A stretch of DNA of 64,000 nucleotides from Pseudohongiella sp. (GTDB lineage: Bacteria; Pseudomonadota; Gammaproteobacteria; Pseudomonadales; Pseudohongiellaceae). Below are positions 1 through 64,000 of this stretch, in pieces; position 1 is the stretch's first letter; each line of letters opens with the position of its first letter. The notes under the pieces are model-generated. The model made no database searches. It saw nothing but the letters and a program-made list of their open reading frames with translations, and was not told where the DNA came from. Both the position numbers and the translations under genes were made by a program. The DNA is taken from assembly GCA_030651695.1 (NCBI GenBank), contig JAUSCD010000031.1, positions 186,001-250,000 of the forward strand, in the 5' to 3' direction.

Positions 1-48
1 CCCCAATAAAAACCGTCTGCGGCCAGAATCAGTACCGTCTTCACTCAC
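1..48 (-). CDS. petA: PetA, Rieske iron-sulfur subunit of cytochrome bc1 (5' end only)
   Basis: Only the first 16 codons lie in the window, starting at a GTG (positions 48-46) and running off the left edge. They read V-S-E-D-G-T-D-S-G-R-R-R-F-L-L-G. The RRRFLLG stretch is the twin-arginine signal typical of the bc1 Rieske subunit, which is exported folded and anchored in the inner membrane. A good Shine-Dalgarno sequence (AGGAG on the minus strand, about 58-62) precedes the GTG. The position downstream of rplM-rpsI is the common gammaproteobacterial arrangement rplM-rpsI-petABC. The identification rests on a short peptide plus gene order. Confidence 0.8.
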   Translation of the reverse strand, partial: MSEDGTDSGRRRFLLG

Positions 49-376
49 CGTGTAATCTCCTGAGCATTGTTTCTGTAAAAAATGGTCGTCTGTCAAAAAA
101 ATCATGTTCGGCCCGCATAACAACTGGGACGCATGAAAATCTGCTTACGCTGCTTCGCTGCGCTTGTAGAGACCTTAGCCTTAATCCAGTCAGAGCAAAA
201 ACATGCTCTGACCAGATAAACCATATCCATCTGGCATTTCTGGCGATACTTGAAGGGCGCAAACCGGTAAACGCGCGGAATAGTAGTCAATTTAACGTTT
301 TTTTTCAAGCACACACTGCCTGAATCATGCGTTAAACGATTGAATGAGAAAGAAATTTATTTTTTATCCGGAAAAC

Positions 377-413
377 AAAAAAGCGCTGCCCCGATCCGGA
401 ACAACGCTTTTTT
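377..413. terminator. Terminator after rpsI, bidirectional in form
   Basis: AAAAAAGCG (377-385) pairs with CGCTTTTTT (405-413). The arms give a stem with a T-run on either strand, so it can act as an intrinsic terminator for the minus-strand rplM-rpsI transcript. The inner part also holds a CCGATCCGG segment that can extend pairing. Confidence 0.65.
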
Positions 414-425
414 CCCACATAGGGA

Positions 426-445
426 CTGTTTCTCTGGAGAAACAG
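426..445. terminator. Stem-loop directly after rpsI
   Basis: CTGTTTCTC (426-434) and GAGAAACAG (437-445) form a perfect 9-bp stem with a 2-base nominal loop, about 20 bases beyond the rpsI stop. There is no T-run right after it on the minus strand, so it may protect the 3' end or help the terminator at 377-413. Confidence 0.4.
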
Positions 446-464
446 CCAGCATATGTAAAAGCGA

Positions 465-857
465 TTAACGCTTGGAGTACTGTGGACGCTTACGCGCCTT
501 ACGCAGACCGACTTTCTTACGCTCGACAGCACGTGCGTCACGGGTAACAAAACCAGCTTTACGCAGCGGAGAACGCAACTCTTCATCATACGCAATCAGA
601 GCACGAGTCAGACCATGACGGATTGCGCCGGCCTGGCCGAAGCTACCACCACCGCATACAGTGATTTTGAGGTCAAACTTGCCAACCATTTCAACCAGTT
701 CGAGTGGTTGCTGCACAATCATGCGCGCCACTTCACGACCGAAGAAATTATCGATAGTGCGGTTGTTTATGCTGATGTTGCCAGTGCCCTTGCTGATGAA
801 AACGCGCGCTGTTGCGGTTTTTCGTCGGCCGGTGCCGTAATATTGTGTTGTAGCCAT
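465..857 (-). CDS. rpsI: 30S ribosomal protein S9 (uS9)
   Basis: The protein has 130 residues, the normal S9 length. It begins [20 protein letters not shown] and ends with the basic tail [12 protein letters not shown], whose last residues in this family reach towards P-site t[17 protein letters not shown] in the middle is another S9 hallmark. It follows rplM with a 27-base gap and the two form the standard co-transcribed pair; intrinsic terminator-like hairpins follow. Identification is secure. Confidence 0.98.
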
Positions 858-884
858 AAGGACTCAGTGAACCTCGTCGAAAAC

Positions 885-1313
885 TTACAGTTGCAGTGCC
901 TGCGGCTGTTGTGCCGCGTGCGGATGCTCATTACCCGCATACACTTTGAGTTTCTTGAACATTGCACGACCCAGCGGAGTGCGGGGCAGCATACCTTTGA
1001 TCGCCAGCTTGAGCACACGCTCAGGCGCACGATCAATCAGCTTCTCGAAACTGAATGACTTCAGTCCACCCGGGAAGCCGGTGTGATGGTGGTACATTTT
1101 ATCTTTGGCTTTATTGCCTGTTACACGCACTTTTTCCGCGTTGATGATGACCACAAAGTCACCGGTATCTACGTGGGGGGTGTATTCAGGCTTATGCTTT
1201 CCGCGCAGGCGGGTAGCAATCTCGGTCGCAATACGGCCGAGGGTCTGGCCTTCTGCATCCACGAGCAGCCAGTTGTGTTCTACATTCTGTGGTTTGGCAC
1301 TAAAAGTCTTCAT
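885..1313 (-). CDS. rplM: 50S ribosomal protein L13 (uL13)
   Basis: The protein has 142 residues, the usual L13 length. The start [20 protein letters not shown] and the internal [18 protein letters not shown] and [18 protein letters not shown] segments are characteristic of L13, an early-assembling 23S rRNA-binding protein. It is the first gene of the rplM-rpsI operon on the minus strand, with zapE about 100 bases upstream. In E. coli L13 represses its own operon; no such leader can be proven here. Confidence 0.98.
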
Positions 1314-1413
1314 GAAACGTCACCGAACGGGCATTATCTTCAGGGAGCGCGAATACTACCGGAGCATCTGGGGAACTTCAAGCACTTTGTTCCGAAAAAC
1401 TGCAGATGAACGA

Positions 1414-2535
1414 TCAGGGCCGATGCTCCAGAGCCAGATAATCTTCAGACTGCATTTCCAGTAACCGACTGCGGGTGCGCTCAAAAACAAATGACAATCC
1501 ATGCCCTGTATAGAGCTCAGTCAGCGGCACTGCTGCAGATATGATCAGCTTGACGTGGCGGTCGTACAGCTCGTCAACCAAGCTCACAAACCGCCTGGCA
1601 ACGTCATCCATAGTGGCATCAAGCCGGGGGACATTGGCAAGTACAATCGAATGATACTCTTTCGCCAACTCTATATAGTCAAAGGCACTGCGCGCTCCGG
1701 CGCAAATCTGGTCAAAGTCAAACCAGGCCACACCTTCTGCCACGCGCCGCACCGGAACCTGCCGCCCCAGTATTTGTATATGGGTGTCCTGCAGCTTTTC
1801 TGCATGCCCGGATGCCAGCCTGTTAAAACCGTCATGGAGCGCAGCATCAGCCTCAATCCCCAGCGGATGAAAATATAAACATGCCTGCTTTAAAGCCCGC
1901 AGCCGGTAATCAACACCGCCGTCCAGCTCGAATATGGTGGTGTGCTGATGCAACAGCCTGATGGCGGGCAAAAACCTGTCACGCTGCAAACCATTGGCAT
2001 AAAGCCCATCAGGGTGGATATTGGACGTTGCCACCAGAACCACACCGTCTGCCATCAGATATTCCAGTAACCCACCCAGTATCATGGCGTCCCCAATGTC
2101 GGACACAAAGAATTCATCAAAGCAAAGCACACGTGCTTTTGATGCAATCGAAGCCGCGATTGCTTCCAGCGGATTTTTTTGTTGCCTGAGGCCGGCCAAT
2201 CCCGCATGAACCTGCTGCATAAAGCGGTGAAAGTGGGTACGTTGTTTCTGCTCGAACGGCAGGCACTCGTAAAAAGTGTCCATCAGATACGTCTTGCCAC
2301 GCCCGACGCCTCCATATATATAGAGACCCTTGAGAGCCGGCGGAACAGGGGACTGGCGAAAAACGTGTTTAAACAGTCCTCCGAATACAGCCGGCAGGCC
2401 GACAGGTTTCTCAGATTGCGCTACAAGCTGGCTATAGAGCTTTTGCAGTTCAGCCACTGCCAGTGCCTGTGCAGGATCCGGCTTGATAAGGCCATCGGCC
2501 AGATCATTCTGATAACATTGCAGCGGGCTTGTCAT
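1414..2535 (-). CDS. zapE: ZapE, AFG1-like P-loop ATPase of cell division
   Basis: The 373-residue protein matches the AFG1/ZapE family. It has a Walker A motif GGVGRGKT near residue 75, a Walker B/DEFF stretch (VLCFDEFFVSDIGDAM) and the ATSN sensor segment. In E. coli ZapE is a cytoplasmic ATPase that associates with the Z-ring and affects FtsZ assembly under stress. It lies upstream of rplM on the same strand, as in Pseudomonas, where a zapE homologue sits in the same neighbourhood. Start codon ATG at 2535. No anomaly was seen. Confidence 0.93.
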   Translation of the reverse strand: MTSPLQCYQNDLADGLIKPDPAQALAVAELQKLYSQLVAQSEKPVGLPAVFGGLFKHVFRQSPVPPALKGLYIYGGVGRGKTYLMDTFYECLPFEQKQRTHFHRFMQQVHAGLAGLRQQKNPLEAIAASIASKARVLCFDEFFVSDIGDAMILGGLLEYLMADGVVLVATSNIHPDGLYANGLQRDRFLPAIRLLHQHTTIFELDGGVDYRLRALKQACLYFHPLGIEADAALHDGFNRLASGHAEKLQDTHIQILGRQVPVRRVAEGVAWFDFDQICAGARSAFDYIELAKEYHSIVLANVPRLDATMDDVARRFVSLVDELYDRHVKLIISAAVPLTELYTGHGLSFVFERTRSRLLEMQSEDYLALEHRP

Positions 2536-2707
2536 AAGATGCCAGATCAGCTTGAGAGGCGCGCATTTTATGCCAACTTGCGGGTACTCTCATAGCCCTT
2601 GGATGCGCTTGAATGAACAATCTACCTTCGTCGTGGTAGAATTCGCGCGGGTCAATAAGAGAGATTCGCGTTATACTTGCGACAATTTTAGTGAAGGATG
2701 ACAGCCA

Positions 2708-3145
2708 ATGATGTGGTTAACAGGCATTGTATGTCTGGCAATAGGCGTGGCCGCCGGCCTGCTCGTAGCCCGACGTCTTGACAACACCAGCCCGGGAAAA
2801 GTCGACGAACTGGAAGCACGTATTCAGGAACTCCAGCGATTCCACGACGATTACCGTGAACATGTCAGCGACCATTTCAGCGCTACAGCCGATCTCGTGC
2901 AGCAGATGACCGAGAGCTATCGCGACGTCTACCAGCATCTGGCCCGGGGCGCACAGGACCTGTGTACTGAAGAGGTTGCCAGTAAACTTTTGCCGACGGC
3001 TGATCAGATGCATTTCAGCAGCGATGATGAGAATGCACTGGTACCGCCTAAAGATTACGCCGCCAAGCGCACCAACGGTCAGTCCGGAGCACTTTCTGAG
3101 GGCTTCGGTCTTGACCGGCGCGACCTGAACGACAATAACGACTGA
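2708..3145 (+). CDS. zapG: ZapG/YhcB family (DUF1043) inner-membrane cell-envelope protein
   Basis: The 145-residue protein has one N-terminal membrane segment (WLTGIVCLAIGVAAGLLVA), then a coiled-coil region (DELEARIQELQRFHDDYREH) and a disordered acidic C-terminus. This layout and the motif HFSATADLVQQMTESYRDVYQHLA are typical of YhcB/ZapG, linked in enterobacteria to envelope biogenesis and division. A Shine-Dalgarno sequence GAAGGA lies 8-13 bases upstream; ATG at 2711 is an alternative start. It is divergent from zapE and upstream of the cys genes, as in Pseudomonas. Confidence 0.88.
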   Translation: MMWLTGIVCLAIGVAAGLLVARRLDNTSPGKVDELEARIQELQRFHDDYREHVSDHFSATADLVQQMTESYRDVYQHLARGAQDLCTEEVASKLLPTADQMHFSSDDENALVPPKDYAAKRTNGQSGALSEGFGLDRRDLNDNND

Positions 3146-3246
3146 CCGGCTTTCTAAACCGAGAAATCAACCCGACTCACAAATCTATCAGAGATCCAGC
3201 AGTTCAGCTCCTGCGGGCAAACTGCGGCACCCGGTAAAAAGACATC

Positions 3247-4152
3247 ATGGCAGATTACAACCTGACTCACCTGAAGCAACTGGAAGCTGAAAGCATCCAC
3301 ATCATTCGCGAGGTCGCTGCGGAGTTTGACAACCCGGTGATGCTCTACTCCATCGGCAAAGACTCGTCTGTGATGCTGCATTTGGCGTTAAAGGCTTTTT
3401 ACCCCGGCCGCCTGCCCTTTCCGCTGATGCACGTAGACACCACCTGGAAGTTTCGCGAGATGATTGAGTTCCGCGACACACAGATGAAAAAACTGGGGCT
3501 GGATCTGATTGTTCATATCAATCAGGAAGGCGTTGAAGCCGGCATCGGCCCGTTTAGCCATGGCAGCGAAAAACACACTGATGTAATGAAAACCCAGAGT
3601 CTGCGTCAGGCTCTGGACAAACACAAATTTGATGCGGCTTTTGGTGGCGGTCGACGCGATGAAGAAAAGTCCCGCGCCAAAGAGCGCGTGTTTTCCTTCC
3701 GCGACAAAAATCATCGCTGGGATCCCAAAAACCAGAGGCCTGAGCTGTGGAACATCTACAACGGCAAGGTCAACAAAGGTGAAAGCATCCGTGTATTCCC
3801 TTTGTCCAACTGGACCGAACTGGACATCTGGCAATATATCTACCTCAACAACATCGATATCGTGCCCTTGTACTTCGCCAAAGAGCGCCCGGTAGTCAAT
3901 ATGGATGGCGTTGACATCATGGTCGACGATGACCGTATGCCTGTTGATGGCAAAAAGATTGAACACAAAATGGTGAGATTCCGAACACTGGGCTGCTACC
4001 CGCTGACAGGCGCGGTGGAGTCGACTGCCACCACATTGCCGGAAATCATTCAGGAAATGCTGTTGACCACGAGCTCAGAACGCCAGGGGCGTCTGATCGA
4101 CTCCGATCAGGCAGGATCCATGGAAGAGAAAAAGCGTAAAGGATACTTCTAA
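3247..4152 (+). CDS. cysD: Sulfate adenylyltransferase subunit 2 (CysD)
   Basis: At 301 residues this is a full-length CysD, the catalytic subunit that makes adenosine 5'-phosphosulfate from ATP and sulfate. The PP-loop motif [13 protein letters not shown] lies near residue 40, followed by [16 protein letters not shown]. The C-terminal EEKKRKGYF is typical of the family. It is separated by one base from cysNC, whose GTPase drives the reaction, so the two are co-transcribed. With the SulP permease and sulfide:quinone oxidoreductase further right, it marks an active sulfur metabolism. Confidence 0.97.
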
Positions 4153-4153
4153 G

Positions 4154-6067
4154 ATGTCACACCAATCCGAACTTATCAGCACCGACATTACCGCTTATCT
4201 TGCTCAACACGAACGCAAGGAACTGTTGCGCCTGCTGACCTGCGGCAGTGTTGACGACGGCAAAAGCACTCTGATCGGGCGCTTGCTGCACGACTCCAAA
4301 ATGATCTATGAAGACCAACTGGCGGCTATCACCAAGGACAGCATCAAGTCCGGCACCACTGGCGGCAAAATCGACCTCGCATTGCTGGTTGACGGCCTTC
4401 AGGCAGAGCGCGAGCAAGGCATTACGATTGATGTGGCGTACCGTTATTTCTCAACGTCCAAGCGCAAATTTATTATTGCCGACACCCCCGGACACGAGCA
4501 GTACACACGCAATATGGCAACCGGTGCATCAACATGTGATCTGGCGATTATTCTGATTGACGCCCGCCATGGTGTGCAGGTGCAGACACGTCGTCACAGC
4601 TTTATCACCTCCCTGTTGGGCATCAAACATATAGTGGTTGCCATCAACAAAATGGATCTGGTTGATTTCAGTCAGGATGTGTTTGAAAAAATCAAATCTG
4701 ACTTCATCGCATTCAGTAAAAAGCTACGCAAGGCAGAATTTCATTTTATCCCCATGTCAGCCCTGAACGGCGACAACGTCGTCAACCGCAGCGAATTCAT
4801 GTCCTGGTACGAAGGCCCTGCGCTGATGTCGTTGCTGGAAACTGTAGAGATTGCCGAAGACAGAAACTTCGATGACTTCCGTTACCCGGTCCAGTACGTC
4901 AATCGACCCAACCTGAATTTCCGCGGCTTCTGCGGCACAATTTCTTCGGGTGTAGTGCGCAAGGGAGATGAAATTGCCGTGCTGCCTTCCGGCAAAAAAA
5001 GCCGTATCAAGTCCATCGTCACCTATGACGAAGAGCTTGAAATGGCGTTCACCGACATGGCCATTACACTGACGCTGGAAGACGAGATTGATATCAGCCG
5101 CGGCGACATGATTGTGCATCGCGATAACAAACCCGTCGTCGCCGAAGAATTCGACGCCACCGTGGTATGGATGACCGAGGCAGCTCTGCTACCGGGAAAG
5201 CTGTACGACTTCAAACTGGGCAGCAAAACCGTCAGCGGCCGCGTCACCGCGATGAAGCACCGCATTGATGTCAATACCCTGGAGGAAATGCCAACACCAG
5301 GCCTTGAATTGAATGAAATTGGCCTGTGCGAAATCAGCGTTGACCAACCGGTATGCATCGACAGTTACGAAAAGAATCGCAGCACTGGCGCTTTTATTGT
5401 GATTGACCGGCTGACTAACGTCACTGTCGGCGCGGGCATGATCAATCTTGAAATTGCCGCTGAGAAACGCAAGGTAAAACGCAGCAGTACAGTGCACGTA
5501 ACCAAAGAAGAACGTTCCTCGCGTTACGGCCAGAAACCCGTCACCATCATGTTTATTGGGGTGTCAGGCTCAGGCAAGTCGACACTGGCTCATGGCCTGG
5601 AGAGACGTTTGTTCGATATGGGTCGTGTCAGCACCGTGCTGGATGGCAAGGCCATGCGCCTGGGTATCAGCAAAGATTTACCACACGACGCCGACGGACG
5701 TGCAGAAAATCTGCGCCGAAGTGCACATATCGCCCGCTTACTGAATGATTCAGGCCTGATCTGCTGCGCCGCCTTTGTGGCACCGAATCCTGATTCGCGC
5801 GAACATGCACTTAGCGTGATAGGCAAAGACAATTGCGTGACAGTCTATCTGAACCCCCCTATGGCGGTCTGTCAGCAGCGCGACCCCAGCGGCATCTATG
5901 CAGCCGCCGAGTCTACTGGTTACGCCGACGTGCCGGGTATCACTTTCCCATATCCAAAGCCAGATCATGTAGATCTTGAGCTGGATACTGACGCACTGAC
6001 GGTAGAAGACTGTCTGGATCAGGTTATCGTCCTGATGCAGGAAAAAGGCATAGTTTCCGGCCGCTGA
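4154..6067 (+). CDS. cysN: CysNC fusion: sulfate adenylyltransferase GTPase subunit plus APS kinase domain
   Basis: The 637-residue protein joins CysN (about 1-445) to an APS kinase domain (about 460-637). CysN carries the GTPase motifs [18 protein letters not shown] and NKMDLV. The kinase domain has its own P-loop GVSGSGKST. The fusion should hydrolyse GTP to drive APS synthesis and then phosphorylate APS to PAPS. In the kinase part the usual FISP serine position reads FVAP and the DGDNVR motif reads DGKAMR, so it departs from the E. coli CysC pattern. I recall similar changes in Pseudomonas CysNC, but whether the domain is fully active is not clear from sequence. Confidence 0.95.
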
Positions 6068-6086
6068 TCAGCAGCCAGAAGTTATT

Positions 6087-6848
6087 TCACACCGGATTGT
6101 GAATATCTATGAAGGTGTGCCGGATACCAAAGCGCTGCGCGAGAAACTCTCCCAGCGCTTTAACACCATAGCGCTCGGTTGCATGATGGCCAGCCGCAAA
6201 ATAGTGCATCCCGTGCTCTTGCGCGCTATGCACCGTTGGCTCAGAAATCTCTCCTGAAATATAAGCATCAACACCGAGCTGTGCAGCCTGCTCTATATAT
6301 TGTTGGGCGGCACCTGTGCACCAGGCAACACGGCGGATCAGCCGGTTTTCCGCATCAATATGCATAGCATCACGATTTAACGCCTTGCTGATACGCTCAT
6401 TCAGTTGCGATCCCGTCAGCGGCTCAGGCAGATCAGCAAGCAATCCCATCACCTGATTATTTTGCTTCAGCAGTTCGCCACTGGGTACCAGCCCTAAAAC
6501 ATGGGCTAACTGAACATTGTTACCAAATTCAGCATGAGCATCCAATGGCAGATGATATGCAAGCAGACTGACATCATGATCTAACAGAGTTTTGATCCGG
6601 TTGCGTTTCAAACCGGTAATCGCCTGGTTTTCGCCACGCCAGAAATAACCATGATGTACAAGGATGGCATCAGCGCCCTGCGCAATGGCTGCGTCCAGCA
6701 AGCGCTGACTGGCGGTAACACCACTAACCAGGTGACAAACTGTACTCTTGCCTTCTATTTGCAAACCGTTAGGACAATAGTCGTTAAACTGATCGGGCTT
6801 AAGAAGCCGGTTGATTTCGACCAGCAGAGCACGTAACTCAATCTGCAT
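6087..6848 (-). CDS. Nif3/YbgI-type dinuclear metal centre protein
   Basis: The 253-residue protein matches the Nif3-like family (GTP cyclohydrolase I type 2 homologue, YbgI in E. coli). Metal ligands are visible in AILVHHGYFW near residue 65, in YHLPLDAHAEFGNN, and near the end in FAAGHHATERYG. Family members form toroidal hexamers with two metals per subunit; their reaction is unsettled. It lies between cysNC (convergent, 19 bases) and the divergent algW, the arrangement seen in Pseudomonas. Confidence 0.93.
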   Translation of the reverse strand: MQIELRALLVEINRLLKPDQFNDYCPNGLQIEGKSTVCHLVSGVTASQRLLDAAIAQGADAILVHHGYFWRGENQAITGLKRNRIKTLLDHDVSLLAYHLPLDAHAEFGNNVQLAHVLGLVPSGELLKQNNQVMGLLADLPEPLTGSQLNERISKALNRDAMHIDAENRLIRRVAWCTGAAQQYIEQAAQLGVDAYISGEISEPTVHSAQEHGMHYFAAGHHATERYGVKALGEFLAQRFGIRHTFIDIHNPV

Positions 6849-7028
6849 TGCTCACTTCCTTATATTGACGGCTTTTGCTAATTACCTTCACTTCACACAC
6901 AAATCTTCGCATAATGCGCCGAGTATCAGTTAAGGCCCAGGCGATAGCAAGTTCGTGTGCCGGCAGCAAGGCACCACTTCCAACCGTTAAAACACGGGAT
7001 CACGACCGCGGGGTCAGGCTAGACAACC

Positions 7029-8222
7029 ATGAAAAAAACTCTTCAATTCTTAGGCTGGCCGATTTTGTGTGGCATCCTGCTGGCTCTTGTGCTCATGCAG
7101 TTTCAGCAAATGAAACGGGTGCAGGAATTGCTTGCAGGCAGCCCGGCACTTCAGAACCAGTCTGCCAGCACCCCTAACGGCCCGAATCAGTCTTTTGACT
7201 CGTACGCCGACGCCATTGCCCGGGCAGCGCCTTCAGTTGTCAGCATTCACTCCACTATTCGTGAACAAATTCAGCTGCCTCCGGAAGAGGAAATCCCTCC
7301 CGCCTTGCGCGAACTGTTGCAGAACATCCCCGCCGAACGGCTTTGGGAGAGCCTGGGCTCCGGTGTCGCAGTCAGCAACAATGGTCACATTCTGACCGCG
7401 CTGCATGTAATTGAGGGCGCAGAAGAAATTGAGGTACATTTTAACAACTCGCAACAAGGTATTGTTACAGCCCGCGCAACAATTCTTGGGACAGACCCCA
7501 GTACTGATCTTGCATTGCTGCAGGTAAACAGCACTGTGCTGCCTCCGGCAGTGCCTATTGGCTCATCCGATATTGTACGCGTAGGCGATTCAGTGCTCAC
7601 CATCGGTTACCCTCGCCGTGATCTGATGACACAAAAATCTGTTTCGCGCGGCATTGTCAGCGCGCTCGGAATCCCTCGTGATGGACTGCCTATTGTTGAA
7701 TATATCCAGACAGATGCCGCCATGAATTATGGTAATTCCGGCGGCGCATTGATTAACAGCCAAGGTGAACTGATAGGCATAAACTCATTCATTTACTCGG
7801 AATCGGGCGGATCAGACGGAATCGGTTTTGCGGTGCCAGTCAACAAAGCCATGATTGTGGTGGAACAACTCATTGCTTACGGCGAGGTCACTCCGGGTTA
7901 TCTGGGGGTGATTACCGGTGAAATGCTGACAACTGAAACCAGTACCAGTTTTTTCGGCCGCCCGGATATCACAGGACTGCTAATCGAACAGGTGACGGAA
8001 GATAGTCCGGCTGAGATTGCCGGCATAAGGGCCGGAGACGTTATGGCAGCCATCGACGGTGTCAATATTCGCAGCGTGATAAGCGCCATAGAACAGATCA
8101 ACCGCAAAGCACCGGGGCAAACTGTTGTGCTGAACATATTCCGCGAAGCAAATTATCAGGACATCAGCGTAGTATTGGGTACAGGCACAGCGCAGTACCG
8201 TACCCAACTTACAGAAGACTGA
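7029..8222 (+). CDS. algW: AlgW/DegS-type periplasmic serine protease (HtrA family)
   Basis: The 397-residue protein has an N-terminal membrane anchor (about residues 9-25), a trypsin-like domain and one PDZ domain (about 280-385). The catalytic triad can be read as H126 (LTALHV), D160 (STDLALL) and S237 (YGNSGGAL). One transmembrane anchor plus one PDZ is the DegS/AlgW layout: such proteases sense misfolded outer-membrane proteins and cut the anti-sigma factor MucA/RseA. The stretch at about 80-110 (LPPEEEIPPALRELL) is longer than in a minimal DegS. Its position beside nif3 and hisD matches Pseudomonas algW. Confidence 0.93.
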   Translation: MKKTLQFLGWPILCGILLALVLMQFQQMKRVQELLAGSPALQNQSASTPNGPNQSFDSYADAIARAAPSVVSIHSTIREQIQLPPEEEIPPALRELLQNIPAERLWESLGSGVAVSNNGHILTALHVIEGAEEIEVHFNNSQQGIVTARATILGTDPSTDLALLQVNSTVLPPAVPIGSSDIVRVGDSVLTIGYPRRDLMTQKSVSRGIVSALGIPRDGLPIVEYIQTDAAMNYGNSGGALINSQGELIGINSFIYSESGGSDGIGFAVPVNKAMIVVEQLIAYGEVTPGYLGVITGEMLTTETSTSFFGRPDITGLLIEQVTEDSPAEIAGIRAGDVMAAIDGVNIRSVISAIEQINRKAPGQTVVLNIFREANYQDISVVLGTGTAQYRTQLTED

Positions 8223-8234
8223 AGACTGTTCAGC

Positions 8235-9578
8235 TCACGCTTTGCCGGGTATATGTCGCCCCGGAATACGCCAGGCTGCTGATAGCGCGTGCGCCTGCAA
8301 ATGCTCATTGATTGCCAGAGTTTCTGCCACGGGTGCCAGTGCTGCAGCCCCTGCAGGAGAGCAGTGAATTATCGAACTGCGCTTCTGAAAATCGTAAACA
8401 CCCAGCGGTGAAAAAAATCTTGCGGTACCTGATGTAGGCAATACGTGACAGGGACCCGCACAATAATCACCCAAAGCTTCAGGGGTATGCCTGCCCATAA
8501 AAATTGCACCGGCGTGACGCACGCCCGGCAGCCATGATTGTGGATCCTCAACAGACAACTCAAGATGCTCGGGCGCAATCAAATTACAAATACGCAAGGC
8601 TTCAGTTTTGTCGGAAGCAAAAATCAGCGCGCCACGCTCAGTCAGCGAGGTGCGGATTATCGCTTCGCGACTCATCTGTGGCAGCAATTGATTGATACTG
8701 CTTTGGACCGCATCCAGAAATGCACGATCGGTGCTGATCAAAATCGACTGCGCTTGTTCGTCGTGTTCAGCCTGTGAAAAAAGATCCATGGCAATCCAGT
8801 CGGGATCTGTTTTGCCATCACAGACAACCGTCAGCTCAGACGGCCCGGCCACCATATCAATACCCACTTCGCCAAATACCTGTTTCTTGGCAGCCGCGAC
8901 GTAAACATTCCCCGGTCCGGTGATTTTATCCACGCGCGGAATAGTCTGCGTGCCAAACGCCAATGCGGCAATCGCCTGCGCTCCACCGATAGTAAACAAC
9001 CTGTCTATACCGGCGACCGCAGCAGCAGCAAAAATCAGACGGCCGGCCCCACCCGCATCTTCACCATAAGGGGTCGGGACTACCGCAATAATTTCGTCCA
9101 CACCAGCGACCCGTGCAGGGATAGCATTCATCAGTACGGACGATGGGTAATTGGCTTTCCCGCCCGGAACATAAAGTCCAACGCGCTCCAGCGGTATAAT
9201 ATGCTGGCCATAAACAGAACCATCAGCTTCTTCATATTGCCACGACGGCTGCAGCTGACGTTCGTGGTACAGACGAATGCGCTCCGCTGCGATTAACAAG
9301 GCGTCACGCTGCTCAGTGGTCAGGCTGTTGAGAGATGCCTGCATCTGTGCCTGACTGACTTCCAATCGGGACATACTGCTGACGTCAACACGGTCAAACC
9401 GGCGGGTGTACTCAAGCACTGCTTCGTCACCACGGGCGCGTACATTGGACAGAATATCAGTGACAACGTGATTCAGCTTTTCATCTTCAATCATGCGTCG
9501 GTCAAGCAGGGTCGCCAGCTCGGCATCAAAACCCGCTGCGTCCGATTGCAGACGTCGAATACTAATGTGTGCACTCAT
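8235..9578 (-). CDS. hisD: Histidinol dehydrogenase (HisD)
   Basis: At 447 residues this is a full HisD, the zinc- and NAD-dependent enzyme that oxidises L-histidinol to L-histidine in two steps. Recognisable segments are [49 protein letters not shown] and the zinc-site region [12 protein letters not shown]. It follows hisG by about 45 bases on the same strand. The hisC gene that often follows hisD in Pseudomonas is absent; algW lies there instead, convergent with a 12-base gap. Confidence 0.97.
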
Positions 9579-9622
9579 GATTTACCCCGACACTGTTACA
9601 CAAACAGGTTTTCCGATCAGAC

Positions 9623-10273
9623 TTATTTGCGGGCTGCGACAACGTCGCCCAGTCTGGCCAACAGCTGGCTGACCGCTGCGTGTTTCATTTTCATGGAGGC
9701 TTTGTTAACAATTACGCGCGAACTGATGTGCGCTATTGTCTCCAGAGGTTCCAGCCCGTTGGCCCGAAGAGTATTGCCGCTATCCACAATATCCACAATC
9801 CAGTCGGCCAATCCCATCGAGGGCGCGAGCTCCAGAGCACCGTTGAGTTTGATGATGTCAGTCTGCAGCCCCTGCCCGGCGAAGTAACGGCGCGCAATAT
9901 TGACAAACTTGCTGGCCACTTTTACGCGCCCACCCGGACGACTGGCCCCTACCGGCGCCGCAGTCATCAGACGGCAGCGGGCAATACCGAGATCCAGTGG
10001 CTCATAAAACGCATCTTCGCCATACTCCATCAACAGGTCTTTACCCACTACGCCGATATCTGCACTGCCGAATTCAACATAGGTCGGCACATCGGAACCA
10101 CGCACAATCATAATGCGCAAACCGGGCACACTGGTATCAAATATCAGCTTGCGGCTTTTGCTGTGATCTTCGAGCAACCGGATACCTGTTTCTGCCAGTA
10201 AAGGCATCACTTCTTCCAGTATCCGACCCTTGGTCAGCGCCATCACTATTGGCTGGCCTGCTATGTCCATCAT
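9623..10273 (-). CDS. hisG: ATP phosphoribosyltransferase, short form (HisG)
   Basis: The 216-residue protein is the short HisG type, lacking the C-terminal regulatory domain of the roughly 300-residue form. Segments [27 protein letters not shown] and the PRPP-binding [15 protein letters not shown] are visible. It catalyses the first step of histidine synthesis. Short HisG normally needs HisZ for activity and feedback; no hisZ is in the window. A second ATG one codon downstream is an equally good start. It lies between murA and hisD as in Pseudomonas. Confidence 0.96.
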
Positions 10274-10302
10274 GCTGATATTTCCTTGCCTCTTAGCCTG
10301 TC

Positions 10303-11565
<1,263 letters not shown>

Positions 11566-11667
11566 TCAAGTTCCCTGCGAGGTTTCCCGGGTGAACAGGT
11601 CCCAGCGCACCTAATTTTCTGAGAAAACACCCGGATGTATCATGGGTCCCGAAGATGTGCCGTCGCC

Positions 11668-11907
11668 TTATGCGCCAGCTTCTTCCGGCGTCTGCAACTT
11701 CATGCTGACAGCATGAATTGCTCCCGAGAGGATATGGTCATTGAGATGCTGGTAAATCAGCTGCTGGCGTTTGACCGCGCCCAGACCCGTAAACACCGGT
11801 CCGATGACAGCGACCTGGAACTTACCGCCTCCGCCATCCACGTTGATCTGGCAGCCGGGCAACTTGTCGGCCAGCAGAGTGTTAATTTCTTGTGCGTCTA
11901 TACTCAT
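11668..11907 (-). CDS. ibaG: IbaG, BolA-family protein
   Basis: The 79-residue protein belongs to the BolA/IbaG family: FTGLGAVKRQQLIYQHLNDH is the helix-turn segment and LPGCQINVDGGG carries a cysteine at a position used for cluster binding with monothiol glutaredoxins. It lies upstream of murA on the minus strand, the classical mla-ibaG-murA order. About 100 bases separate it from murA, so a murA promoter there is possible. Confidence 0.92.
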   Translation of the reverse strand: MSIDAQEINTLLADKLPGCQINVDGGGGKFQVAVIGPVFTGLGAVKRQQLIYQHLNDHILSGAIHAVSMKLQTPEEAGA

Positions 11908-11970
11908 CTGTAAGAGAAACTCCGGCTAACTGGGATTAGCCGCCGCTGATAGTTACAGCGGCGGGAACTA

Positions 11971-12588
11971 TCACTGCCAGGCAGCTATGACCTGATCAAT
12001 ATCATTGTTGTGACGTGCCATCAACGCTGTAAACTGCGTGTTGTATTGACGACGCAGATTGATACCACTCACAAAAATATTTCTCAGCTTCCACTCACCG
12101 TCGGCATTCTGGAACAGAGCGTACTGTAACTCTATACGCGCACCGTCGGATACTATCTGCATACGGACATTGGTGCCGGCTGCCGGATCGGCAGGCGCAT
12201 TATCTGACGGCAGGAATGTCAGCTGCTGACCACCATACTCGACCAGCGCAGAGCCGTAGAAACGCGTCAGGGTGGAGCGCAGCTTCTCACCGAAGGCCAG
12301 AATCTGCTCTTCTGATGCCTGCTGGGAGTGACGCGCCATCACCCCAACTGCCACTTCACGAAAATCGACAAATTTGCCAACTTCTTCTTCTACACCGGCA
12401 TAGTAGCGATCTTTGTCCGAATCGAAATAAGGGCGCAACTCCTGTACCTTCTGCAACAACTGATTGACCGACTGCTCTGCCGCCTCAACTGCGGACAAGC
12501 CGGCGGCCTGCGCCAGCACCTGACCAGCCATAAACGGCGTCAGCAGCAATATCATGGTCATTACAAAAACTCTGGATACTGATTTCAT
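11971..12588 (-). CDS. mlaC: MlaC, periplasmic phospholipid shuttle
   Basis: The 205-residue protein has a signal peptide (MKSVSRVFVMTMILLLTPF then AQA) and the Ttg2D/MlaC fold region, with YYAGVEEEVGKFVDFREVAVGVM and a C-terminal WKLRNIFVSGINLRRQYNTQF. MlaC carries phospholipid between the outer-membrane MlaA complex and the inner-membrane MlaFEDB transporter. The start at 12588 is preferred over 12594 because AGAGG then stands 9 bases upstream. Normally mlaF, mlaE, mlaD and mlaB flank it; here the next genes are kdsD (divergent) and ibaG, so it is orphaned at this locus. Confidence 0.93.
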   Translation of the reverse strand: MKSVSRVFVMTMILLLTPFMAGQVLAQAAGLSAVEAAEQSVNQLLQKVQELRPYFDSDKDRYYAGVEEEVGKFVDFREVAVGVMARHSQQASEEQILAFGEKLRSTLTRFYGSALVEYGGQQLTFLPSDNAPADPAAGTNVRMQIVSDGARIELQYALFQNADGEWKLRNIFVSGINLRRQYNTQFTALMARHNNDIDQVIAAWQ

Positions 12589-12839
12589 GAGCATATACCT
12601 CTTTCGTATGACGAATTGTGGATCTTCTGCTGTGAGGCGCAGTGTACCTTAAATACCCAAACCGATAAATTACTGTTTGTGTCACAAACTATGAGCCACA
12701 GGCGCTTAATACCGGCTTAATAAGCAGACGATTACGAGACAGGATCAGCCCAATCTGTATTTTCTGCTGCGTCGGGCGGCGCGCTTGGGCATAATACGTG
12801 TTTTGAATGACACCCTGTCATGACGGGATACACAAACCC

Positions 12840-13859
12840 ATGCCCCACAGAGACGCCACAAACAGGATCAGTGCGGACGCAGTCGAAGTCAGCAATGACC
12901 AGTTGACCGCAAGCGGCCTGCGTACAATTCGCATAGAACATGATGCCATTGGATCGTTAAAGGCCCGCATTGATGCCGACTTTGCCGAAGCATGTCGGCT
13001 GATGCTGAACTGCGAGGGGCGGATAGTAGTGACGGGCATGGGCAAATCCGGCCATATCGCGCGCAAAATAGCGGCAACCCTGTCCAGCACAGGCAGCCCC
13101 GCGATGTTTGTCCATCCTGCCGAAGCCAGTCATGGCGATCTGGGCATGATCACAGACAAAGATGTTGTTATTGCACTTTCCAATTCCGGCACTACTGAGG
13201 AGCTGATGACCATCTTGCCGCTGATAAAGCGCAAAGGCGTGCCTTTTATCAGTATGACCGGCAATGCCGAATCAATTCTGGCACGTAGCGCTGACATCCA
13301 TATCGATGCCAGCGTTGTGGAAGAAGCCTGCCCGCTGGGGCAAGCCCCCACTGCAAGCACTACCGTTGCGCTGGTGCTCGGAGACGCCTTAGCCATGGCA
13401 TTGCTGGAAGCCAGGGGGTTCACTCAGGAAGATTTTGCATTTTCACATCCGGGAGGCAGGCTTGGCCGGCGACTGCTGCTCAAAGTGCAGGACATTATGC
13501 ACAGCGGCGACAGCGTGCCGCGGGTCAGCTCAGAGACCCTGATGAAGGATGCCTTGTATGAAATCAGCAGCAAAGGGCTGGGCATGACCACCGTCATTGA
13601 CCCTGATGGCAGTCTTGCCGGCGTATTTACTGACGGTGACTTGCGTCGCGCGCTGGACGCCGGTCGTAATATTCTGGACACACACATCCACGAAGTGATG
13701 TCGCGGCATAGTAAAACCGTGCGCGCACAGGCACTGGCAACCGAGGCTGCACGCCTGATGGAAGAGAACCGTATCTACACACTGGTAGTGGTTGACGATG
13801 AAGAGCAGCTCACCGGTGTCATACGTATGCACGACCTGCTGCAGGCGAATGTCATATGA
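12840..13859 (+). CDS. kdsD: Arabinose-5-phosphate isomerase (KdsD)
   Basis: The protein has a SIS domain (about 40-175; VTGMGKSGHIARKIAATLSS and IALSNSGTTEEL) followed by two CBS domains (about 210-335). It interconverts ribulose 5-phosphate and arabinose 5-phosphate, the first step to KDO for lipopolysaccharide. The glycine-rich SIS motif and HPGGRLGRRLL are typical. A start at 12807 would add 11 residues; neither site has a convincing Shine-Dalgarno sequence, so the start is uncertain. The stop overlaps the kdsC start (ATGA), heading the operon kdsD-kdsC-lptC-lptA-lptB. Confidence 0.95.
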   Translation: MPHRDATNRISADAVEVSNDQLTASGLRTIRIEHDAIGSLKARIDADFAEACRLMLNCEGRIVVTGMGKSGHIARKIAATLSSTGSPAMFVHPAEASHGDLGMITDKDVVIALSNSGTTEELMTILPLIKRKGVPFISMTGNAESILARSADIHIDASVVEEACPLGQAPTASTTVALVLGDALAMALLEARGFTQEDFAFSHPGGRLGRRLLLKVQDIMHSGDSVPRVSSETLMKDALYEISSKGLGMTTVIDPDGSLAGVFTDGDLRRALDAGRNILDTHIHEVMSRHSKTVRAQALATEAARLMEENRIYTLVVVDDEEQLTGVIRMHDLLQANVI

Positions 13860-14452
13860 GCACCCCTGAATTGACCGGATCCATAAAATGCTACGCCGAC
13901 AGTGACATTGTGCTAGGCAAAGCCCGCAGGATTTCGCTGCTGCTGCTGGATGTCGACGGCGTGTTGACCGACGGTCAGCTCTACATTACCGAGCACGGGG
14001 AGTCCATCAAAGCCTTCAATACACTTGATGGCCAAGGCATCAAACTGCTTCAGGAACAAGGTATAGCAGTGGGCATAATCAGCGGACGCAAGTCGCCTTC
14101 GCTGACCCGGCGTGCAGAGGCGCTAGGTATAACGCTGATAGCCCAGGGTCGCGAGGACAAATACATTGCGCTCACCGAAATGCTGGCAAATCACCCGGCC
14201 AAGCTGGATGAAATCGCTTACATCGGCGACGATTTACCTGATTTGCTGGTCATGCAACATATAGGGCTGGCAATTGCAGTGCCCGATGCCCATAGTGAGA
14301 TTCATAGCTACGCGCACGCTTGCACGTTGCGCCCGGGCGGTCATGGCGCCGTGCGCGATGCCTGCGACTTTATTCTCAGGGCTCAGAACAAGTACCAGAC
14401 TGCCATAGCGCGTTTCCTGACAAACCCGCACCCATCTGCTACCAAGGTGTAA
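13856..14452 (+). CDS. kdsC: KDO-8-phosphate phosphatase (KdsC)
   Basis: The 198-residue HAD-family protein has the nucleophile motif LLDVDGVLTDG near residue 27, IISGRKSPSLTRRAEALG, and the acidic motif YIGDDLPDLLVM. It removes phosphate from KDO-8-phosphate in the cytoplasm. Its start overlaps kdsD by four bases, so translation is probably coupled. About 170-180 residues is usual; the extra length is an N-terminal leader of about 20 residues before the first strand. Confidence 0.95.
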   Translation: MSTPELTGSIKCYADSDIVLGKARRISLLLLDVDGVLTDGQLYITEHGESIKAFNTLDGQGIKLLQEQGIAVGIISGRKSPSLTRRAEALGITLIAQGREDKYIALTEMLANHPAKLDEIAYIGDDLPDLLVMQHIGLAIAVPDAHSEIHSYAHACTLRPGGHGAVRDACDFILRAQNKYQTAIARFLTNPHPSATKV

Positions 14453-14456
14453 ACCT

Positions 14457-15053
14457 GTGCAAGTCAAACTACCAAACAGACGCTGGATTCTCGCGCTCGG
14501 CCCGGCGGTATTGATCATGTGGCTGCTAAGCGGCAGCGATGACAGCAGCTCTCCCGAAAACGATCAAAGCGCACAACTGTTGCCGGGGCAGGAGCAGTAT
14601 GAGGGTTTTGGCCGCGGCATCCGCAGTATCATTTATGACGAAAACGGTTATCAGGCCTACACCCTGAACGCCAGCGAGCAGCGACAGTTTCCCAACCAGC
14701 TCACTGAACTGGATCTGCCGCACATGCAGATGTTTGACGGCCGCAGTGAACTGTGGAATATATCGGCTGCTTCAGGCAGAATCCGGACCTCAGCTGGCGG
14801 TGATATCTTGCAGCTGGATCTTGAAGACAACGTTGAGGTGCTGCATCACCCCTCAACAGAGAACCTGATCCGTCTGACAACTGATTGGATGACGATCGAG
14901 CCGCCCACGCAGACACTGTTCACCAATGCGCCAGTGCATGTTGAAGGCACCGGCGTTGATCTGACAGCAATCGGCATGTTTGCTGATCTGACAATAAACT
15001 TGCTGAACTTTAACTCAAATATCCAGGGCCGCTACTACCGTGCACGTGACTGA
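14457..15053 (+). CDS. lptC: LptC, LPS export bitopic membrane protein
   Basis: The 198-residue protein begins at a GTG, five bases after the kdsC stop. It has one N-terminal membrane segment (about residues 9-22) followed by a periplasmic beta-jellyroll. Conserved blocks such as DLPHMQMFDGRSELWNISA and the GTGVDLTAIGMFADL segment near the end fit LptC, which relays LPS from LptBFG to LptA. Sequence conservation in this family is low, so the operon position between kdsC and lptA/lptB weighs strongly. Confidence 0.88.
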   Translation: MQVKLPNRRWILALGPAVLIMWLLSGSDDSSSPENDQSAQLLPGQEQYEGFGRGIRSIIYDENGYQAYTLNASEQRQFPNQLTELDLPHMQMFDGRSELWNISAASGRIRTSAGGDILQLDLEDNVEVLHHPSTENLIRLTTDWMTIEPPTQTLFTNAPVHVEGTGVDLTAIGMFADLTINLLNFNSNIQGRYYRARD

Positions 15054-15078
15054 CACACAGAAACCCGGACTTCACAGC

Positions 15079-15681
15079 ATGAACCGGAGAAGCCGCTTGC
15101 TGGCTGTTACTTTACTGGGCTGCACAGCGCTGTTTCTTGGCTTGCTTGTATCAACCAGCCTGAAGGCAGCTGCACTGAATGATGCCAACGAAGATCTGCG
15201 GGTTAATGCAGATGGCGGTGGCAGTATCGAAACAGTTGAAAACATACGCATCACTACGCTGCGCAACAATGTGCGTATTCAGCAGGGCCTCGTCACGATT
15301 TACGGCGACACCGCCAGACTTGAGGAAAATGTCGTTACCGGCGAGCTGATCCGGGTAATCGTCGAAGGCCAGCCTGCACGTTTTGTCCGCGCGGCGGAGC
15401 TCAGTGCTGAAGTTATTAATGGCAGCAGCCTGCAGATAATTTATTACAATGAACCGCCGGCAGCTGGCAGTGCGACCACCGGGTTGCTGTCGGTAGTCGA
15501 GTTTGTAGGAGAGGCCAACTTCCTGCGCGGCCGCACAGCACTGGAGTGTGTGGAAATCAAGCACGTGGTAGAGACTGGCGCCACAGACTCACCAGGCCCC
15601 TGTGTCGGCGTGTTTGCACCGGCCACTTCAACAGAACAGCAATCTACTGTTGAACCCACCCCTGAACCAGTAGCCGAATAA
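15079..15681 (+). CDS. lptA: LptA, periplasmic LPS bridge protein
   Basis: The protein has about 200 residues: a signal peptide ([14 protein letters not shown] to SLKA) and an OstA-like domain, with [12 protein letters not shown] and [11 protein letters not shown] being typical. LptA oligomers bridge inner and outer membrane for LPS transport. The C-terminus has a Thr/Glu/Pro-rich tail. An in-frame start at 15040, overlapping the end of lptC, is possible; 15079 is chosen because the signal peptide then begins properly. The gene ends one base into the lptB start. Confidence 0.88.
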
Positions 15682-16406
15682 TGGATACATTGAGTGCACA
15701 TCACCTGGCCAAGGCATACAAAGGCCGCCAGGTCGTCAGAGATGTTTCAATCACTGTGAACAGTGGTCAAATAGTGGGATTGCTGGGCCCCAATGGTGCA
15801 GGCAAAACCACCTGCTTCTATATGATTGTTGGCCTGGTAAACGCCGACAGCGGCACGATAATGGTTAATGATACCGACCTGACCGAGCTGCCAATTTACG
15901 CGCGAGCACGACTCGGCGTGGGCTATCTGCCGCAGGACTCATCGATATTCCGCAGCCTCAGCGTTGAAGACAATATCATGGCAATTCTGCAGACTCGCAA
16001 GGATCTTAATGCAGAACAGCGCCGCCAGAAAATGGAAAGCCTGTTGACAGAGTTCCATATCACCCACATTCGCAGTAACAAAGGCATGAGCCTGTCCGGT
16101 GGCGAGCGACGTCGCACAGAAATTGCGCGCGCACTGGCCAACGATCCACGGTTTATTCTGCTCGACGAACCCTTTGCAGGCGTCGACCCGATTTCGGTCA
16201 GCGACATCAAGTCCATCATCGAACATCTGCGCTCGAGGGGTATTGGCGTGTTATTGACAGACCACAATGTAAGAGAAACCCTGGATATTTGTGAAAAGGC
16301 TTATATCGTCAGTGAAGGCGGAATTATCGCTGAAGGCAGCTCCGAGCAAATCCTGGCAAATCAGAAAGTCCGGGACGTTTATCTGGGCAAAAATTTCCAG
16401 ATCTAG
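15681..16406 (+). CDS. lptB: LptB, ATPase of the LPS export ABC transporter
   Basis: The 241-residue ABC ATPase has Walker [10 protein letters not shown] near residue 38, a Q-loop [11 protein letters not shown], signature LSGGERRR, Walker [14 protein letters not shown] and the H-loop LTDHNVRE. It matches LptB at full length. With LptFG (not in this window) it powers extraction of LPS from the inner membrane. It is last in the kdsD-lptB run; rpoN follows after about 160 bases. Confidence 0.97.
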
Positions 16407-16564
16407 CCCGGCTCACAGCTCCGGAATTATATTATTGCAAATCCTCACAAAGCTCGGCATGATGCTTGCAGATGATTACAAAGTGACGGCGGTCACACTT
16501 CGCTGCTCACTACCTCAGCACAGGTTTTTAAAAGAACTCAAGACGTTATGATTGATCCACAGTT

Positions 16565-18124
16565 ATGAAAATCTCGCTACAGCTAAAGCTTGGCCAACAA
16601 CTGACCATGACGCCACAGCTGCAGCAGGCAATACGGCTTCTGCAACTGTCTACCCTGGATCTTCAGCAAGAAATTCATCAGGCGCTTGAATCCAATCCCA
16701 TGCTGGAGGTTGACGAATCCTTCGAGGGTAGCAACGCTGACGAGAACTTTGACAGCGAAGGCGGCGAATATGCTGAAAAAGTGGTTTCCGGTACACAGGA
16801 AACTGACCAGCCTGAGTACGAAAATGCGCAGGAACTGTTCCGCGAACTACCCTCCACTGACAGCTCGTATGAAAGCTCGGAGGACGGCTCTAACTGGGAT
16901 GAAAGCATTCCTCAACAACTGCCGGTAGACACTGAATGGGATGACATTTACCAAAACAGTTACTCAACCGGCAGCCCTGTACCCGACAGCGACGCAGATT
17001 ATGAATCCCGCGACTCAGCGTCGGAAACCTTGCAAGACCATCTCTCCTGGCAGCTCAACCTTACGACAATGTCCGATACCGACCGACTGATTGGCATGGC
17101 CATTATTGATGCGGTTGATGCCAACGGGCGCCTGTCGGTTGAACTGGAGTCTATTACCGAAGGACTTCAGGAGCAGCACCTTGATGTTGAAGAAGACGAA
17201 GTGCTGGCGGTGCTGCACCGTATTCAGCATTTCGACCCGGTCGGGGTAGCCTATCGTGATCTTTCCGAGTGCCTGCTGATACAGCTTAAACAAATCCCGG
17301 CCGAACTGTGCACCGATGCCATCAAACATGCACGCATTCTGGTGAAAGACCATCTGGCGCTTCTGGGTAATCGCGATTACGCTCAGATAATGCGCGTTGC
17401 CCGCATGAAAGAACACGAGCTACGCGATGCCATCAGCATCATAGAAAAACTCAATCCAAGACCCGGATCGGATATTGCTGTTTCCTCTGCCACCTATATA
17501 GTGCCTGATGTTTTTGTCAGCAAAGATAAACGCAGCGGTCGCTGGAAGGTGGAACTGAATCCGGAAACCGCACCGCGCCTGCGCATCAACCCGGATTACG
17601 CATCGCTGGTAAAACGCTCGGAAAACAGCACTGAAAACAATTACTTGAGAGACAATTTGCAAGAGGCCCGCTGGTTTCTGAAAAGTCTGCAAAGCCGCAA
17701 TGAGACACTGCTGAAAGTTGCCAGTCGTATCGTAGAGCACCAGCAAGACTTCCTTGAACATGGAGAAGAAGCCATGAAACCACTGGTGCTGCACGATATT
17801 GCTGAAGCAGTGGAAATGCACGAATCCACCATTTCGCGTGTGACCACTCAAAAATACATGCACACGCCACGCGGCATATTCGAACTCAAATACTTCTTCT
17901 CCAGCCACGTCAGCACGGCGGCCGGCGGCGAGTGCTCCTCCACTGCCATCCGCGCACTGATCAAAAAGCTGGTATCCACCGAAAGCCCCAAAAAACCACT
18001 GAGTGACAGCCGAATCGCTGAGCTTCTGGATGAGCAGGGAATCAATGTTGCCAGGCGCACCATTGCCAAGTACAGGGAATCCTTGTCCATTCCGCCCTCC
18101 AATGAGCGAAAGCGCCTGATCTGA
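16565..18124 (+). CDS. rpoN: RNA polymerase sigma-54 factor (RpoN)
   Basis: The 519-residue protein has the glutamine-rich region I ([18 protein letters not shown]), an acidic region II (about 55-140), the core-binding domain, and the RpoN box [10 protein letters not shown] near the C-terminus that reads the -24 element. It is the sigma factor used by activators such as CbrB, also encoded here (37012), and by the GG-N10-GC promoter at 38528. It lies between lptB and ptsN, but the hpf gene usual after rpoN is missing. Confidence 0.97.
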
Positions 18125-18205
18125 CAGCAATGGTTCAAGGCATTCGATTGCCACCGCAGGCCTTAGGTTCTAGAATGTCGGCTAATAAATGAACAGGACA
18201 AATCA

Positions 18206-18673
18206 ATGCAACTGAGCACCATCCTCGCTCCCGAACGCACCTTGTGCAACCTGCAAGGCGTGAGTAAAAAGCGATTCCTGACCACTATCAGCGAACATAT
18301 CGCCAATAGTACGCCTGGCCTGAATGCTGATGTCGTATATACCGCGCTGCTCGCCCGGGAGCAATTGGGAAGTACCGGCATAGGCAATGGCATAGCGATA
18401 CCTCACTGTCGGGTGGGCCAGTGCCAGCGCACAACAGGGACTCTGGTAAAACTCAGCGAAGGCATTGATTTTGATGCAGTCGATTCACAGCAGGTAGATC
18501 TGTTTTTTGTGCTGATTGTTCCGGCCGAGGAAACTGCCGAACACCTGCGCGTGCTGAGCACACTGGCGCGATTGTTTCATCAGGATGAGTTTTGTCACGC
18601 GCTGCGCGCGTGTCAAAGCAACGAAGAACTCTACAGCACCGCGATCCGATACAGCGAGCAACTGGAAAGCTGA
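18206..18673 (+). CDS. ptsN: Nitrogen-PTS EIIA component (PtsN)
   Basis: The 155-residue protein is EIIA-Ntr of the nitrogen phosphotransferase system. The phosphorylated histidine lies in GIGNGIAIPHCR near residue 70; VDLFFVLIVPAEETAEHLRVLSTLARL is the conserved C-terminal half. It is a regulatory phosphocarrier linking nitrogen and potassium balance, phosphorylated by NPr (ptsO, 19625). It follows rpoN after about 80 bases; hpf, usually in between, is absent. Confidence 0.95.
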   Translation: MQLSTILAPERTLCNLQGVSKKRFLTTISEHIANSTPGLNADVVYTALLAREQLGSTGIGNGIAIPHCRVGQCQRTTGTLVKLSEGIDFDAVDSQQVDLFFVLIVPAEETAEHLRVLSTLARLFHQDEFCHALRACQSNEELYSTAIRYSEQLES

Positions 18674-18749
18674 TGCGGGTCAGGCCTTTCCCGGACCTTG
18701 TGTAACTGCATGATTTTGAACTGTACTGAACCCAATTGGAAAATGTCAC

Positions 18750-19628
18750 GTGAGACTTCTCATCATCAGCGGCCGCTCCGGCTCCGGCAAAAGCACCGCG
18801 CTCAACATGCTGGAAGACCATGGTTACTATTGCATTGATAACCTGCCTGCCAGTCTGCTGCCGGCATTTGTCAAACGCATATCCAGTGAAACACTTGAAT
18901 TGCCGCGTGTTGCGGTCAGTATTGATGCCCGCAATATCCCCGAAGACCTGAAGAAGGTCCCTCAGATTATCGCCGATCTGCAAAGCTCTCCGCTGCATAC
19001 CGAGATTATTTTCCTTGATGCCAGCAGCCCTACTTTGATCAAACGCTTCAGCGAAAGTCGACGCAAACATCCGCTGACCACAGAAACAGTCGGCCTGCGC
19101 GAAGCCATTATCAAAGAACGTGAACTGCTTGAGCCAATCGCAGCCCTCGCAGGCTTATCTGTCGATACCAGCACCATGTCTGTCCATCAGCTACGTGATG
19201 CCATTCGTACCCGTGTGCTGGAAAAAAAGGACTTTTCACTGGCCCTGATGTTTGAGTCTTTCGGATTCAAAAGCGGCGTGCCTATTGATGCCGATTTTGT
19301 TTTCGACGCCCGCTGCCTGCCAAATCCATACTGGAGCCCCGTGCTACGGCCTCTGACAGGGATGGATCCGGAAGTTGTGGAGTTTTTATCGAAGCAGGAT
19401 GACGTTATTGCGTTGCAAAATGATATCGCGGAATTTCTGGAAAAATGGCTGCCGCGTTTCGAAGCCAGCAATCGCAGCTATATGACAGTCGCCATTGGCT
19501 GCACCGGCGGACAGCATCGCTCCGTCTATTTGTGTGAGCAACTGAAGAAAGTCTTCGCTGGAAAAATTACCAATGTGCAGGTGCTGCACCGCGAATTGAC
19601 CAAGCAGGAGAAACTGCCCGAATCATGA
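18750..19628 (+). CDS. rapZ: RapZ, RNase adapter / P-loop protein
   Basis: The 292-residue protein has a Walker A motif GRSGSGKST at about residues 7-15, CIDNLPASLLPAF, a DADFVFDARCLPNPYW segment, and the C-terminal GCTGGQHRSVY that belongs to the RNA/metabolite-binding domain. In E. coli RapZ senses glucosamine-6-phosphate and directs RNase E to the small RNA GlmZ. It starts with GTG and overlaps ptsO by four bases. The position in rpoN-ptsN-rapZ-ptsO is standard. Confidence 0.96.
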   Translation: MRLLIISGRSGSGKSTALNMLEDHGYYCIDNLPASLLPAFVKRISSETLELPRVAVSIDARNIPEDLKKVPQIIADLQSSPLHTEIIFLDASSPTLIKRFSESRRKHPLTTETVGLREAIIKERELLEPIAALAGLSVDTSTMSVHQLRDAIRTRVLEKKDFSLALMFESFGFKSGVPIDADFVFDARCLPNPYWSPVLRPLTGMDPEVVEFLSKQDDVIALQNDIAEFLEKWLPRFEASNRSYMTVAIGCTGGQHRSVYLCEQLKKVFAGKITNVQVLHRELTKQEKLPES

Positions 19629-19891
19629 TTGAATCAACACTCACCATCTGCAACAAGGCCGGCCTGCATGCCAGAGCATCATCCCGCCTGGTCAGTGTGG
19701 CCTCACAGTTCAAGAGCTCGGTTAAAATCGGCAATGAAAAACTGGTGGATGGACGCAGCATACTCTCACTTATGATGCTGGCAGCTGGCATCGGCACGAC
19801 CCTCAGAATCGTCGTTGATGGCGAGGATGAACAGAGCGCTCTGGAAGCTATCCAGGCGTTGGTTAACAACCGTTTTGACGAAGGCGAGTAA
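19625..19891 (+). CDS. ptsO: NPr, HPr-like phosphocarrier of the nitrogen PTS
   Basis: The 88-residue HPr-family protein has the active-site histidine in NKAGLHARASSRLV near residue 15 and the second conserved block GRSILSLMMLAAGIGTTLRI. Its place after rapZ and near ptsN shows it is NPr of the nitrogen branch, not a sugar-PTS HPr. It receives phosphate from EI-Ntr (not in the window) and passes it to PtsN. It overlaps the rapZ stop by four bases. Confidence 0.95.
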   Translation: MIESTLTICNKAGLHARASSRLVSVASQFKSSVKIGNEKLVDGRSILSLMMLAAGIGTTLRIVVDGEDEQSALEAIQALVNNRFDEGE

Positions 19892-19906
19892 TACTCGACA
19901 ATTGCT

Positions 19907-20503
19907 ATGAGCGAATTACCAGATGATTTTTTTGCCGAAGATAACGTATCGCCCGCAAAAGAAGACATCAGCAAAACCCGACGTAAAAAACACAGTACAG
20001 AACTTCAGAAGATCGGAGAGGAACTGCTGAGCCTGAATAAGCGCCAGCTTGAACTGATTGAAGTTTCGGAACCCTTGCTGAGTGCGCTACGCGAGTACCA
20101 GCGCATCCCCCCCCGACATGAAGCCCGGCGCCGTCAGCTGCAATATATTGGCAAACTGATGCGCGCTGCTGATCATGAAAGTATTCGTGCTGCGCTGGAA
20201 AAGCTGCGCACCCCGGATCGTCAGGAAGTCCGGCGCAGTCAGGAAATTGAACGCTGGGGAGAGCGTCTGCTAAGCGGAACCGCTGATGACATTGAAGCAT
20301 TTGTGGAAGCGTGGCCGATTGCGGAACGACAACCGCTGCGCACGCTGATGCGCCGCTTTCAACAACTGTCCGGCCAGCTGAATGATGCTACCGATGATGA
20401 TAGCGCGCCCACGCCCGCCAGCGATGACGGCAGTGCCGACAGCGACCAGTCAAAAGCCGCCCGGCGCCGCTTGTTCGATTACATCAAGGGCTGCATTCAA
20501 TAA
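19907..20503 (+). CDS. darP: DarP/YjgA (DUF615), ribosome-assembly factor
   Basis: The 198-residue protein fits the YjgA/DarP family: SKTRRKKHSTELQKIGEELLSL, the helical RIPPRHEARRRQLQYIGKLMR, and a C-terminal RRRLFDYIK. In E. coli this protein binds late 50S precursors and aids 23S rRNA maturation. A variable acidic Asp/Ser-rich linker lies at about 160-180. It follows ptsO by 15 bases, so it may be part of that transcript. It ends 11 bases from the convergent LysR gene. Confidence 0.93.
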   Translation: MSELPDDFFAEDNVSPAKEDISKTRRKKHSTELQKIGEELLSLNKRQLELIEVSEPLLSALREYQRIPPRHEARRRQLQYIGKLMRAADHESIRAALEKLRTPDRQEVRRSQEIERWGERLLSGTADDIEAFVEAWPIAERQPLRTLMRRFQQLSGQLNDATDDDSAPTPASDDGSADSDQSKAARRRLFDYIKGCIQ

Positions 20504-20514
20504 TTAAGCCCGCG

Positions 20515-21414
20515 CTACTTCTGGAACAGTGTCAGAAGACTTTCCCGTAACCAGCGATGCGATGGATCGCTGTCCGATTGACGGTGCCAGTACAGGTGCA
20601 AATCCAGTGCTGGCACAGCAAACGGCAACGGCCGCAAAGTCAAAGAGTATTGCGATGCCAGAAACCGCGGAACCGTCAGCACCAGATCTGTGCCACTGAT
20701 CACTTCAGCAGCTACCCGGTAGTGTTGCACCCTGAGCTGAATTTTGCGTTCCGCCTGGTGTTTGAGCAAAGCCATGTCAACCTGCCCCAACCCTTTGCGA
20801 CGACTGGAAACATGGATATGCCGCATCGACAGGTAACTGTCCAATGTCAGGGGCTCATCTGCCATGGGGTGATCTGGTCGCATCGCGCATACATAGTCAT
20901 CACGAATCAGTGATTCGTGGGAGACCTGCGTATCTTCGATTAGTGGCACATCGATGGCAAAGTCCAGCTCTCCACGCGACAGATGACGCACCAGTTCATG
21001 ACGTTTTGTGTAGTAACTCTGCAAAGCGAGATGTGGCGCCTGTTGTTCAAAAAACGGAAACAGCCGCGGCAGAATCACCGCCTCAGCCAGATCCGTCATA
21101 CTGAAGTGATATGTGCGTTCGGCCGAGCTCGGCGTAAAATCCTCTCGCTCGAGCACACTTGCGTTTATCAAAGCCAGTGCAGCAGAAATATTCTGCGCAA
21201 TGCCGTCCGCAACTGGTGTTGGTAACATGCCCTTGGACGTACGCACAAACAGCTCATCGTTAAACACACGGCGAAGTCGCGACAGCGCGTTGCTGACGGC
21301 GGGCTGGGTAATTGCCAGGGATTTGGCTGCCTGCGTCAGATTGCGCTCTGTGTAGATGGTGTCAAACACCAGAAACAGATTAAGATCCAGTTTTTTCAGA
21401 CGGGCATGCCTCAT
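20515..21414 (-). CDS. LysR-family transcriptional regulator
   Basis: The 299-residue protein has the LysR layout: N-terminal winged helix-turn-helix (LTQAAKSLAITQPAVSNALSRLR at about 28-50) and a C-terminal effector-binding domain. The opening LKKLDLNLFLVFDTIYTERN resembles the NodD/LeuO-like branch. It is divergent from the phosphatase gene at 21497, with an 82-base AT-rich gap, and probably regulates itself and that gene. The effector is unknown; the downstream kinase-like and transporter genes suggest carbon catabolism. Confidence 0.93.
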   Translation of the reverse strand: MRHARLKKLDLNLFLVFDTIYTERNLTQAAKSLAITQPAVSNALSRLRRVFNDELFVRTSKGMLPTPVADGIAQNISAALALINASVLEREDFTPSSAERTYHFSMTDLAEAVILPRLFPFFEQQAPHLALQSYYTKRHELVRHLSRGELDFAIDVPLIEDTQVSHESLIRDDYVCAMRPDHPMADEPLTLDSYLSMRHIHVSSRRKGLGQVDMALLKHQAERKIQLRVQHYRVAAEVISGTDLVLTVPRFLASQYSLTLRPLPFAVPALDLHLYWHRQSDSDPSHRWLRESLLTLFQK

Positions 21415-21496
21415 TTGTTATTAGTATGTTTATTCTTGCCGTGAATGATAATCAAATTTTCTGATAAGGCAAATCTATAATTATGAGTAAGTTATT

Positions 21497-22201
21497 ATGA
21501 GTCAGTTATTCCTGGTCAGACATGGTCAGGCGTCCTTTGGGGCTACAAATTATGATCAGCTGTCCGACCTTGGTTACCAGCAGGCGCGCTGGCTAGGAGA
21601 ACACTTTGGTGGATTGGACATAAAATTTGATCGCGTGGTAGCCGGCAGTCTTGCCCGACAACAGCAGACCGCGCAGGAAATACAGTCCGGAATTGGTCAG
21701 TCGCTACCCATTGACATCGATCCCGGATTTAACGAATTCGATTTCCACACTTTGACCCGGATTTATTGTCATAGCTGCAATATTGAGCTGCCCGGCACCT
21801 CGGATGGCGGTCGCTTGTTCTTCCAGATGCTGCGCAAGGCCATGGTAGCCTGGTCGCAGGATGAACTGTATGCTCAAACAGTGCCAGTGCAACAGCCATA
21901 CCCGGCAGCCCTGGAAACCTGGGATGAATTCTATCAACGGGTACACAGCGCCATGCAATCTCTGTCCGCGCCCGATGACGAACAAAACGTGCTGGTGGTC
22001 AGCTCAGGCGGGGCGATGGCGATGGCAGTCAGCCAGATTCTGGGGTGCGGGGTCGACACGCTGATCAATCTGAATCTGCAGACACGCAATACCGGCATCC
22101 ACCATTTTTATTTCAATCAGCGCGGTTTCCAGTTGGCTGCCTTTAATAACCAGCCACATTTGCAGCGCAAAGACCGTTTACATGCACTGACTTATACCTG
22201 A
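21497..22201 (+). CDS. Histidine phosphatase superfamily protein (phosphoglycerate mutase-like)
   Basis: The 234-residue protein carries the RHG motif (FLVRHGQASF) at residues 8-10 and a second catalytic segment VVSSGGAMAMAVS near 170, where the usual His of SHG is replaced by Ser-Gly-Gly. Family members are phosphomonoesterases or mutases. It is followed after about 80 bases by an aminoglycoside-phosphotransferase-like gene. Such pairs occur near acyl-CoA metabolism genes, but the substrate is not known. The changed second motif could reduce activity or shift substrate. Confidence 0.85.
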   Translation: MSQLFLVRHGQASFGATNYDQLSDLGYQQARWLGEHFGGLDIKFDRVVAGSLARQQQTAQEIQSGIGQSLPIDIDPGFNEFDFHTLTRIYCHSCNIELPGTSDGGRLFFQMLRKAMVAWSQDELYAQTVPVQQPYPAALETWDEFYQRVHSAMQSLSAPDDEQNVLVVSSGGAMAMAVSQILGCGVDTLINLNLQTRNTGIHHFYFNQRGFQLAAFNNQPHLQRKDRLHALTYT

Positions 22202-22256
22202 ACCATGACTGGCTGCGCGCATTGTGTCGGGAGGTGCGCCGGCGATCAGCAACCAA

Positions 22257-22280
22257 AATAAGAAAAACAGGAAACAACAA
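22257..22280 (+). promoter_or_regulatory. Candidate Hfq/Crc (CA) motifs before the phosphotransferase start
   Basis: AATAAGAA (22257-22264) and AACAACAA (22273-22280) both match AANAANAA. The second ends two bases before the ATG at 22283 and lies just after the AGG of the ribosome-binding site. In Pseudomonas such motifs at start codons are bound by Hfq with Crc to block translation during growth on preferred carbon sources. The match is seen; the function is inferred from the CrcZ-like RNA at 38554. Confidence 0.45.
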
Positions 22281-22282
22281 AC

Positions 22283-23320
22283 ATGAACGCTCAAGAGGGA
22301 AAAGCACAGCTGTCGGCATTGACAGCGTGGATCAGCCAGCATGCACCACAGCTCGGCAGCGCCTTATCTTTACAAAAGTTTGATGCCGGCCAGTCAAATC
22401 CCAGTTTTCTGCTGAAGTGCGACCACCGCCAACTGGTATTGCGTCGCAAACCCGCAGGCGAACTGCTGGCATCTGCGCATGCTGTTGACCGCGAATTCCG
22501 CCTGATCAGCGCGCTCCAAAACACACCGGTTCCGGTGCCTGAAGCAATCGCCCTGTGTGAGGACAATAGTGTGATCGGGAGCATGTTCTACCTGATGTCA
22601 TACGAGCCAGGTGACATACTCTGGGACCCGGCACTGCCAGAGATAATCCGGAACAGGCGCGCTGATTATTATTTTTCATTGGTTGGAACACTGGCTGAGT
22701 TACATCGGGTCGACTACAAAGCCTGCGGACTTGAGGATTTTGGCAAACCGGGTAATTATTACGCCCGCCAACTGGCTCGCTGGAGTTCGCAATACGAAGC
22801 GTCAGCCACCGCCGTCATTAATGAGATGGATCAACTGATCACCTGGTTGGCTGACAATACGCCGGCAGACGACGGCCAAAGCTGCATCATTCACGGCGAT
22901 TACCGTTTAGACAATGTGATTTTTCATCGCGGCGAATCAAAAATTCGTGCGGTGCTTGACTGGGAACTGGCCACTCTGGGGCACCCAATGGCTGACCTTG
23001 CCTATTATCTGATGGCGCTGCGCCTGCCACGCACAGGCGAGATCAAAGGATTGCAAAATGAAGATCTTGCCACACTGGGCATCCCGGACGAAGACAGCCT
23101 GATCGATCACTACTGCCACGTTCGGGGCATAAATCGCCCGGCACATACAGAGTTCTACCTGGCGTTCAGTTTTTTCCGTCTGGCAGCAATCTTGCAAGGC
23201 GTTTACAAACGAGGTCTGGACGGCAACGCCTCCAGCGAACGCGCCATTCGCATGGGAAAACTGGTGCAACCGCTGGCGGCTATGGGCTTGTCGGTGACGC
23301 GCCAGGCGGCTGGCATTTGA
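22283..23320 (+). CDS. Phosphotransferase (APH/ACAD10-like) family protein
   Basis: The 345-residue protein has the APH-fold catalytic motif HGDYRLDNVIFH near residue 205 and the metal-binding DWELATLGHPMADLAYYL. This subgroup resembles the kinase domain of ACAD10 and usually lies with acyl-CoA dehydrogenases; it is thought to phosphorylate hydroxy-acids or their CoA esters. No acyl-CoA dehydrogenase lies next to it. It follows the histidine phosphatase gene, probably in one unit. Two A-rich AANAANAA motifs cover its ribosome-binding region. Confidence 0.88.
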   Translation: MNAQEGKAQLSALTAWISQHAPQLGSALSLQKFDAGQSNPSFLLKCDHRQLVLRRKPAGELLASAHAVDREFRLISALQNTPVPVPEAIALCEDNSVIGSMFYLMSYEPGDILWDPALPEIIRNRRADYYFSLVGTLAELHRVDYKACGLEDFGKPGNYYARQLARWSSQYEASATAVINEMDQLITWLADNTPADDGQSCIIHGDYRLDNVIFHRGESKIRAVLDWELATLGHPMADLAYYLMALRLPRTGEIKGLQNEDLATLGIPDEDSLIDHYCHVRGINRPAHTEFYLAFSFFRLAAILQGVYKRGLDGNASSERAIRMGKLVQPLAAMGLSVTRQAAGI

Positions 23321-23385
23321 GACCCATTGCATTCTAGGAACGGCGATTGTTTAGTGCTACCATCCGGAGGCTTGCAGGAAAACAT

Positions 23386-23393
23386 AATAAAAA
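23386..23393 (+). promoter_or_regulatory. Candidate Hfq/Crc (CA) motif before the DUF4212 gene
   Basis: AATAAAAA, inside AACATAATAAAAACC, lies directly upstream of the Shine-Dalgarno GAGGG (23396-23400) of the transporter operon. It fits AANAANAA. A single A-rich octamer can occur by chance; the position next to a ribosome-binding site of a transporter makes it worth listing. Confidence 0.3.
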
Positions 23394-23406
23394 CCGAGGG
23401 TAACGC

Positions 23407-23718
23407 ATGCGCGATGAACACGCTCGAGCCTACTGGAAAGCCAACGTACGTATTCTGACTACGTTGCTCAGTATCTGGTTCTTTATTTCTTTTGTCTGCG
23501 GCATTCTGCTGGCGGATTTCCTTGACCAATTTCGTTTCGCCGGTTTTAAACTCGGCTTCTGGATTGCGCAACAAGGCTCAATCTATGTCTTTGTCATCCT
23601 GATCATTGTGTACGTGTTCTGGATGGACAAGCTGGATGCACGCTACAAAGACTCTGTTAGCAAAACAGCTGGCGAAACTGCTGCCAAAATAAAAGAACAG
23701 GAGGAGTCCAGGTCATGA
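23407..23718 (+). CDS. DUF4212 small subunit of a sodium/solute symporter
   Basis: The 103-residue protein has two membrane segments (about 17-40 and 55-80) and the DUF4212 pattern: YWKANVRILTTLLSIWFF and FKLGFWIAQQGSIYVFVILI. Genes of this family are paired with a large sodium:solute symporter, as here, where the start of the symporter overlaps its stop (ATGA). It probably supports assembly or activity of that transporter. The substrate is most likely a short carboxylic acid such as acetate or lactate, by family knowledge only. Confidence 0.9.
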   Translation: MRDEHARAYWKANVRILTTLLSIWFFISFVCGILLADFLDQFRFAGFKLGFWIAQQGSIYVFVILIIVYVFWMDKLDARYKDSVSKTAGETAAKIKEQEESRS

Positions 23719-25394
23719 GCAGTGTTCAACTCTGGACTTATCTCTTTATCGGCCTGTCCTTTGGTCTTTATATTGCTATCGCCATCTGGTCCCGCGCAGG
23801 CTCCACTCATGAGTTTTATGTCGCTGGCGGTGGCGTGCACCCGGTGGCCAATGGCATGGCAACTGCGGCAGACTGGATGTCCGCGGCATCCTTTATTTCC
23901 ATGGCCGGCCTGATCTCCTTCCTCGGCAGGGACGGCACGTTTTACCTGATGGGCTGGACTGGCGGTTATGTTCTGCTGGCCCTGTTGCTGGCCCCCTATC
24001 TGAGAAAATTTGGCAAATTTACCGTGCCGGACTTTATTGGCGACCGATACTACTCAAAAAGCGCGCGTCTGGTAGCCATCTTCTGTGCCATTTCTGTCTC
24101 TTTTGTTTACGTCTGCGGACAGATGCAGGGAGCAGGTATCGTTTTTTCAAGATTTCTGGAAGTAGATATTACCACCGGCGTCATCATTGGTATGACTGTG
24201 GTGTTTTTTTACGCAGTGCTCGGAGGCATGAAAGGCATCACCTACACCCAAGTGGCGCAGTATTGTGTGCTGATATTCGCATATATGGTGCCAGCGATTT
24301 TCATATCCATGATGCTGACCGGCAACCCAATTCCCCAACTGGGCTTTGGCTCTGAATTAACGCCTGAACATGGCGGCGGTTATTTGCTGGACAGGCTCGA
24401 CAATATCAGCGAGCAACTTGGATTCGCGGCTTACACTGAAGGCCAGCGCGGCACTCAGGATGTGTTTTTTATTACAGCAGCACTGATGTTCGGGACCGCT
24501 GGTTTGCCGCACGTCATCATCCGCTTTTTTACCGTACCCAGCGTACGCGCCGCCCGTCAGTCGGCAGCTTACGCGCTGGTGTTCATTGGTATTTTGTACA
24601 CGACTGCACCAGCTGTGGCGGCGTTTGCCAAAACCAATCTGATGAACACCGTCAACAATGCTGTGTATGAAGAGTTACCTGAGTGGTTCCGCACCTGGGA
24701 GAACACTCGTCTGATCAGTTTCGAAGATAAAAATGGTGATGGTCGGGTGCAGTATGTGGCCGACCCGGCTACCAATGAGCTGACAGTGAACCGCGACATC
24801 ATGGTGTTGGCTAACCCGGAAATCGCAGGCCTGCCTGATTGGGTAGTGGCCCTGGTAGCAGCAGGTGCGCTTGCGGCGGCGCTGTCAACGGCTGCCGGTC
24901 TACTGTTGGTTATCTCAACTGCGGTGTCTCACGACTTGCTCAAACGCAGCCTGATGCCACATATCACAGAAAAGCAGGAACTGTTTTACGCGCGGCTGGC
25001 AATTTTTGTGGCCATTCTGATCGCGGGGTACTTCGGAATCAATCCGCCCGGCTTTGTTGCCGAGGTGGTGGCCTTCGCGTTCGGGTTGGCGGCGGCATCA
25101 TTTTTCCCTGCCATTGTGCTGGGAATTTTCTATCGCCGCATGAATCGTCAAGGCGCCGTGGCCGGCATGGTAGCGGGTTTCACATTTACCGCGTTTTATA
25201 TTATTTACTTCAAATTCATATCACCCGAAACCAGCAACCCTGACTTCTGGCTGTTCGGTATTTCCCCGGAAGGCATAGGCACCATGGGAACCCTGATCAA
25301 TACTGTGGTTGCGTTGACAGTATGCCGTTTTACTCCGGCCCCACCACGCGACATTCAGCAGATGGTGGAAGAAATACGGTTGCCGGGGCACTAA
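23715..25394 (+). CDS. Sodium:solute symporter, large subunit (VC_2705/ActP-like)
   Basis: The 559-residue inner-membrane protein has about 12-13 hydrophobic segments and SSS-family blocks: EFYVAGGGVHPVANGMATAADWMSAASF near the N-terminus, YFAVLGG-like YAVLGGMKGITYTQVAQY, and AAALSTAAGLLLVISTAVSHD. It belongs to the branch paired with DUF4212 and related to acetate permease ActP. A soluble loop of about 60 residues at 310-370 (ENTRLISFEDKNGDGRVQY) is typical of this branch. The acs gene in the same window fits short-acid uptake, but the substrate is not proven. Confidence 0.92.
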   Translation: MSSVQLWTYLFIGLSFGLYIAIAIWSRAGSTHEFYVAGGGVHPVANGMATAADWMSAASFISMAGLISFLGRDGTFYLMGWTGGYVLLALLLAPYLRKFGKFTVPDFIGDRYYSKSARLVAIFCAISVSFVYVCGQMQGAGIVFSRFLEVDITTGVIIGMTVVFFYAVLGGMKGITYTQVAQYCVLIFAYMVPAIFISMMLTGNPIPQLGFGSELTPEHGGGYLLDRLDNISEQLGFAAYTEGQRGTQDVFFITAALMFGTAGLPHVIIRFFTVPSVRAARQSAAYALVFIGILYTTAPAVAAFAKTNLMNTVNNAVYEELPEWFRTWENTRLISFEDKNGDGRVQYVADPATNELTVNRDIMVLANPEIAGLPDWVVALVAAGALAAALSTAAGLLLVISTAVSHDLLKRSLMPHITEKQELFYARLAIFVAILIAGYFGINPPGFVAEVVAFAFGLAAASFFPAIVLGIFYRRMNRQGAVAGMVAGFTFTAFYIIYFKFISPETSNPDFWLFGISPEGIGTMGTLINTVVALTVCRFTPAPPRDIQQMVEEIRLPGH

Positions 25395-25417
25395 GCATCG
25401 GCGCCAAAACCAGAGGC

Positions 25418-26239
25418 TCAGTCATCCGTTATTTCTATAACCGGTGCCTGGGCCTTCTGGCTTTGCAGGGTTTCAACTTGCAGTAGCAGCTGCCTTGCCA
25501 GGTCATGATAAGCACCGGCAACTGCACTTTCAGGTAACGCGATCAGCAGTGGTGTGCCCGCATCAGTATGCTCGCGGATAGACAGATCCAACGGCAAAGA
25601 TCCAATCACACTGACGCCATAGTCCCGCGCCAGTTGCTCACCACCACCGACACCAAAAATGGCTTCGGCATGCCCGCAGTTTGAGCAGATATGCACACCC
25701 ATGTTCTCTACGACACCCAGCAACGGCACATTCACCTTTCGGAACATCTCAATGCCTTTGCGCGCGTCCAGCAATGCAACATCCTGCGGTGTAGTAACTA
25801 TCACGGCACCGGTCAAACTTACACCCTGCGTCAGGCTGAGCTGGATATCACCGGTGCCCGGAGGCATATCGATGATCAGGAAATCCAGTTCACCCCACAG
25901 CGTGGATTTCAACATCTGGTTGAACGCGCCCACAATCATCGGCGCGCGCCACACCATAGCAGTGGTCGGGTCAACCAGATAGGCAATAGAGTTAGTGGCA
26001 AGACCATGCGCCATTACAGGCTTCATCAGCTGCTTATCGACAATTTCCGGACGTGTGCCAGCCTTCACGCCCAACATTAATTGCTGGCTGGGCCCATAGA
26101 TGTCGGCATCCAACAGACCAACACGGTATCCCTGCTGGAGCAGAGCAACTGACAAATTGATGGCCGTGGTGGATTTGCCCACTCCGCCCTTGCCAGAAGC
26201 AATACAAATAATGTGTTTTATGCCAGCCAGATTATCCAC
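25418..26239 (-). CDS. apbC: Mrp/ApbC iron-sulfur cluster carrier ATPase
   Basis: The 273-residue protein has the deviant Walker A motif SGKGGVGKST near residue 15, DMPPGTGDIQLSL, and the CxxC pair in HICSNCGHAEAIFG that binds the transferable [4Fe-4S] cluster. It acts in the cytoplasm as a scaffold/carrier for Fe-S assembly. The N-terminal MIP18-like domain seen in longer Mrp proteins is absent, so this is the short form. It is convergent with the symporter gene. Confidence 0.94.
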   Translation of the reverse strand: MDNLAGIKHIICIASGKGGVGKSTTAINLSVALLQQGYRVGLLDADIYGPSQQLMLGVKAGTRPEIVDKQLMKPVMAHGLATNSIAYLVDPTTAMVWRAPMIVGAFNQMLKSTLWGELDFLIIDMPPGTGDIQLSLTQGVSLTGAVIVTTPQDVALLDARKGIEMFRKVNVPLLGVVENMGVHICSNCGHAEAIFGVGGGEQLARDYGVSVIGSLPLDLSIREHTDAGTPLLIALPESAVAGAYHDLARQLLLQVETLQSQKAQAPVIEITDD

Positions 26240-26440
26240 GTCAGTTCTCCTTTAAATGCCGCGCCATTATGCTTGTTCAAGCTTGAATTGTCTGCGCTTT
26301 CCTCGCGCCATGAAACGGACAGTAACCTGTGAGCAAGGCACGATTTGGCACAGTTGGTTTCTCTGGTGAGGCTTGATCTATGGTATAAAACGTTGTTCTA
26401 TTAACACTGTCATCACGTTCTGCTACCGGGACAGTTTTTT

Positions 26441-27100
26441 ATGATGAGTACCCGCATGGATCATGATCATCACTACACCACTGGCTTGTTGCTGCGCCAA
26501 CCGTTGCGATTCGGGCGAGTGCTGACGCGAATTTTTCGCTCATGCGGTTCGATATTATCAGTTCTGGCTATTGCCGCAGGCGCAAATGCCCAGTCAACCG
26601 ACCCGCTGGCTGCTGCTCAGGAAGGGTTCGATCACCCTGTGAAATTCGCGATTTATTCGACTGCCTGGCACCTGAGCACAAATGCCGGCTTGCGCGTGGT
26701 AGCTCAAAATCAGAGCAACGAAGCAATTGAGCTGCGCAGTGTTGTATTCAGAAATGAAACCGGTGATGGCAACGATACCGAGCTGCAACTCAATATGCAG
26801 GTAGCGCCCGGAAAATGGGCTGAACTTCAACTTCCTTATCAGGATCTGCTGTCTGGCCATGAGTGCGTCGTCCGCACCATGCAAGACGATTGGAAACTGG
26901 TAGAGATTTCAAACTATACGCTGAACCCCTCAGTACGTGGCCTTATCATCGAAAATACGCGCTCTTTCCGAATCTACCAATGCGTACGCGCAGTGCGAAC
27001 TACCTGGGTTTACGCCGGAAGCTCTCATGAAGGTGGCAACGAGGAAAAAGTCGACAACCAGTGGCTGATGTATCACTTTGAACGCCTGCCACTGGATTGA
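26441..27100 (+). CDS. Uncharacterised exported protein
   Basis: I do not recognise this 219-residue protein. An N-terminal hydrophobic stretch (SILSVLAIAAGANAQ, about 32-46) ending in AxA suggests a signal peptide with an unusually long, basic N-region starting MMSTRMDHDHHY; the true start may be internal. The mature part is beta-rich by appearance and has two cysteines (in HECVVR and YQCVRAV) that could form a disulfide. It is divergent from apbC and convergent with the lipoprotein gene at 27130. Codon use looks like its neighbours. Confidence 0.75.
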   Translation: MMSTRMDHDHHYTTGLLLRQPLRFGRVLTRIFRSCGSILSVLAIAAGANAQSTDPLAAAQEGFDHPVKFAIYSTAWHLSTNAGLRVVAQNQSNEAIELRSVVFRNETGDGNDTELQLNMQVAPGKWAELQLPYQDLLSGHECVVRTMQDDWKLVEISNYTLNPSVRGLIIENTRSFRIYQCVRAVRTTWVYAGSSHEGGNEEKVDNQWLMYHFERLPLD

Positions 27101-27129
27101 TCGGTAAAACATCAGATCAGACCAGCGGC

Positions 27130-27762
27130 TTAATTGGATAGCGCCTGGGCTTGTTGAACCAATGCGTTCTTGCGCGCCTCCAGCTCAGCAATCAATGCTT
27201 TCTGCAGCGGTTCGACGGTGTTGCCTTGAGCGTCTACATTTTCATACTTGAGTTGTTCGCTTGCCAGCATCTGCAAAAGTTCTTCTGCCGCTGTAATTGC
27301 CTGGCTCAGGGTGGCGTTGGCTTGCTCACGACGACGCACATTGGCTTCGGTGTCGGCCAGTCTGCGCTGTAAAGCAGCGATCTGGTTGTCCTGCTCAAGT
27401 TGCAGCCTCGCAATTTCAGCCTGTTGTTGCTGTCGCTGCAGTTCGGCGGCCTGGCGCGCGCGCTGCTCAGCCTGTTGTTCAGCCCGCTCACGCGCCGCAG
27501 CCAGTTCTTCGCGCTCTACGCGCAGGCGTTCGAGTTCGGCACGCAGTTCGCGCTCACTGCGCTCAGCCTCCAGCCGGGCCAGTTCCGCCACACGGGCGCG
27601 GTCCGCCATTTCAGCGGCTTCGGCCGCAGCCTGTTGCTGAGCAAGCATGGCTTCTTGTTCAGCGCGTTGACTGGCACAGGCAGCCAGGGACAGTATCAAC
27701 ACCACAGATAAAGCTCTGGCCGCTTTTTTGCTGGTTTTGATCGTACTGATAGTCATAAACAT
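27130..27762 (-). CDS. Coiled-coil lipoprotein, uncharacterised
   Basis: The 210-residue protein has an N-terminal signal with a lipobox (LSLAACAS, Cys near residue 29), so it is probably anchored in the outer membrane. From about residue 33 to 150 it is a Glu/Ala/Arg/Gln-rich coiled coil with many QQQ and AEQ runs. The C-terminal part (LQKALIAELEARKNALVQQAQALSN) is also helical. It resembles the broad DUF4398/Pal-linked helical lipoproteins only in general form; no function can be assigned. A start two codons downstream (MTIS) is possible. Confidence 0.75.
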   Translation of the reverse strand: MFMTISTIKTSKKAARALSVVLILSLAACASQRAEQEAMLAQQQAAAEAAEMADRARVAELARLEAERSERELRAELERLRVEREELAAARERAEQQAEQRARQAAELQRQQQQAEIARLQLEQDNQIAALQRRLADTEANVRRREQANATLSQAITAAEELLQMLASEQLKYENVDAQGNTVEPLQKALIAELEARKNALVQQAQALSN

Positions 27763-27921
27763 TTCCCGGAATAAGATTCGGCATTGACTGCAAAAGCAGG
27801 TATCAATAAAGCAGGCAGCAAGCTGCGTAATTATGACTACTTTATAATGACTGAGCCATACGTTGCCAGCGTGTTACCCGGTCACAGTGCTATCAGGCTA
27901 TTATTTGTAACAGAGAGAGCA

Positions 27922-27950
27922 CTGACCCCGGCCCTTGCTTCCCGTATAAT
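27922..27950 (+). promoter_or_regulatory. Sigma-70 promoter for the gene at 27983
   Basis: CTGACC (27922-27927) and a perfect TATAAT (27945-27950) are spaced by 17 bases. Transcription would begin near 27957, giving a leader of about 26-35 bases before the start codon. Confidence 0.55.
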
Positions 27951-27982
27951 CTACCGGACACTACCATTCCGATACAAACTGA

Positions 27983-29347
27983 ATGCTAACTATGACTAAA
28001 CGCCAGCGTCGATTATTGCTGATTGTGTGCGCCCCCCTGCTTTTGCTGGTCGCGCTGGCTCTGGTATTGGCTGCATTGACCCTCAGTTTCAGCCCGTTGG
28101 TGAGCACGGGCGGCGCGCTGACCGATGCCGAGGTACGCCAGGTAGAGCAGTGGATTGTTGATAACAGCCCGTCAAGATTTGAGGAGCAAGGTGCCCGGGA
28201 CCTTAGCCTGACTGATGAGCAGCTTAACCTGCTGAGCGCCTTTGCGCTGTCCAACATCCCGCAACTACACGCAATTTCAATTGATTTTGATATTAACGGC
28301 AGCCAGGCTGATGCCCGCATGAGCATTCCCCGGGACCTTGGTCCGTTAACCGTGTACCTGAATCTTCGTGCCCGTTTCGCTCAGGATAAGGGACGGGCTC
28401 GATTGATTGAACTGCACGCCGGCAGACTTACGGTGCCACGACCTGTCATGCGTTCTGCAGAACAGATTGCAGGATACAGGCTGGCGTATGCCAGTACCGC
28501 CAGCCAGGAGCTTGCACAAGTGCGTCATAGTGTCGTGTCCTATGAGCTGTCAGACGACATGCTGCTGTTGCGCCTGGAGTGGGAGCCTGAGGTACTACTG
28601 CAACTGCGCTCACAGGCTCAACAGATCTTTGTCTCCGAAGAAGATCGCAAGCGCATCATCGCATACCACAGTCTTATCAATATAATCGCTCAAGACGCCA
28701 TAACACAGCGGCGGCAGGTCCCGCTGCATGCCTTTATACCGGCGCTTTACAAGTTGGCTGCTGAGCGTTCAGGCCAGCCCGGTGCCGACGCAGCCTCTGA
28801 GAACCGCAGCCTGCTGCAGGCCTTATCTTTTTTTGTAAACGACCTGCCTATTACCCAGTTGCTGGGTAAGCGAGAAGGAGAGGTGTTACCGGATAATCCA
28901 TCGATGATTGTAATGCTGTACCAGCGCCATGATCTCAGTCGCCACTTTGTCAGTGCAGCGGCAATAGCGGCATCTGCCGGTGTCGGCATTGCTGAAGTGC
29001 TTTCCAACAGCAAGGAAGTGCATGACGCGCGCTACGGCACCGGATTCAGCTTTAGTGACATGACTGCCAACGTTGCTGGCGTCACTCTCGGCGAGACGAC
29101 TACCGCCGATCATTCAACTGCGCTGTTCATGCAACAAAAGCTTATGAAATCCCATTCTGAGTCTGACTACATGCCGGAACCACGCACAGACTCCGATGGT
29201 ATAAACGAAGAAAACTTTATAGCCCGTTTTGGAGACCGCACAAGTACCGTTTATCTGAATCGGCTGCAGGAAATCGAACACAGTGTCAGAGCGCTGCCTT
29301 TGTATAAAAAGGAAGAGACTGAAACAGAAAACACTGGCGCATTCTAA
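27983..29347 (+). CDS. Uncharacterised membrane-anchored protein
   Basis: The 454-residue protein has a basic N-terminus and one membrane segment (RRLLLIVCAPLLLLVALAL, about 9-35), then a large domain that should be periplasmic. I do not recognise the family. A middle part with regular beta-like segments (HAISIDFDINGSQADARMSIP) precedes a helical region, and near residue 350 lies RYGTGFSFSDMTANVAGV, a compact motif that looks conserved. ATG at 27992 is an alternative start. It has its own promoter and is followed after about 30 bases by the PLP-enzyme gene. Confidence 0.8.
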   Translation: MLTMTKRQRRLLLIVCAPLLLLVALALVLAALTLSFSPLVSTGGALTDAEVRQVEQWIVDNSPSRFEEQGARDLSLTDEQLNLLSAFALSNIPQLHAISIDFDINGSQADARMSIPRDLGPLTVYLNLRARFAQDKGRARLIELHAGRLTVPRPVMRSAEQIAGYRLAYASTASQELAQVRHSVVSYELSDDMLLLRLEWEPEVLLQLRSQAQQIFVSEEDRKRIIAYHSLINIIAQDAITQRRQVPLHAFIPALYKLAAERSGQPGADAASENRSLLQALSFFVNDLPITQLLGKREGEVLPDNPSMIVMLYQRHDLSRHFVSAAAIAASAGVGIAEVLSNSKEVHDARYGTGFSFSDMTANVAGVTLGETTTADHSTALFMQQKLMKSHSESDYMPEPRTDSDGINEENFIARFGDRTSTVYLNRLQEIEHSVRALPLYKKEETETENTGAF

Positions 29348-29377
29348 GATACTTAATTCAAAAGGACATCAACGTAC

Positions 29378-30628
29378 ATGAGCAAGTCGGATAGCCAGGG
29401 GCTGCACAACGGGTTTACCACCGCCAATCTGCATAATGACCGGCGCGACAAACCCGAGCACGGGGTATTACATAAACCCATTCATACGTCGGTCGCTTAC
29501 ACATACGACGATGCGCGGGATCTGGCCGCAGTTTTTCAGGGAAAAATGCCCGGATATAACTATGGTCGCCAGCAGAATCCGACTGTTAATGCCTTGCAAA
29601 ACCGTATCACTCTGATGGAGCAAGGCATTGCCAGCACGGCCTTTGCCACCGGCATGGCGGCAATAGGCTCAACCATGTTTGCGCTGTTAAAAAGCGGTGA
29701 TCATGTGATTTCCAGCGCGTTCCTGTTTGGCAATACCAATAGCCTGTTTAACACTTTCCGCAACTTTGGGGTGGAAGTCAGCTTTGTGGACACGACCTCA
29801 GTGGAGAACGTAAAAGCCGCCCTGCAGCCCAACACCCGACTGGTGTTTACTGAGACCATCGCCAACCCGGTCACACAGGTCGCCGATCTGGAAGCTATTG
29901 GCGAATTGTGCAAAAACCGTCAGCTGATTTACGTGGTCGATAACACCATGACATCACCTTGGTTGTTTAAACCCAAAACGGTTAATGCCACATTTGTAGT
30001 GAACTCGCTAACCAAATACATCGGTGGTCACGGCAATGCTCTGGGCGGCATGCTCACCGACACGGGTCTGTATGACTGGACTCAGTCGAGCAATATTCTG
30101 GAACTTTACAGGAAAGGTGACCCGGCACTTTGGGGGACAACCCAGATACGCAAAAAGGGACTTCGCGATTTTGGCGCCACTCTTGGACCAGAAGCCGCCC
30201 ATCATCTGGCAGTGGGCTCAGAGACCCTGCCGATGAGGATGGATCGTGCCAGCGACAATGCCCTGCTTCTGGCTGAGTTCTGCGAAGCACACCCAAAAGT
30301 GAAAAGAGTATATTTCCCGGGTTTAAAAAGTCATCCCCAGTATGAGCGCGCAAAAAAATTGTTTAACAAACCCGGGGCCATCATGAGCATCGATCTTGCC
30401 GACGGTGTTGACTGTTTTGACTTTCTGAACAAGCTGACTTGTGTGGTGGCATCCAGCAATCTGGGTGATACGCGTACATTGGCCATTCCTGTTGCACATA
30501 CCATTTTTTTTGAAATGGGCGCAGAACGGCGTGCATCCATGGGCATCGGTGACAATCTGATCCGGCTGTCGGTGGGCATAGAAGACATCAACGATCTGTT
30601 GGCAGATTTTGAGAACGCACTGAGCTGA
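29378..30628 (+). CDS. Cys/Met-metabolism PLP enzyme (cystathionine gamma-synthase family)
   Basis: The 416-residue protein belongs to the trans-sulfuration PLP family. The lysine that binds PLP lies in VNSLTKYIGGHGNALGG near residue 215, and DNTMTSPWLF and GYNYGRQQNPTV are typical. It could be a cystathionine gamma-synthase, an O-acyl-homoserine sulfhydrylase or a methionine gamma-lyase; residues alone do not decide. The branch with EHGVLHKPIHTSVAY at the N-terminus is usually named only at family level. The Rieske gene follows by four bases. Confidence 0.9.
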   Translation: MSKSDSQGLHNGFTTANLHNDRRDKPEHGVLHKPIHTSVAYTYDDARDLAAVFQGKMPGYNYGRQQNPTVNALQNRITLMEQGIASTAFATGMAAIGSTMFALLKSGDHVISSAFLFGNTNSLFNTFRNFGVEVSFVDTTSVENVKAALQPNTRLVFTETIANPVTQVADLEAIGELCKNRQLIYVVDNTMTSPWLFKPKTVNATFVVNSLTKYIGGHGNALGGMLTDTGLYDWTQSSNILELYRKGDPALWGTTQIRKKGLRDFGATLGPEAAHHLAVGSETLPMRMDRASDNALLLAEFCEAHPKVKRVYFPGLKSHPQYERAKKLFNKPGAIMSIDLADGVDCFDFLNKLTCVVASSNLGDTRTLAIPVAHTIFFEMGAERRASMGIGDNLIRLSVGIEDINDLLADFENALS

Positions 30629-30631
30629 AGC

Positions 30632-30976
30632 ATGATTACACTGTGTCATCTGGATGATATTGAAGAAGGTCGCGCCAAGGGTTTTGAGGTCGGGCCGAAA
30701 CAGCTATTTGCAGTAAAAAAAGACAATCAGCTGCACCTTTACTACAACTACTGTCCCCACCTTGGCACACCGCTGGAATGGCTGGAAGATCAGTTTCTTG
30801 ACCCGGACGGAGCCTTTATTCAGTGCGCGACTCATGGCGCGCTGTTTGTTATTGAAAACGGTGAGTGCATCCAGGGGCCTTGTCGTGGCAAATCCCTGCG
30901 TGCCATCCCATTTGTGATGGGCAATGGATTTATGATGGTTGAAGAAGCTGATATCGCTGGTCTTGGGCGCATCTAG
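30632..30976 (+). CDS. Small Rieske [2Fe-2S] protein
   Basis: The 114-residue protein has the two Rieske ligand boxes: YCPHLGTPL (C-x-H) and CATHGALF (C-x2-H), about 20 residues apart. It lacks any membrane segment, so it resembles soluble Rieske ferredoxins or the NirD-like single-domain type. It probably passes electrons to an oxygenase or reductase that is not in the window. It follows the PLP-enzyme gene by 4 bases and likely shares its transcript; the stop lies in a hairpin shared with the convergent aminotransferase. Confidence 0.9.
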   Translation: MITLCHLDDIEEGRAKGFEVGPKQLFAVKKDNQLHLYYNYCPHLGTPLEWLEDQFLDPDGAFIQCATHGALFVIENGECIQGPCRGKSLRAIPFVMGNGFMMVEEADIAGLGRI

Positions 30977-30996
30977 CACTGGGTCTAAACCAGTGC
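30976..30996. terminator. Hairpin between convergent genes
   Basis: GCACTGG (30976-30982) and CCAGTGC (30990-30996) form a 7-bp stem with a 7-base loop. It covers the last base of the Rieske stop and the aminotransferase stop codon, so it can act on both strands. No clear T-run follows. Confidence 0.4.
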
Positions 30997-32181
30997 CCTG
31001 GACAGTCGCCCGATCGCCTTCTCCAGATTCTGCAGCGAGCTGGTGAAGGCGAACCTGACATAGCGACTGGCGTGGTGCTCACCAAAATCGGTCCCCGGCG
31101 TGGCCGCAATACCGTGCTGCTCCAGCAATTGATGACAAAAAGCCTCACAGTCATCACTGAAACGGCTGACATCAGCATAACAATAAAACGCCCCCTGAGG
31201 ATCCCACGGCAATATCAATCCGAGTGACTTTAGCGACATGGCCAAATAGTCCCGTCGCTGCCGATAGGCGTCCCGCCGCTGTTCCAGAATCTCTACCACA
31301 TCCGGGTCAAATGCGCGGATGGCTGCAAGCTGAGAAATTGTCGGCGCCGAAATAAACAGATTTTGCGCCAGTATATTTGCAGTCTCGACCAGATACTCCG
31401 GCACCACTATCCAGCCCACTCTCCAGCCTGTCATGCCGAAGTACTTGGAGAAACTGTTCACCACAATAGTATCCCCGCCCAGCGTCAGGGCAGTGGGCAA
31501 ATTCCCCATGGCACGGCTCGCCCGCGCACCCAGAACGTAATCCAGGCCCTGATAAATCTCGTCCACCATCAAATGCACCCGGGACTGTTGAGCCCACTGC
31601 ACCAGCCTGGCCAGATGATCATGTGCAATAACAGCACCCGTCGGATTGGCCGGTGATGCAAGCCAGAGTCCGCGCACACTCGCGTCCATCAGCTGGTTCA
31701 ATTGTTTGATGGACGGTGCCGCGTCTCCGGGCTTCTCGGGTGGCACCAGGACGGCGCGTGCGCCAGCCAGATGCACAAAATTACGATTACAGGGATAAGA
31801 AGGGTCCGGCATCAGCACGGCATCACCCGTGTTGAGCAACAGATTGGCCAGTAATACCAGCGCACCGCTGGCACCGGGAGTCACCAGAATCCGGCGCGGG
31901 TCGACATTCACACCATGGTGCTCACAATAAAACTGGCTGATTCGCTCACGTAGAGCGGGTAGTCCTGCTGCGGGTGTATAGGCTGTATGTCCCGCTTTGA
32001 TCGCCTGCATACCGGCTTCTGCAATAGGCGCAGCGGTAGCAAAATCAGGCTCCCCAACCTCCAGATGTACAATGTCCCGGCCCATCCGCTCCAGCTGACG
32101 GGCACGCTCCAGTACGTTCATGACACGGAAGGGATTAACAAGTCGGGTTCGGTCAGCGGGCTTAAGCCTGAAATCTGTCAT
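30985..32181 (-). CDS. Class I/II PLP-dependent aminotransferase
   Basis: The 398-residue protein has the fold-type I aminotransferase pattern: LEVGEPDFATAAPI near the start, ASPANPTGAVI, the PLP lysine in VNSFSKYFGMTGWRVGW near residue 240, and RYVRFAFTSS at the end with the substrate-binding arginine. It belongs to the aspartate/tyrosine/alanine aminotransferase cluster; the amino donor is not clear. It is divergent from dksA with a gap of about 220 bases. Confidence 0.9.
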   Translation of the reverse strand: MTDFRLKPADRTRLVNPFRVMNVLERARQLERMGRDIVHLEVGEPDFATAAPIAEAGMQAIKAGHTAYTPAAGLPALRERISQFYCEHHGVNVDPRRILVTPGASGALVLLANLLLNTGDAVLMPDPSYPCNRNFVHLAGARAVLVPPEKPGDAAPSIKQLNQLMDASVRGLWLASPANPTGAVIAHDHLARLVQWAQQSRVHLMVDEIYQGLDYVLGARASRAMGNLPTALTLGGDTIVVNSFSKYFGMTGWRVGWIVVPEYLVETANILAQNLFISAPTISQLAAIRAFDPDVVEILEQRRDAYRQRRDYLAMSLKSLGLILPWDPQGAFYCYADVSRFSDDCEAFCHQLLEQHGIAATPGTDFGEHHASRYVRFAFTSSLQNLEKAIGRLSRALV

Positions 32182-32405
32182 GTTAGTCTGGCAATATGCG
32201 TCTCATGCAGGCGGAGGCTGGCAGGCTGGGTTGTTGAGAGGGCGAACATAACATTTTTTCTGGTTTGAGCGGTAATAATCTGGTAGCTTACCGCGCTTGC
32301 CGAAATCCAAACGATTGTGTTTCTGTCTGCGGTCGAATATGTTGGCAAGCGCACCGGATCGCGCTACTGTTGTCTGAGTCAATTAGGTATGAGGCCTGGT
32401 TACCC

Positions 32406-32852
32406 ATGTCCAAAAAGCAAGCTGCTGTTGAGAATACCTCAGTATTAAAAAACTTTACGCCTTACAAATTGAAGAAGGGCGAAGAGTACATGAACGACAG
32501 TCAAAAGGACCACTTCAAGTCCATTCTTCGCGACTGGCGAAATCAGCTGATGGAAGAAGTCGATCGCACTGTGCATCACTTACAGGACGAAGCGGCCAAC
32601 TATCCGGATCCGGCTGACCGTGCAACTCAGGAAGAAGAGTTCAGTCTTGAGCTGCGAACCCGCGACCGCGAACGTAAACTGATCAAGAAAATCGATTCGA
32701 CTATCGAGAAAATTGCCCAGGATGACTACGGTTACTGCGAGTCATGCGGCATCGAGATTGGCATTCGCCGTCTGGAAGCCCGCCCAACGGCGGACAAATG
32801 TATTGACTGCAAAACGCTGGATGAAATCCGCGAGAAACAGTGGGGCGCATAA
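32406..32852 (+). CDS. dksA: DksA, RNA polymerase-binding stringent-response factor
   Basis: The 148-residue protein has the coiled-coil with the [12 protein letters not shown] tip that reaches the secondary channel, and the four-cysteine zinc finger CESCG ... CIDC. The start [12 protein letters not shown] at 32406 is chosen because it matches family length; longer in-frame extensions from 32265 have no support. DksA acts with ppGpp on promoters. The order dksA-gluQ-cbrXAB-pcnB is that of Pseudomonas. Confidence 0.97.
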
Positions 32853-32882
32853 GGCGCCAGCATTGAGTCGCGAAAGTACGGA

Positions 32883-32915
32883 GGCGCAGACTAACGGCGG
32901 CAGAGAAGCTGCGCC
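32883..32915 (+). terminator. Stem-loop between dksA and gluQ
   Basis: GGCGCAG (32883-32889) and CTGCGCC (32909-32915) form a 7-bp stem with a 19-base loop. It lies 31 bases after dksA with no long T-run, so it may be an attenuator or a transcript-end protector. Confidence 0.3.
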
Positions 32916-32954
32916 CTCGTTTGAACCGCCTCTGTCAACATCTGTCTGCCTTCC

Positions 32955-33845
32955 ATGACTGCAGTATATGTCGGTCGGTTTGCCCCTTCTCCCACCGGTG
33001 CCCTTCACTTCGGCTCGCTGCTCGCTGCTCTGGCCTCGTACCTTGACGCGCGCGCCAATCAAGGCAGGTGGATCGTGCGAATGGAAGATCTGGACCCGGC
33101 TCGTGAACCACCGGGAGCCGCGCAACAGATTCTGGATACTCTCAGCGATTTTGGTCTGCACTGGGATGGCCCCGTGGTCTATCAGAGCCAGCGCATTGAC
33201 ATTTACCAACAGGTTCTCAGGTCTCTGATCGAACAGAATCTGGTTTACCGCTGTGATTGTTCGCGCCAACGCGTGCGAGCCATGAACAGTGTCTACGACA
33301 ATCAATGCCGCGATCGTCAGACTCCCCCCGAATCGGGATATGCGCTGAGGCTGAAGCTACCTGACATCAGTGTCAGCTTTGATGACCGCATTCAGGGTCG
33401 CTACCAGCAACAACTGACGCGGGAGTGCGGGGACATCGTATTGTGCCGCCGCGACGGCCTGATCGCCTACCAATTAGCCGTAGTGGTCGACGACGCCTGG
33501 CAAGGCATCACTGATATTGTGCGCGGACATGACCTTCTTGACTCCACCCCGCGCCAGATTGCATTGCAACAGATACTGTTGCACCCGCAACCGCGCTATG
33601 CCCATATTCCGGTAGCCTCTAATCAGCAAGGCCAGAAGCTTAGCAAACAGCATTTTGCCAAAGCCCTCGATGGCCGGGATGCCAAACAACACATCCATGA
33701 GGCTTTGCGGTTTTTACGCCAGGACATACCTGCCGGTTCCAATCGGGAAACCCCAGCCAGCCAGCTACAGCGCGCAATTGAACGCTGGGATATACAGCGC
33801 ATACCCAAGTTGGCTAATATCCCCGTCAGACAACAACTTGGCTAG
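32955..33845 (+). CDS. gluQ: Glutamyl-Q tRNA(Asp) synthetase (GluQ)
   Basis: The 296-residue protein is a truncated glutamyl-tRNA synthetase paralogue. It has GRFAPSPTGALHFGSL (the HIGH region), the zinc-binding CDCSRQRV ... CRDR segment, and a GQKLSKQ version of the KMSKS loop. Such proteins attach glutamate to queuosine in tRNA(Asp). Length and the absence of an anticodon-binding domain fit GluQRS rather than GltX. It follows dksA as in many gammaproteobacteria. Confidence 0.96.
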   Translation: MTAVYVGRFAPSPTGALHFGSLLAALASYLDARANQGRWIVRMEDLDPAREPPGAAQQILDTLSDFGLHWDGPVVYQSQRIDIYQQVLRSLIEQNLVYRCDCSRQRVRAMNSVYDNQCRDRQTPPESGYALRLKLPDISVSFDDRIQGRYQQQLTRECGDIVLCRRDGLIAYQLAVVVDDAWQGITDIVRGHDLLDSTPRQIALQQILLHPQPRYAHIPVASNQQGQKLSKQHFAKALDGRDAKQHIHEALRFLRQDIPAGSNRETPASQLQRAIERWDIQRIPKLANIPVRQQLG

Positions 33846-33856
33846 GCCGTGAGCGT

Positions 33857-34033
33857 ATGTACATCCCTCCATCAACACTGCTGTTTCTGGTATTCAGTTA
33901 CCTGCTTTTCCTGCTGAGTGTGGAATGGGCGATGCAACCTCACGGCGCCTGGTACCGCCCCCTGATTATCTGTTTTGTTGTGATTGCGATTGCTGCATGG
34001 TCGTATCGGGAACAAAATTCCGATGAGCTATAG
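33857..34033 (+). CDS. cbrX: CbrX-like small membrane protein upstream of CbrA
   Basis: A 58-residue frame begins MYIPPSTLLFLVFSYLLFLL and has two hydrophobic segments (about 7-21 and 34-48) around a short loop WAMQPHGAWYRP. It ends three bases before cbrA and begins 11 bases after gluQ, filling the gap exactly. Pseudomonas has a small co-transcribed gene, cbrX, in the same place. Size, topology and position agree, so the name is used by synteny. Its role in CbrA sensing is not established. Confidence 0.75.
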   Translation: MYIPPSTLLFLVFSYLLFLLSVEWAMQPHGAWYRPLIICFVVIAIAAWSYREQNSDEL

Positions 34034-34036
34034 GCC

Positions 34037-36988
34037 ATGACTTTCGAACTGAGCACACTGTTTGCAATCGGTGTTGGTTACCTGATTATTCTGTTCGGGA
34101 TCGCCTACATTACTGAAAAAGGCTGGATTCCCGAGCGCATCGTCCGCCACCCTTTTGTTTACGTGCTGTCACTGGGTGTGTTTGCCAGTGTCTGGTCGTA
34201 CTTTGCCGCCACTGGCAATGCCTTCCGCGACGGGTATGGTTACCTTGCTCCCTTTATCGGGATATCTCTGGCATTTCTTCTATCGCCGCTGCTTCTGCGA
34301 CCAATATTGAATCTGACCAAAACTTATCAGCTCAGCTCATTAGCTGATTTGCTGGCATTCCGCTACCGCAGCCCCTGGGCCGGCACGTTAACGACGCTGG
34401 TGATGTTGCTGGTTGTGATGCCGCTGCTGTCACTACAGATACAGGCAGTAGCAACGACGGTCAGCCTGTTGGCGCCGGACGCAACTCAAACCACGCTGGC
34501 TATCACCTTCTGCCTGCTGATCACTTTGTTTGCCATCTTTTTTGGCACGGGTAAAGGTTCCGGTCGCGAGCGTCATGAAGGCCTGGTGATGACCATCGCG
34601 TTCGAATCGCTGGTGAAACTGGTAGCGCTGCTGGCTGTCGGAATATTTGCTGTTTACCAGGGTTTTGGCAGTCTTGAGTCGATGGAGCAGTGGGTACGCG
34701 ATCAACCCGAGTTGTTGAATCGCATTAAACAGCCTGCACCACCCGGCACTTTCCAGATTATGGTGCTGGTATTTTTTACCGCAGCTGTTGCCACACCACA
34801 GATGTTTTACATGACTTTCCATGAAAACAATCACCCGCGCGCGCTCAGCGTCGCAAGCTGGGGGCTGCCGCTGTATTTCCTGCTGCTGAGTCTGCCTGTG
34901 CTTCCCATTCTGTGGGCGGGCTTGCGCTCCGGTGCGCTGACTCCCATGGAGTACTTTCCGGTTACACTGGGAGTGCATTACGATTCAGAGCTGTTCACTC
35001 TGATCGGATTTATCGGTGGCATGTCAGCAGCCAGCGGGCTGATTATTGTAATCACGCTGGCTTTGTCCACCATGTGCCTGAACCATTTGATTCTGCCTGT
35101 ATGGCAGCCGACAGCGCGCCAGGATATCTATCGCTGGCTGCTGTGGAAACGCAGGGTCCTGATTACAGCGCTGATATGGGGCGGTTTCCTGTTCTATTAC
35201 GTACCTGACGACAGTCAAAGCATTCGTGCCGTCAGCAATATCGGGCTCATCGGCAGCCTGCAGTTCCTGCCGGCCATTGTGGCTCTGTTGTACTGGCCGC
35301 GCGGCAATAAAAAGGGATTTATGGCGGGCCTCGCCGCCGGCACCGCAATCTGGTTTGTTTTCCTGGTACTGCCGGTCGCCGCAGGGACCAACTACTTCAC
35401 TCTGGGCAATATGAATACCCGGGAAATCGTGGCTTTGTCGCTGGTCTGTAATATCGCGATTTTTATGTTGATCTCATTGCTCACACGCAGCTCAATCGAA
35501 GAAAAAATCTCCGCTGACATTTGCTCTGTGGACAATCTGCGCCGACAACGCCGGGCAGGCCTGACTGCTGCTTCTGCTCAGGAATTTATCACCCAACTCA
35601 CCAAACCACTGGGTGAGCGCACGGCAACCCGCGAAGTCATGCAGGCGCTGCGCGATCTGAATATGGATAAACAGGACAAACGGCCGCAGTCGCTCAGACA
35701 ACTGCGCAGCCGGCTGGAAGCCAATCTCTCTGGATTGCTGGGGCCGGCCATTGCACATGACCTGATCGACCGGTTCCTGCCATATACCTCAATCAGCCAG
35801 TCCGGCTCAGCAGACGTGGCCGCCATTGAAAGTCGTATTGAAGCCTATCGTAGCAACCTCTCGGGCATGGCCGCCGATCTTGATAACCTGCGTCGTTACC
35901 ACCGTCAGATTCTGATGGATCTGCCGTTGGGAGTCTGTTCGCTTGGGCCAGAGGATCAGATTGTAATGTGGAACCACGCCATGGAGTCCCTCACCGGAAC
36001 CAGCAGCGAAGAAGCTGTCGGCCTGCACCTGAGTGAAATCGGCAACCCTTGGTACAAGCTGCTGAATCAGTTCCGTGACGGTGAAACCGCGCACCAGCAC
36101 AAGCTGACCGTGACAGTGAATGGCAGCAAACGTTACATCAGCCTTCACAAAGCCGTAATCGAAAAATCTACTGCCCGGCGCATACAGCAGGATGGCGTGA
36201 TTATCCTGCTGGAGGATCTGACCGAAACCGAGTTGCTGGAAGAGGAATTGGCGCACAGCGAACGGCTGGCATCGATCGGACGTCTGGCCGCGGGTGTCGC
36301 CCACGAGATCGGCAACCCCATCACAGGCATCGCCTGTCTTGCACAGAATATCCGCGATGAAACCCAGAATGATGAACTGCGCGGCATGGCACGGCAGATA
36401 ATCGAACAAACTGACCGCACCTCACGTATTGTGCAGTCGCTGGTCAATTTTGCCCACAGCGGCGCGCACAATAAATCAGACCAGCGCCAGGAAGCAGTCG
36501 TGATTGAAGACTGCATTCAGGAAGCCATCACGCTGGTGTCATTAAATAAAAAAGGCAAACAGATGGAGTTTGATGTGCAGTGTGAAAGCAAAGCACGCAT
36601 ACTCGGGGATTCGCAGCAACTGCTGCAGATTCTGGTGAACCTGATTAACAACGCCCGTGACGCCAGCCCGGCAGAAAGCACAATTACCATCCAGTGTGAG
36701 CGCATCGCTGCATCAGTGCAGATCAGTGTTTCCGACGAAGGTAGTGGTTTCCCGGAAGAAATCAGGGATCGTGTTTTTGAGCCGTTTTTCACTACCAAAG
36801 AGCCCGGTGAAGGCACAGGCCTGGGCCTGGCTCTGGTCTACAGTCTGGTTGAAAACCTCGGCGGACATATTGATATAATGAATGCCACAACAAAGCAGAA
36901 TAACCCGGGCGCACGAGTAGTCCTGAGTTTTCCCTGTTATGATGATCCCACAAGTGAGAGCCTGGCAGGACTACAACCTGACCTCTGA
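34037..36988 (+). CDS. cbrA: CbrA, symporter-fused sensor histidine kinase
   Basis: The 983-residue protein joins an SSS-type transporter domain (about 1-465, some 12-13 membrane segments) to a linker/PAS region (about 630-725) and a kinase core. The phosphorylated histidine is H756 in [10 protein letters not shown] box INNARDAS and G boxes DEGSGFP and [12 protein letters not shown] follow. In Pseudomonas CbrA responds to amino acids and other poor carbon sources, its symporter part transports histidine, and it phosphorylates CbrB. It is followed by cbrB with a 23-base gap. Confidence 0.95.
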
Positions 36989-37011
36989 CAAACAGCAAAA
37001 CGAGTAATTGA

Positions 37012-38403
37012 ATGACAGCACATTACAAAGTTCTGGTTGTTGAGGATGAACCGATCATCCGGACTGCCCTTCGTCGTCTACTTGAGCGCCACGGATACGT
37101 CGTCAGTGAGGCCGGTTCTGTAAAGGAAGCGCTGGAGCTACTAGCGACTACCAGTTTTAATATCATTATCAGTGACCTGCGCCTTCCCGGCGCCCCCGGA
37201 ACAGATCTGATCAAAGCCACACGCATACCTGTGCTGATCATGACCAGCTACTCCAGTCTGCGCTCCGCAATCGATTCCATGAAGCTCGGCGCTGTCGACT
37301 ATATTCCCAAACCGTTTGAACATGATGAAATGTTGCAGGCCGTCGAACGTATCATCAAGGACAACGCTGGCAAAAACATCGCCCCGAAATCCGTAGAACC
37401 ACCACCTGAACCACCGGTACCCGGCATGATCGGAAGCTGCCCGCAGATGATGGAACTGTTTCGCCGAATACGTAAAGTGGCGCAGACCAGCTCAACGGTG
37501 CTGATCAACGGCGAATCGGGCACCGGTAAAGAACTGGTCGCACGCGCCATTCACCAGCTCAGCGATCGCGGCGCGATGGAGATGATTTCAGTCAATTGCG
37601 CCGCGATTCCCGAGAACCTGATTGAATCCGAGCTTTTTGGCCACGAAAAAGGCGCTTTTACGGGTGCCACCGCCAACCGCACGGGCCTGGTGGAAGCTGC
37701 CAACACCAGCACACTGTTCCTGGATGAAATCGGTGAATTGCCGCTTGATGCGCAGGCGCGCCTGTTGCGCGTGCTGCAGGAAAGTGAGATTCGCAAAGTC
37801 GGCTCGGTGCAGTCCCGAAAAGTAGATGTACGGCTGGTCGTGGCGACTCACCGCGACCTGAAACAACTGGTTATCGATGGTGAGTTCCGGGAAGATCTGT
37901 ATTACCGCATTAACGTTATGACTCTGTTGCTACCCCCGCTGAAAGAACGTGGCAACGACATCCTTGAATTGGCTGACGCCATACTCGAACGCACCTGCAA
38001 GCGCCTGAAATCACCCCTGTTGACCTTTACCGATGACGCCACTCAGGCGATCGCGACCTATCCCTGGCCAGGCAACGTGCGCGAGCTTGAAAACGCCATT
38101 GAGCGTGCTGTAGTGCTGGCTGAAACGGACGAGATCGGCGCGGAGCTGCTGGCAATCGACCTGACTGGTAACAAACGCACGATCCGGTCCATGACTGAAC
38201 GAAACCAGATGGACTCGCAAGCGAATGACGATGGTGAGTCGGCTGAGGAGTTGTCACTGGAGGATTATTTCCAGAAATTTGTGCTTGAACATCAGGACCA
38301 GATGAACGAAACCCAGCTGGCCAAGAAGCTGGGAATCAGCCGGAAATGTCTGTGGGAACGTCGCCAGCGTTTTGGTTTACCGCGCAAGAAGAAACAGGCA
38401 TAA
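37012..38403 (+). CDS. cbrB: CbrB, sigma-54-dependent response regulator
   Basis: The 463-residue protein has a receiver domain with phospho-acceptor D55 (IIISDLRLPG), an AAA+ domain with Walker A GESGTGKE and the sigma-54-contacting GAFTGA loop, and a C-terminal helix-turn-helix (ETQLAKKLGISRKCLWERRQRFG). It is the partner of CbrA. In Pseudomonas it activates the small RNA gene crcZ just downstream; here the same gap holds a sigma-54 promoter and an A-rich transcript region. RpoN itself is encoded at 16565. Confidence 0.96.
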   Translation: MTAHYKVLVVEDEPIIRTALRRLLERHGYVVSEAGSVKEALELLATTSFNIIISDLRLPGAPGTDLIKATRIPVLIMTSYSSLRSAIDSMKLGAVDYIPKPFEHDEMLQAVERIIKDNAGKNIAPKSVEPPPEPPVPGMIGSCPQMMELFRRIRKVAQTSSTVLINGESGTGKELVARAIHQLSDRGAMEMISVNCAAIPENLIESELFGHEKGAFTGATANRTGLVEAANTSTLFLDEIGELPLDAQARLLRVLQESEIRKVGSVQSRKVDVRLVVATHRDLKQLVIDGEFREDLYYRINVMTLLLPPLKERGNDILELADAILERTCKRLKSPLLTFTDDATQAIATYPWPGNVRELENAIERAVVLAETDEIGAELLAIDLTGNKRTIRSMTERNQMDSQANDDGESAEELSLEDYFQKFVLEHQDQMNETQLAKKLGISRKCLWERRQRFGLPRKKKQA

Positions 38404-38406
38404 AAC

Positions 38407-38453
38407 TGTTACCGATACCCATCTACCCATTCCATCAGCGACTTTTGGTAACA
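38407..38453. promoter_or_regulatory. Candidate CbrB upstream activating site
   Basis: TGTTACC (38407-38413) and GGTAACA (38447-38453) are inverted repeats about 75 bases upstream of the -24 element at 38529. The half-sites match the TGTTAC/GTAACA type I recall for CbrB in Pseudomonas, but the gap between the hexamers here is 35 bases rather than about 14, i.e. two more helical turns. This could mean two separate half-sites read by an oligomer. Confidence 0.5.
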
Positions 38454-38527
38454 CTTAGAGACAATTCTCCTTGTGACGCTCCTCGCAAAAATAATCAAGT
38501 GCATGATTTTAAACAAGTTAGCATTGT

Positions 38528-38542
38528 TGGCACAGATCCTGC
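38528..38542 (+). promoter_or_regulatory. Sigma-54 promoter of the crcZ-like RNA
   Basis: TGGCAC (38528-38533) followed by TGC (38540-38542) gives GG at 38529-38530 and GC at 38541-38542 with exactly ten bases between, the -24/-12 rule for RpoN. Transcription should begin near 38554. It lies 125 bases after cbrB, outside any gene, and points away from cbrB. Confidence 0.8.
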
Positions 38543-38553
38543 TCTATTACGAA

Positions 38554-38816
38554 CAAAGCAATAATAATAAATAATAAAAATAACGACGCATAACAACAAT
38601 AATGGCATCAATAATTGGTGCATAAGAACAATAAAAATAATCAGAACGGGCAAGCAGAAATAGTGACGCAATTGCTGAACAGCTGCTGGTACTGTGATCA
38701 AGACTGAACGCACAAATCGTACTCATGTATAGATTAGGTGCGCCTGAACAAAAACAAAAAGAAACAATAATAAAAACAATACATACCTTCCTTGCGGGGG
38801 GGTCAAGTCACCCCCC
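38554..38816 (+). ncRNA. crcZ: CrcZ-like small RNA (Hfq/Crc-titrating)
   Basis: The region between the sigma-54 promoter and a strong hairpin has no credible frame, but holds four A-rich clusters with AANAANAA motifs: 38560-38583, 38592-38602, 38624-38640 and 38747-38780. Between clusters 3 and 4 lies a mixed-sequence part that can fold. Pseudomonas CrcZ is a sigma-54/CbrB-dependent RNA from the same cbrB-pcnB gap that carries repeated such motifs and sequesters Hfq with Crc. Promoter type, place, orientation and motif repetition all agree. Ends are estimates: start from the promoter, 3' end from the hairpin. Confidence 0.75.
38796..38816 (+). terminator. Hairpin closing the crcZ-like RNA
   Basis: A run of seven G (38796-38802) and T803 pair with A810 and six C (38811-38816), giving a 7-bp stem with loop CAAGTC. 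The stem is very stable. Only a short TTT follows six bases later, so it is not a textbook intrinsic terminator; the RNA may continue or be trimmed to here. Confidence 0.5.
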
Positions 38817-38970
38817 AGAGCATTTCCCCTGCACACTTTCTTCACTTCCGTGTATTATTGCCGCCTTCTGCGTCAACACTGTAATCAATGAGATTTCAGC
38901 GTATTTACTGTCGCAATCAACTTTTGCAGCTTGTACCTATGAACTGTCGTAATCAGAAGCCGAGTTTTCA

Positions 38971-40638
38971 ATGTTAAAAAAGCTTGTACGCATGCTTTTT
39001 GGCAAATCAGGACAATCCACTACCGACACCGGTAAGACTGACGCCCGAAAGAAAACCGGCAAAGATGCGGCTGATTCATCGCGCACCCGTAACGCCGGTC
39101 CAGGCAAGTCCTCCGAGACGCGGGCCCGCAAACCGCGCTCAAGCCACGACACTGCAGGCGCTGGCACCGGTACCAGCAAACGCAGCAATAACACCGCAGA
39201 TAACAAAACTGCCAACCGTCACAGTTCGGGAGGGCTGCCACCTGCCCTGCGCAAGCTCGATCTGCGTGATGTCGACGTTGTCGCCCGCGAAGACCACAAT
39301 ATTTCGCGCAGGGATATCTCTCCAAACGCGCTGAAGGTGCTTTACCGGTTGAATGATGCTGGTTTCCAGGCTTTTCTGGTGGGCGGCGGTGTGCGCGACC
39401 TCTTACTGGGCGGTCATCCCAAGGATTTTGATATCTCTACCGATGCCACGCCGGAGCAGGTACGGGAAGTGTTCCGCAACTCGCGTATCATCGGTCGCCG
39501 CTTTAAAATCGCCCATGTGCGTTTTGGCCAGGAAATTATCGAGGTCACTACCTTCCGTGCACACCACGAAATCGAAACTGAGGTAGAAGAAGGCGAATCG
39601 CGCAAGCATATCCGTGATCTCGACTCGGCCCACTCCAGCACCGGCATGATCCTGCGCGACAATGTTTATGGCAGCATCAACGAAGATGCCCTGCGCAGGG
39701 ATTTCACAGTCAATGCGCTGTATTACACGACTAACGGTTTCTGGCTGCTGGACTTTGTGGACGGCCTGCCTGACATCAAAAACAAGCTGATTCGCATGAT
39801 CGGCGATCCCGAGCAGCGTTACCGCGAAGATCCGGTACGTATCCTGCGCGCCATCCGCCTGGCCGCAAAACTGGACTTCAAAATCCATAAGGATACTGAA
39901 ACCCCCATCGCCAAACTGGCAACACTGCTGGAGTCCATCTCCTCCGCGCGCCTGTTCGATGAAACCGTCAAACTCTTTACCGGAGGCAGCGCTGAAGCGA
40001 CGTTTGAGCTGTTGCGTCGTTACAAGGTGGCGGACTACCTGTTTAAACCCACCCTGCGCTGCCTTGGCGACAATAACTCCAATGACAGCCGCCTTGTATT
40101 GCTTGCCCTGCAAAACACTGACAAGCGCCTCGCAGACGGCAAATCGGTTACCCCTGCTTTCCTGTATGCCGCGCTCTTGTGGCCGCCGATGCAGGCCTTG
40201 CTGAGAGAAGAATTCGGCGATCGCCCTGCTCCGCTTGCAGCCATGCAGGACGCTGCCACCGACGTCATTGTGGAGCAATTGCGATTTACTGCGATTCCCA
40301 AACGTTTTACTGCTGTTATGCGTGAAATCTGGGAACTTCAGTGGCGGATGCAACCTCAAAGCCGGAAGCAGGTCGAAAGTGTGATTGCGCACCCGCGTTT
40401 CCGGGCAGCATACGATTTCCTGTTATTGCGGGAAGAGTCTGGCGAACAGCTGAATAATGCCGGCGACTGGTGGACCAGATTCCAGCTGGCCGATCGCGGA
40501 GAGCAGGAAGTAATGATTGAAGGCCTTCAGGCGGTCAAAGCCCCACGCAAACGCCGTCGCAAACCCAATAAATCGTCCGCCGCATCCAAACAGGCAGACC
40601 AGCCACAAGCACAAAAAACGGAGCCGGCCGGTGACTGA
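38971..40638 (+). CDS. pcnB: Poly(A) polymerase I (PcnB)
   Basis: The 555-residue protein has the class II nucleotidyltransferase core with LVGGGVRDLLLGGHPKDFDIST near residue 130, FRNSRIIGRRFKIAHV and RRDFTVNALYY, which separate it from tRNA CCA-adding enzymes together with the basic tail (KRRRKPNK). The first 90 residues are a Ser/Thr/Lys-rich disordered extension longer than in E. coli. PcnB adds poly(A) tails that speed RNA decay. It overlaps the start of the next gene by eight bases. Confidence 0.95.
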   Translation: MLKKLVRMLFGKSGQSTTDTGKTDARKKTGKDAADSSRTRNAGPGKSSETRARKPRSSHDTAGAGTGTSKRSNNTADNKTANRHSSGGLPPALRKLDLRDVDVVAREDHNISRRDISPNALKVLYRLNDAGFQAFLVGGGVRDLLLGGHPKDFDISTDATPEQVREVFRNSRIIGRRFKIAHVRFGQEIIEVTTFRAHHEIETEVEEGESRKHIRDLDSAHSSTGMILRDNVYGSINEDALRRDFTVNALYYTTNGFWLLDFVDGLPDIKNKLIRMIGDPEQRYREDPVRILRAIRLAAKLDFKIHKDTETPIAKLATLLESISSARLFDETVKLFTGGSAEATFELLRRYKVADYLFKPTLRCLGDNNSNDSRLVLLALQNTDKRLADGKSVTPAFLYAALLWPPMQALLREEFGDRPAPLAAMQDAATDVIVEQLRFTAIPKRFTAVMREIWELQWRMQPQSRKQVESVIAHPRFRAAYDFLLLREESGEQLNNAGDWWTRFQLADRGEQEVMIEGLQAVKAPRKRRRKPNKSSAASKQADQPQAQKTEPAGD

Positions 40639-41281
40639 TACCCTGCCACGATATATCGCTGTAGAGGGGCCCATAGGTGTGGGCAAAACCAGTCTGGCCA
40701 AACGCCTTGCGCAGACCTTCAACTACGATATCGTGCTGGAAAAACCGGAAGAAAACCCTTTTCTCGAGCGCTTCTACCGCAATCCAAGACAATATGCGCT
40801 GTCAACCCAGCTGTTTTTCCTGTTTCAGCGCGCCCAGCAGCTGCAGGATCTGAAACAGGATGACCTGTTTGAACCGGTACGTGTAGCTGACTTTCTGATC
40901 GACAAAGATCGTTTGTTTGCGCGCCAGAACCTGGATCCGGATGAGTTTGTACTCTATGAGAACGTCTATCAGCATCTGACATTGAATGCACCGGTGCCCG
41001 ACCTGGTAATTTATCTGCAGGCCCCCACACATGTGCTGCTAAGCCGCATTCAAAAGCGCGGCATCCCGTCCGAGCAAGCCATTGAGGCAGACTATCTGGA
41101 CAAATTAAACGACTCCTATACGTCGTTTTTCCACTACTACGACGGCTCGCCGTTGCTGATCGTCAACAGTACCGATCTGGATCTGGTTGGTAATAACGAC
41201 GACTATCAGCAGTTGGTCAACCGCATCATGCAATCACCACAGGGCGTGCACTACTTCAATCCCAAACCCGCCTTGTTGTGA
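40631..41281 (+). CDS. Deoxynucleoside kinase family protein
   Basis: The 216-residue protein starts at a GTG overlapping the pcnB stop. It has a P-loop VEGPIGVGKTSLAKRL at about 10-25, FLLDKDRLFA-like DFLIDKDRLFARQNL, and the DR-type segment PDLVIYLQAPTHVLLSRIQKRG. This is the dNK/dGK fold, phosphorylating deoxynucleosides. In Pseudomonas folK lies between pcnB and panB; here this kinase takes the place and folK is absent from the window. Confidence 0.9.
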   Translation: MTDTLPRYIAVEGPIGVGKTSLAKRLAQTFNYDIVLEKPEENPFLERFYRNPRQYALSTQLFFLFQRAQQLQDLKQDDLFEPVRVADFLIDKDRLFARQNLDPDEFVLYENVYQHLTLNAPVPDLVIYLQAPTHVLLSRIQKRGIPSEQAIEADYLDKLNDSYTSFFHYYDGSPLLIVNSTDLDLVGNNDDYQQLVNRIMQSPQGVHYFNPKPALL

Positions 41282-41330
41282 GCCTTTGCGCGGGCTAAGC
41301 TGAGCCGGCAACTGATCAGGAGGAAGTCTC

Positions 41331-42143
41331 ATGAGTACACAAACCGCTCGCCAGCACATCACCCTCAGCACACTGAACAAGATTCGTGCGGCCGGACAAA
41401 AATTTGCCTGCCTGACGGCGTATGACGCCTGTTTTACCAGCCTGATGAACGAGGCCAGTGTAGAGGTGATTCTGGTCGGTGATTCGTTAGGCATGGTGCT
41501 GCAGGGACATGACAGTACATTACCTGTCACCATGGCAGACATGGTTTATCACACTCAATGTGTGAAGCGTGCCAATAGCAGTTCATTTATCATGACTGAT
41601 ATGCCCTTTATGAGTTACTCCACCGACAAGGACGCGCTTGAGAACGCAGCCGCCTTAATGCGCGCCGGCGCCGGGATGGTAAAACTTGAAGGCGGCGCAT
41701 GGCTGGAAAGCTCCACACGTCTGTTGGCAGAACGTGGTATTCCTGTCTGCGTCCACATGGGTCTGACTCCTCAATCCATCAACCGTATTGGGGGTTATCT
41801 GGTTCAGGGCCGTGATCCGGTGCAGGCCGAGAATATGGTTAGAGAGGCTGTGCTGTTACAGGAAGCCGGCGCCAGCATACTGCTGCTGGAGTGTGTACCT
41901 ACCGCGCTGGCAACCCGTATTACTGAGACACTGAATATCCCGGTGATTGGCATTGGTGCCGGACCTCACACTACTGGTCAGGTCTTGGTGATGCACGACC
42001 TGCTGGGTATATCTCCCATCAAGCCCAAGTTCGTGAAAAACTTTCTTCCCGAATCCGACAACGGCATTGCCGGTGCCATCAAAGCGTATGCTGATGCAGT
42101 GAAAAACGGCAGCTTCCCCGCGCCGGAACATTGCTTCGACTGA
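41331..42143 (+). CDS. panB: 3-methyl-2-oxobutanoate hydroxymethyltransferase (PanB)
   Basis: The 270-residue protein has the PanB motifs: LTAYDACFTSLMNEASVEVILVGDSLGMV with the metal-binding aspartate, KLEGGAWLE, HMGLTPQSINRIGGY and VIGIGAGPHTTGQVLVMHDLLG. It makes ketopantoate from ketoisovalerate and methylene-tetrahydrofolate. A Shine-Dalgarno GGAGGA lies 9-14 bases before the ATG. panC follows by 12 bases. Confidence 0.97.
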   Translation: MSTQTARQHITLSTLNKIRAAGQKFACLTAYDACFTSLMNEASVEVILVGDSLGMVLQGHDSTLPVTMADMVYHTQCVKRANSSSFIMTDMPFMSYSTDKDALENAAALMRAGAGMVKLEGGAWLESSTRLLAERGIPVCVHMGLTPQSINRIGGYLVQGRDPVQAENMVREAVLLQEAGASILLLECVPTALATRITETLNIPVIGIGAGPHTTGQVLVMHDLLGISPIKPKFVKNFLPESDNGIAGAIKAYADAVKNGSFPAPEHCFD

Positions 42144-42155
42144 GCGGGCCTACTT

Positions 42156-43004
42156 ATGAAAATCTGTCATCAGGTCAGTGAACTGCGTAAGCTCCTTGGC
42201 TGCTACCGACGCGACGGCAAAAGCATTGCGCTGGTGCCCACCATGGGTAATCTGCACAGCGGACATGTGCGTCTGGTAGAAAAAGCCGTTGGGCTTGCTG
42301 ACATTGTGGTCAGTTCAATTTTTGTGAACCCCATGCAGTTCGGGCGAAACGAAGATCTGGACAAATATCCGCGAACGCCGGATGCCGATATCGAAAAACT
42401 CACGGCAGCAGGATGCGGTGTGTTGTTTGCGCCACCTGCCAGCGAGATGTACCCGCTGGGTCTGGATGAACACACCGTGGTGTCTGTGCCTGCCATTTCT
42501 GATCGGCACTGCGGCGCCAGCCGCCCCGGGCACTTTGACGGCGTCGCCACCGTGGTCAGCAAACTGTTCAATATTGTGCAGCCGGATCACGCGGTATTCG
42601 GATTGAAGGACTACCAGCAGTTCAAGGTCATCAGCAAAATGAACGCGGACTTGTGTTTTGGTATCGAGCTCACGGGTGTAGCCACTGAGCGTGACGCCAA
42701 CGGACTTGCGCTAAGTTCACGCAATGGGTACCTGAGTGCCGAAGAAAAACAAACTGCGCTGACCATCATCCAGACCCTGCGCCAGACAGCGGAGTCCATC
42801 AGGAACGGTGAACGCAACTATACGGCTCTGGAGCAACAGGCCAAAACCTTGTTCGAGTCCAGACAAATGCGTCCGGATTACTTTACTGTTTGTCGGGCTG
42901 ACACGTTGGCACCAGCCGTGGCGGATGACAAAAATCTGGTAATTCTTACCGCCGCGTATGTTGGCACGACGCGATTGATCGATAATATTGAGGTCAATCT
43001 GTAA
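42156..43004 (+). CDS. panC: Pantoate-beta-alanine ligase (PanC)
   Basis: The 282-residue protein has the nucleotidylyl-transferase signature VPTMGNLHSGHVRLV with the HxGH-type motif, SSIFVNPMQFGRNEDLDKYPRT, and FGLKDYQQFKVI. It joins pantoate and beta-alanine with ATP. It is co-transcribed with panB. panD, needed for beta-alanine and next in Pseudomonas, is not here; acs follows after about 65 bases. Confidence 0.97.
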   Translation: MKICHQVSELRKLLGCYRRDGKSIALVPTMGNLHSGHVRLVEKAVGLADIVVSSIFVNPMQFGRNEDLDKYPRTPDADIEKLTAAGCGVLFAPPASEMYPLGLDEHTVVSVPAISDRHCGASRPGHFDGVATVVSKLFNIVQPDHAVFGLKDYQQFKVISKMNADLCFGIELTGVATERDANGLALSSRNGYLSAEEKQTALTIIQTLRQTAESIRNGERNYTALEQQAKTLFESRQMRPDYFTVCRADTLAPAVADDKNLVILTAAYVGTTRLIDNIEVNL

Positions 43005-43068
43005 CTCTGATCCCATTCGATAAAAAAACTGCAAGCGCAAAAACGCAGCAAGCAAAAAGGAGAGCAGC

Positions 43069-45006
43069 ATGTCGCAAGATAAAGTCTATCCAGCCAGCGG
43101 TTTCACCAGCAAGCACACCCTGATCGATCAGGCTGGCTACAAGCGCATGTATGAACACTCCATCACTGACCCGGAGTCGTTCTGGGGGGAACAGGCAAAC
43201 AACTATCTGGGTTTTTTCTCGCCTTTCAGCAAAGTTTACGAAGGTGACTTCAGCAAGGGTTCAGTGACCTGGTTCAAGGATGCCAAACTGAATGTCAGCT
43301 GGAACTGTATCGACCGCCATCTGCCTCTGCGCGCGGGACAAACCGCATTTATCTGGGAAGGCGACGACCCTGCTGACAGCAGACACATTACCTACGTCGA
43401 GTTATATACCGCGGTCTGTAAACTGGCTAACGTGCTCAAACAGCGCGGTGTAAAAAAAGGTGATCGGGTATGCATCTATATGCCGATGATCCCGGAAGCA
43501 GCATACGCCATGCTGGCCTGCACGCGTATTGGCGCCATTCACTCAGTGGTATTTGGTGGTTTTTCTCCCGACGCCATCCGCGATCGCATTCTGGACTCTG
43601 ACTGCCAGACTGTGATCACCGCTGACCAGGGTGTACGCGGCGGCAAATTGATTCCATTAAAAGCCAATGTTGATAAAGCACTGGCACATTGTCCGAATGT
43701 ACATACCGCTGTGGTCGTGCGTCATACCGGCAATGATATCGATTGGCATGAAGATCGTGACGTCTGGTATCACGACGCCGTAGCTGCCGCCAGCGCTGAT
43801 TGTGAACCTGAAGTGATGGACGCAGAAGACGCACTCTTTATTCTTTACACCTCAGGCTCCACCGGCAAACCCAAAGGGGTGTTGCACACAACTGCTGGTT
43901 ATCTGCTGCAGGCGGCGATGACCCACCGCTATGTTTTTGATTATCGTGAAGGCGAAGTATATTGGTGTACCGCTGATGTCGGCTGGGTCACAGGCCACAG
44001 CTATATTGTGTACGGGCCACTTTGCAATGGCGCCACCTCACTTATTTTTGAAGGCGTGCCAACCTATCCCGATGCATCACGCTTCTGGCAGGTGATAGAC
44101 AAACATAAGGTAAACATTTTCTATACAGCACCCACTGCGCTCAGAGCTTTAATGAGCCTGGGTGACGATCTGGTTAAAACCAGCTCGCGCGCCTCCATTC
44201 GTTTGCTGGGCACCGTGGGCGAACCCATCAATCCGGAAGCCTGGGAATGGTATTACCGGGTTGTTGGTGAGAACAGCCGGCCCATTGTCGACACCTGGTG
44301 GCAAACAGAAACTGGCTCCACCATGATCAGCCCGCTGGCGGGCCTTACTGATCTTAAGCCCGGCTCGGCATCACTGCCGTTTTTTGGTGTCAAACCTGCG
44401 CTGCTGGATTCCCACGGCAAACTCATAGAAGGCGCCGGCAAAGGCAATCTGGTGATCACCGGCAGCTGGCCCGCACAGATCCGTACGGTATTTGGTGATC
44501 ATCAGCGCTGTGTTGACACCTACTTCAAAACCTATCCGGGTTACTACTTTACCGGCGACAGCGCGCGGCGTGACAAGGATGGTTACTACTGGATCATCGG
44601 ACGTGTTGATGATGTCATCAACGTCTCCGGTCACCGCCTGGGCACTGCCGAACTGGAAAGCGCGCTGGTATTGCATCCCAAAGTGGCTGAGGCCGCCGTT
44701 GTGGGTTATCCCCATGACATCAAAGGCAACGCTGTATATGCCTATGTCACACTGATGGCTGGTGTTGCGGAGTCCGAAGAGCTGCGCAAAGAGCTGATCC
44801 AATTTGTTGCGGACGAGATTGGTGCCTTTGCCAAACCGGAAGTTGTCCAGTTTGCGCCGGGCCTGCCTAAAACACGTTCGGGAAAAATTATGCGCCGCAT
44901 TCTGCGTAAAATTGCCGCCAACGAAATTGAACATCTGGGCGATACCAGTACCCTCGCCGACCCGTCGGTGGTTGCACAGCTGATCGACAACAGGGTTAAT
45001 CGCTAG
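43069..45006 (+). CDS. acs: Acetyl-CoA synthetase (Acs)
   Basis: The 645-residue protein has the AMP-forming ligase motif [17 protein letters not shown] near residue 265, the acetate-pocket [25 protein letters not shown], and the C-terminal [12 protein letters not shown] containing the lysine that Pat acetylates in well-studied Acs. It activates acetate to acetyl-CoA. A GGAG ribosome-binding site precedes the ATG. The thiolase gene follows after 87 bases. With the symporter pair at 23407-25394 it suggests short-acid use. Confidence 0.96.
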
Positions 45007-45093
45007 ATATCTTTGGGTGTCTTGCAGTTAGCGAGGCGCCTGATCATGAACCTTGGGGTGAAGTATCTTCAGGTCAAACACATAGAGGTTTTT

Positions 45094-46272
45094 ATGCAAG
45101 AAGTTGTAATTGTAGCCGCAGGCCGCAGCGCCATTGGGACATTCCAGGGTGAGTTGTCAGGCGTACCTGCCACAGAACTTGGACGCCAGATTATTCGCGG
45201 GCTGCTTGAACGTAGTGGCATCAGATCCGTCGATGTTGACGAAGTGATTATGGGCCATGTGCTGACTGCAGGCTGTGGTCAGAATACCGCGCGTCAGGCC
45301 AGCATCAAAGCAGGATTGGGTTTCGAAACGCCTGCCATGACTATCAACAAAGTCTGCGGATCCGGCCTCAAGGCGGTCCATCTGGCCGCACAAGCCATTG
45401 TCGCTGGTGACGCTCGCATGATTGTAGCCGGTGGCATGGAAAACATGAGCCAGTCCGCGCACGTACTGCCAAATTCACGCGCCGGCCAGAAGATGGGTCA
45501 CTGGCAAGCCATAGACACAATGCTGCATGATGGCCTTTGGGACGCGTTCAATAACTATCATATGGGCATCACTGCCGAAAACCTGGCTGACAAATATCAG
45601 ATCAGCCGCGAAGATCAGGATGCCTTTGCCGCCTTGTCGCAACAAAAAGCGTTGGACGCTATTGAGTCCGGGCGCTTTGATAGCGAAATCATTCCGATTG
45701 AGATACCGCAGAAAAAAGGCGCCGTGACGCTTTTCCAAAAAGACCAGGGCCCTCGCCCCGGCACCAGCGCAGAAGGTCTGGCACGACTTCCTGCCGTCTT
45801 TAAACCGGGTGGATCGGTCACCGCAGGCAATGCTTCAGGCTTGAACGATGGCGCAGCTGCAGTTGTAGTCTGCAGCAAAGAGCATGCAGAAAAGCTCGGG
45901 CTCAAACCGCTTGTGATCATCAAAGCCTGGGCCACCTCAGGCGTTGACCCAGCCATCATGGGCATAGGCCCGGTATCTGCCACTCAACGTGTGTTGGCCA
46001 AAGCGGGCTGGACCTTGGGCGAAGTTGATCTGATTGAGGCCAACGAAGCTTTTGCAGCACAGTCACTGGCAGTAGCTAAAGAGCTGCAGTGGGATATGGA
46101 CAAGGTCAACGTCAATGGTGGTGCGATTGCGCTGGGTCACCCAATCGGCGCGTCTGGTTGTCGCGTTTTAGTAACACTGATTCACGAGATGATTCGTCGC
46201 GACGTCAAAAAAGGCATTGCGACGCTGTGTATCGGTGGCGGTCAGGGCGTTGCGATTGCAGTGGAGCGGTAA
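45094..46272 (+). CDS. atoB: Acetyl-CoA acetyltransferase (thiolase)
   Basis: Starting at ATG 45094 (AGAGG six bases upstream) the protein has 392 residues, the normal thiolase length; a start at 45013 would add 27 unrelated residues. The acyl-accepting cysteine is in [14 protein letters not shown] near residue 88, and [17 protein letters not shown] and [14 protein letters not shown] hold the other catalytic His and Cys. It resembles the biosynthetic acetoacetyl-CoA type. It ends 7 bases from the convergent SulP gene. Confidence 0.94.
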
Positions 46273-46279
46273 ACCACCA

Positions 46280-48016
46280 TCAAGCCTGAGCCTGCACAAT
46301 ATCAGTCACGGCCTGGTGCTGGCTCAGGTATACCCGTCCGGTCAAGTCGTCGAGAAAATGACTGCGTTTCAAAGCGTCCATCACCGGACCCTTGATCTCG
46401 GACATATGCAGCTTGATGCCCAGATCACCCAGCCGGCTGTTGATGGCCTCCAGCGACTCCAGTGCACTGAGATCAATTTCATTGACAGCGCTGCACATCA
46501 GAATCACGTGTTTTAGCGCAGGGCGCTCAGCTATCTCTTTATAAACCAGATCTTCCAGAAAACGGGTATTGGCAAAATACAGACTTTCATCCACCCGCAG
46601 CGACAGAATGTGTTCATGTGTGATGACCTGATGACGAAGCACATTGCGGAAATGTTCTGTACCCGGCACCTCTCCAACGATTGCCACATGCGGACGTGAG
46701 CTTTTGTACAGATGCACAAAAATCGACACCAGAATTCCCGTAGCAACCCCGGCCTCCACGCCAACTGCCAACGTCACTACAATTGTGCTGACTACTGCCA
46801 GAAAATCAGCGCGCGAATACTGCCAGGCCTTTTTAACAATGCTGAAATCAACCAGTGACCACACGGCCACTATAATGGTTGCCGCCAGCGTGGCGCGTGG
46901 CAACCAGGCCAGATACGGCATCAGAAAAAACGTAGCCGCCGCAATCAACAAGGCGGCAAAAAACCCCGCAGCCGGCGTCGCAGCACCAGCATCAAAATTC
47001 ACCACCGAACGTGAAAAACCACCCGCTACCGGAAAACCACCGGCCAGCGATGCTGCAATATTGGAGCTGCCCAGACCAATCAGCTCCTGATCCGGATCAA
47101 TACGCTCACGCTTTTTGGCAGCCAGCCCTTGTGCGACGGACACCGACTCCACAAAACCCAGAATCGCAATCATCATGGCCGGCACGGCCAGGGACTGCCA
47201 CAAAGGCAATGAAAATGCGGGCAGGGTGAGTCCGGGCAATCCAGTCGGCACCGTTCCCACCAGTGTGACGCCCCTGTTGCCCAGATCCATCGACCAGGCA
47301 GCCACACCGCTGCCGAGCACAGCCACAATCGGGCTCAGCCTCGCCATCATGGTAGCTGCGCGCGCCGACAGTCCGGCCTTTTGCAATAAAGGCGCCAGTG
47401 CCTTGCGGGACCAGAACAGATAGATCAGTGTCAGTAATCCAACGATTATTGTTGGCCACTCAGGTGCATCAACCGTGGCAATCAAACCCAGACCCAGTGA
47501 GTGCAGCAGCTCAGGAAGATTATGTCCGCCGCCGCTGATACCCAACAGGGATGGCAGCTGTCCGAGCGCAATCAAAATACCGGACGCAGTAATAAAGCCG
47601 GCAATCACCGGGTGAGATAAAAAATTTGCCACAAATCCCAGTCGCAAAATCCCCATCAACACCAGAAACAGGCCAGACATCATGGCCAGAATCATCGCAG
47701 CTGAAATAATTTGTGAGGGGTCACTCAGCTCAAGACGGCTGATGGCCGCGGCCGTCATCAGGGAAATCACTGCTACTGGCCCTACTGACAACGCGCGGCT
47801 GGTGCCGAACAAGGTATAAGCCACCAGCGGTAGAATGCTGGCATAGAGACCCATCTCCGGCGGCAGCCCTGCCAGCATGGCGTAAGCCAGAGACTGCGGC
47901 ACCAGCATCACCATCACAATAATGGCGGCGAGAAAATCGTCTGCAAATTGACGCCCGTTGTACTGTGAGCCCCATACAAGGATGGGTACCCGGCGCTGTA
48001 AGCCTTTTAGCGTCAA
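46280..48016 (-). CDS. SulP-family anion (sulfate) permease with STAS domain
   Basis: The 578-residue protein has about 10-12 membrane segments (to about residue 420), with the SulP signature ALVPQSLAYAMLAGLPPEMGLYAS-like block near residue 38, and a C-terminal STAS domain (about 450-570, HVILMCSAVNEIDLSALESL). The start is a TTG at 48016: GGAG stands six bases upstream. The next gene upstream is the Cx5R enzyme, 17 bases away. Anion could be sulfate or bicarbonate; the sulfide-oxidation neighbours favour sulfate or sulfite. Confidence 0.92.
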   Translation of the reverse strand: MTLKGLQRRVPILVWGSQYNGRQFADDFLAAIIVMVMLVPQSLAYAMLAGLPPEMGLYASILPLVAYTLFGTSRALSVGPVAVISLMTAAAISRLELSDPSQIISAAMILAMMSGLFLVLMGILRLGFVANFLSHPVIAGFITASGILIALGQLPSLLGISGGGHNLPELLHSLGLGLIATVDAPEWPTIIVGLLTLIYLFWSRKALAPLLQKAGLSARAATMMARLSPIVAVLGSGVAAWSMDLGNRGVTLVGTVPTGLPGLTLPAFSLPLWQSLAVPAMMIAILGFVESVSVAQGLAAKKRERIDPDQELIGLGSSNIAASLAGGFPVAGGFSRSVVNFDAGAATPAAGFFAALLIAAATFFLMPYLAWLPRATLAATIIVAVWSLVDFSIVKKAWQYSRADFLAVVSTIVVTLAVGVEAGVATGILVSIFVHLYKSSRPHVAIVGEVPGTEHFRNVLRHQVITHEHILSLRVDESLYFANTRFLEDLVYKEIAERPALKHVILMCSAVNEIDLSALESLEAINSRLGDLGIKLHMSEIKGPVMDALKRSHFLDDLTGRVYLSQHQAVTDIVQAQA

Positions 48017-48033
48017 ACTATTCTCCGGAGAAA

Positions 48034-48459
48034 TTACTCTTGTTGGCTTAACCAGTGAGCGACACCGCTGAGATCATACCCCGCCGCTGCGCCCGCTTCG
48101 ACAATTGCTTCCGGTGCCAGACCCTTGATTCCGGAAGCCAGACCCCAGAGCTGGATGGAGCGTGTACCACTGCGACAGAACGCAAGAATGGGTTTGGGCA
48201 ACTCGTCCAGCGCGGCGCTCATGGAAGCGATGTCTTCCATAGTCAACTGACCGGATATTACCGGGATGTAGCTGAACTTGATGTCATGCTCTTGCGCTAT
48301 GGCTTCAATTTCGTAGCGCGGCGGTTGGCCGTAACTTTCGCCGTCCGGGCGGTTGCAGATGATAGATTTGAAACCGGCTGCAGCGAGTGTGTCGACGTCG
48401 TCAGCGGTAATTTGTTCGGCGACGGCGAAGTCGTCGGTTACCCATTTTGTTTGTGTCAT
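48034..48459 (-). CDS. TIGR01244-type Cx5R phosphatase/sulfurtransferase
   Basis: The 141-residue protein has the dual-specificity-phosphatase-like loop FCRSGTRSIQLW (Cx5R) near residue 85 and the conserved FKSIICNRPDGE segment. The family, found as the N-terminal part of Blh, is placed next to sulfide-oxidation genes and proposed to act on sulfur compounds or persulfides. The start at 48459 is chosen: longer frames would run into the sulfide:quinone oxidoreductase gene. It lies between that gene and the SulP permease. Confidence 0.88.
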   Translation of the reverse strand: MTQTKWVTDDFAVAEQITADDVDTLAAAGFKSIICNRPDGESYGQPPRYEIEAIAQEHDIKFSYIPVISGQLTMEDIASMSAALDELPKPILAFCRSGTRSIQLWGLASGIKGLAPEAIVEAGAAAGYDLSGVAHWLSQQE

Positions 48460-48512
48460 AAATCTTTCTCTTGGCTTTGGGGACGGAGCGCAGGTCTCCG
48501 TCCCGTCGTTGG

Positions 48513-49754
48513 TCAGGGCTTCGTAGTTGGGGTTACCATCCACTCTCTTCCTTTTAGCATGCCATTCCAGTACATCCAGGGCAGGAAATCCTTCTTCAGA
48601 ATCCAGGCCGCGCGGGTGGGCTGAGTGCCATTGATGATCCAGTCCGGAAAACTGGGCAGCAGCTTGCCACCAAAACCAAACTCGGCCAACACAATTTTGC
48701 CCTTTTCTACCGTCAGCGGGCAGGAGCCGTAACCGTCATACTCGGCAATACCTTTGAGTACACCCATATCTGACAGCATATTCACCGCCACAATGGGCGC
48801 CTGTTTGCGGGCAGCAGCCATGGTTTTGGCGTTGGGCGCATTCATGACATCACCCAGCGACCAGATGTTATTGTACTTCTTGTGTCTGAGCGTGGCCTGA
48901 TCCACATCAACCCAGCCAGCAGCATCTGCCAACGCACTGCTACGCACAAAGTCAGGCGCCTGCTGGGGCGGGCAGACGTGGATCATGTCGTACTGCGTCT
49001 CCACCGTTTCCTTGCTGCCATCGGCACCGGTTTTCACAAACCAGGCGGTTTTACTGTCGCCATCAATTTTCACCAGATTGTGCATAAAGTTCAGGGTGAT
49101 CTGGTACTTCTTCACATATTCCATCAGCGCCGGAACATAGTCTGCTACGCCAAACAAGACACCACCAGCGTTGTACATCTGCACATCTATTTTGCTGCCG
49201 GTCAGCCCCTGCTTGTGCCAATGGTCTGACGACAGATACATAGCTTTCTGCGGTGCACCGGCACATTTGATCGGCATGGGCGGCTGCGTGAAAATCGCCT
49301 TGCCTGATTTGAGTTTTTGCACCAGCTCCCAGGTGTAAGGCGCCAGATCAAAACGGTAGTTGGAGGTGACACCATTTTTACCAAGAGCCTCTGGCAAACC
49401 TTCAACACCCGCCCAGTTCAACTTCAGGCCTGGCGCCACAATCAGACGGTCGTAACCAATACGACGACCATCATCCAGTTCAACCTGATTATTATCCGGG
49501 TCAAAACCCGCAACCTCTGATTTGATCCAATGCGTGCCTTTGGGGATCAGTGGCGCCATTGCCCGCTCGGTTGCAGCCACATCAAAGGCACCACCACCCA
49601 CCAGCGTCCAACCCGGCTGGTAATAGTTCTTTTCAGCCTTGTCGATCAGCGCTATCTGCAGATCGGGTTTGCGTTTTAGCAGGCTGGCGGCTACGGAAAT
49701 ACCACCCGCTCCCGCACCAACGATTACTATGCTGAAATGATTTTTTTCGCTCAT
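48513..49754 (-). CDS. Sulfide:quinone oxidoreductase (SQR-like flavoprotein)
   Basis: The 413-residue protein has an N-terminal FAD-binding motif IVGAGAGGISVAASLL, the IKCAGAPQKAMYL block and HVCPPQQAPDFV with cysteines that fit the redox-active pair in the SQOR-type branch, and SLGDVMNAPNAKTMAAARKQ near 300. It oxidises sulfide to persulfide or polysulfide and passes electrons to quinone at the inner membrane. It is first of a three-gene minus-strand unit with the Cx5R enzyme and SulP permease. Confidence 0.92.
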   Translation of the reverse strand: MSEKNHFSIVIVGAGAGGISVAASLLKRKPDLQIALIDKAEKNYYQPGWTLVGGGAFDVAATERAMAPLIPKGTHWIKSEVAGFDPDNNQVELDDGRRIGYDRLIVAPGLKLNWAGVEGLPEALGKNGVTSNYRFDLAPYTWELVQKLKSGKAIFTQPPMPIKCAGAPQKAMYLSSDHWHKQGLTGSKIDVQMYNAGGVLFGVADYVPALMEYVKKYQITLNFMHNLVKIDGDSKTAWFVKTGADGSKETVETQYDMIHVCPPQQAPDFVRSSALADAAGWVDVDQATLRHKKYNNIWSLGDVMNAPNAKTMAAARKQAPIVAVNMLSDMGVLKGIAEYDGYGSCPLTVEKGKIVLAEFGFGGKLLPSFPDWIINGTQPTRAAWILKKDFLPWMYWNGMLKGREWMVTPTTKP

Positions 49755-50171
49755 GGGTGAAACTCCTGTGTTCTTTGTGCCAGCGATGCCTGAAGGCGCT
49801 ACTGTTTATGGGGACTACTGTGCCATTTGGCAGGGGCTGGTGCAATGATGCGGGTGTGACGGATTGTCGCGGCCGGCCCGTATTAACTTTCCTGGATGGC
49901 CCTATAATACTGCAGTGAGTAAAAGTGGACATATCTGACATTCCGAGTCCAACCCGGCTGCCGACGTCTATTTACACTGTGCAAAAAGTTATGGCACAGG
50001 AATCCAGGTGAACGAAATATCGAGAGAGAACATGCTTACTCTGGTGAGCGAACAAACAAGCAGTTGATTGACTTCGCATAATTGCGCTGGAAATACCAGA
50101 CCCGGAGATCGATCACATAAAATGCTAGGATAATCAAAACCAACATTAACTTGAGTTAAAACGAGGCACCG
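49755..50171. other. Intergenic region between SQR and MDR genes
   Basis: About 417 bases between two divergent genes. No frame here looks coding. A TATAAT at 49903-49908 (plus strand) has no good -35 partner. The region should hold promoters for both flanking units; the palindrome at 50146-50159 is the only clear operator-like site. Confidence 0.4.
50146..50159. promoter_or_regulatory. Palindrome before the MDR gene
   Basis: TTAACT-TG-AGTTAA is a perfect inverted repeat of six bases each side, ending 12 bases before the ATG at 50172. It covers the ribosome-binding area and could be a repressor operator. No regulator gene is adjacent. Confidence 0.3.
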
Positions 50172-51305
50172 ATGTCAGCAAACTCCACCTATCTGCAAAT
50201 GTTTTCCACCATCACCGGGTCCGGAGAGCTGCGGCTTGAACTGATCGAAAAACCCATGCCCACGCCCGGGCCTGATCAGGTAGTGGTCAAAATTGAAGCA
50301 ACTCCCATCAACCCGTCTGACCAGGGTGTGATGTTTGGACGCGCCGATATCAGCGCGGCTCAGAGTTCCGGCGCCGGCAACAGCCGCGTGCTCACGGCGC
50401 CCGTGCCGTCACAAGGCATGCCAGCCATGAAAGCACGCGTGGATCAGGCGCTGGCAGTCGGAAACGAAGGCGCGGGCACCGTGGTGGCAACCGGAGATTC
50501 GGAGCTGGCAAAAAGTCTGGCAGGAAAAGTTGTAGCGGTGATGGGTGGCGGTATGTATGCGCAATATCGTTGCGTGGATGCAGCCGCTTGCCTGCCCTTG
50601 TCAGAAGGACAATCTGCCAAAGATGGCGCGTCCTGTTTTGTGAATCCGCTGACCGCGCTGTCCATGATCGAGACCATGAAAATGGAAGGGCATACCGCAC
50701 TGGTGCATACTGCCGCTGCCTCAAATCTGGGACAGATGCTGGTGCGGATTTGTCAGGCTGACGGCGTTGAGTTGGTCAACATAGTGCGCAAAGAAGAACA
50801 GGCAGCCCTATTGCGCAGCATGGGCGCAAAATACGTGGTCGACAGCAGCTCGGGCAATTTTATGGCTGCTCTCACTGATGCCATTCATGCCACAGGCGCA
50901 ACACTGGCATTTGATGCCACTGGCGGCGGTACGCTGGCGTCCGATATTCTGGCCTGTATGGAGGCTGCAGCAGCGCGCACACCCGGCGCTTACAGCATCT
51001 ATGGTTCCGTCAAACACAAGCAAGTGTACCTGTATGGCAACCTTGATGTGTCCGCCACCGTGCTGCAACGCGCGTATGGCATGGCATGGGGCGTCGGCGG
51101 CTGGTTGTTGCCCAACTTCCTTGCCAAAGCCGGCATGGAAGTCGCCATGCGTTTACGAGCGCGCGTGGTGCGTGAACTGAAGACTACCTTCGCCAGCCAT
51201 TACACAAATGAGCTGTCGTTGGCAGAGGCACTCGATGCAGATACAGTGCGTCAATATTATGGCAAACACACGGGTGAGAAATTTCTGATTTGTCCTCAGA
51301 AATAG
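50172..51305 (+). CDS. Zinc-type MDR oxidoreductase (quinone/enoyl reductase-like)
   Basis: The 377-residue protein is an NAD(P)H-dependent medium-chain dehydrogenase/reductase: N-terminal GroES-like part with PGPDQVVVKIEATPINPSDQGVMFG, a GNEGAGTVVATG block, and a Rossmann part with ALVHTAAASNLGQMLVRIC. Catalytic zinc ligands are not obvious, so it is more likely of the quinone-reductase/trans-enoyl-reductase kind. It has a palindrome at its start and is followed by the cysteine-cluster gene. Confidence 0.88.
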   Translation: MSANSTYLQMFSTITGSGELRLELIEKPMPTPGPDQVVVKIEATPINPSDQGVMFGRADISAAQSSGAGNSRVLTAPVPSQGMPAMKARVDQALAVGNEGAGTVVATGDSELAKSLAGKVVAVMGGGMYAQYRCVDAAACLPLSEGQSAKDGASCFVNPLTALSMIETMKMEGHTALVHTAAASNLGQMLVRICQADGVELVNIVRKEEQAALLRSMGAKYVVDSSSGNFMAALTDAIHATGATLAFDATGGGTLASDILACMEAAAARTPGAYSIYGSVKHKQVYLYGNLDVSATVLQRAYGMAWGVGGWLLPNFLAKAGMEVAMRLRARVVRELKTTFASHYTNELSLAEALDADTVRQYYGKHTGEKFLICPQK

Positions 51306-51335
51306 TTCCGGTCACTGACTCCCAGGCAATTGCAG

Positions 51336-52025
51336 ATGACTAGCAGTTCAACAAACATGAAGAATCCTTTTACTGAAATCACGCAGCGCGAACATGCCAT
51401 CGCGCTTGCTGATACCAGGATGCATGGATGGCAGCAAGCGCTGGCAGCGAGCCAGAAACGTCAGGATGATATTTCGCGGCTGATCGTTTCAACGGCATCA
51501 TCCGGGTTGGCGTGCCAGGCCGGGTGCTGGTACTGCTGCTATTTCAAAGTGGATGCTCACGCAGAAGAAGTTTTCCGTATCGTTGATTATGTAAAAGCGA
51601 AATTCAACCCTTCACGCGCAGCGCGACTTCAGGAGGATGTTGCTGCCAATGCAAAAACTTTGCGCTCACTCTCACCGGAACAGCAACTCTCCGCCAATCT
51701 GAAATGTCCTTTTCTTGATGACGGCAAGTGCTCCATCTATGACGTCAGACCAGCGCGCTGCAAGACTTTTCATGCCACAGATGTTGACGGTTGCAAGCAG
51801 GCCTATGAAAATCCGACCAACCTGAACATCCCCGGCTCGTTGGTACCTGAACTGTTTTATGCCGGTGAAGCACATCTGAAAGGATTCAGGCAGGCATTGG
51901 ACGATTCCGGCTATGACGTGAGTGTTTATGAGCTGAATTCGGCACTTGAAATGGCACTGGCTGACGCCACTCCGAAGCGCCGGTTTGAAAAACGCAAACG
52001 GGCTTTTGTCGGTTTGGGTCGATAA
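51336..52025 (+). CDS. YkgJ-family cysteine-cluster protein
   Basis: The 229-residue protein has the metal-binding cysteines of the CxxCxxCC/YkgJ family: ACQAGCWYCCYFKV near residue 60 and CPFLDDGKCSIYDVRPARCKTFH near 125. These probably bind a zinc or Fe-S cluster; the family's role is not known. A start at 51357 (MKNPFTEI) is a possible alternative. The gene lies 30 bases after the MDR gene and may share its transcript. Confidence 0.88.
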   Translation: MTSSSTNMKNPFTEITQREHAIALADTRMHGWQQALAASQKRQDDISRLIVSTASSGLACQAGCWYCCYFKVDAHAEEVFRIVDYVKAKFNPSRAARLQEDVAANAKTLRSLSPEQQLSANLKCPFLDDGKCSIYDVRPARCKTFHATDVDGCKQAYENPTNLNIPGSLVPELFYAGEAHLKGFRQALDDSGYDVSVYELNSALEMALADATPKRRFEKRKRAFVGLGR

Positions 52026-52068
52026 AGATCAAACAAAACCAAAGGACCACAGAAGGATCAAAAAAGTA

Positions 52069-52557
52069 ATGCTAAACAATTTCGCCCCCTTAGTTTTGCC
52101 CGCTGTTGCGTCACTGCTGTTGATAGCGTCCCCGCTGCACGCTCAGGTATTTCCGCGCGGCAATGGTATTGCTCTGACCGGCAAAACACAGTTTGATCTG
52201 TATGTGCAGGTAAGCGACTGGAAGGACATGCCACACAATATCGACAGTTTCCGTCTGGCGACTCTGCAACAATTTGAACAGACACTACAGAGTCAAGGCA
52301 TAAGGCGCCGGCCGGCCAACCGTAATTATCTGGTATGCGCGCTGCAGGCAACCCACTTCGGAGATCAGGTTGCTTACAACGTCAGTGTTGAATACTGGGA
52401 ACTTGAGTCAACAAAAGTCAACACACTGCAATGGCAGCAGAGCGGCATCAGCACAGTTGCAGGCAACCTCTTTAGTGAGCAGCTGGTGGCCGATGAGTGT
52501 GCCACCCGCTTCCTTGGAGAGTGGTCACGGTGGAATCAGACAAACACCGACCTATAA
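52069..52557 (+). CDS. Uncharacterised small exported protein
   Basis: The 162-residue protein has a clear signal peptide (MLNNFAPLVLPAVASLLLIASPLHA) with cleavage after HA. I do not recognise the rest. The mature part has two cysteines (YLVCALQ and ADECATR) and a plausible alpha/beta domain. The ATG at 52069 is preferred over earlier frame starts that would extend through the previous gene. It is convergent with the response regulator, with a 4-base gap. Confidence 0.75.
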   Translation: MLNNFAPLVLPAVASLLLIASPLHAQVFPRGNGIALTGKTQFDLYVQVSDWKDMPHNIDSFRLATLQQFEQTLQSQGIRRRPANRNYLVCALQATHFGDQVAYNVSVEYWELESTKVNTLQWQQSGISTVAGNLFSEQLVADECATRFLGEWSRWNQTNTDL

Positions 52558-52561
52558 AAAT

Positions 52562-53209
52562 TCAGGTCAACTCAATCAGCCCGGCCCGAATGGCGATAAT
52601 CGCCAATTCGGCGCTATTGGAGGCGTTGAGTTTTTGTTTGATGTGATACAGATGCGTGCCGATGGTACGGGGACTCAGGGACATGACATCGGCGATGTCC
52701 TGAACAGACTTGCCTTTGGCCAGCTCAATAAACACTTTGAATTCTTTTTCACTCAGCGCATCGACCGGGTTCTGTGTTCCTGACACCTGCTCAACCGCGA
52801 TCGCCTGCGCAATCAGCGGCTCCAGATAGACAGCACCTTTGTGCACCGAACGAATGGCTTGCATCAATACTTCTGCCGCACTGCGCTTGGTCAGGTAACC
52901 TGCGGCACCGGCTTTAAGGACACGTCTGGCGTGCATCACATCTTCATGGGCGGAAAGCACCAGAATTTTCTGTTGCGCATTTCTGGCCAGGATCCGGCCT
53001 ATCGCTTCAAGCCCGCCAATACCGGGCATTGAGATGTCCATCACCAGTACATCCGGGGCAAGCTCCTGAAATTGTCTGACAGCTTCCTCGCCGCTTTGCG
53101 CCTCTCCAACAACATCGATATCGTCAGAGCCTTGCAGCAAGAGTCTGAAGCCCATGCGCACGACAGCATGGTCATCTACCAGCATCACTCTTATTCTGTT
53201 TTTACTCAT
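52562..53209 (-). CDS. NarL/LuxR-family response regulator
   Basis: The 215-residue protein has a receiver domain with phospho-acceptor Asp in VLVMDISMPGIGG near residue 54, Lys in YLTKRSAAEV near 106, and a C-terminal LuxR-type helix-turn-helix (GKSVQDIADVMSLSPRTIGTHLYHIKQKL). It is paired with the sensor kinase at 53206 (4-base overlap). NarL-type dimers usually bind short inverted repeats; an 8-bp repeat lies before pqqA. Confidence 0.93.
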   Translation of the reverse strand: MSKNRIRVMLVDDHAVVRMGFRLLLQGSDDIDVVGEAQSGEEAVRQFQELAPDVLVMDISMPGIGGLEAIGRILARNAQQKILVLSAHEDVMHARRVLKAGAAGYLTKRSAAEVLMQAIRSVHKGAVYLEPLIAQAIAVEQVSGTQNPVDALSEKEFKVFIELAKGKSVQDIADVMSLSPRTIGTHLYHIKQKLNASNSAELAIIAIRAGLIELT

Positions 53210-54555
53210 GGACTTTCCGGGGCAATGAAGGGCAGCGTTGCCACAATCAACGTGCCTCTGTCAGGAGTGGATTCAATCAGCACTTCGCCTCCAAAAGCAT
53301 GCACACGTTCTTTGATGCCTAACATGCCAAACCGTCGCCCCTCGGAGAACTCCGCACTGAGCCCTTTACCGTCATCGCTGACGCATATCTGCAACTTGTC
53401 GTGCACGAGCGCCAGCGACACTGTCACCTGAGATGCCTCTGCATGTTTGACAACATTGGTCAGGCACTCCTGCACCACGCGGTAGACAGTGATGTTGAAT
53501 TTTTCGTCGAAGTGGTTCAGTTCTGCAGCTGCATTCAACCTGATACCAAGCTGCGGATGCTGACGCTGATACTGTGCAACAAGCTCGCCGATGGCATCCG
53601 AAAGACCCAGATGATCCAGAGCACTGGGACGCAACTTGCGGATCATAGAGTGCACCACATCATAAATGTGCGAGGCGACCTCGACGATAGTCCGGGCATT
53701 GTTCCGGGTTTCATCGTGCTTGTGATCTTCACGGTTGGCAATTGCGGTACCGATAGTTTTGATGGCCGTGACGCACTGACCCAGTTCATCGTGCAGCTCT
53801 CTGGCAATGGCCCTTCTCTCTTCTTCAAGTTTGACATGAATCAGTTGCGTGAGTTTCCGACTCTGTTCCAGCTCACGCTCTGTCGTCAACGCCTCTTCCA
53901 GTGACGCGGCCATACTGTTGAAGGTGTGGCCAATGGCATTAAATTCCGGCAAGTCGTAGTTTTTTAAACGCACGCTATACTTGCCCTGCTCCATCTCGGA
54001 CATCGCCATGACAATGTCCTTCAGAGGTTGCATCGTGCGGCCTAATACGCGGAATACCGCGACATTCAACAGTAGAAAAAACACCAGAAAAAACAGCGCA
54101 AAGCGTACCAGCTCATCCCACGCATCCAATACCGAACGCGATGAGTCAGGAGTAATTAATATAGAACCTTCTGACAACAACAGGCGAACCTCGCCAACAT
54201 CAGGCGCCACCAGTGTGGAGAACCACTGCGGTGCCCAGCGTCCCTGTTTATACTCAGACGGTGGCGACTCGTAGACGAGCGTGTTATCGCTGTCATAAAG
54301 GCGAACCTCGTTTGCGCGCACACGCCCGACATTACGCAGATACTGAGTGAGGCTCGTCAGAGACTCCGGGGCCTCAGAAGAATAAACCGGTGACAGCAAT
54401 ATGGACTGTAGTAATTGGATCGACACGCGCGTGCCCGCCTCAATTTCCTGGCCGATTGACTTGCGTTTATAGTCGATCAGCACAAAGATCATGACAGCCA
54501 CGCAGGCAAAACCGATGAGTGAAATGGCAAGATTGACTCTGAAGCGCAAATTCAT
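53206..54555 (-). CDS. Membrane sensor histidine kinase (HisKA_3 type)
   Basis: The 449-residue protein has two membrane segments (about 9-27 and 140-165) around a periplasmic sensor domain of about 110 residues, a HAMP domain, then the HisKA_3 dimerisation block AIARELHDELGQCVTAIKTIG with the phosphorylated His and a HATPase_c domain (DDGKGLS, FGMLGIKERV). This is the NarX/UhpB-type kinase that partners LuxR-type regulators. It lies in one operon with the regulator and the peptidase, overlapping both by four bases. Confidence 0.92.
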   Translation of the reverse strand: MNLRFRVNLAISLIGFACVAVMIFVLIDYKRKSIGQEIEAGTRVSIQLLQSILLSPVYSSEAPESLTSLTQYLRNVGRVRANEVRLYDSDNTLVYESPPSEYKQGRWAPQWFSTLVAPDVGEVRLLLSEGSILITPDSSRSVLDAWDELVRFALFFLVFFLLLNVAVFRVLGRTMQPLKDIVMAMSEMEQGKYSVRLKNYDLPEFNAIGHTFNSMAASLEEALTTERELEQSRKLTQLIHVKLEEERRAIARELHDELGQCVTAIKTIGTAIANREDHKHDETRNNARTIVEVASHIYDVVHSMIRKLRPSALDHLGLSDAIGELVAQYQRQHPQLGIRLNAAAELNHFDEKFNITVYRVVQECLTNVVKHAEASQVTVSLALVHDKLQICVSDDGKGLSAEFSEGRRFGMLGIKERVHAFGGEVLIESTPDRGTLIVATLPFIAPESP

Positions 54556-55550
54556 CGCGGTCCTCCGGTCTGGCTACGAAGCAGACGATCACGTAGTCCA
54601 TCCACCTCTTCTCTTAATGCCAACGCCAGACTGCCTGACAAGGCACTATGCCCGGCATTGCTGACCATCCGCAATTTCGCGTGCGGCAGGCGTTCGCTCA
54701 ATTGATAAGCTGTAATCGGCGGGCACACCAGATCCAGTCTGCCCTGCACAATTGTCACAGGCACATGTATGTTTTGCGCGGCATCAAGCAAAGGACTGTC
54801 GGCCAAAAAACATTGATGCTTCAGAAAATGCAATTGTACACGGGCGCTGTTTATCAATCCCGGAGCCGTCAACTCCGGAGTCCTTAAGGTCGGAGTTGCC
54901 TCTGCCGGCCCTGCTGCTGCCAGAGGGCTCTGCTCCTGAGATTCAGAGCTGATTCTCATGAGCTGCATCTCATACTCCGCCCAGCGCCTTGCTGCGACGC
55001 TGGCGCGGTGTTGGTCGGTGCTGTGCACCGCCTGGTAGTACGACTCCAGCAAATTCTCCCCCATTCCGTCGGAGAATTGCGCCCAGGCTTCAGGAGCAAA
55101 GCGCGCCAGGTCCCGGGTGAACCAGTCCAGTTCCGCGTCAGAGCCCAGAAAAACGCCTCTCAATATCAGCTCCCGGACTTGCTGTGGGTGGCGCAGCGTG
55201 TAGGCGAGCGCCAGCGTACTGCCCCATGATCCGCCCAACAGACTGACTTTCTGGCTGATGCCCAACGCATCACGAATGCTATTGATGTCTTCTACCAGCG
55301 CCCAGGTATCGTTTTGCTGAGTCTCGCCGGCGGGAACAGACTTGCCGCAGCCACGCTGGTCAAATTGCACAATGTCGAAAAAGTCAGGGTCAAAATAACG
55401 CCGATGCGCGGCTCTGCTGTGACTGCCTGGACCGCCATGCAAAAAAAAGATGGGGTGGCCTCCCATTTTTCCGCTCCGCTCTACATAGAGCGAATGATGG
55501 GGTGACACCGCAATCATTTGAGCGAAGAAGGGCTCACTATCCGGATACAA
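54552..55550 (-). CDS. pip: Proline iminopeptidase (alpha/beta hydrolase, S33)
   Basis: The 332-residue protein has the hydrolase pattern of prolyl aminopeptidases: FFLHGGPGSHS oxyanion segment, nucleophile Ser in LLGGSWGSTLALAY, Asp in VQGRLDLVCP and His in VSNAGHSALSG. It should remove N-terminal proline from peptides in the cytoplasm. It is first in an operon with the sensor kinase and regulator, with 4-base overlaps. A linker at about 205-235 is rich in Ala, Pro and Thr. The link to PQQ synthesis next door is unknown. Confidence 0.9.
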   Translation of the reverse strand: MYPDSEPFFAQMIAVSPHHSLYVERSGKMGGHPIFFLHGGPGSHSRAAHRRYFDPDFFDIVQFDQRGCGKSVPAGETQQNDTWALVEDINSIRDALGISQKVSLLGGSWGSTLALAYTLRHPQQVRELILRGVFLGSDAELDWFTRDLARFAPEAWAQFSDGMGENLLESYYQAVHSTDQHRASVAARRWAEYEMQLMRISSESQEQSPLAAAGPAEATPTLRTPELTAPGLINSARVQLHFLKHQCFLADSPLLDAAQNIHVPVTIVQGRLDLVCPPITAYQLSERLPHAKLRMVSNAGHSALSGSLALALREEVDGLRDRLLRSQTGGPR

Positions 55551-55740
55551 GCTGTTGATGGTTAACTCCTCCGCAAAATAGACACCGGGCCTGTTTACAT
55601 GGCTCTGCCGGCTTTGCCAATAGCACCGGACACATTCTCATGAAAATCATGAGGCGCTTTTGCTGATAATCCTGCATCGCCTCTGTGTCAGACAAGGCGA
55701 GAATCCCTGAGTCATGCTGTTGTACTGACTGCATGGTCCC

Positions 55741-55767
55741 ACAGACACGGCAATGTGTTGTGTCTGT
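55741..55767. promoter_or_regulatory. Inverted repeat upstream of pqqA
   Basis: ACAGACAC (55741-55748) and GTGTCTGT (55760-55767) form an 8-bp inverted repeat with an 11-base centre, about 36 bases before pqqA. It could be the binding site of a LuxR/NarL-type regulator such as the one at 52562, or a leader hairpin. Confidence 0.4.
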
Positions 55768-55802
55768 ACGGGTTAACTTACTTTACCGAGGAGATGACAA
55801 CA

Positions 55803-55874
55803 ATGTGGATCAAGCCTGCTTACTCAGAAATGCGTTTTGGTTTTGAAGTCACCATGTACGTTGCCAACCGTTAA
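55803..55874 (+). CDS. pqqA: PqqA, precursor peptide of pyrroloquinoline quinone
   Basis: A 23-residue frame beginning [13 protein letters not shown] contains the substrate residues Glu15 and Tyr19 in EVTMY, the two that are cross-linked to make PQQ. GAGGAG lies 9-14 bases upstream of the ATG. It is followed by a terminator-like hairpin and then pqqB. Peptide length and the E-x3-Y spacing are diagnostic. Confidence 0.96.
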
Positions 55875-55903
55875 TCACGCGGCAATCGCATGGGGAAACC
55901 CCG

Positions 55904-55943
55904 GAGAGAAAGCAGCCTCGTCACGAAGCTCTTTCTCTCTTTT
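55904..55943 (+). terminator. Terminator/attenuator between pqqA and pqqB
   Basis: GAGAGAAAG (55904-55912) and CTTTCTCTC (55931-55939) form a 9-bp stem followed by TTTT. It lies 29 bases after pqqA and should end part of the transcripts there, giving more pqqA than pqqB-E mRNA. A small GGGG-AAA-CCCC hairpin precedes it. Confidence 0.6.
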
Positions 55944-55961
55944 CCAAGGTAAGGCGACGTT

Positions 55962-56879
55962 ATGAGAGTACGAGTCCTGGGTTCTGCTGCCGGAGGCGGG
56001 TTTCCGCAATGGAACTGCAACTGCCCCAATTGCGACGGCGTAAGAAAAGGCACCATTGATGCAGCACCGCGTACACAGTCATCGATAGCTGTCAGCAGCG
56101 ACAACATCAACTGGTTGCTATTCAATGCCTCCCCGGACATTCTGACCCAGTTTCAGCGCTTACCGGAGCTGCAACCCGCACGCGCCATCCGCGACACCGC
56201 TGTCCGGGCCATTGTGCTGATGGATGCCCAGATCGACCACACCACCGGGCTCTTTATGCTGCGTGAGGGCAAAACACCGCTCAATATCTACTGCACAGAC
56301 ATGGTCCACGAAGATCTGACGCGGGGAAACCCCATATTCAACATTCTCGGCCATTTCTGCGGTGTGGCATGGCATCCGATACCCACAGCGACGAGCACCA
56401 GCTTTCAGGTAGATGGCATCGAGGATATCAAGATCACTGCCATACCTTTAACCAGCAAAGCGCCACCCTACTCACCGCATCGGCATGATCCGCATGAAGG
56501 TGACAACATCGGCATCCGGCTGGAAGACACGCGTAGCGGAAAAGTATTGTTTTATGCCCCAGGGCTTGCCGCCATCGAGCCACATGTATTGACCATAATG
56601 CATCAGGCAGATTGCCTGATGGTGGATGGCACCTGTTGGAGCAACGATGAAATGCGCACTCTTGGCATCAGCGACAAGCTGTCACTGGATATGGGACATC
56701 TGCCCCAGTCCGGACCGGGCGGGATGATAGAGACGCTGAGACCACTCAAAGCGGCACGAAAAATACTTATTCATATCAACAATACAAATCCCATCTTGCG
56801 TGAAGACGCTCCCGAGCGACTGACATTAAAACAGGAAAACATCGACGTCGCTTTTGACGGCATGGACTTTACTCTATGA
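55962..56879 (+). CDS. pqqB: PqqB, metallo-hydrolase-like PQQ biosynthesis protein
   Basis: The 305-residue protein has the PqqB start [23 protein letters not shown] and the beta-lactamase-fold metal region [13 protein letters not shown] near residue 88. In this pathway PqqB is thought to hydroxylate or otherwise process the cross-linked tyrosine intermediate. It overlaps pqqC by four bases, so B-C-D-E are one unit. Confidence 0.97.
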
Positions 56880-57631
56880 CTACCAGCATTCCGACACCCT
56901 GGACGGCAGAACAATTTGAGGCGAAGCTTCGTGAAAAGGAGAAGTGTTATCACATCTTTCATCCCTTCCACATCGCAATGAATAGTGGCCAGTGCACAAA
57001 GGCACAAATTCAGGGTTGGGTGCTCAACCGCTTCTACTACCAGATCATGATTCCCATGAAAGACGGCGCGGTATTATCCAACATGCCGGACAAGGAGCAC
57101 CGGCGTTTGTGGGTACAGCGCATCATTGATCACGATGGAATCGAAGGCGACGGTGATAATTGCGACTCGGGCGGCATCGAAGCATGGATCGCATTGGCCG
57201 GGGCCGTGGGTCTGAGGCGGGAAGATGTGTTATCGCTGAAAAGAGTGGTACCCGGTACCCGCTTTGCTGTTGATGCCTATGTCAACTTTGCCAGAACAGC
57301 CCCGTGGCAGGAGGCCGTGTGCTCTTCACTGACAGAGCTTTTTGCGCCCACCATCCACCAGAAGCGTCTGGACAGCTGGCCTGAACACTACCCGTGGATT
57401 GACGCCAGTGGCTACCAGTACTTCCGCAAGCGGCTCTCAGAGGCCCGTCGCGATGTAGACCATGGCCTGCGGGTCACATTGGAACACTTTAAAACAAGAG
57501 CTGAACAAGAGCGGGCACTGGATATTCTGCAATTCAAACTGAATGTACTGTGGTCGATGCTCGACTCGATTCATGTCAGCTACGGCATAGGGGAGTCGCA
57601 AAGTGGTGCGATTGCCAGGATGCACCCATGA
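56876..57631 (+). CDS. pqqC: PqqC, pyrroloquinoline-quinone synthase
   Basis: The 251-residue protein matches Pqq[37 protein letters not shown] and [15 protein letters not shown]. It carries out the final ring closure and eight-electron oxidation to PQQ without a metal. Length is normal for the family. It begins inside the pqqB stop and is followed by pqqD after ten bases. Confidence 0.97.
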
Positions 57632-57641
57632 GAGCAGAGCC

Positions 57642-57914
57642 ATGAGCATCTCAACAAACCAGGCGCTGCGTTTTGCCAGGCAGTACAAGCTGCAATGGGA
57701 GCCCACACAAAACGCCTATGTATTGCTCTACCCGGAAGGGCTTGTGAAGCTGACAGAGAGCGCTGGAGAGATATTAAAACGCATCGATGGCAATGCCACT
57801 GCCCACGACATCATAAGCAGGCTCGAAGCGAGCTACCCCGGCGCTGACCTGCAACAGGACGTCCTTGATTTTTTGGAGCACGCTTATGACAAAGGCTGGA
57901 TCACCAATGCCTGA
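57642..57914 (+). CDS. pqqD: PqqD, peptide chaperone
   Basis: The 90-residue protein is the RRE-type chaperone that presents PqqA to PqqE. YKLQWEPTQNAYVLLYPEGLVKLTESAGEILKRIDG is the typical core. The start at 57642 (MSISTN) gives the usual length; an earlier frame start at 57603 overlaps pqqC. It overlaps pqqE by 29 bases. Confidence 0.95.
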   Translation: MSISTNQALRFARQYKLQWEPTQNAYVLLYPEGLVKLTESAGEILKRIDGNATAHDIISRLEASYPGADLQQDVLDFLEHAYDKGWITNA

Positions 57915-59064
57915 CGCGCCTCATTTTCCGCCCTCTGCTGACTCTGCGCCCGGCCCCCTGTGGGTGAACGCCGAGATTACGTACAAGTGCCCGTTGCACT
58001 GCGTTTTCTGCTACAACCCGCTGAATTACGCCTCGACTTTTGACAAAGAGCTGACGACGGATCAGTGGTTAAAGGCGCTGCGTGAAGCACGTGAGCTTGG
58101 CGCTGTGCAACTGGGCATTTCCGGCGGCGAACCGCTGATGCGCGATGATATCGAGGTGATCATCGCCGAGGCCAGCAAGATGGGCTACTACGTTAATCTG
58201 CTCACTTCCGGCATCGGACTCACAGAAGAGCGTATTGCAGCATTCAAAGCCGGCGGACTGGATCAGATACAACTGTCTTTCCAGGATTCGACAAAACAGC
58301 TGAACGACTTCCTATCCAGCACCAAAACCTTTGACCTCAAGTTGAAAGTTGCGCGACTGATTAAACAGTATGATTACCCTATGGTGCTGAACGTGGTACT
58401 GCACCGCCTGAATATTGATCATATCGGGCAGATCCTGCAGATGGCCGAAAGTATGCAGGCAGACCACGTCGAGCTGGCCAACAGCCAATATTACGCCTGG
58501 GCCTTCAAAAACCGGGAATATCTGATGCCCAGCCGCGGGCAGCTGGAGCGCGCCGAAACCGTGTGCAACGATTTTCGCGAGCGATTGGGCAACAAAATGA
58601 AACTTTACTTTGTCGTGCCTGATTATTACTCCGAGCGTCCCAAAGCCTGCATGAACGGATGGGGTTCGGTATTTCTGAATATTGCACCCGATGGTATGGC
58701 ATTGCCATGCCATGAAGCCCGAATGCTACCCGGGCTGACGTTTCCGAATGTACGCGACCACGATATACGTACCATTTGGCAAGACTCTCAGGCGTTTAAC
58801 GCCTACCGTGGCAATAGCTGGATGCCGGAGCCATGTCGCAGTTGTGATGAAAAGGAAAAGGATTTTGGCGGTTGCCGCTGCCAGGCCTTTATGCTGACTG
58901 GTGACGCCACCAATGCGGACCCCGTATGCAACAAATCCCCTCACCATTCGCTCATCACTCATCAGGTCGCGCTTGCGCAAGTCTTACGCGCCCCGGACGA
59001 TGATGTGCGACCGCTTATCATCTTCCGGGATGACAGGAATTCGCGCAACTTATCTCAGGAATAG
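57886..59064 (+). CDS. pqqE: PqqE, radical SAM PqqA cross-linking enzyme
   Basis: The 392-residue protein has the radical SAM motif CPLHCVFC (Cx3Cx2C, residues 35-42), ISGGEPL, and C-terminal SPASM cysteines (CMNGW, ALPCHEA, CRSCDE, GGCRCQAF) for auxiliary clusters. It joins Glu15 and Tyr19 of PqqA. GGAG lies seven bases before ATG 57886; the alternative ATG at 57907 is less well served. It completes a full pqqABCDE set. Confidence 0.96.
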   Translation: MTKAGSPMPDAPHFPPSADSAPGPLWVNAEITYKCPLHCVFCYNPLNYASTFDKELTTDQWLKALREARELGAVQLGISGGEPLMRDDIEVIIAEASKMGYYVNLLTSGIGLTEERIAAFKAGGLDQIQLSFQDSTKQLNDFLSSTKTFDLKLKVARLIKQYDYPMVLNVVLHRLNIDHIGQILQMAESMQADHVELANSQYYAWAFKNREYLMPSRGQLERAETVCNDFRERLGNKMKLYFVVPDYYSERPKACMNGWGSVFLNIAPDGMALPCHEARMLPGLTFPNVRDHDIRTIWQDSQAFNAYRGNSWMPEPCRSCDEKEKDFGGCRCQAFMLTGDATNADPVCNKSPHHSLITHQVALAQVLRAPDDDVRPLIIFRDDRNSRNLSQE

Positions 59065-59192
59065 GCCTGAACTTTCAGTGTTCGCTAACAGACAGTTCTC
59101 CGCACGCTCTCTTGTTACATTAAGCCGGTAAACAGTGGATATGAGCCTTTACGGCTGCATCTCCCGACATTCTGCTATAACCGGAGTTCCGC

Positions 59193-60329
59193 ATGATAAA
59201 TTATCTGAATATTTTCAAACACAGAGCTTGGTTCGCTTTGATGTCAGTATTATTAATGACCACCCTTGCAGCGAATTCGCAGGCAGCTCCAACGGCCAGT
59301 TTCTCAGCTAATGCCGCAGGCGCCAACAATAACCTGACCCTGTCAGCTACAGTTAATGTAGCCGATGCCGATCTTGGCAAAACCGGAAATTATTACGTAG
59401 GTTTCAATTTCCAGAACGCCTGGTTATTTATGACACCGCAAGGATGGGTTGCCCACAGCACCGGTCCATACCCGGTCTTCGAAACCAGCGCTCTGCTCGG
59501 TGGGACGGCTGTGCTGTTAACCAACGCGGACGTTACGGCTTATGTCGGCGGGCAGCTCTATGTGGGCTACGGACTGACTGAAAGCGACATGCTGAACAAT
59601 AACAAGTACGCTCATGTGTACACTGTGCCTGCCAATACCGTCCCCGGTGTCACACCAAAAGGCCCTGCAACTGTGTTACTCGGCACCTCTGCCAATTTTG
59701 CGATTCTTGCCAAGACAGGTGTTTCAACCGTGCCGCAGTCGGCCATCACTGGTAACGTGGGCGTGAGCCCCGCAGCGACGTCGTTCCTGACGGGTTTCTC
59801 GTTGACCATGGTCGGAACAACCTCGGCAACTTCAACTCAGGTCACCGGTTCACTGTACGGCGCAGACATGACACCGCCTACAAACACCACCCTGACCACG
59901 GCTGTGCTGGACATGCAAACGGCCTATACGGATGCTGCCGGTCGTCCGACGCCTGACTTTCTGAATCTGGGCGCTGGCAATATCGGTAGCCTGACGCTGA
60001 CAGCAGGTCTCTACAAGTGGGGCACTTCTGTTGTGATCCCGGGCGACCTTGTGATCACCGGTGGTGCTGATGATGTGTGGATCTTCCAGATTGACGGAGA
60101 CATGAGTATCAGTGCCAACAAACGTATCACGCTGGCGGGTGGTGCTCAGGCCAAGAATATTTTCTGGCAGGTTGCCGGCCAGGTGTTGATCGAGGCCGGA
60201 GCGCGTTTCGAAGGCAATATCCTGTCGCAGACTGCCATCACCATGCAGACTGGCGCGTCGTTAAACGGCAGAGCGCTGGCACAGACGATGGTCGCAGTTG
60301 ACAGCGCTACGGTGGTTAAACCGCAGTAA
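59193..60329 (+). CDS. DUF3494 (ice-binding-like) exported protein
   Basis: The 378-residue protein has a signal peptide (about 1-31, ending SQA), an N-terminal beta-rich domain (about 32-150, FVGYGLTESDMLNNNKYAHVY-like end) and a C-terminal DUF3494 domain (about 155-378) starting LLGTSANFAILAKTGVSTV and with GLYKWGTSVVIPGDLVITGG and NIFWQVAGQVLIEAGARFEGNIL. DUF3494 is the beta-solenoid of many ice-binding proteins of polar microbes, though not all members bind ice. There is no sorting motif or anchor, so it is probably secreted. A strong terminator follows. Confidence 0.9.
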   Translation: MINYLNIFKHRAWFALMSVLLMTTLAANSQAAPTASFSANAAGANNNLTLSATVNVADADLGKTGNYYVGFNFQNAWLFMTPQGWVAHSTGPYPVFETSALLGGTAVLLTNADVTAYVGGQLYVGYGLTESDMLNNNKYAHVYTVPANTVPGVTPKGPATVLLGTSANFAILAKTGVSTVPQSAITGNVGVSPAATSFLTGFSLTMVGTTSATSTQVTGSLYGADMTPPTNTTLTTAVLDMQTAYTDAAGRPTPDFLNLGAGNIGSLTLTAGLYKWGTSVVIPGDLVITGGADDVWIFQIDGDMSISANKRITLAGGAQAKNIFWQVAGQVLIEAGARFEGNILSQTAITMQTGASLNGRALAQTMVAVDSATVVKPQ

Positions 60330-60387
60330 GCGCGTTGCCAGTAACAGGATCCAAGACACAGAAAGAAAAAAAGCAGTTTTGATGTTG

Positions 60388-60435
60388 GCGCCTGCTGTCA
60401 TGACATTGGTTCATAACAGCAGGCGCTTTTTTTTT
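60388..60435 (+). terminator. Strong intrinsic terminator after the DUF3494 gene
   Basis: GCGCCTGCTGT (60388-60398) and ACAGCAGGCGC (60416-60426) form an 11-bp stem followed by nine T (60427-60435). It ends the plus-strand transcript; the minus-strand gene at 60449 ends just beyond it. Confidence 0.85.
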
Positions 60436-60448
60436 GCAGAACCCGGCA

Positions 60449-60910
60449 TTAATCCGTGATCGCTGCTGCGCCCGCGAGTGATACCTGTTCGTCCTCAGTG
60501 CCCCTGGCACCACTGGAGGTTATCGCGCCAATCCTTTCACCATTGAGCATGACTGGCACACCGCCAGCGAAGGTGACCCCACCTTCCACTTCGGCAATTT
60601 CCCCCGCTTGCAGTCTGCGTCCGTATTCCCCGGACGACAGCCCTGTAGCAGTTACAACACGTGCCTTGCTTAATGCTATGTCGTATGTCCGTGCAGAGGC
60701 ACCGTCCATACGGTGAATCATCACCGGCACTCCCGCCGCATCAGCGATCACAATGGTGAGATTCCAGTTGTTGGCCCGGGATTCCGCTACCGCGGCTTCC
60801 ATCGCCCGTTCTGCCATCGCGTATGTCAGAGCAGGAGCATCCTGGGCAACGCCATAGTTTGAGAGCCCAAAACCACAGATCAGTGCCAAGCCAGATAGAA
60901 ATTTCCTCAT
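60449..60910 (-). CDS. GlcG/HbpS-family exported protein
   Basis: The 153-residue protein has a signal peptide (MRKFLSGLALICGFG to AQ) and the GlcG/HbpS fold with LTYAMAERAMEAAVAESRANNWNLTIVIADAAGVPVMIHRMDGA and VEGGVTFAGGVPVML. The start at 60910 is preferred to one at 61072 because the signal peptide follows it. Family members bind haem or cobalamin-like ligands or are uncharacterised, and often lie near PQQ-dependent alcohol oxidation genes; that context fits the pqq cluster here. Confidence 0.88.
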   Translation of the reverse strand: MRKFLSGLALICGFGLSNYGVAQDAPALTYAMAERAMEAAVAESRANNWNLTIVIADAAGVPVMIHRMDGASARTYDIALSKARVVTATGLSSGEYGRRLQAGEIAEVEGGVTFAGGVPVMLNGERIGAITSSGARGTEDEQVSLAGAAAITD

Positions 60911-61093
60911 TTCATTTACTCCTAATATCAGTGGGGCCTTTTGTTGGAAGTATCGATCACGCAAGTCAGACTTCAGCATCGCGTCCGGACATGTCGCTCT
61001 TCGGAAGCTCCAAATTGAATGGTGAGCGGACACTATGCCATCATAAGTTTGCGGCTTCAATTTTATGGGCACCTATTGCCCGGAGGAGTTCCC

Positions 61094-61456
61094 ATGACGC
61101 ACCGCATCTTCAGCATGGCGTTTGCCACGGTCTACCCCATGTATGTGCAGAAAGCGGAGCGTAAAGGCCGCACTAAAGAGGAGGTGGATGCCGTTATCTG
61201 CTGGCTGACCGGTTATGACCTTGCTGGTCTGCAGCAGCAGTTGGCACTGGAAAACGACTTTGCCACGTTTTTTGCCCAGGCCCCTTCCATTAATCCCGAT
61301 TGTGCCCTGATCACCGGGAAAGTGTGCGGCGTGCAAGTGGAAGCGATTGAGGACCCATTAATGCAAAGAATCCGCTGGCTGGACAAGCTTGTTGATGAAC
61401 TGGCCAAAGGTAAAACCATGGAGAAGATTCTACGTATGCAAAAGACTGATTTCTGA
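61094..61456 (+). CDS. DUF2200 family protein
   Basis: The 120-residue protein fits DUF2200: HRIFSMAFATVYPMYVQKAERKGRTKEEVDAVICWLTGYD, and ALITGKVCGVQVEAIEDPLMQRIRWLDKLVDELAKGK. GGAGGAG lies 5-11 bases before ATG 61094, which decides the start. Function is unknown. It overlaps the DUF1853 gene by one base. Confidence 0.9.
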   Translation: MTHRIFSMAFATVYPMYVQKAERKGRTKEEVDAVICWLTGYDLAGLQQQLALENDFATFFAQAPSINPDCALITGKVCGVQVEAIEDPLMQRIRWLDKLVDELAKGKTMEKILRMQKTDF

Positions 61457-62442
61457 TGTCTGAATCTCACAAGCCGGATCTGTTCCAGTTTCAGACGCCC
61501 TCGGTTCGCCATCTTGCGTGGTTATGTCACGCGCCACAGCTGCTCAGCGATCCAAGTGTGTTTTATCCTGACGCGCTGCTGCCGGATGACTACGTCACGA
61601 CATTGCAGGCATGGGACCAGAACCCGGGCGCAAGGCCCTCCATTCTCGATGCCACGCCTCACTACCGTCTCGGGCTTTATGTCGAATCCCTCTACGCATG
61701 CCTGATTCAGGATTTGTTGGGCTGGACTATTCTGGCCAGAAATCTACCTGTCCGCACTGGCAAACTGACACTGGGTGAACTTGATTTTCTTATACACAAT
61801 CCGTACATGGGTGTCGTCGAGCATCATGAAATAGCCATCAAATTCTACCTTGGGTATGGCGGCTCCGCTGCTGCGCCGGCAGGCTGGTACGGCCCCAATG
61901 CACAAGACCGGCTGGATATCAAAACAGCCAGATTGCTTGAACAACAAAGCCCGCGCGGACTGATGCCTGAAACCGCGCAAGTGCTGGAACAGTTGGGTAT
62001 TGCATTACCCAAAGTCAGTCGGGTGTTTATGCCGGGTTATCTGTTCTATCAGAAAGTGCCGGTCAATCACAAAGTGCCGACGCGTGGGGCATCAACATCT
62101 GAAACCGCGCCGCATTTTACTGCTATGGCAAATCCCGTGTTGTCAGCAACAACGCCGGACAGCGTGCCGTCAAACCACCTGCGCGGTCACTGGATGTATC
62201 TCGACGACGTAGCAGAGATTGACACCACAAAATGGGTGCCACTGATTAAACCGCACTGGCTGGGGCCGTGGGGACAAGCTGAAGTACCAGACAGCACTGA
62301 CTCGATTCAGGTCCTATCTGAAATAGAAGATAAAGCGACACCGGGGCTTTTTGCCATTCTGCAGCACGACAGCATGACCGGTTTATGGAAAGAAACGGAC
62401 CGGGTGTTTGTTGTGCCATCGCATTGGCCACGGCGCCTCTGA
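61456..62442 (+). CDS. DUF1853 family protein
   Basis: The 328-residue protein has the DUF1853 pattern: VRHLAWLCHAPQLL near the start, LGLYVESLYACLIQDLLGWTILARNLPV, and LGELDFLIHNPYMGVVEHHEIAIKFYLGYG, which looks like a restriction-endonuclease-fold core (E/D-x-E-x-K). GYLFYQKVP follows. No function is established. It is coupled to DUF2200 and convergent with the OmpA-family gene. Confidence 0.88.
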   Translation: MSESHKPDLFQFQTPSVRHLAWLCHAPQLLSDPSVFYPDALLPDDYVTTLQAWDQNPGARPSILDATPHYRLGLYVESLYACLIQDLLGWTILARNLPVRTGKLTLGELDFLIHNPYMGVVEHHEIAIKFYLGYGGSAAAPAGWYGPNAQDRLDIKTARLLEQQSPRGLMPETAQVLEQLGIALPKVSRVFMPGYLFYQKVPVNHKVPTRGASTSETAPHFTAMANPVLSATTPDSVPSNHLRGHWMYLDDVAEIDTTKWVPLIKPHWLGPWGQAEVPDSTDSIQVLSEIEDKATPGLFAILQHDSMTGLWKETDRVFVVPSHWPRRL

Positions 62443-62584
62443 CTCACACATTGACTCACTCATTGCAAACTTTTTCTCCAAAGCTCAGGAAAATTGACAG
62501 CAGTCTGCCTGCAACAATTTCGCTATATTACAGAACACTTAATCCTTAACTGTGTGAGCGCATTTCCGGATATTCGTTGGTCAG

Positions 62585-62608
62585 GGGGCAGATCCGAGGA
62601 TCTGCCCC
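62585..62608. terminator. Perfect stem after the OmpA-family gene
   Basis: GGGGCAGATCC (62585-62595) and GGATCTGCCCC (62598-62608) are perfect inverted repeats with a 2-base centre, ending 7 bases from the ompA-like stop. It is very stable but lacks a T-run, so it may stabilise the 3' end of that mRNA or terminate weakly for both convergent genes. Confidence 0.45.
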
Positions 62609-62615
62609 TTCACCC

Positions 62616-63749
62616 CTACGGGTTGCGTGAACCGTCGATTTCTACCACCACACGTCGGTCAGGTGCCAGGCAAGCAATAGTTGCTGCATTGCTGCCCAAT
62701 CCGCGGCAACCGCTTGCCGGGGTCACCGGTTCGTCGTTGGCAACACCACGCGCTGTGATTCTGTTGGCCGCTATTCCGCCCTGAACCAGATAAGCACGCA
62801 CTGCGTCGGCCCGGCGCTGCGACAATCCCAGGTTATAGTCACGTGTGCCAATACGGTCAGTATGTCCGATAACAACAACAGCTTCATAACTCAGGCCGTT
62901 GATCTGACGAATCAGCTGATCCAGCTCCTGCCGTCCGGCCGACGACAGAGCTGCGTCATCAAAATCAAACAGCGCACTAGCAGCCAATGTGACGCTGACT
63001 GGTTGTGGTGCGGGAGTTGGGGCAGGTGCTGGAGCAGGCGCAGGCGCTGATGCAGGAACGACCGGAGCCAGAGCGGCCGTGCGGCCGAAGCGATAAACCA
63101 TGCCCACCGATGCCAAATTAACTTTAGAGTCTGTAATCTGGTTTGCAGGCAAGCGCGCCTGTTCCCATTCGGCACGCAGTGACAATGCATCAGAGAAGTC
63201 ATACTCAAGACCAACACCCACTTTGGCTTTGGACTCGCGGCTGGTGCGATTCACAAATCCGGTAGGTGTGGCGTTGCTGCTGGAGAACGACTGTTTGACA
63301 GAGTTACGCGACATACCTGCGCGAAACAGACCAGACAGATTCTCGGTGAAAGGCAGAGTTGCGACCACATCCACCCCGATACCGGACAGATCGGCTTTGC
63401 CTCTGAGATCACCAGCCGGGTTGAGGCGGGCTCCGAAATCAAAGTTGCCTAAATCGAAGTAAGTCAATTCAGTCGCCAGGTAACGATTAAAATCGTATCC
63501 GGCCAGAATTTTCCATGCAGTATCACGATCGGATGAATCATGCGTATTAAACGAAAAACCATTCGGCTGCAGGGTTTGAGACAGGTTACCGGATGATATG
63601 TTGCCCAGACTTTTACCAATACTCAGGCCACCGTATAAACCGCTGTCCTGTGCCTGCGCCTGGAAGCTTGCAAACATGAGCGTGATTGCGACCGTCAGCA
63701 ACTTCAGCGGCGTTTTATGATAACTATTAGATTGCGTACATTGCGCCAT
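62616..63749 (-). CDS. OmpA-family outer-membrane protein
   Basis: The 377-residue protein has a signal peptide (to about residue 34, AQAQ), an OmpA-like 8-stranded barrel (about 35-225; LYGGLSIGKSLGNIS, ending VGMVYRFG), an Ala/Pro hinge (SAPAPAPAPAPTPAPQP) and a C-terminal peptidoglycan-binding domain (about 265-375; VVVIGHTDRIGTRDYNLGLSQRRADAVR) with two cysteines (GCRGLG, IACLAPDRRVVVE). It links outer membrane and cell wall. A GGAG site precedes the ATG. Confidence 0.95.
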   Translation of the reverse strand: MAQCTQSNSYHKTPLKLLTVAITLMFASFQAQAQDSGLYGGLSIGKSLGNISSGNLSQTLQPNGFSFNTHDSSDRDTAWKILAGYDFNRYLATELTYFDLGNFDFGARLNPAGDLRGKADLSGIGVDVVATLPFTENLSGLFRAGMSRNSVKQSFSSSNATPTGFVNRTSRESKAKVGVGLEYDFSDALSLRAEWEQARLPANQITDSKVNLASVGMVYRFGRTAALAPVVPASAPAPAPAPAPTPAPQPVSVTLAASALFDFDDAALSSAGRQELDQLIRQINGLSYEAVVVIGHTDRIGTRDYNLGLSQRRADAVRAYLVQGGIAANRITARGVANDEPVTPASGCRGLGSNAATIACLAPDRRVVVEIDGSRNP

Positions 63750-64000
63750 GAATTTGTCTCCATCATAAATGGGGTTTCGTTACGTGCAGCTTTGGATTCT
63801 TCCTGTTCAATCCGCAGAAAACAAGTGGTTTAGCTCAATTTTGTGCGCTGGCATGCATAAAACCATTCATTTCCCGTGCCCGGCCGGAACAAATGTGCAG
63901 AGCTACGCAACGGCATGAGCCAAGCTCCTTATCAGCACCATGGGTGCAATTGTAGGTGGCTGGCATTAAGCCTTCCCTCACGCTGTCGATTTTACGTCCT
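63750..64000. other. Region upstream of the OmpA-family gene, no gene seen
   Basis: The last 251 bases hold the ompA-family leader and promoter on the minus strand and no coding frame that I can support. A TATGAT close to the ribosome-binding site is too near the start to be used as a -10 element with confidence. Confidence 0.4.

Follow-up and report, generated by a model that had tools for sequence, protein, structure and literature searches.

The gap between cbrB and pcnB of a Pseudohongiella genome probably encodes an orthologue of the small RNA CrcZ, recognised by its synteny, that would be driven by CbrB and RpoN and would titrate Hfq without Crc. The gap was analysed within a stretch of 64,000 nt, which is referred to here as the window. 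Pseudohongiella belongs to the family Pseudohongiellaceae under the order Pseudomonadales, and the host of the window is a marine bacterium. The earlier note on this DNA had claimed a CrcZ homologue beyond the studied species. This claim is borne out by the synteny, the sigma-54 promoter, the CbrB-type site, and the cbrXAB genes next to the locus.

Gene order and features of the locus

The features of the locus are listed below with their window coordinates and strand.

16565..18124, +, rpoN (sigma-54)
33857..34033, +, cbrX homologue of 58 aa, the same length as Pseudomonas-type CbrX
34037..36988, +, cbrA, transporter-like histidine kinase
37012..38403, +, cbrB, response regulator and sigma-54 activator
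38407..38412, +, CbrB subsite F1 (TGTTAC), consensus taken from the part of PMC8871633 that was available
38413..38429, +, conserved TACC-repeat block CGATACCCATCTACCCA, in the place of the Pseudomonas F1-R1 spacer and R1
38448..38453, +, CbrB subsite R2 (GTAACA), 41 nt from F1, start to start
38528..38543, +, sigma-54 promoter TGGCAC-N6-TGC, TGGCACAGATCCTGCT, identified by sequence and conservation
38554..38830, +, CrcZ-like sRNA with both ends predicted, matched by Rfam RF01675
38557..38603, +, three (ARN)>=4 runs, A-rich motifs for the distal face of Hfq
38624..38641, +, A-rich run, (ARN)6
38653..38664, +, weaker ARN run AGCAGAAATAGT, in the poorly conserved middle part (0.52)
38747..38780, +, A-rich cluster of (ARN)6 and (ARN)5 runs
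38783..38795, +, ATACCTTCCTTGC before the hairpin, invariant in 13 of 13 columns (12 genus genomes)
38796..38816, +, G7/C6 hairpin, probable 3' end
38971..40638, +, pcnB, downstream neighbour

The order cbrX-cbrA-cbrB-crcZ-pcnB is the Pseudomonas-type order. The stop of cbrB at 38403 and the start of pcnB at 38971 leave a gap of 567 nt (38404–38970). The gene-free gap that had been claimed is therefore real, and its length is corrected from 566 bases. The activator pair that had been expected alongside the RNA, cbrA and cbrB, is found together with cbrX directly upstream of the RNA locus, and RpoN is encoded in the window as had been stated. The cbrX gene ends 3 nt before cbrA in the window and overlaps cbrA in the Pseudomonas-type genome.

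The CbrA of the window exhibits 49.9% identity to the CbrA of the Pseudomonas-type genome G290 over 984 aligned columns. The HisKA and HATPase domains of CbrA were recognised by Pfam at 1e-5, and the transporter half is without a Pfam match at that threshold. CbrB carries a sigma-54 activator domain, and its C-terminal helix-turn-helix, which is the DNA-binding end, is nearly identical across families (13 rows shown). CbrB of the window is 93% identical to that of strain LSUCC0112 and 83–94% identical to those of five records named Pseudohongiella (94% for one partial record). Three MAG records titled Rhodoferax or Klebsiella pneumoniae (L002, L022, and L026) carry cbrB loci of the Pseudohongiellaceae type, and these titles look wrong.

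Sigma-54 promoter and CbrB site

The TGGCAC...TGC motif with GG-N10-GC spacing that had been reported is present, with GG at 38529-38530 and GC at 38541-38542. The upstream TGTTACC/GGTAACA repeat is likewise in place, where TGTTACC starts at 38407 and GGTAACA ends at 38453. The published CbrB site reads TGTTAC-N12-14-GTAACA-N15-19-GTAACA in the available part of PMC8871633, and its three subsites are F1, R1, and R2. The full site does not occur here: F1 and R2 are at the expected distance and R1 (GTAACA) is absent, not only from the window but also from the loci of g1, g145, and g2 that were read. The stretch at 38407-38429 that spans F1 and the CGATACCCATCTACCCA block is invariant in 20 of 23 columns among 12 genomes of the genus, and the three TACC repeats across it may serve as alternative half-sites. 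F1 lies 121 nt from the promoter in the window versus 124 nt in six of the eight Pseudomonas-type loci shown. The Pseudomonas-type locus L045 has an R2-like GTAACG at about +42, as counted by eye.

The pattern TGTTAC-N10-40-GTAACA is not enriched genome-wide (10 sites versus 13 for the reversed control). The pattern alone thus predicts nothing, and a CbrB regulon based on it was dropped. One further pair in the window, TGTTAC-N29-GTAACA at 27872-27912, is followed after some 70 nt by an ORF of 454 aa (27983-29347) that is without a Pfam match. No sigma-54 site was seen by eye between this pair and the ORF.

The predicted RNA

The spacing from the promoter places the predicted 5' end of the RNA near 38554. 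Four AANAANAA clusters are found within the putative transcript, in agreement with the four A-rich motif clusters that had been claimed, and one short match lies upstream of the promoter. The stretch 38554-38830 holds 19 overlapping AANAANAA matches, whereas 2000 dinucleotide shuffles gave a mean of 2.2 (sd 1.7) and no shuffle had as many. With both strands of the window considered, the 277-nt stretch that ranks second in density has 3 matches. Three of the seven genome matches of AANAANAANAANAANAA are within the CrcZ-like RNA. A reversed control is uninformative for AANAANAANAANAANAA because its reverse is the same pattern. Altogether, the RNA carries seven runs of at least four ARN repeats, from 38557 to 38780.

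The hairpin was found with the seven G and six C that had been claimed for it. The whole RNA folds somewhat better than shuffled sequences do (z -1.85, 9 of 200 as good), and the hairpin piece does so to a lesser degree (z -1.29, 20 of 200 as good); both signals are weak. An intrinsic terminator with a U tract was sought and not found, and no U tract follows the hairpin in the genus of the window, so termination is not obvious.

Search with the Rfam CrcZ model

In the window, every Rfam family stays below its cut-off. The CrcZ model (RF01675) has 398 positions and a curated gathering cut-off of 95 bits. Searched against the gap alone, the whole model matches 38571–38852 with 40.7 bits and an E-value of 2.7e-9. 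By Rfam's rule the locus is not called CrcZ, since 40.7 bits is under the cut-off. The covariance search that had been proposed is thus favourable by its E-value and unfavourable by the Rfam cut-off. The genome search with RF01675 returned a single match at E <= 0.001 (E 3.9e-9), and 0 of 14 control genomes were matched. Rfam also matched two frameshift elements to the hairpin, with E near 0.5, and narK, with E 4; all three matches were put down to chance.

Across the order, 71 of 390 genomes are matched by RF01675 at E <= 0.001 and 19 of 390 are above the cut-off. The 71 matching genomes comprise 16 in the Pseudomonas-type family (f21), 6 in the family of the window (f1), 30 in f2, f8, f20, and f35, and 19 scattered elsewhere with E-values of 1.1e-6 to 8.4e-4. 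One of five individual loci that were tried is matched, namely that of P. nitratireducens (L010; 34.9 bits, E 1.4e-5), and the other four (L026, L028, L029, and L043) are without a match at 0.01. The unmatched locus of Halomonas litopenaei (L043) exhibits motifs similar to those of the window locus. A genome of the window's own genus (G204) is also missed by Rfam with all motifs present.

Hfq and candidate targets

The genome has one Hfq gene. Its product keeps the distal-face Tyr25 (a Tyr aligned to residue 25 through the 1u1s row) and matches, at 5.1e-32, the Hfq in PDB 6o1k, where Crc is present as well. According to the available part of PMC4063720, Hfq of P. aeruginosa is bound on its distal face and titrated by CrcZ, and the Hfq variant Y25D is defective in binding a CrcZ fragment.

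Only four long A-rich runs were found elsewhere in the genome, three of them in leaders, and this small number was counted against the CrcZ reading. At G000:C23:8708 (L226), the run stops 60 nt short of the first ATG for a PQQ dehydrogenase. The run at G000:C30:266690 (L227) ends 45 nt before the first ATG of a MASE3-GGDEF protein. The run at G000:C13:13719 (L224) ends 37 nt before the first ATG of a PAS/GAF protein. These three leaders, with runs on the same strand, are candidate Hfq targets and are offered as leads only. The fourth run adjoins a terminator-like inverted repeat, as judged by eye.

Search for Crc and its paralogues

The RNA had been expected to sequester Hfq/Crc, and the Crc part of that expectation had to be abandoned. 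By Crc profile and residues, no Crc gene was recognised in the genome of the window or in any of 59 genomes of the family. What the RNA sequesters, if anything, would therefore be Hfq by itself or Hfq together with a different partner. The Crc profile matches 56 of the 59 family genomes at 1e-15 (all except G393, G413, and G425). Matches scoring over 240 bits occur in 31 family genomes, and nuclease-type residues stand at the match in every one of them. Another 37 matches are weaker (105–176 bits) and agree with the ExoA type by score, and for two of these the residues were checked. Protein L083 is a Crc by its near identity to the solved Crc and by its place in the order argB-pyrE-crc-rph. 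At the corresponding place in the genome of the window, 33 nt separate pyrE from rph, no gene lies in that space, and argB is near.

Four PF03372 proteins are encoded in the genome of the window. Two of these are nuclease-type (L074 and L075), and the other two have no Crc-profile match at 1e-15. L074 is closest to the 5cfe-type exodeoxyribonucleases and is presumably of the ExoA type. L075 (G000:C21:335777-336547) is presumably of the NApe type. It could be proposed that L075, as a nuclease-type Crc paralogue, is the co-repressor and that the system consists of Hfq and a still catalytic relative of Crc. Of the proteins in the genome, L075 is indeed the nearest homologue of Crc (222 bits to the solved Crc), and several proteins of its type in g2 and other families share the RRKRRE stretch of Crc. 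However, its best solved relative is the exodeoxyribonuclease 2jc5 (310 bits), which we take to be a Neisseria protein, and it keeps the nuclease residues QE, GDWN, and SDH. The stretch is also degenerate in the genus of the window, where SFRNDGRQ stands at the position of KQRRKRRE in Crc, whereas six Crc proteins from six families all have K77, K135, K139, R140, and R141 and have each lost nuclease residues. A basic patch with these Crc positions binds RNA in the Hfq-Crc structures described in the available part of PMC9890229. Both genes occur together in G051, G099, G235, and G255 by residues and in G152, where Crc was read and the NApe-type gene was assigned by score only; the best match of the Crc of G255 is the solved Crc. 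Crc and the NApe-type proteins are paralogues because both are found in the same genomes, and a co-repressor role for L075 is considered unlikely.

Some NApe-type proteins keep the nuclease residues together with a Crc-like RRKRRE patch (L075, L081, L102-L124, and L125-L129 were compared). In the gene tree, 16 Crc rows form one clade at 100/100. In a tree of 76 rows, Crc and the nuclease-type proteins of other families form a group that excludes the nuclease-type proteins of the window's family at 97/97, and the same exclusion is only at 89/76 when six rows (five nuclease-type and one Xth-type) are dropped. Within the order, Crc seems to be a paralogue of NApe-type AP endonucleases that is no longer catalytic.

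The reading of the locus as a CbrB- and RpoN-driven decoy for Hfq leads to the following model. On poor carbon sources, CbrA would phosphorylate CbrB, and phosphorylated CbrB would bind F1 and R2 and give RpoN-dependent transcription from about 38554. The ARN runs of the predicted RNA and the Tyr25 face of Hfq are the same surfaces as those of the P. aeruginosa pair, and they would be used here without Crc. The decoy would titrate Hfq alone or Hfq with another partner because Crc is absent, and it probably acts on Hfq alone. Somewhat more speculatively, and at rather less than even odds in our judgement, a CbrB-CrcZ-Hfq circuit without Crc in Pseudohongiellaceae may exhibit the older state. 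The Hfq decoy would then have come first, and Crc would have arisen later from a duplicated AP-endonuclease-type protein that lost its active site and became a co-repressor of Hfq. A lineage of this kind would also open the origin of Crc from a nuclease to study by a tree.

Conservation in the genus and family

Pairwise identity was compared among 12 gaps of the same genus. It is 0.945 for the F1 block, 0.92 for R2, 0.79 for the sigma-54 site, 0.79 and 0.87 for the A clusters, 1.0 before the hairpin, 0.976 for the hairpin, 0.96 just after it, and 0.45-0.56 for the remaining stretches. The slowly evolving parts of the gap in these genomes are therefore the sigma-54 site, F1/R2, the ARN runs except one, and the hairpin. 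In the module at 38783-38830, the 13 bases 3' of the hairpin are nearly invariant as well (10 of 13 columns, 12 genus genomes).

Beyond the genus, 58 loci with both neighbours were collected from the cbrB and CrcZ searches, and the promoter was scored with our own sigma-54 consensus at up to two mismatches. The sigma-54 site is found in 56 of the 58 loci (except L027 and L029) and F1 is in place in 55 (except L027, L028, and L029). P. nitratireducens and G110, a genome from the genus of the window, agree in the promoter of the gap and in its spacing.

For the family, 57 genomes had a cbrB match and 50 loci were read. F1 and R2 are 40–41 nt apart in 35 of the 50 loci (12/12 in the genus of the window, 11/11 in g145, 10/12 in g2, and the single g146 and g147 loci), and a version with 34–35 nt is found in four of the seven g3 loci. 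F1 lies 119–121 nt upstream of the promoter in 34 of the 35 family loci with the pair, and 130 nt upstream in L198. The exact pair is missing in 11 of the 50 loci, which was counted against the CrcZ reading, as were the Rfam score under the cut-off, the missing R1, the lack of a U tract, and the unenriched TGTTAC/GTAACA pattern. Among these 11 loci, an exact R2 is lacking in L196, L202, and L206, where F1 and the promoter are retained, L213 has the promoter and F1 only, L210 has the promoter with F1 not placed, and L208 and L212 are without a convincing promoter; L205 carried no gap sequence and was counted with them. The remaining L209, L211, and L214 come from one genome of g2 and two of g4, and their gaps are reduced to 23, 265, and 111 nt; crcZ has likely been lost there while cbrB stays.

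The same comparison bears on the possibility that the A-rich RNA pairs with mRNAs and uses Hfq as a chaperone rather than as the target of a decoy. ARN runs are also able to recruit Hfq in pairing sRNAs, and the invariant CCTTCCTTGC before the hairpin could be a seed. Nevertheless, the A clusters are the larger of the conserved single-stranded parts, and the middle part exhibits an identity of 0.52; we regard pairing as improbable.

The least probable reading, to which we give hardly any weight, takes the region for a long sigma-54-driven leader of pcnB or of a small protein rather than a separate RNA. The region does have pcnB as its immediate downstream neighbour on the same strand, and the search for a U-tract terminator was negative. 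On the other side, all three forward frames are interrupted, which rules out a small protein across the RNA, identity falls past the hairpin module to 0.55 over 38831-38970, 30 of 34 family loci have a stem of at least five G-C pairs at 244–284 nt from the promoter, and a sigma-70-like site stands ahead of pcnB at 38830-38858, at a frequency expected by chance (2 found, 1.5 expected). The stem differs in sequence between loci and was taken as the best in the range by a scan without a shuffle control. A U-rich tail follows the stem in some members of g2 and g3, but not in g1 or g145.

Comparison with known systems

CbrAB is stated to be exclusive to Pseudomonadaceae in the available parts of PMC8871633 and PMC6296734, and a 2022 review calls the system unique to that family. 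No report of CbrAB-CrcZ in Pseudohongiellaceae was found in the literature searched, which holds few subscription journals. The CbrXAB of the window differs from these statements in that it belongs to Pseudohongiellaceae and not to Pseudomonadaceae. Its likeness to the known system is seen in the length of CbrX, in a CbrA that is 50% identical to the Pseudomonas-type protein, and in the conserved DNA-binding end of CbrB.

The literature, in the parts available, sets CrcZ against Hfq or against the Hfq/Crc complex. A natural lineage with CrcZ and Hfq and without Crc would allow an in vivo test of whether Hfq alone carries carbon catabolite repression, and it would also test whether Hfq is the real partner of CrcZ. 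Rfam has reason to widen the CrcZ family.

The predicted RNA resembles CrcZ (and CrcY and CrcX) of Pseudomonas and Azotobacter in its place between cbrB and pcnB, its sigma-54 promoter, its CbrB-type site, its ARN runs, and its 3' G/C hairpin. Six ARN runs are reported for P. aeruginosa CrcZ in the available part of PMC4063720, compared with seven here. Unlike CrcZ, the RNA of the window is shorter, at about 275 nt against the full model length, and falls under the Rfam cut-off. The system differs further in lacking R1 in the window, a U tract in the genus, and a recognisable Crc in the genome. Crc of Pseudomonas (PDB 4jg3) is of the same family as L075, its nearest relative in the genome of the window. 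In comparison with Pseudomonas Crc, L075 keeps the nuclease residues, is without the basic patch, and belongs to a paralogous group.

RsmY/RsmZ and CsrB bind CsrA/RsmA through GGA hairpins, whereas CrcZ-type decoys use ARN runs on Hfq. The logic of these systems is the same, in that a regulated RNA titrates an RNA-binding repressor, a comparison that is drawn in the available part of PMC4063720. In Acinetobacter baumannii, an A-rich RNA bound by Hfq has been compared with CrcZ in the available part of PMC12802169.
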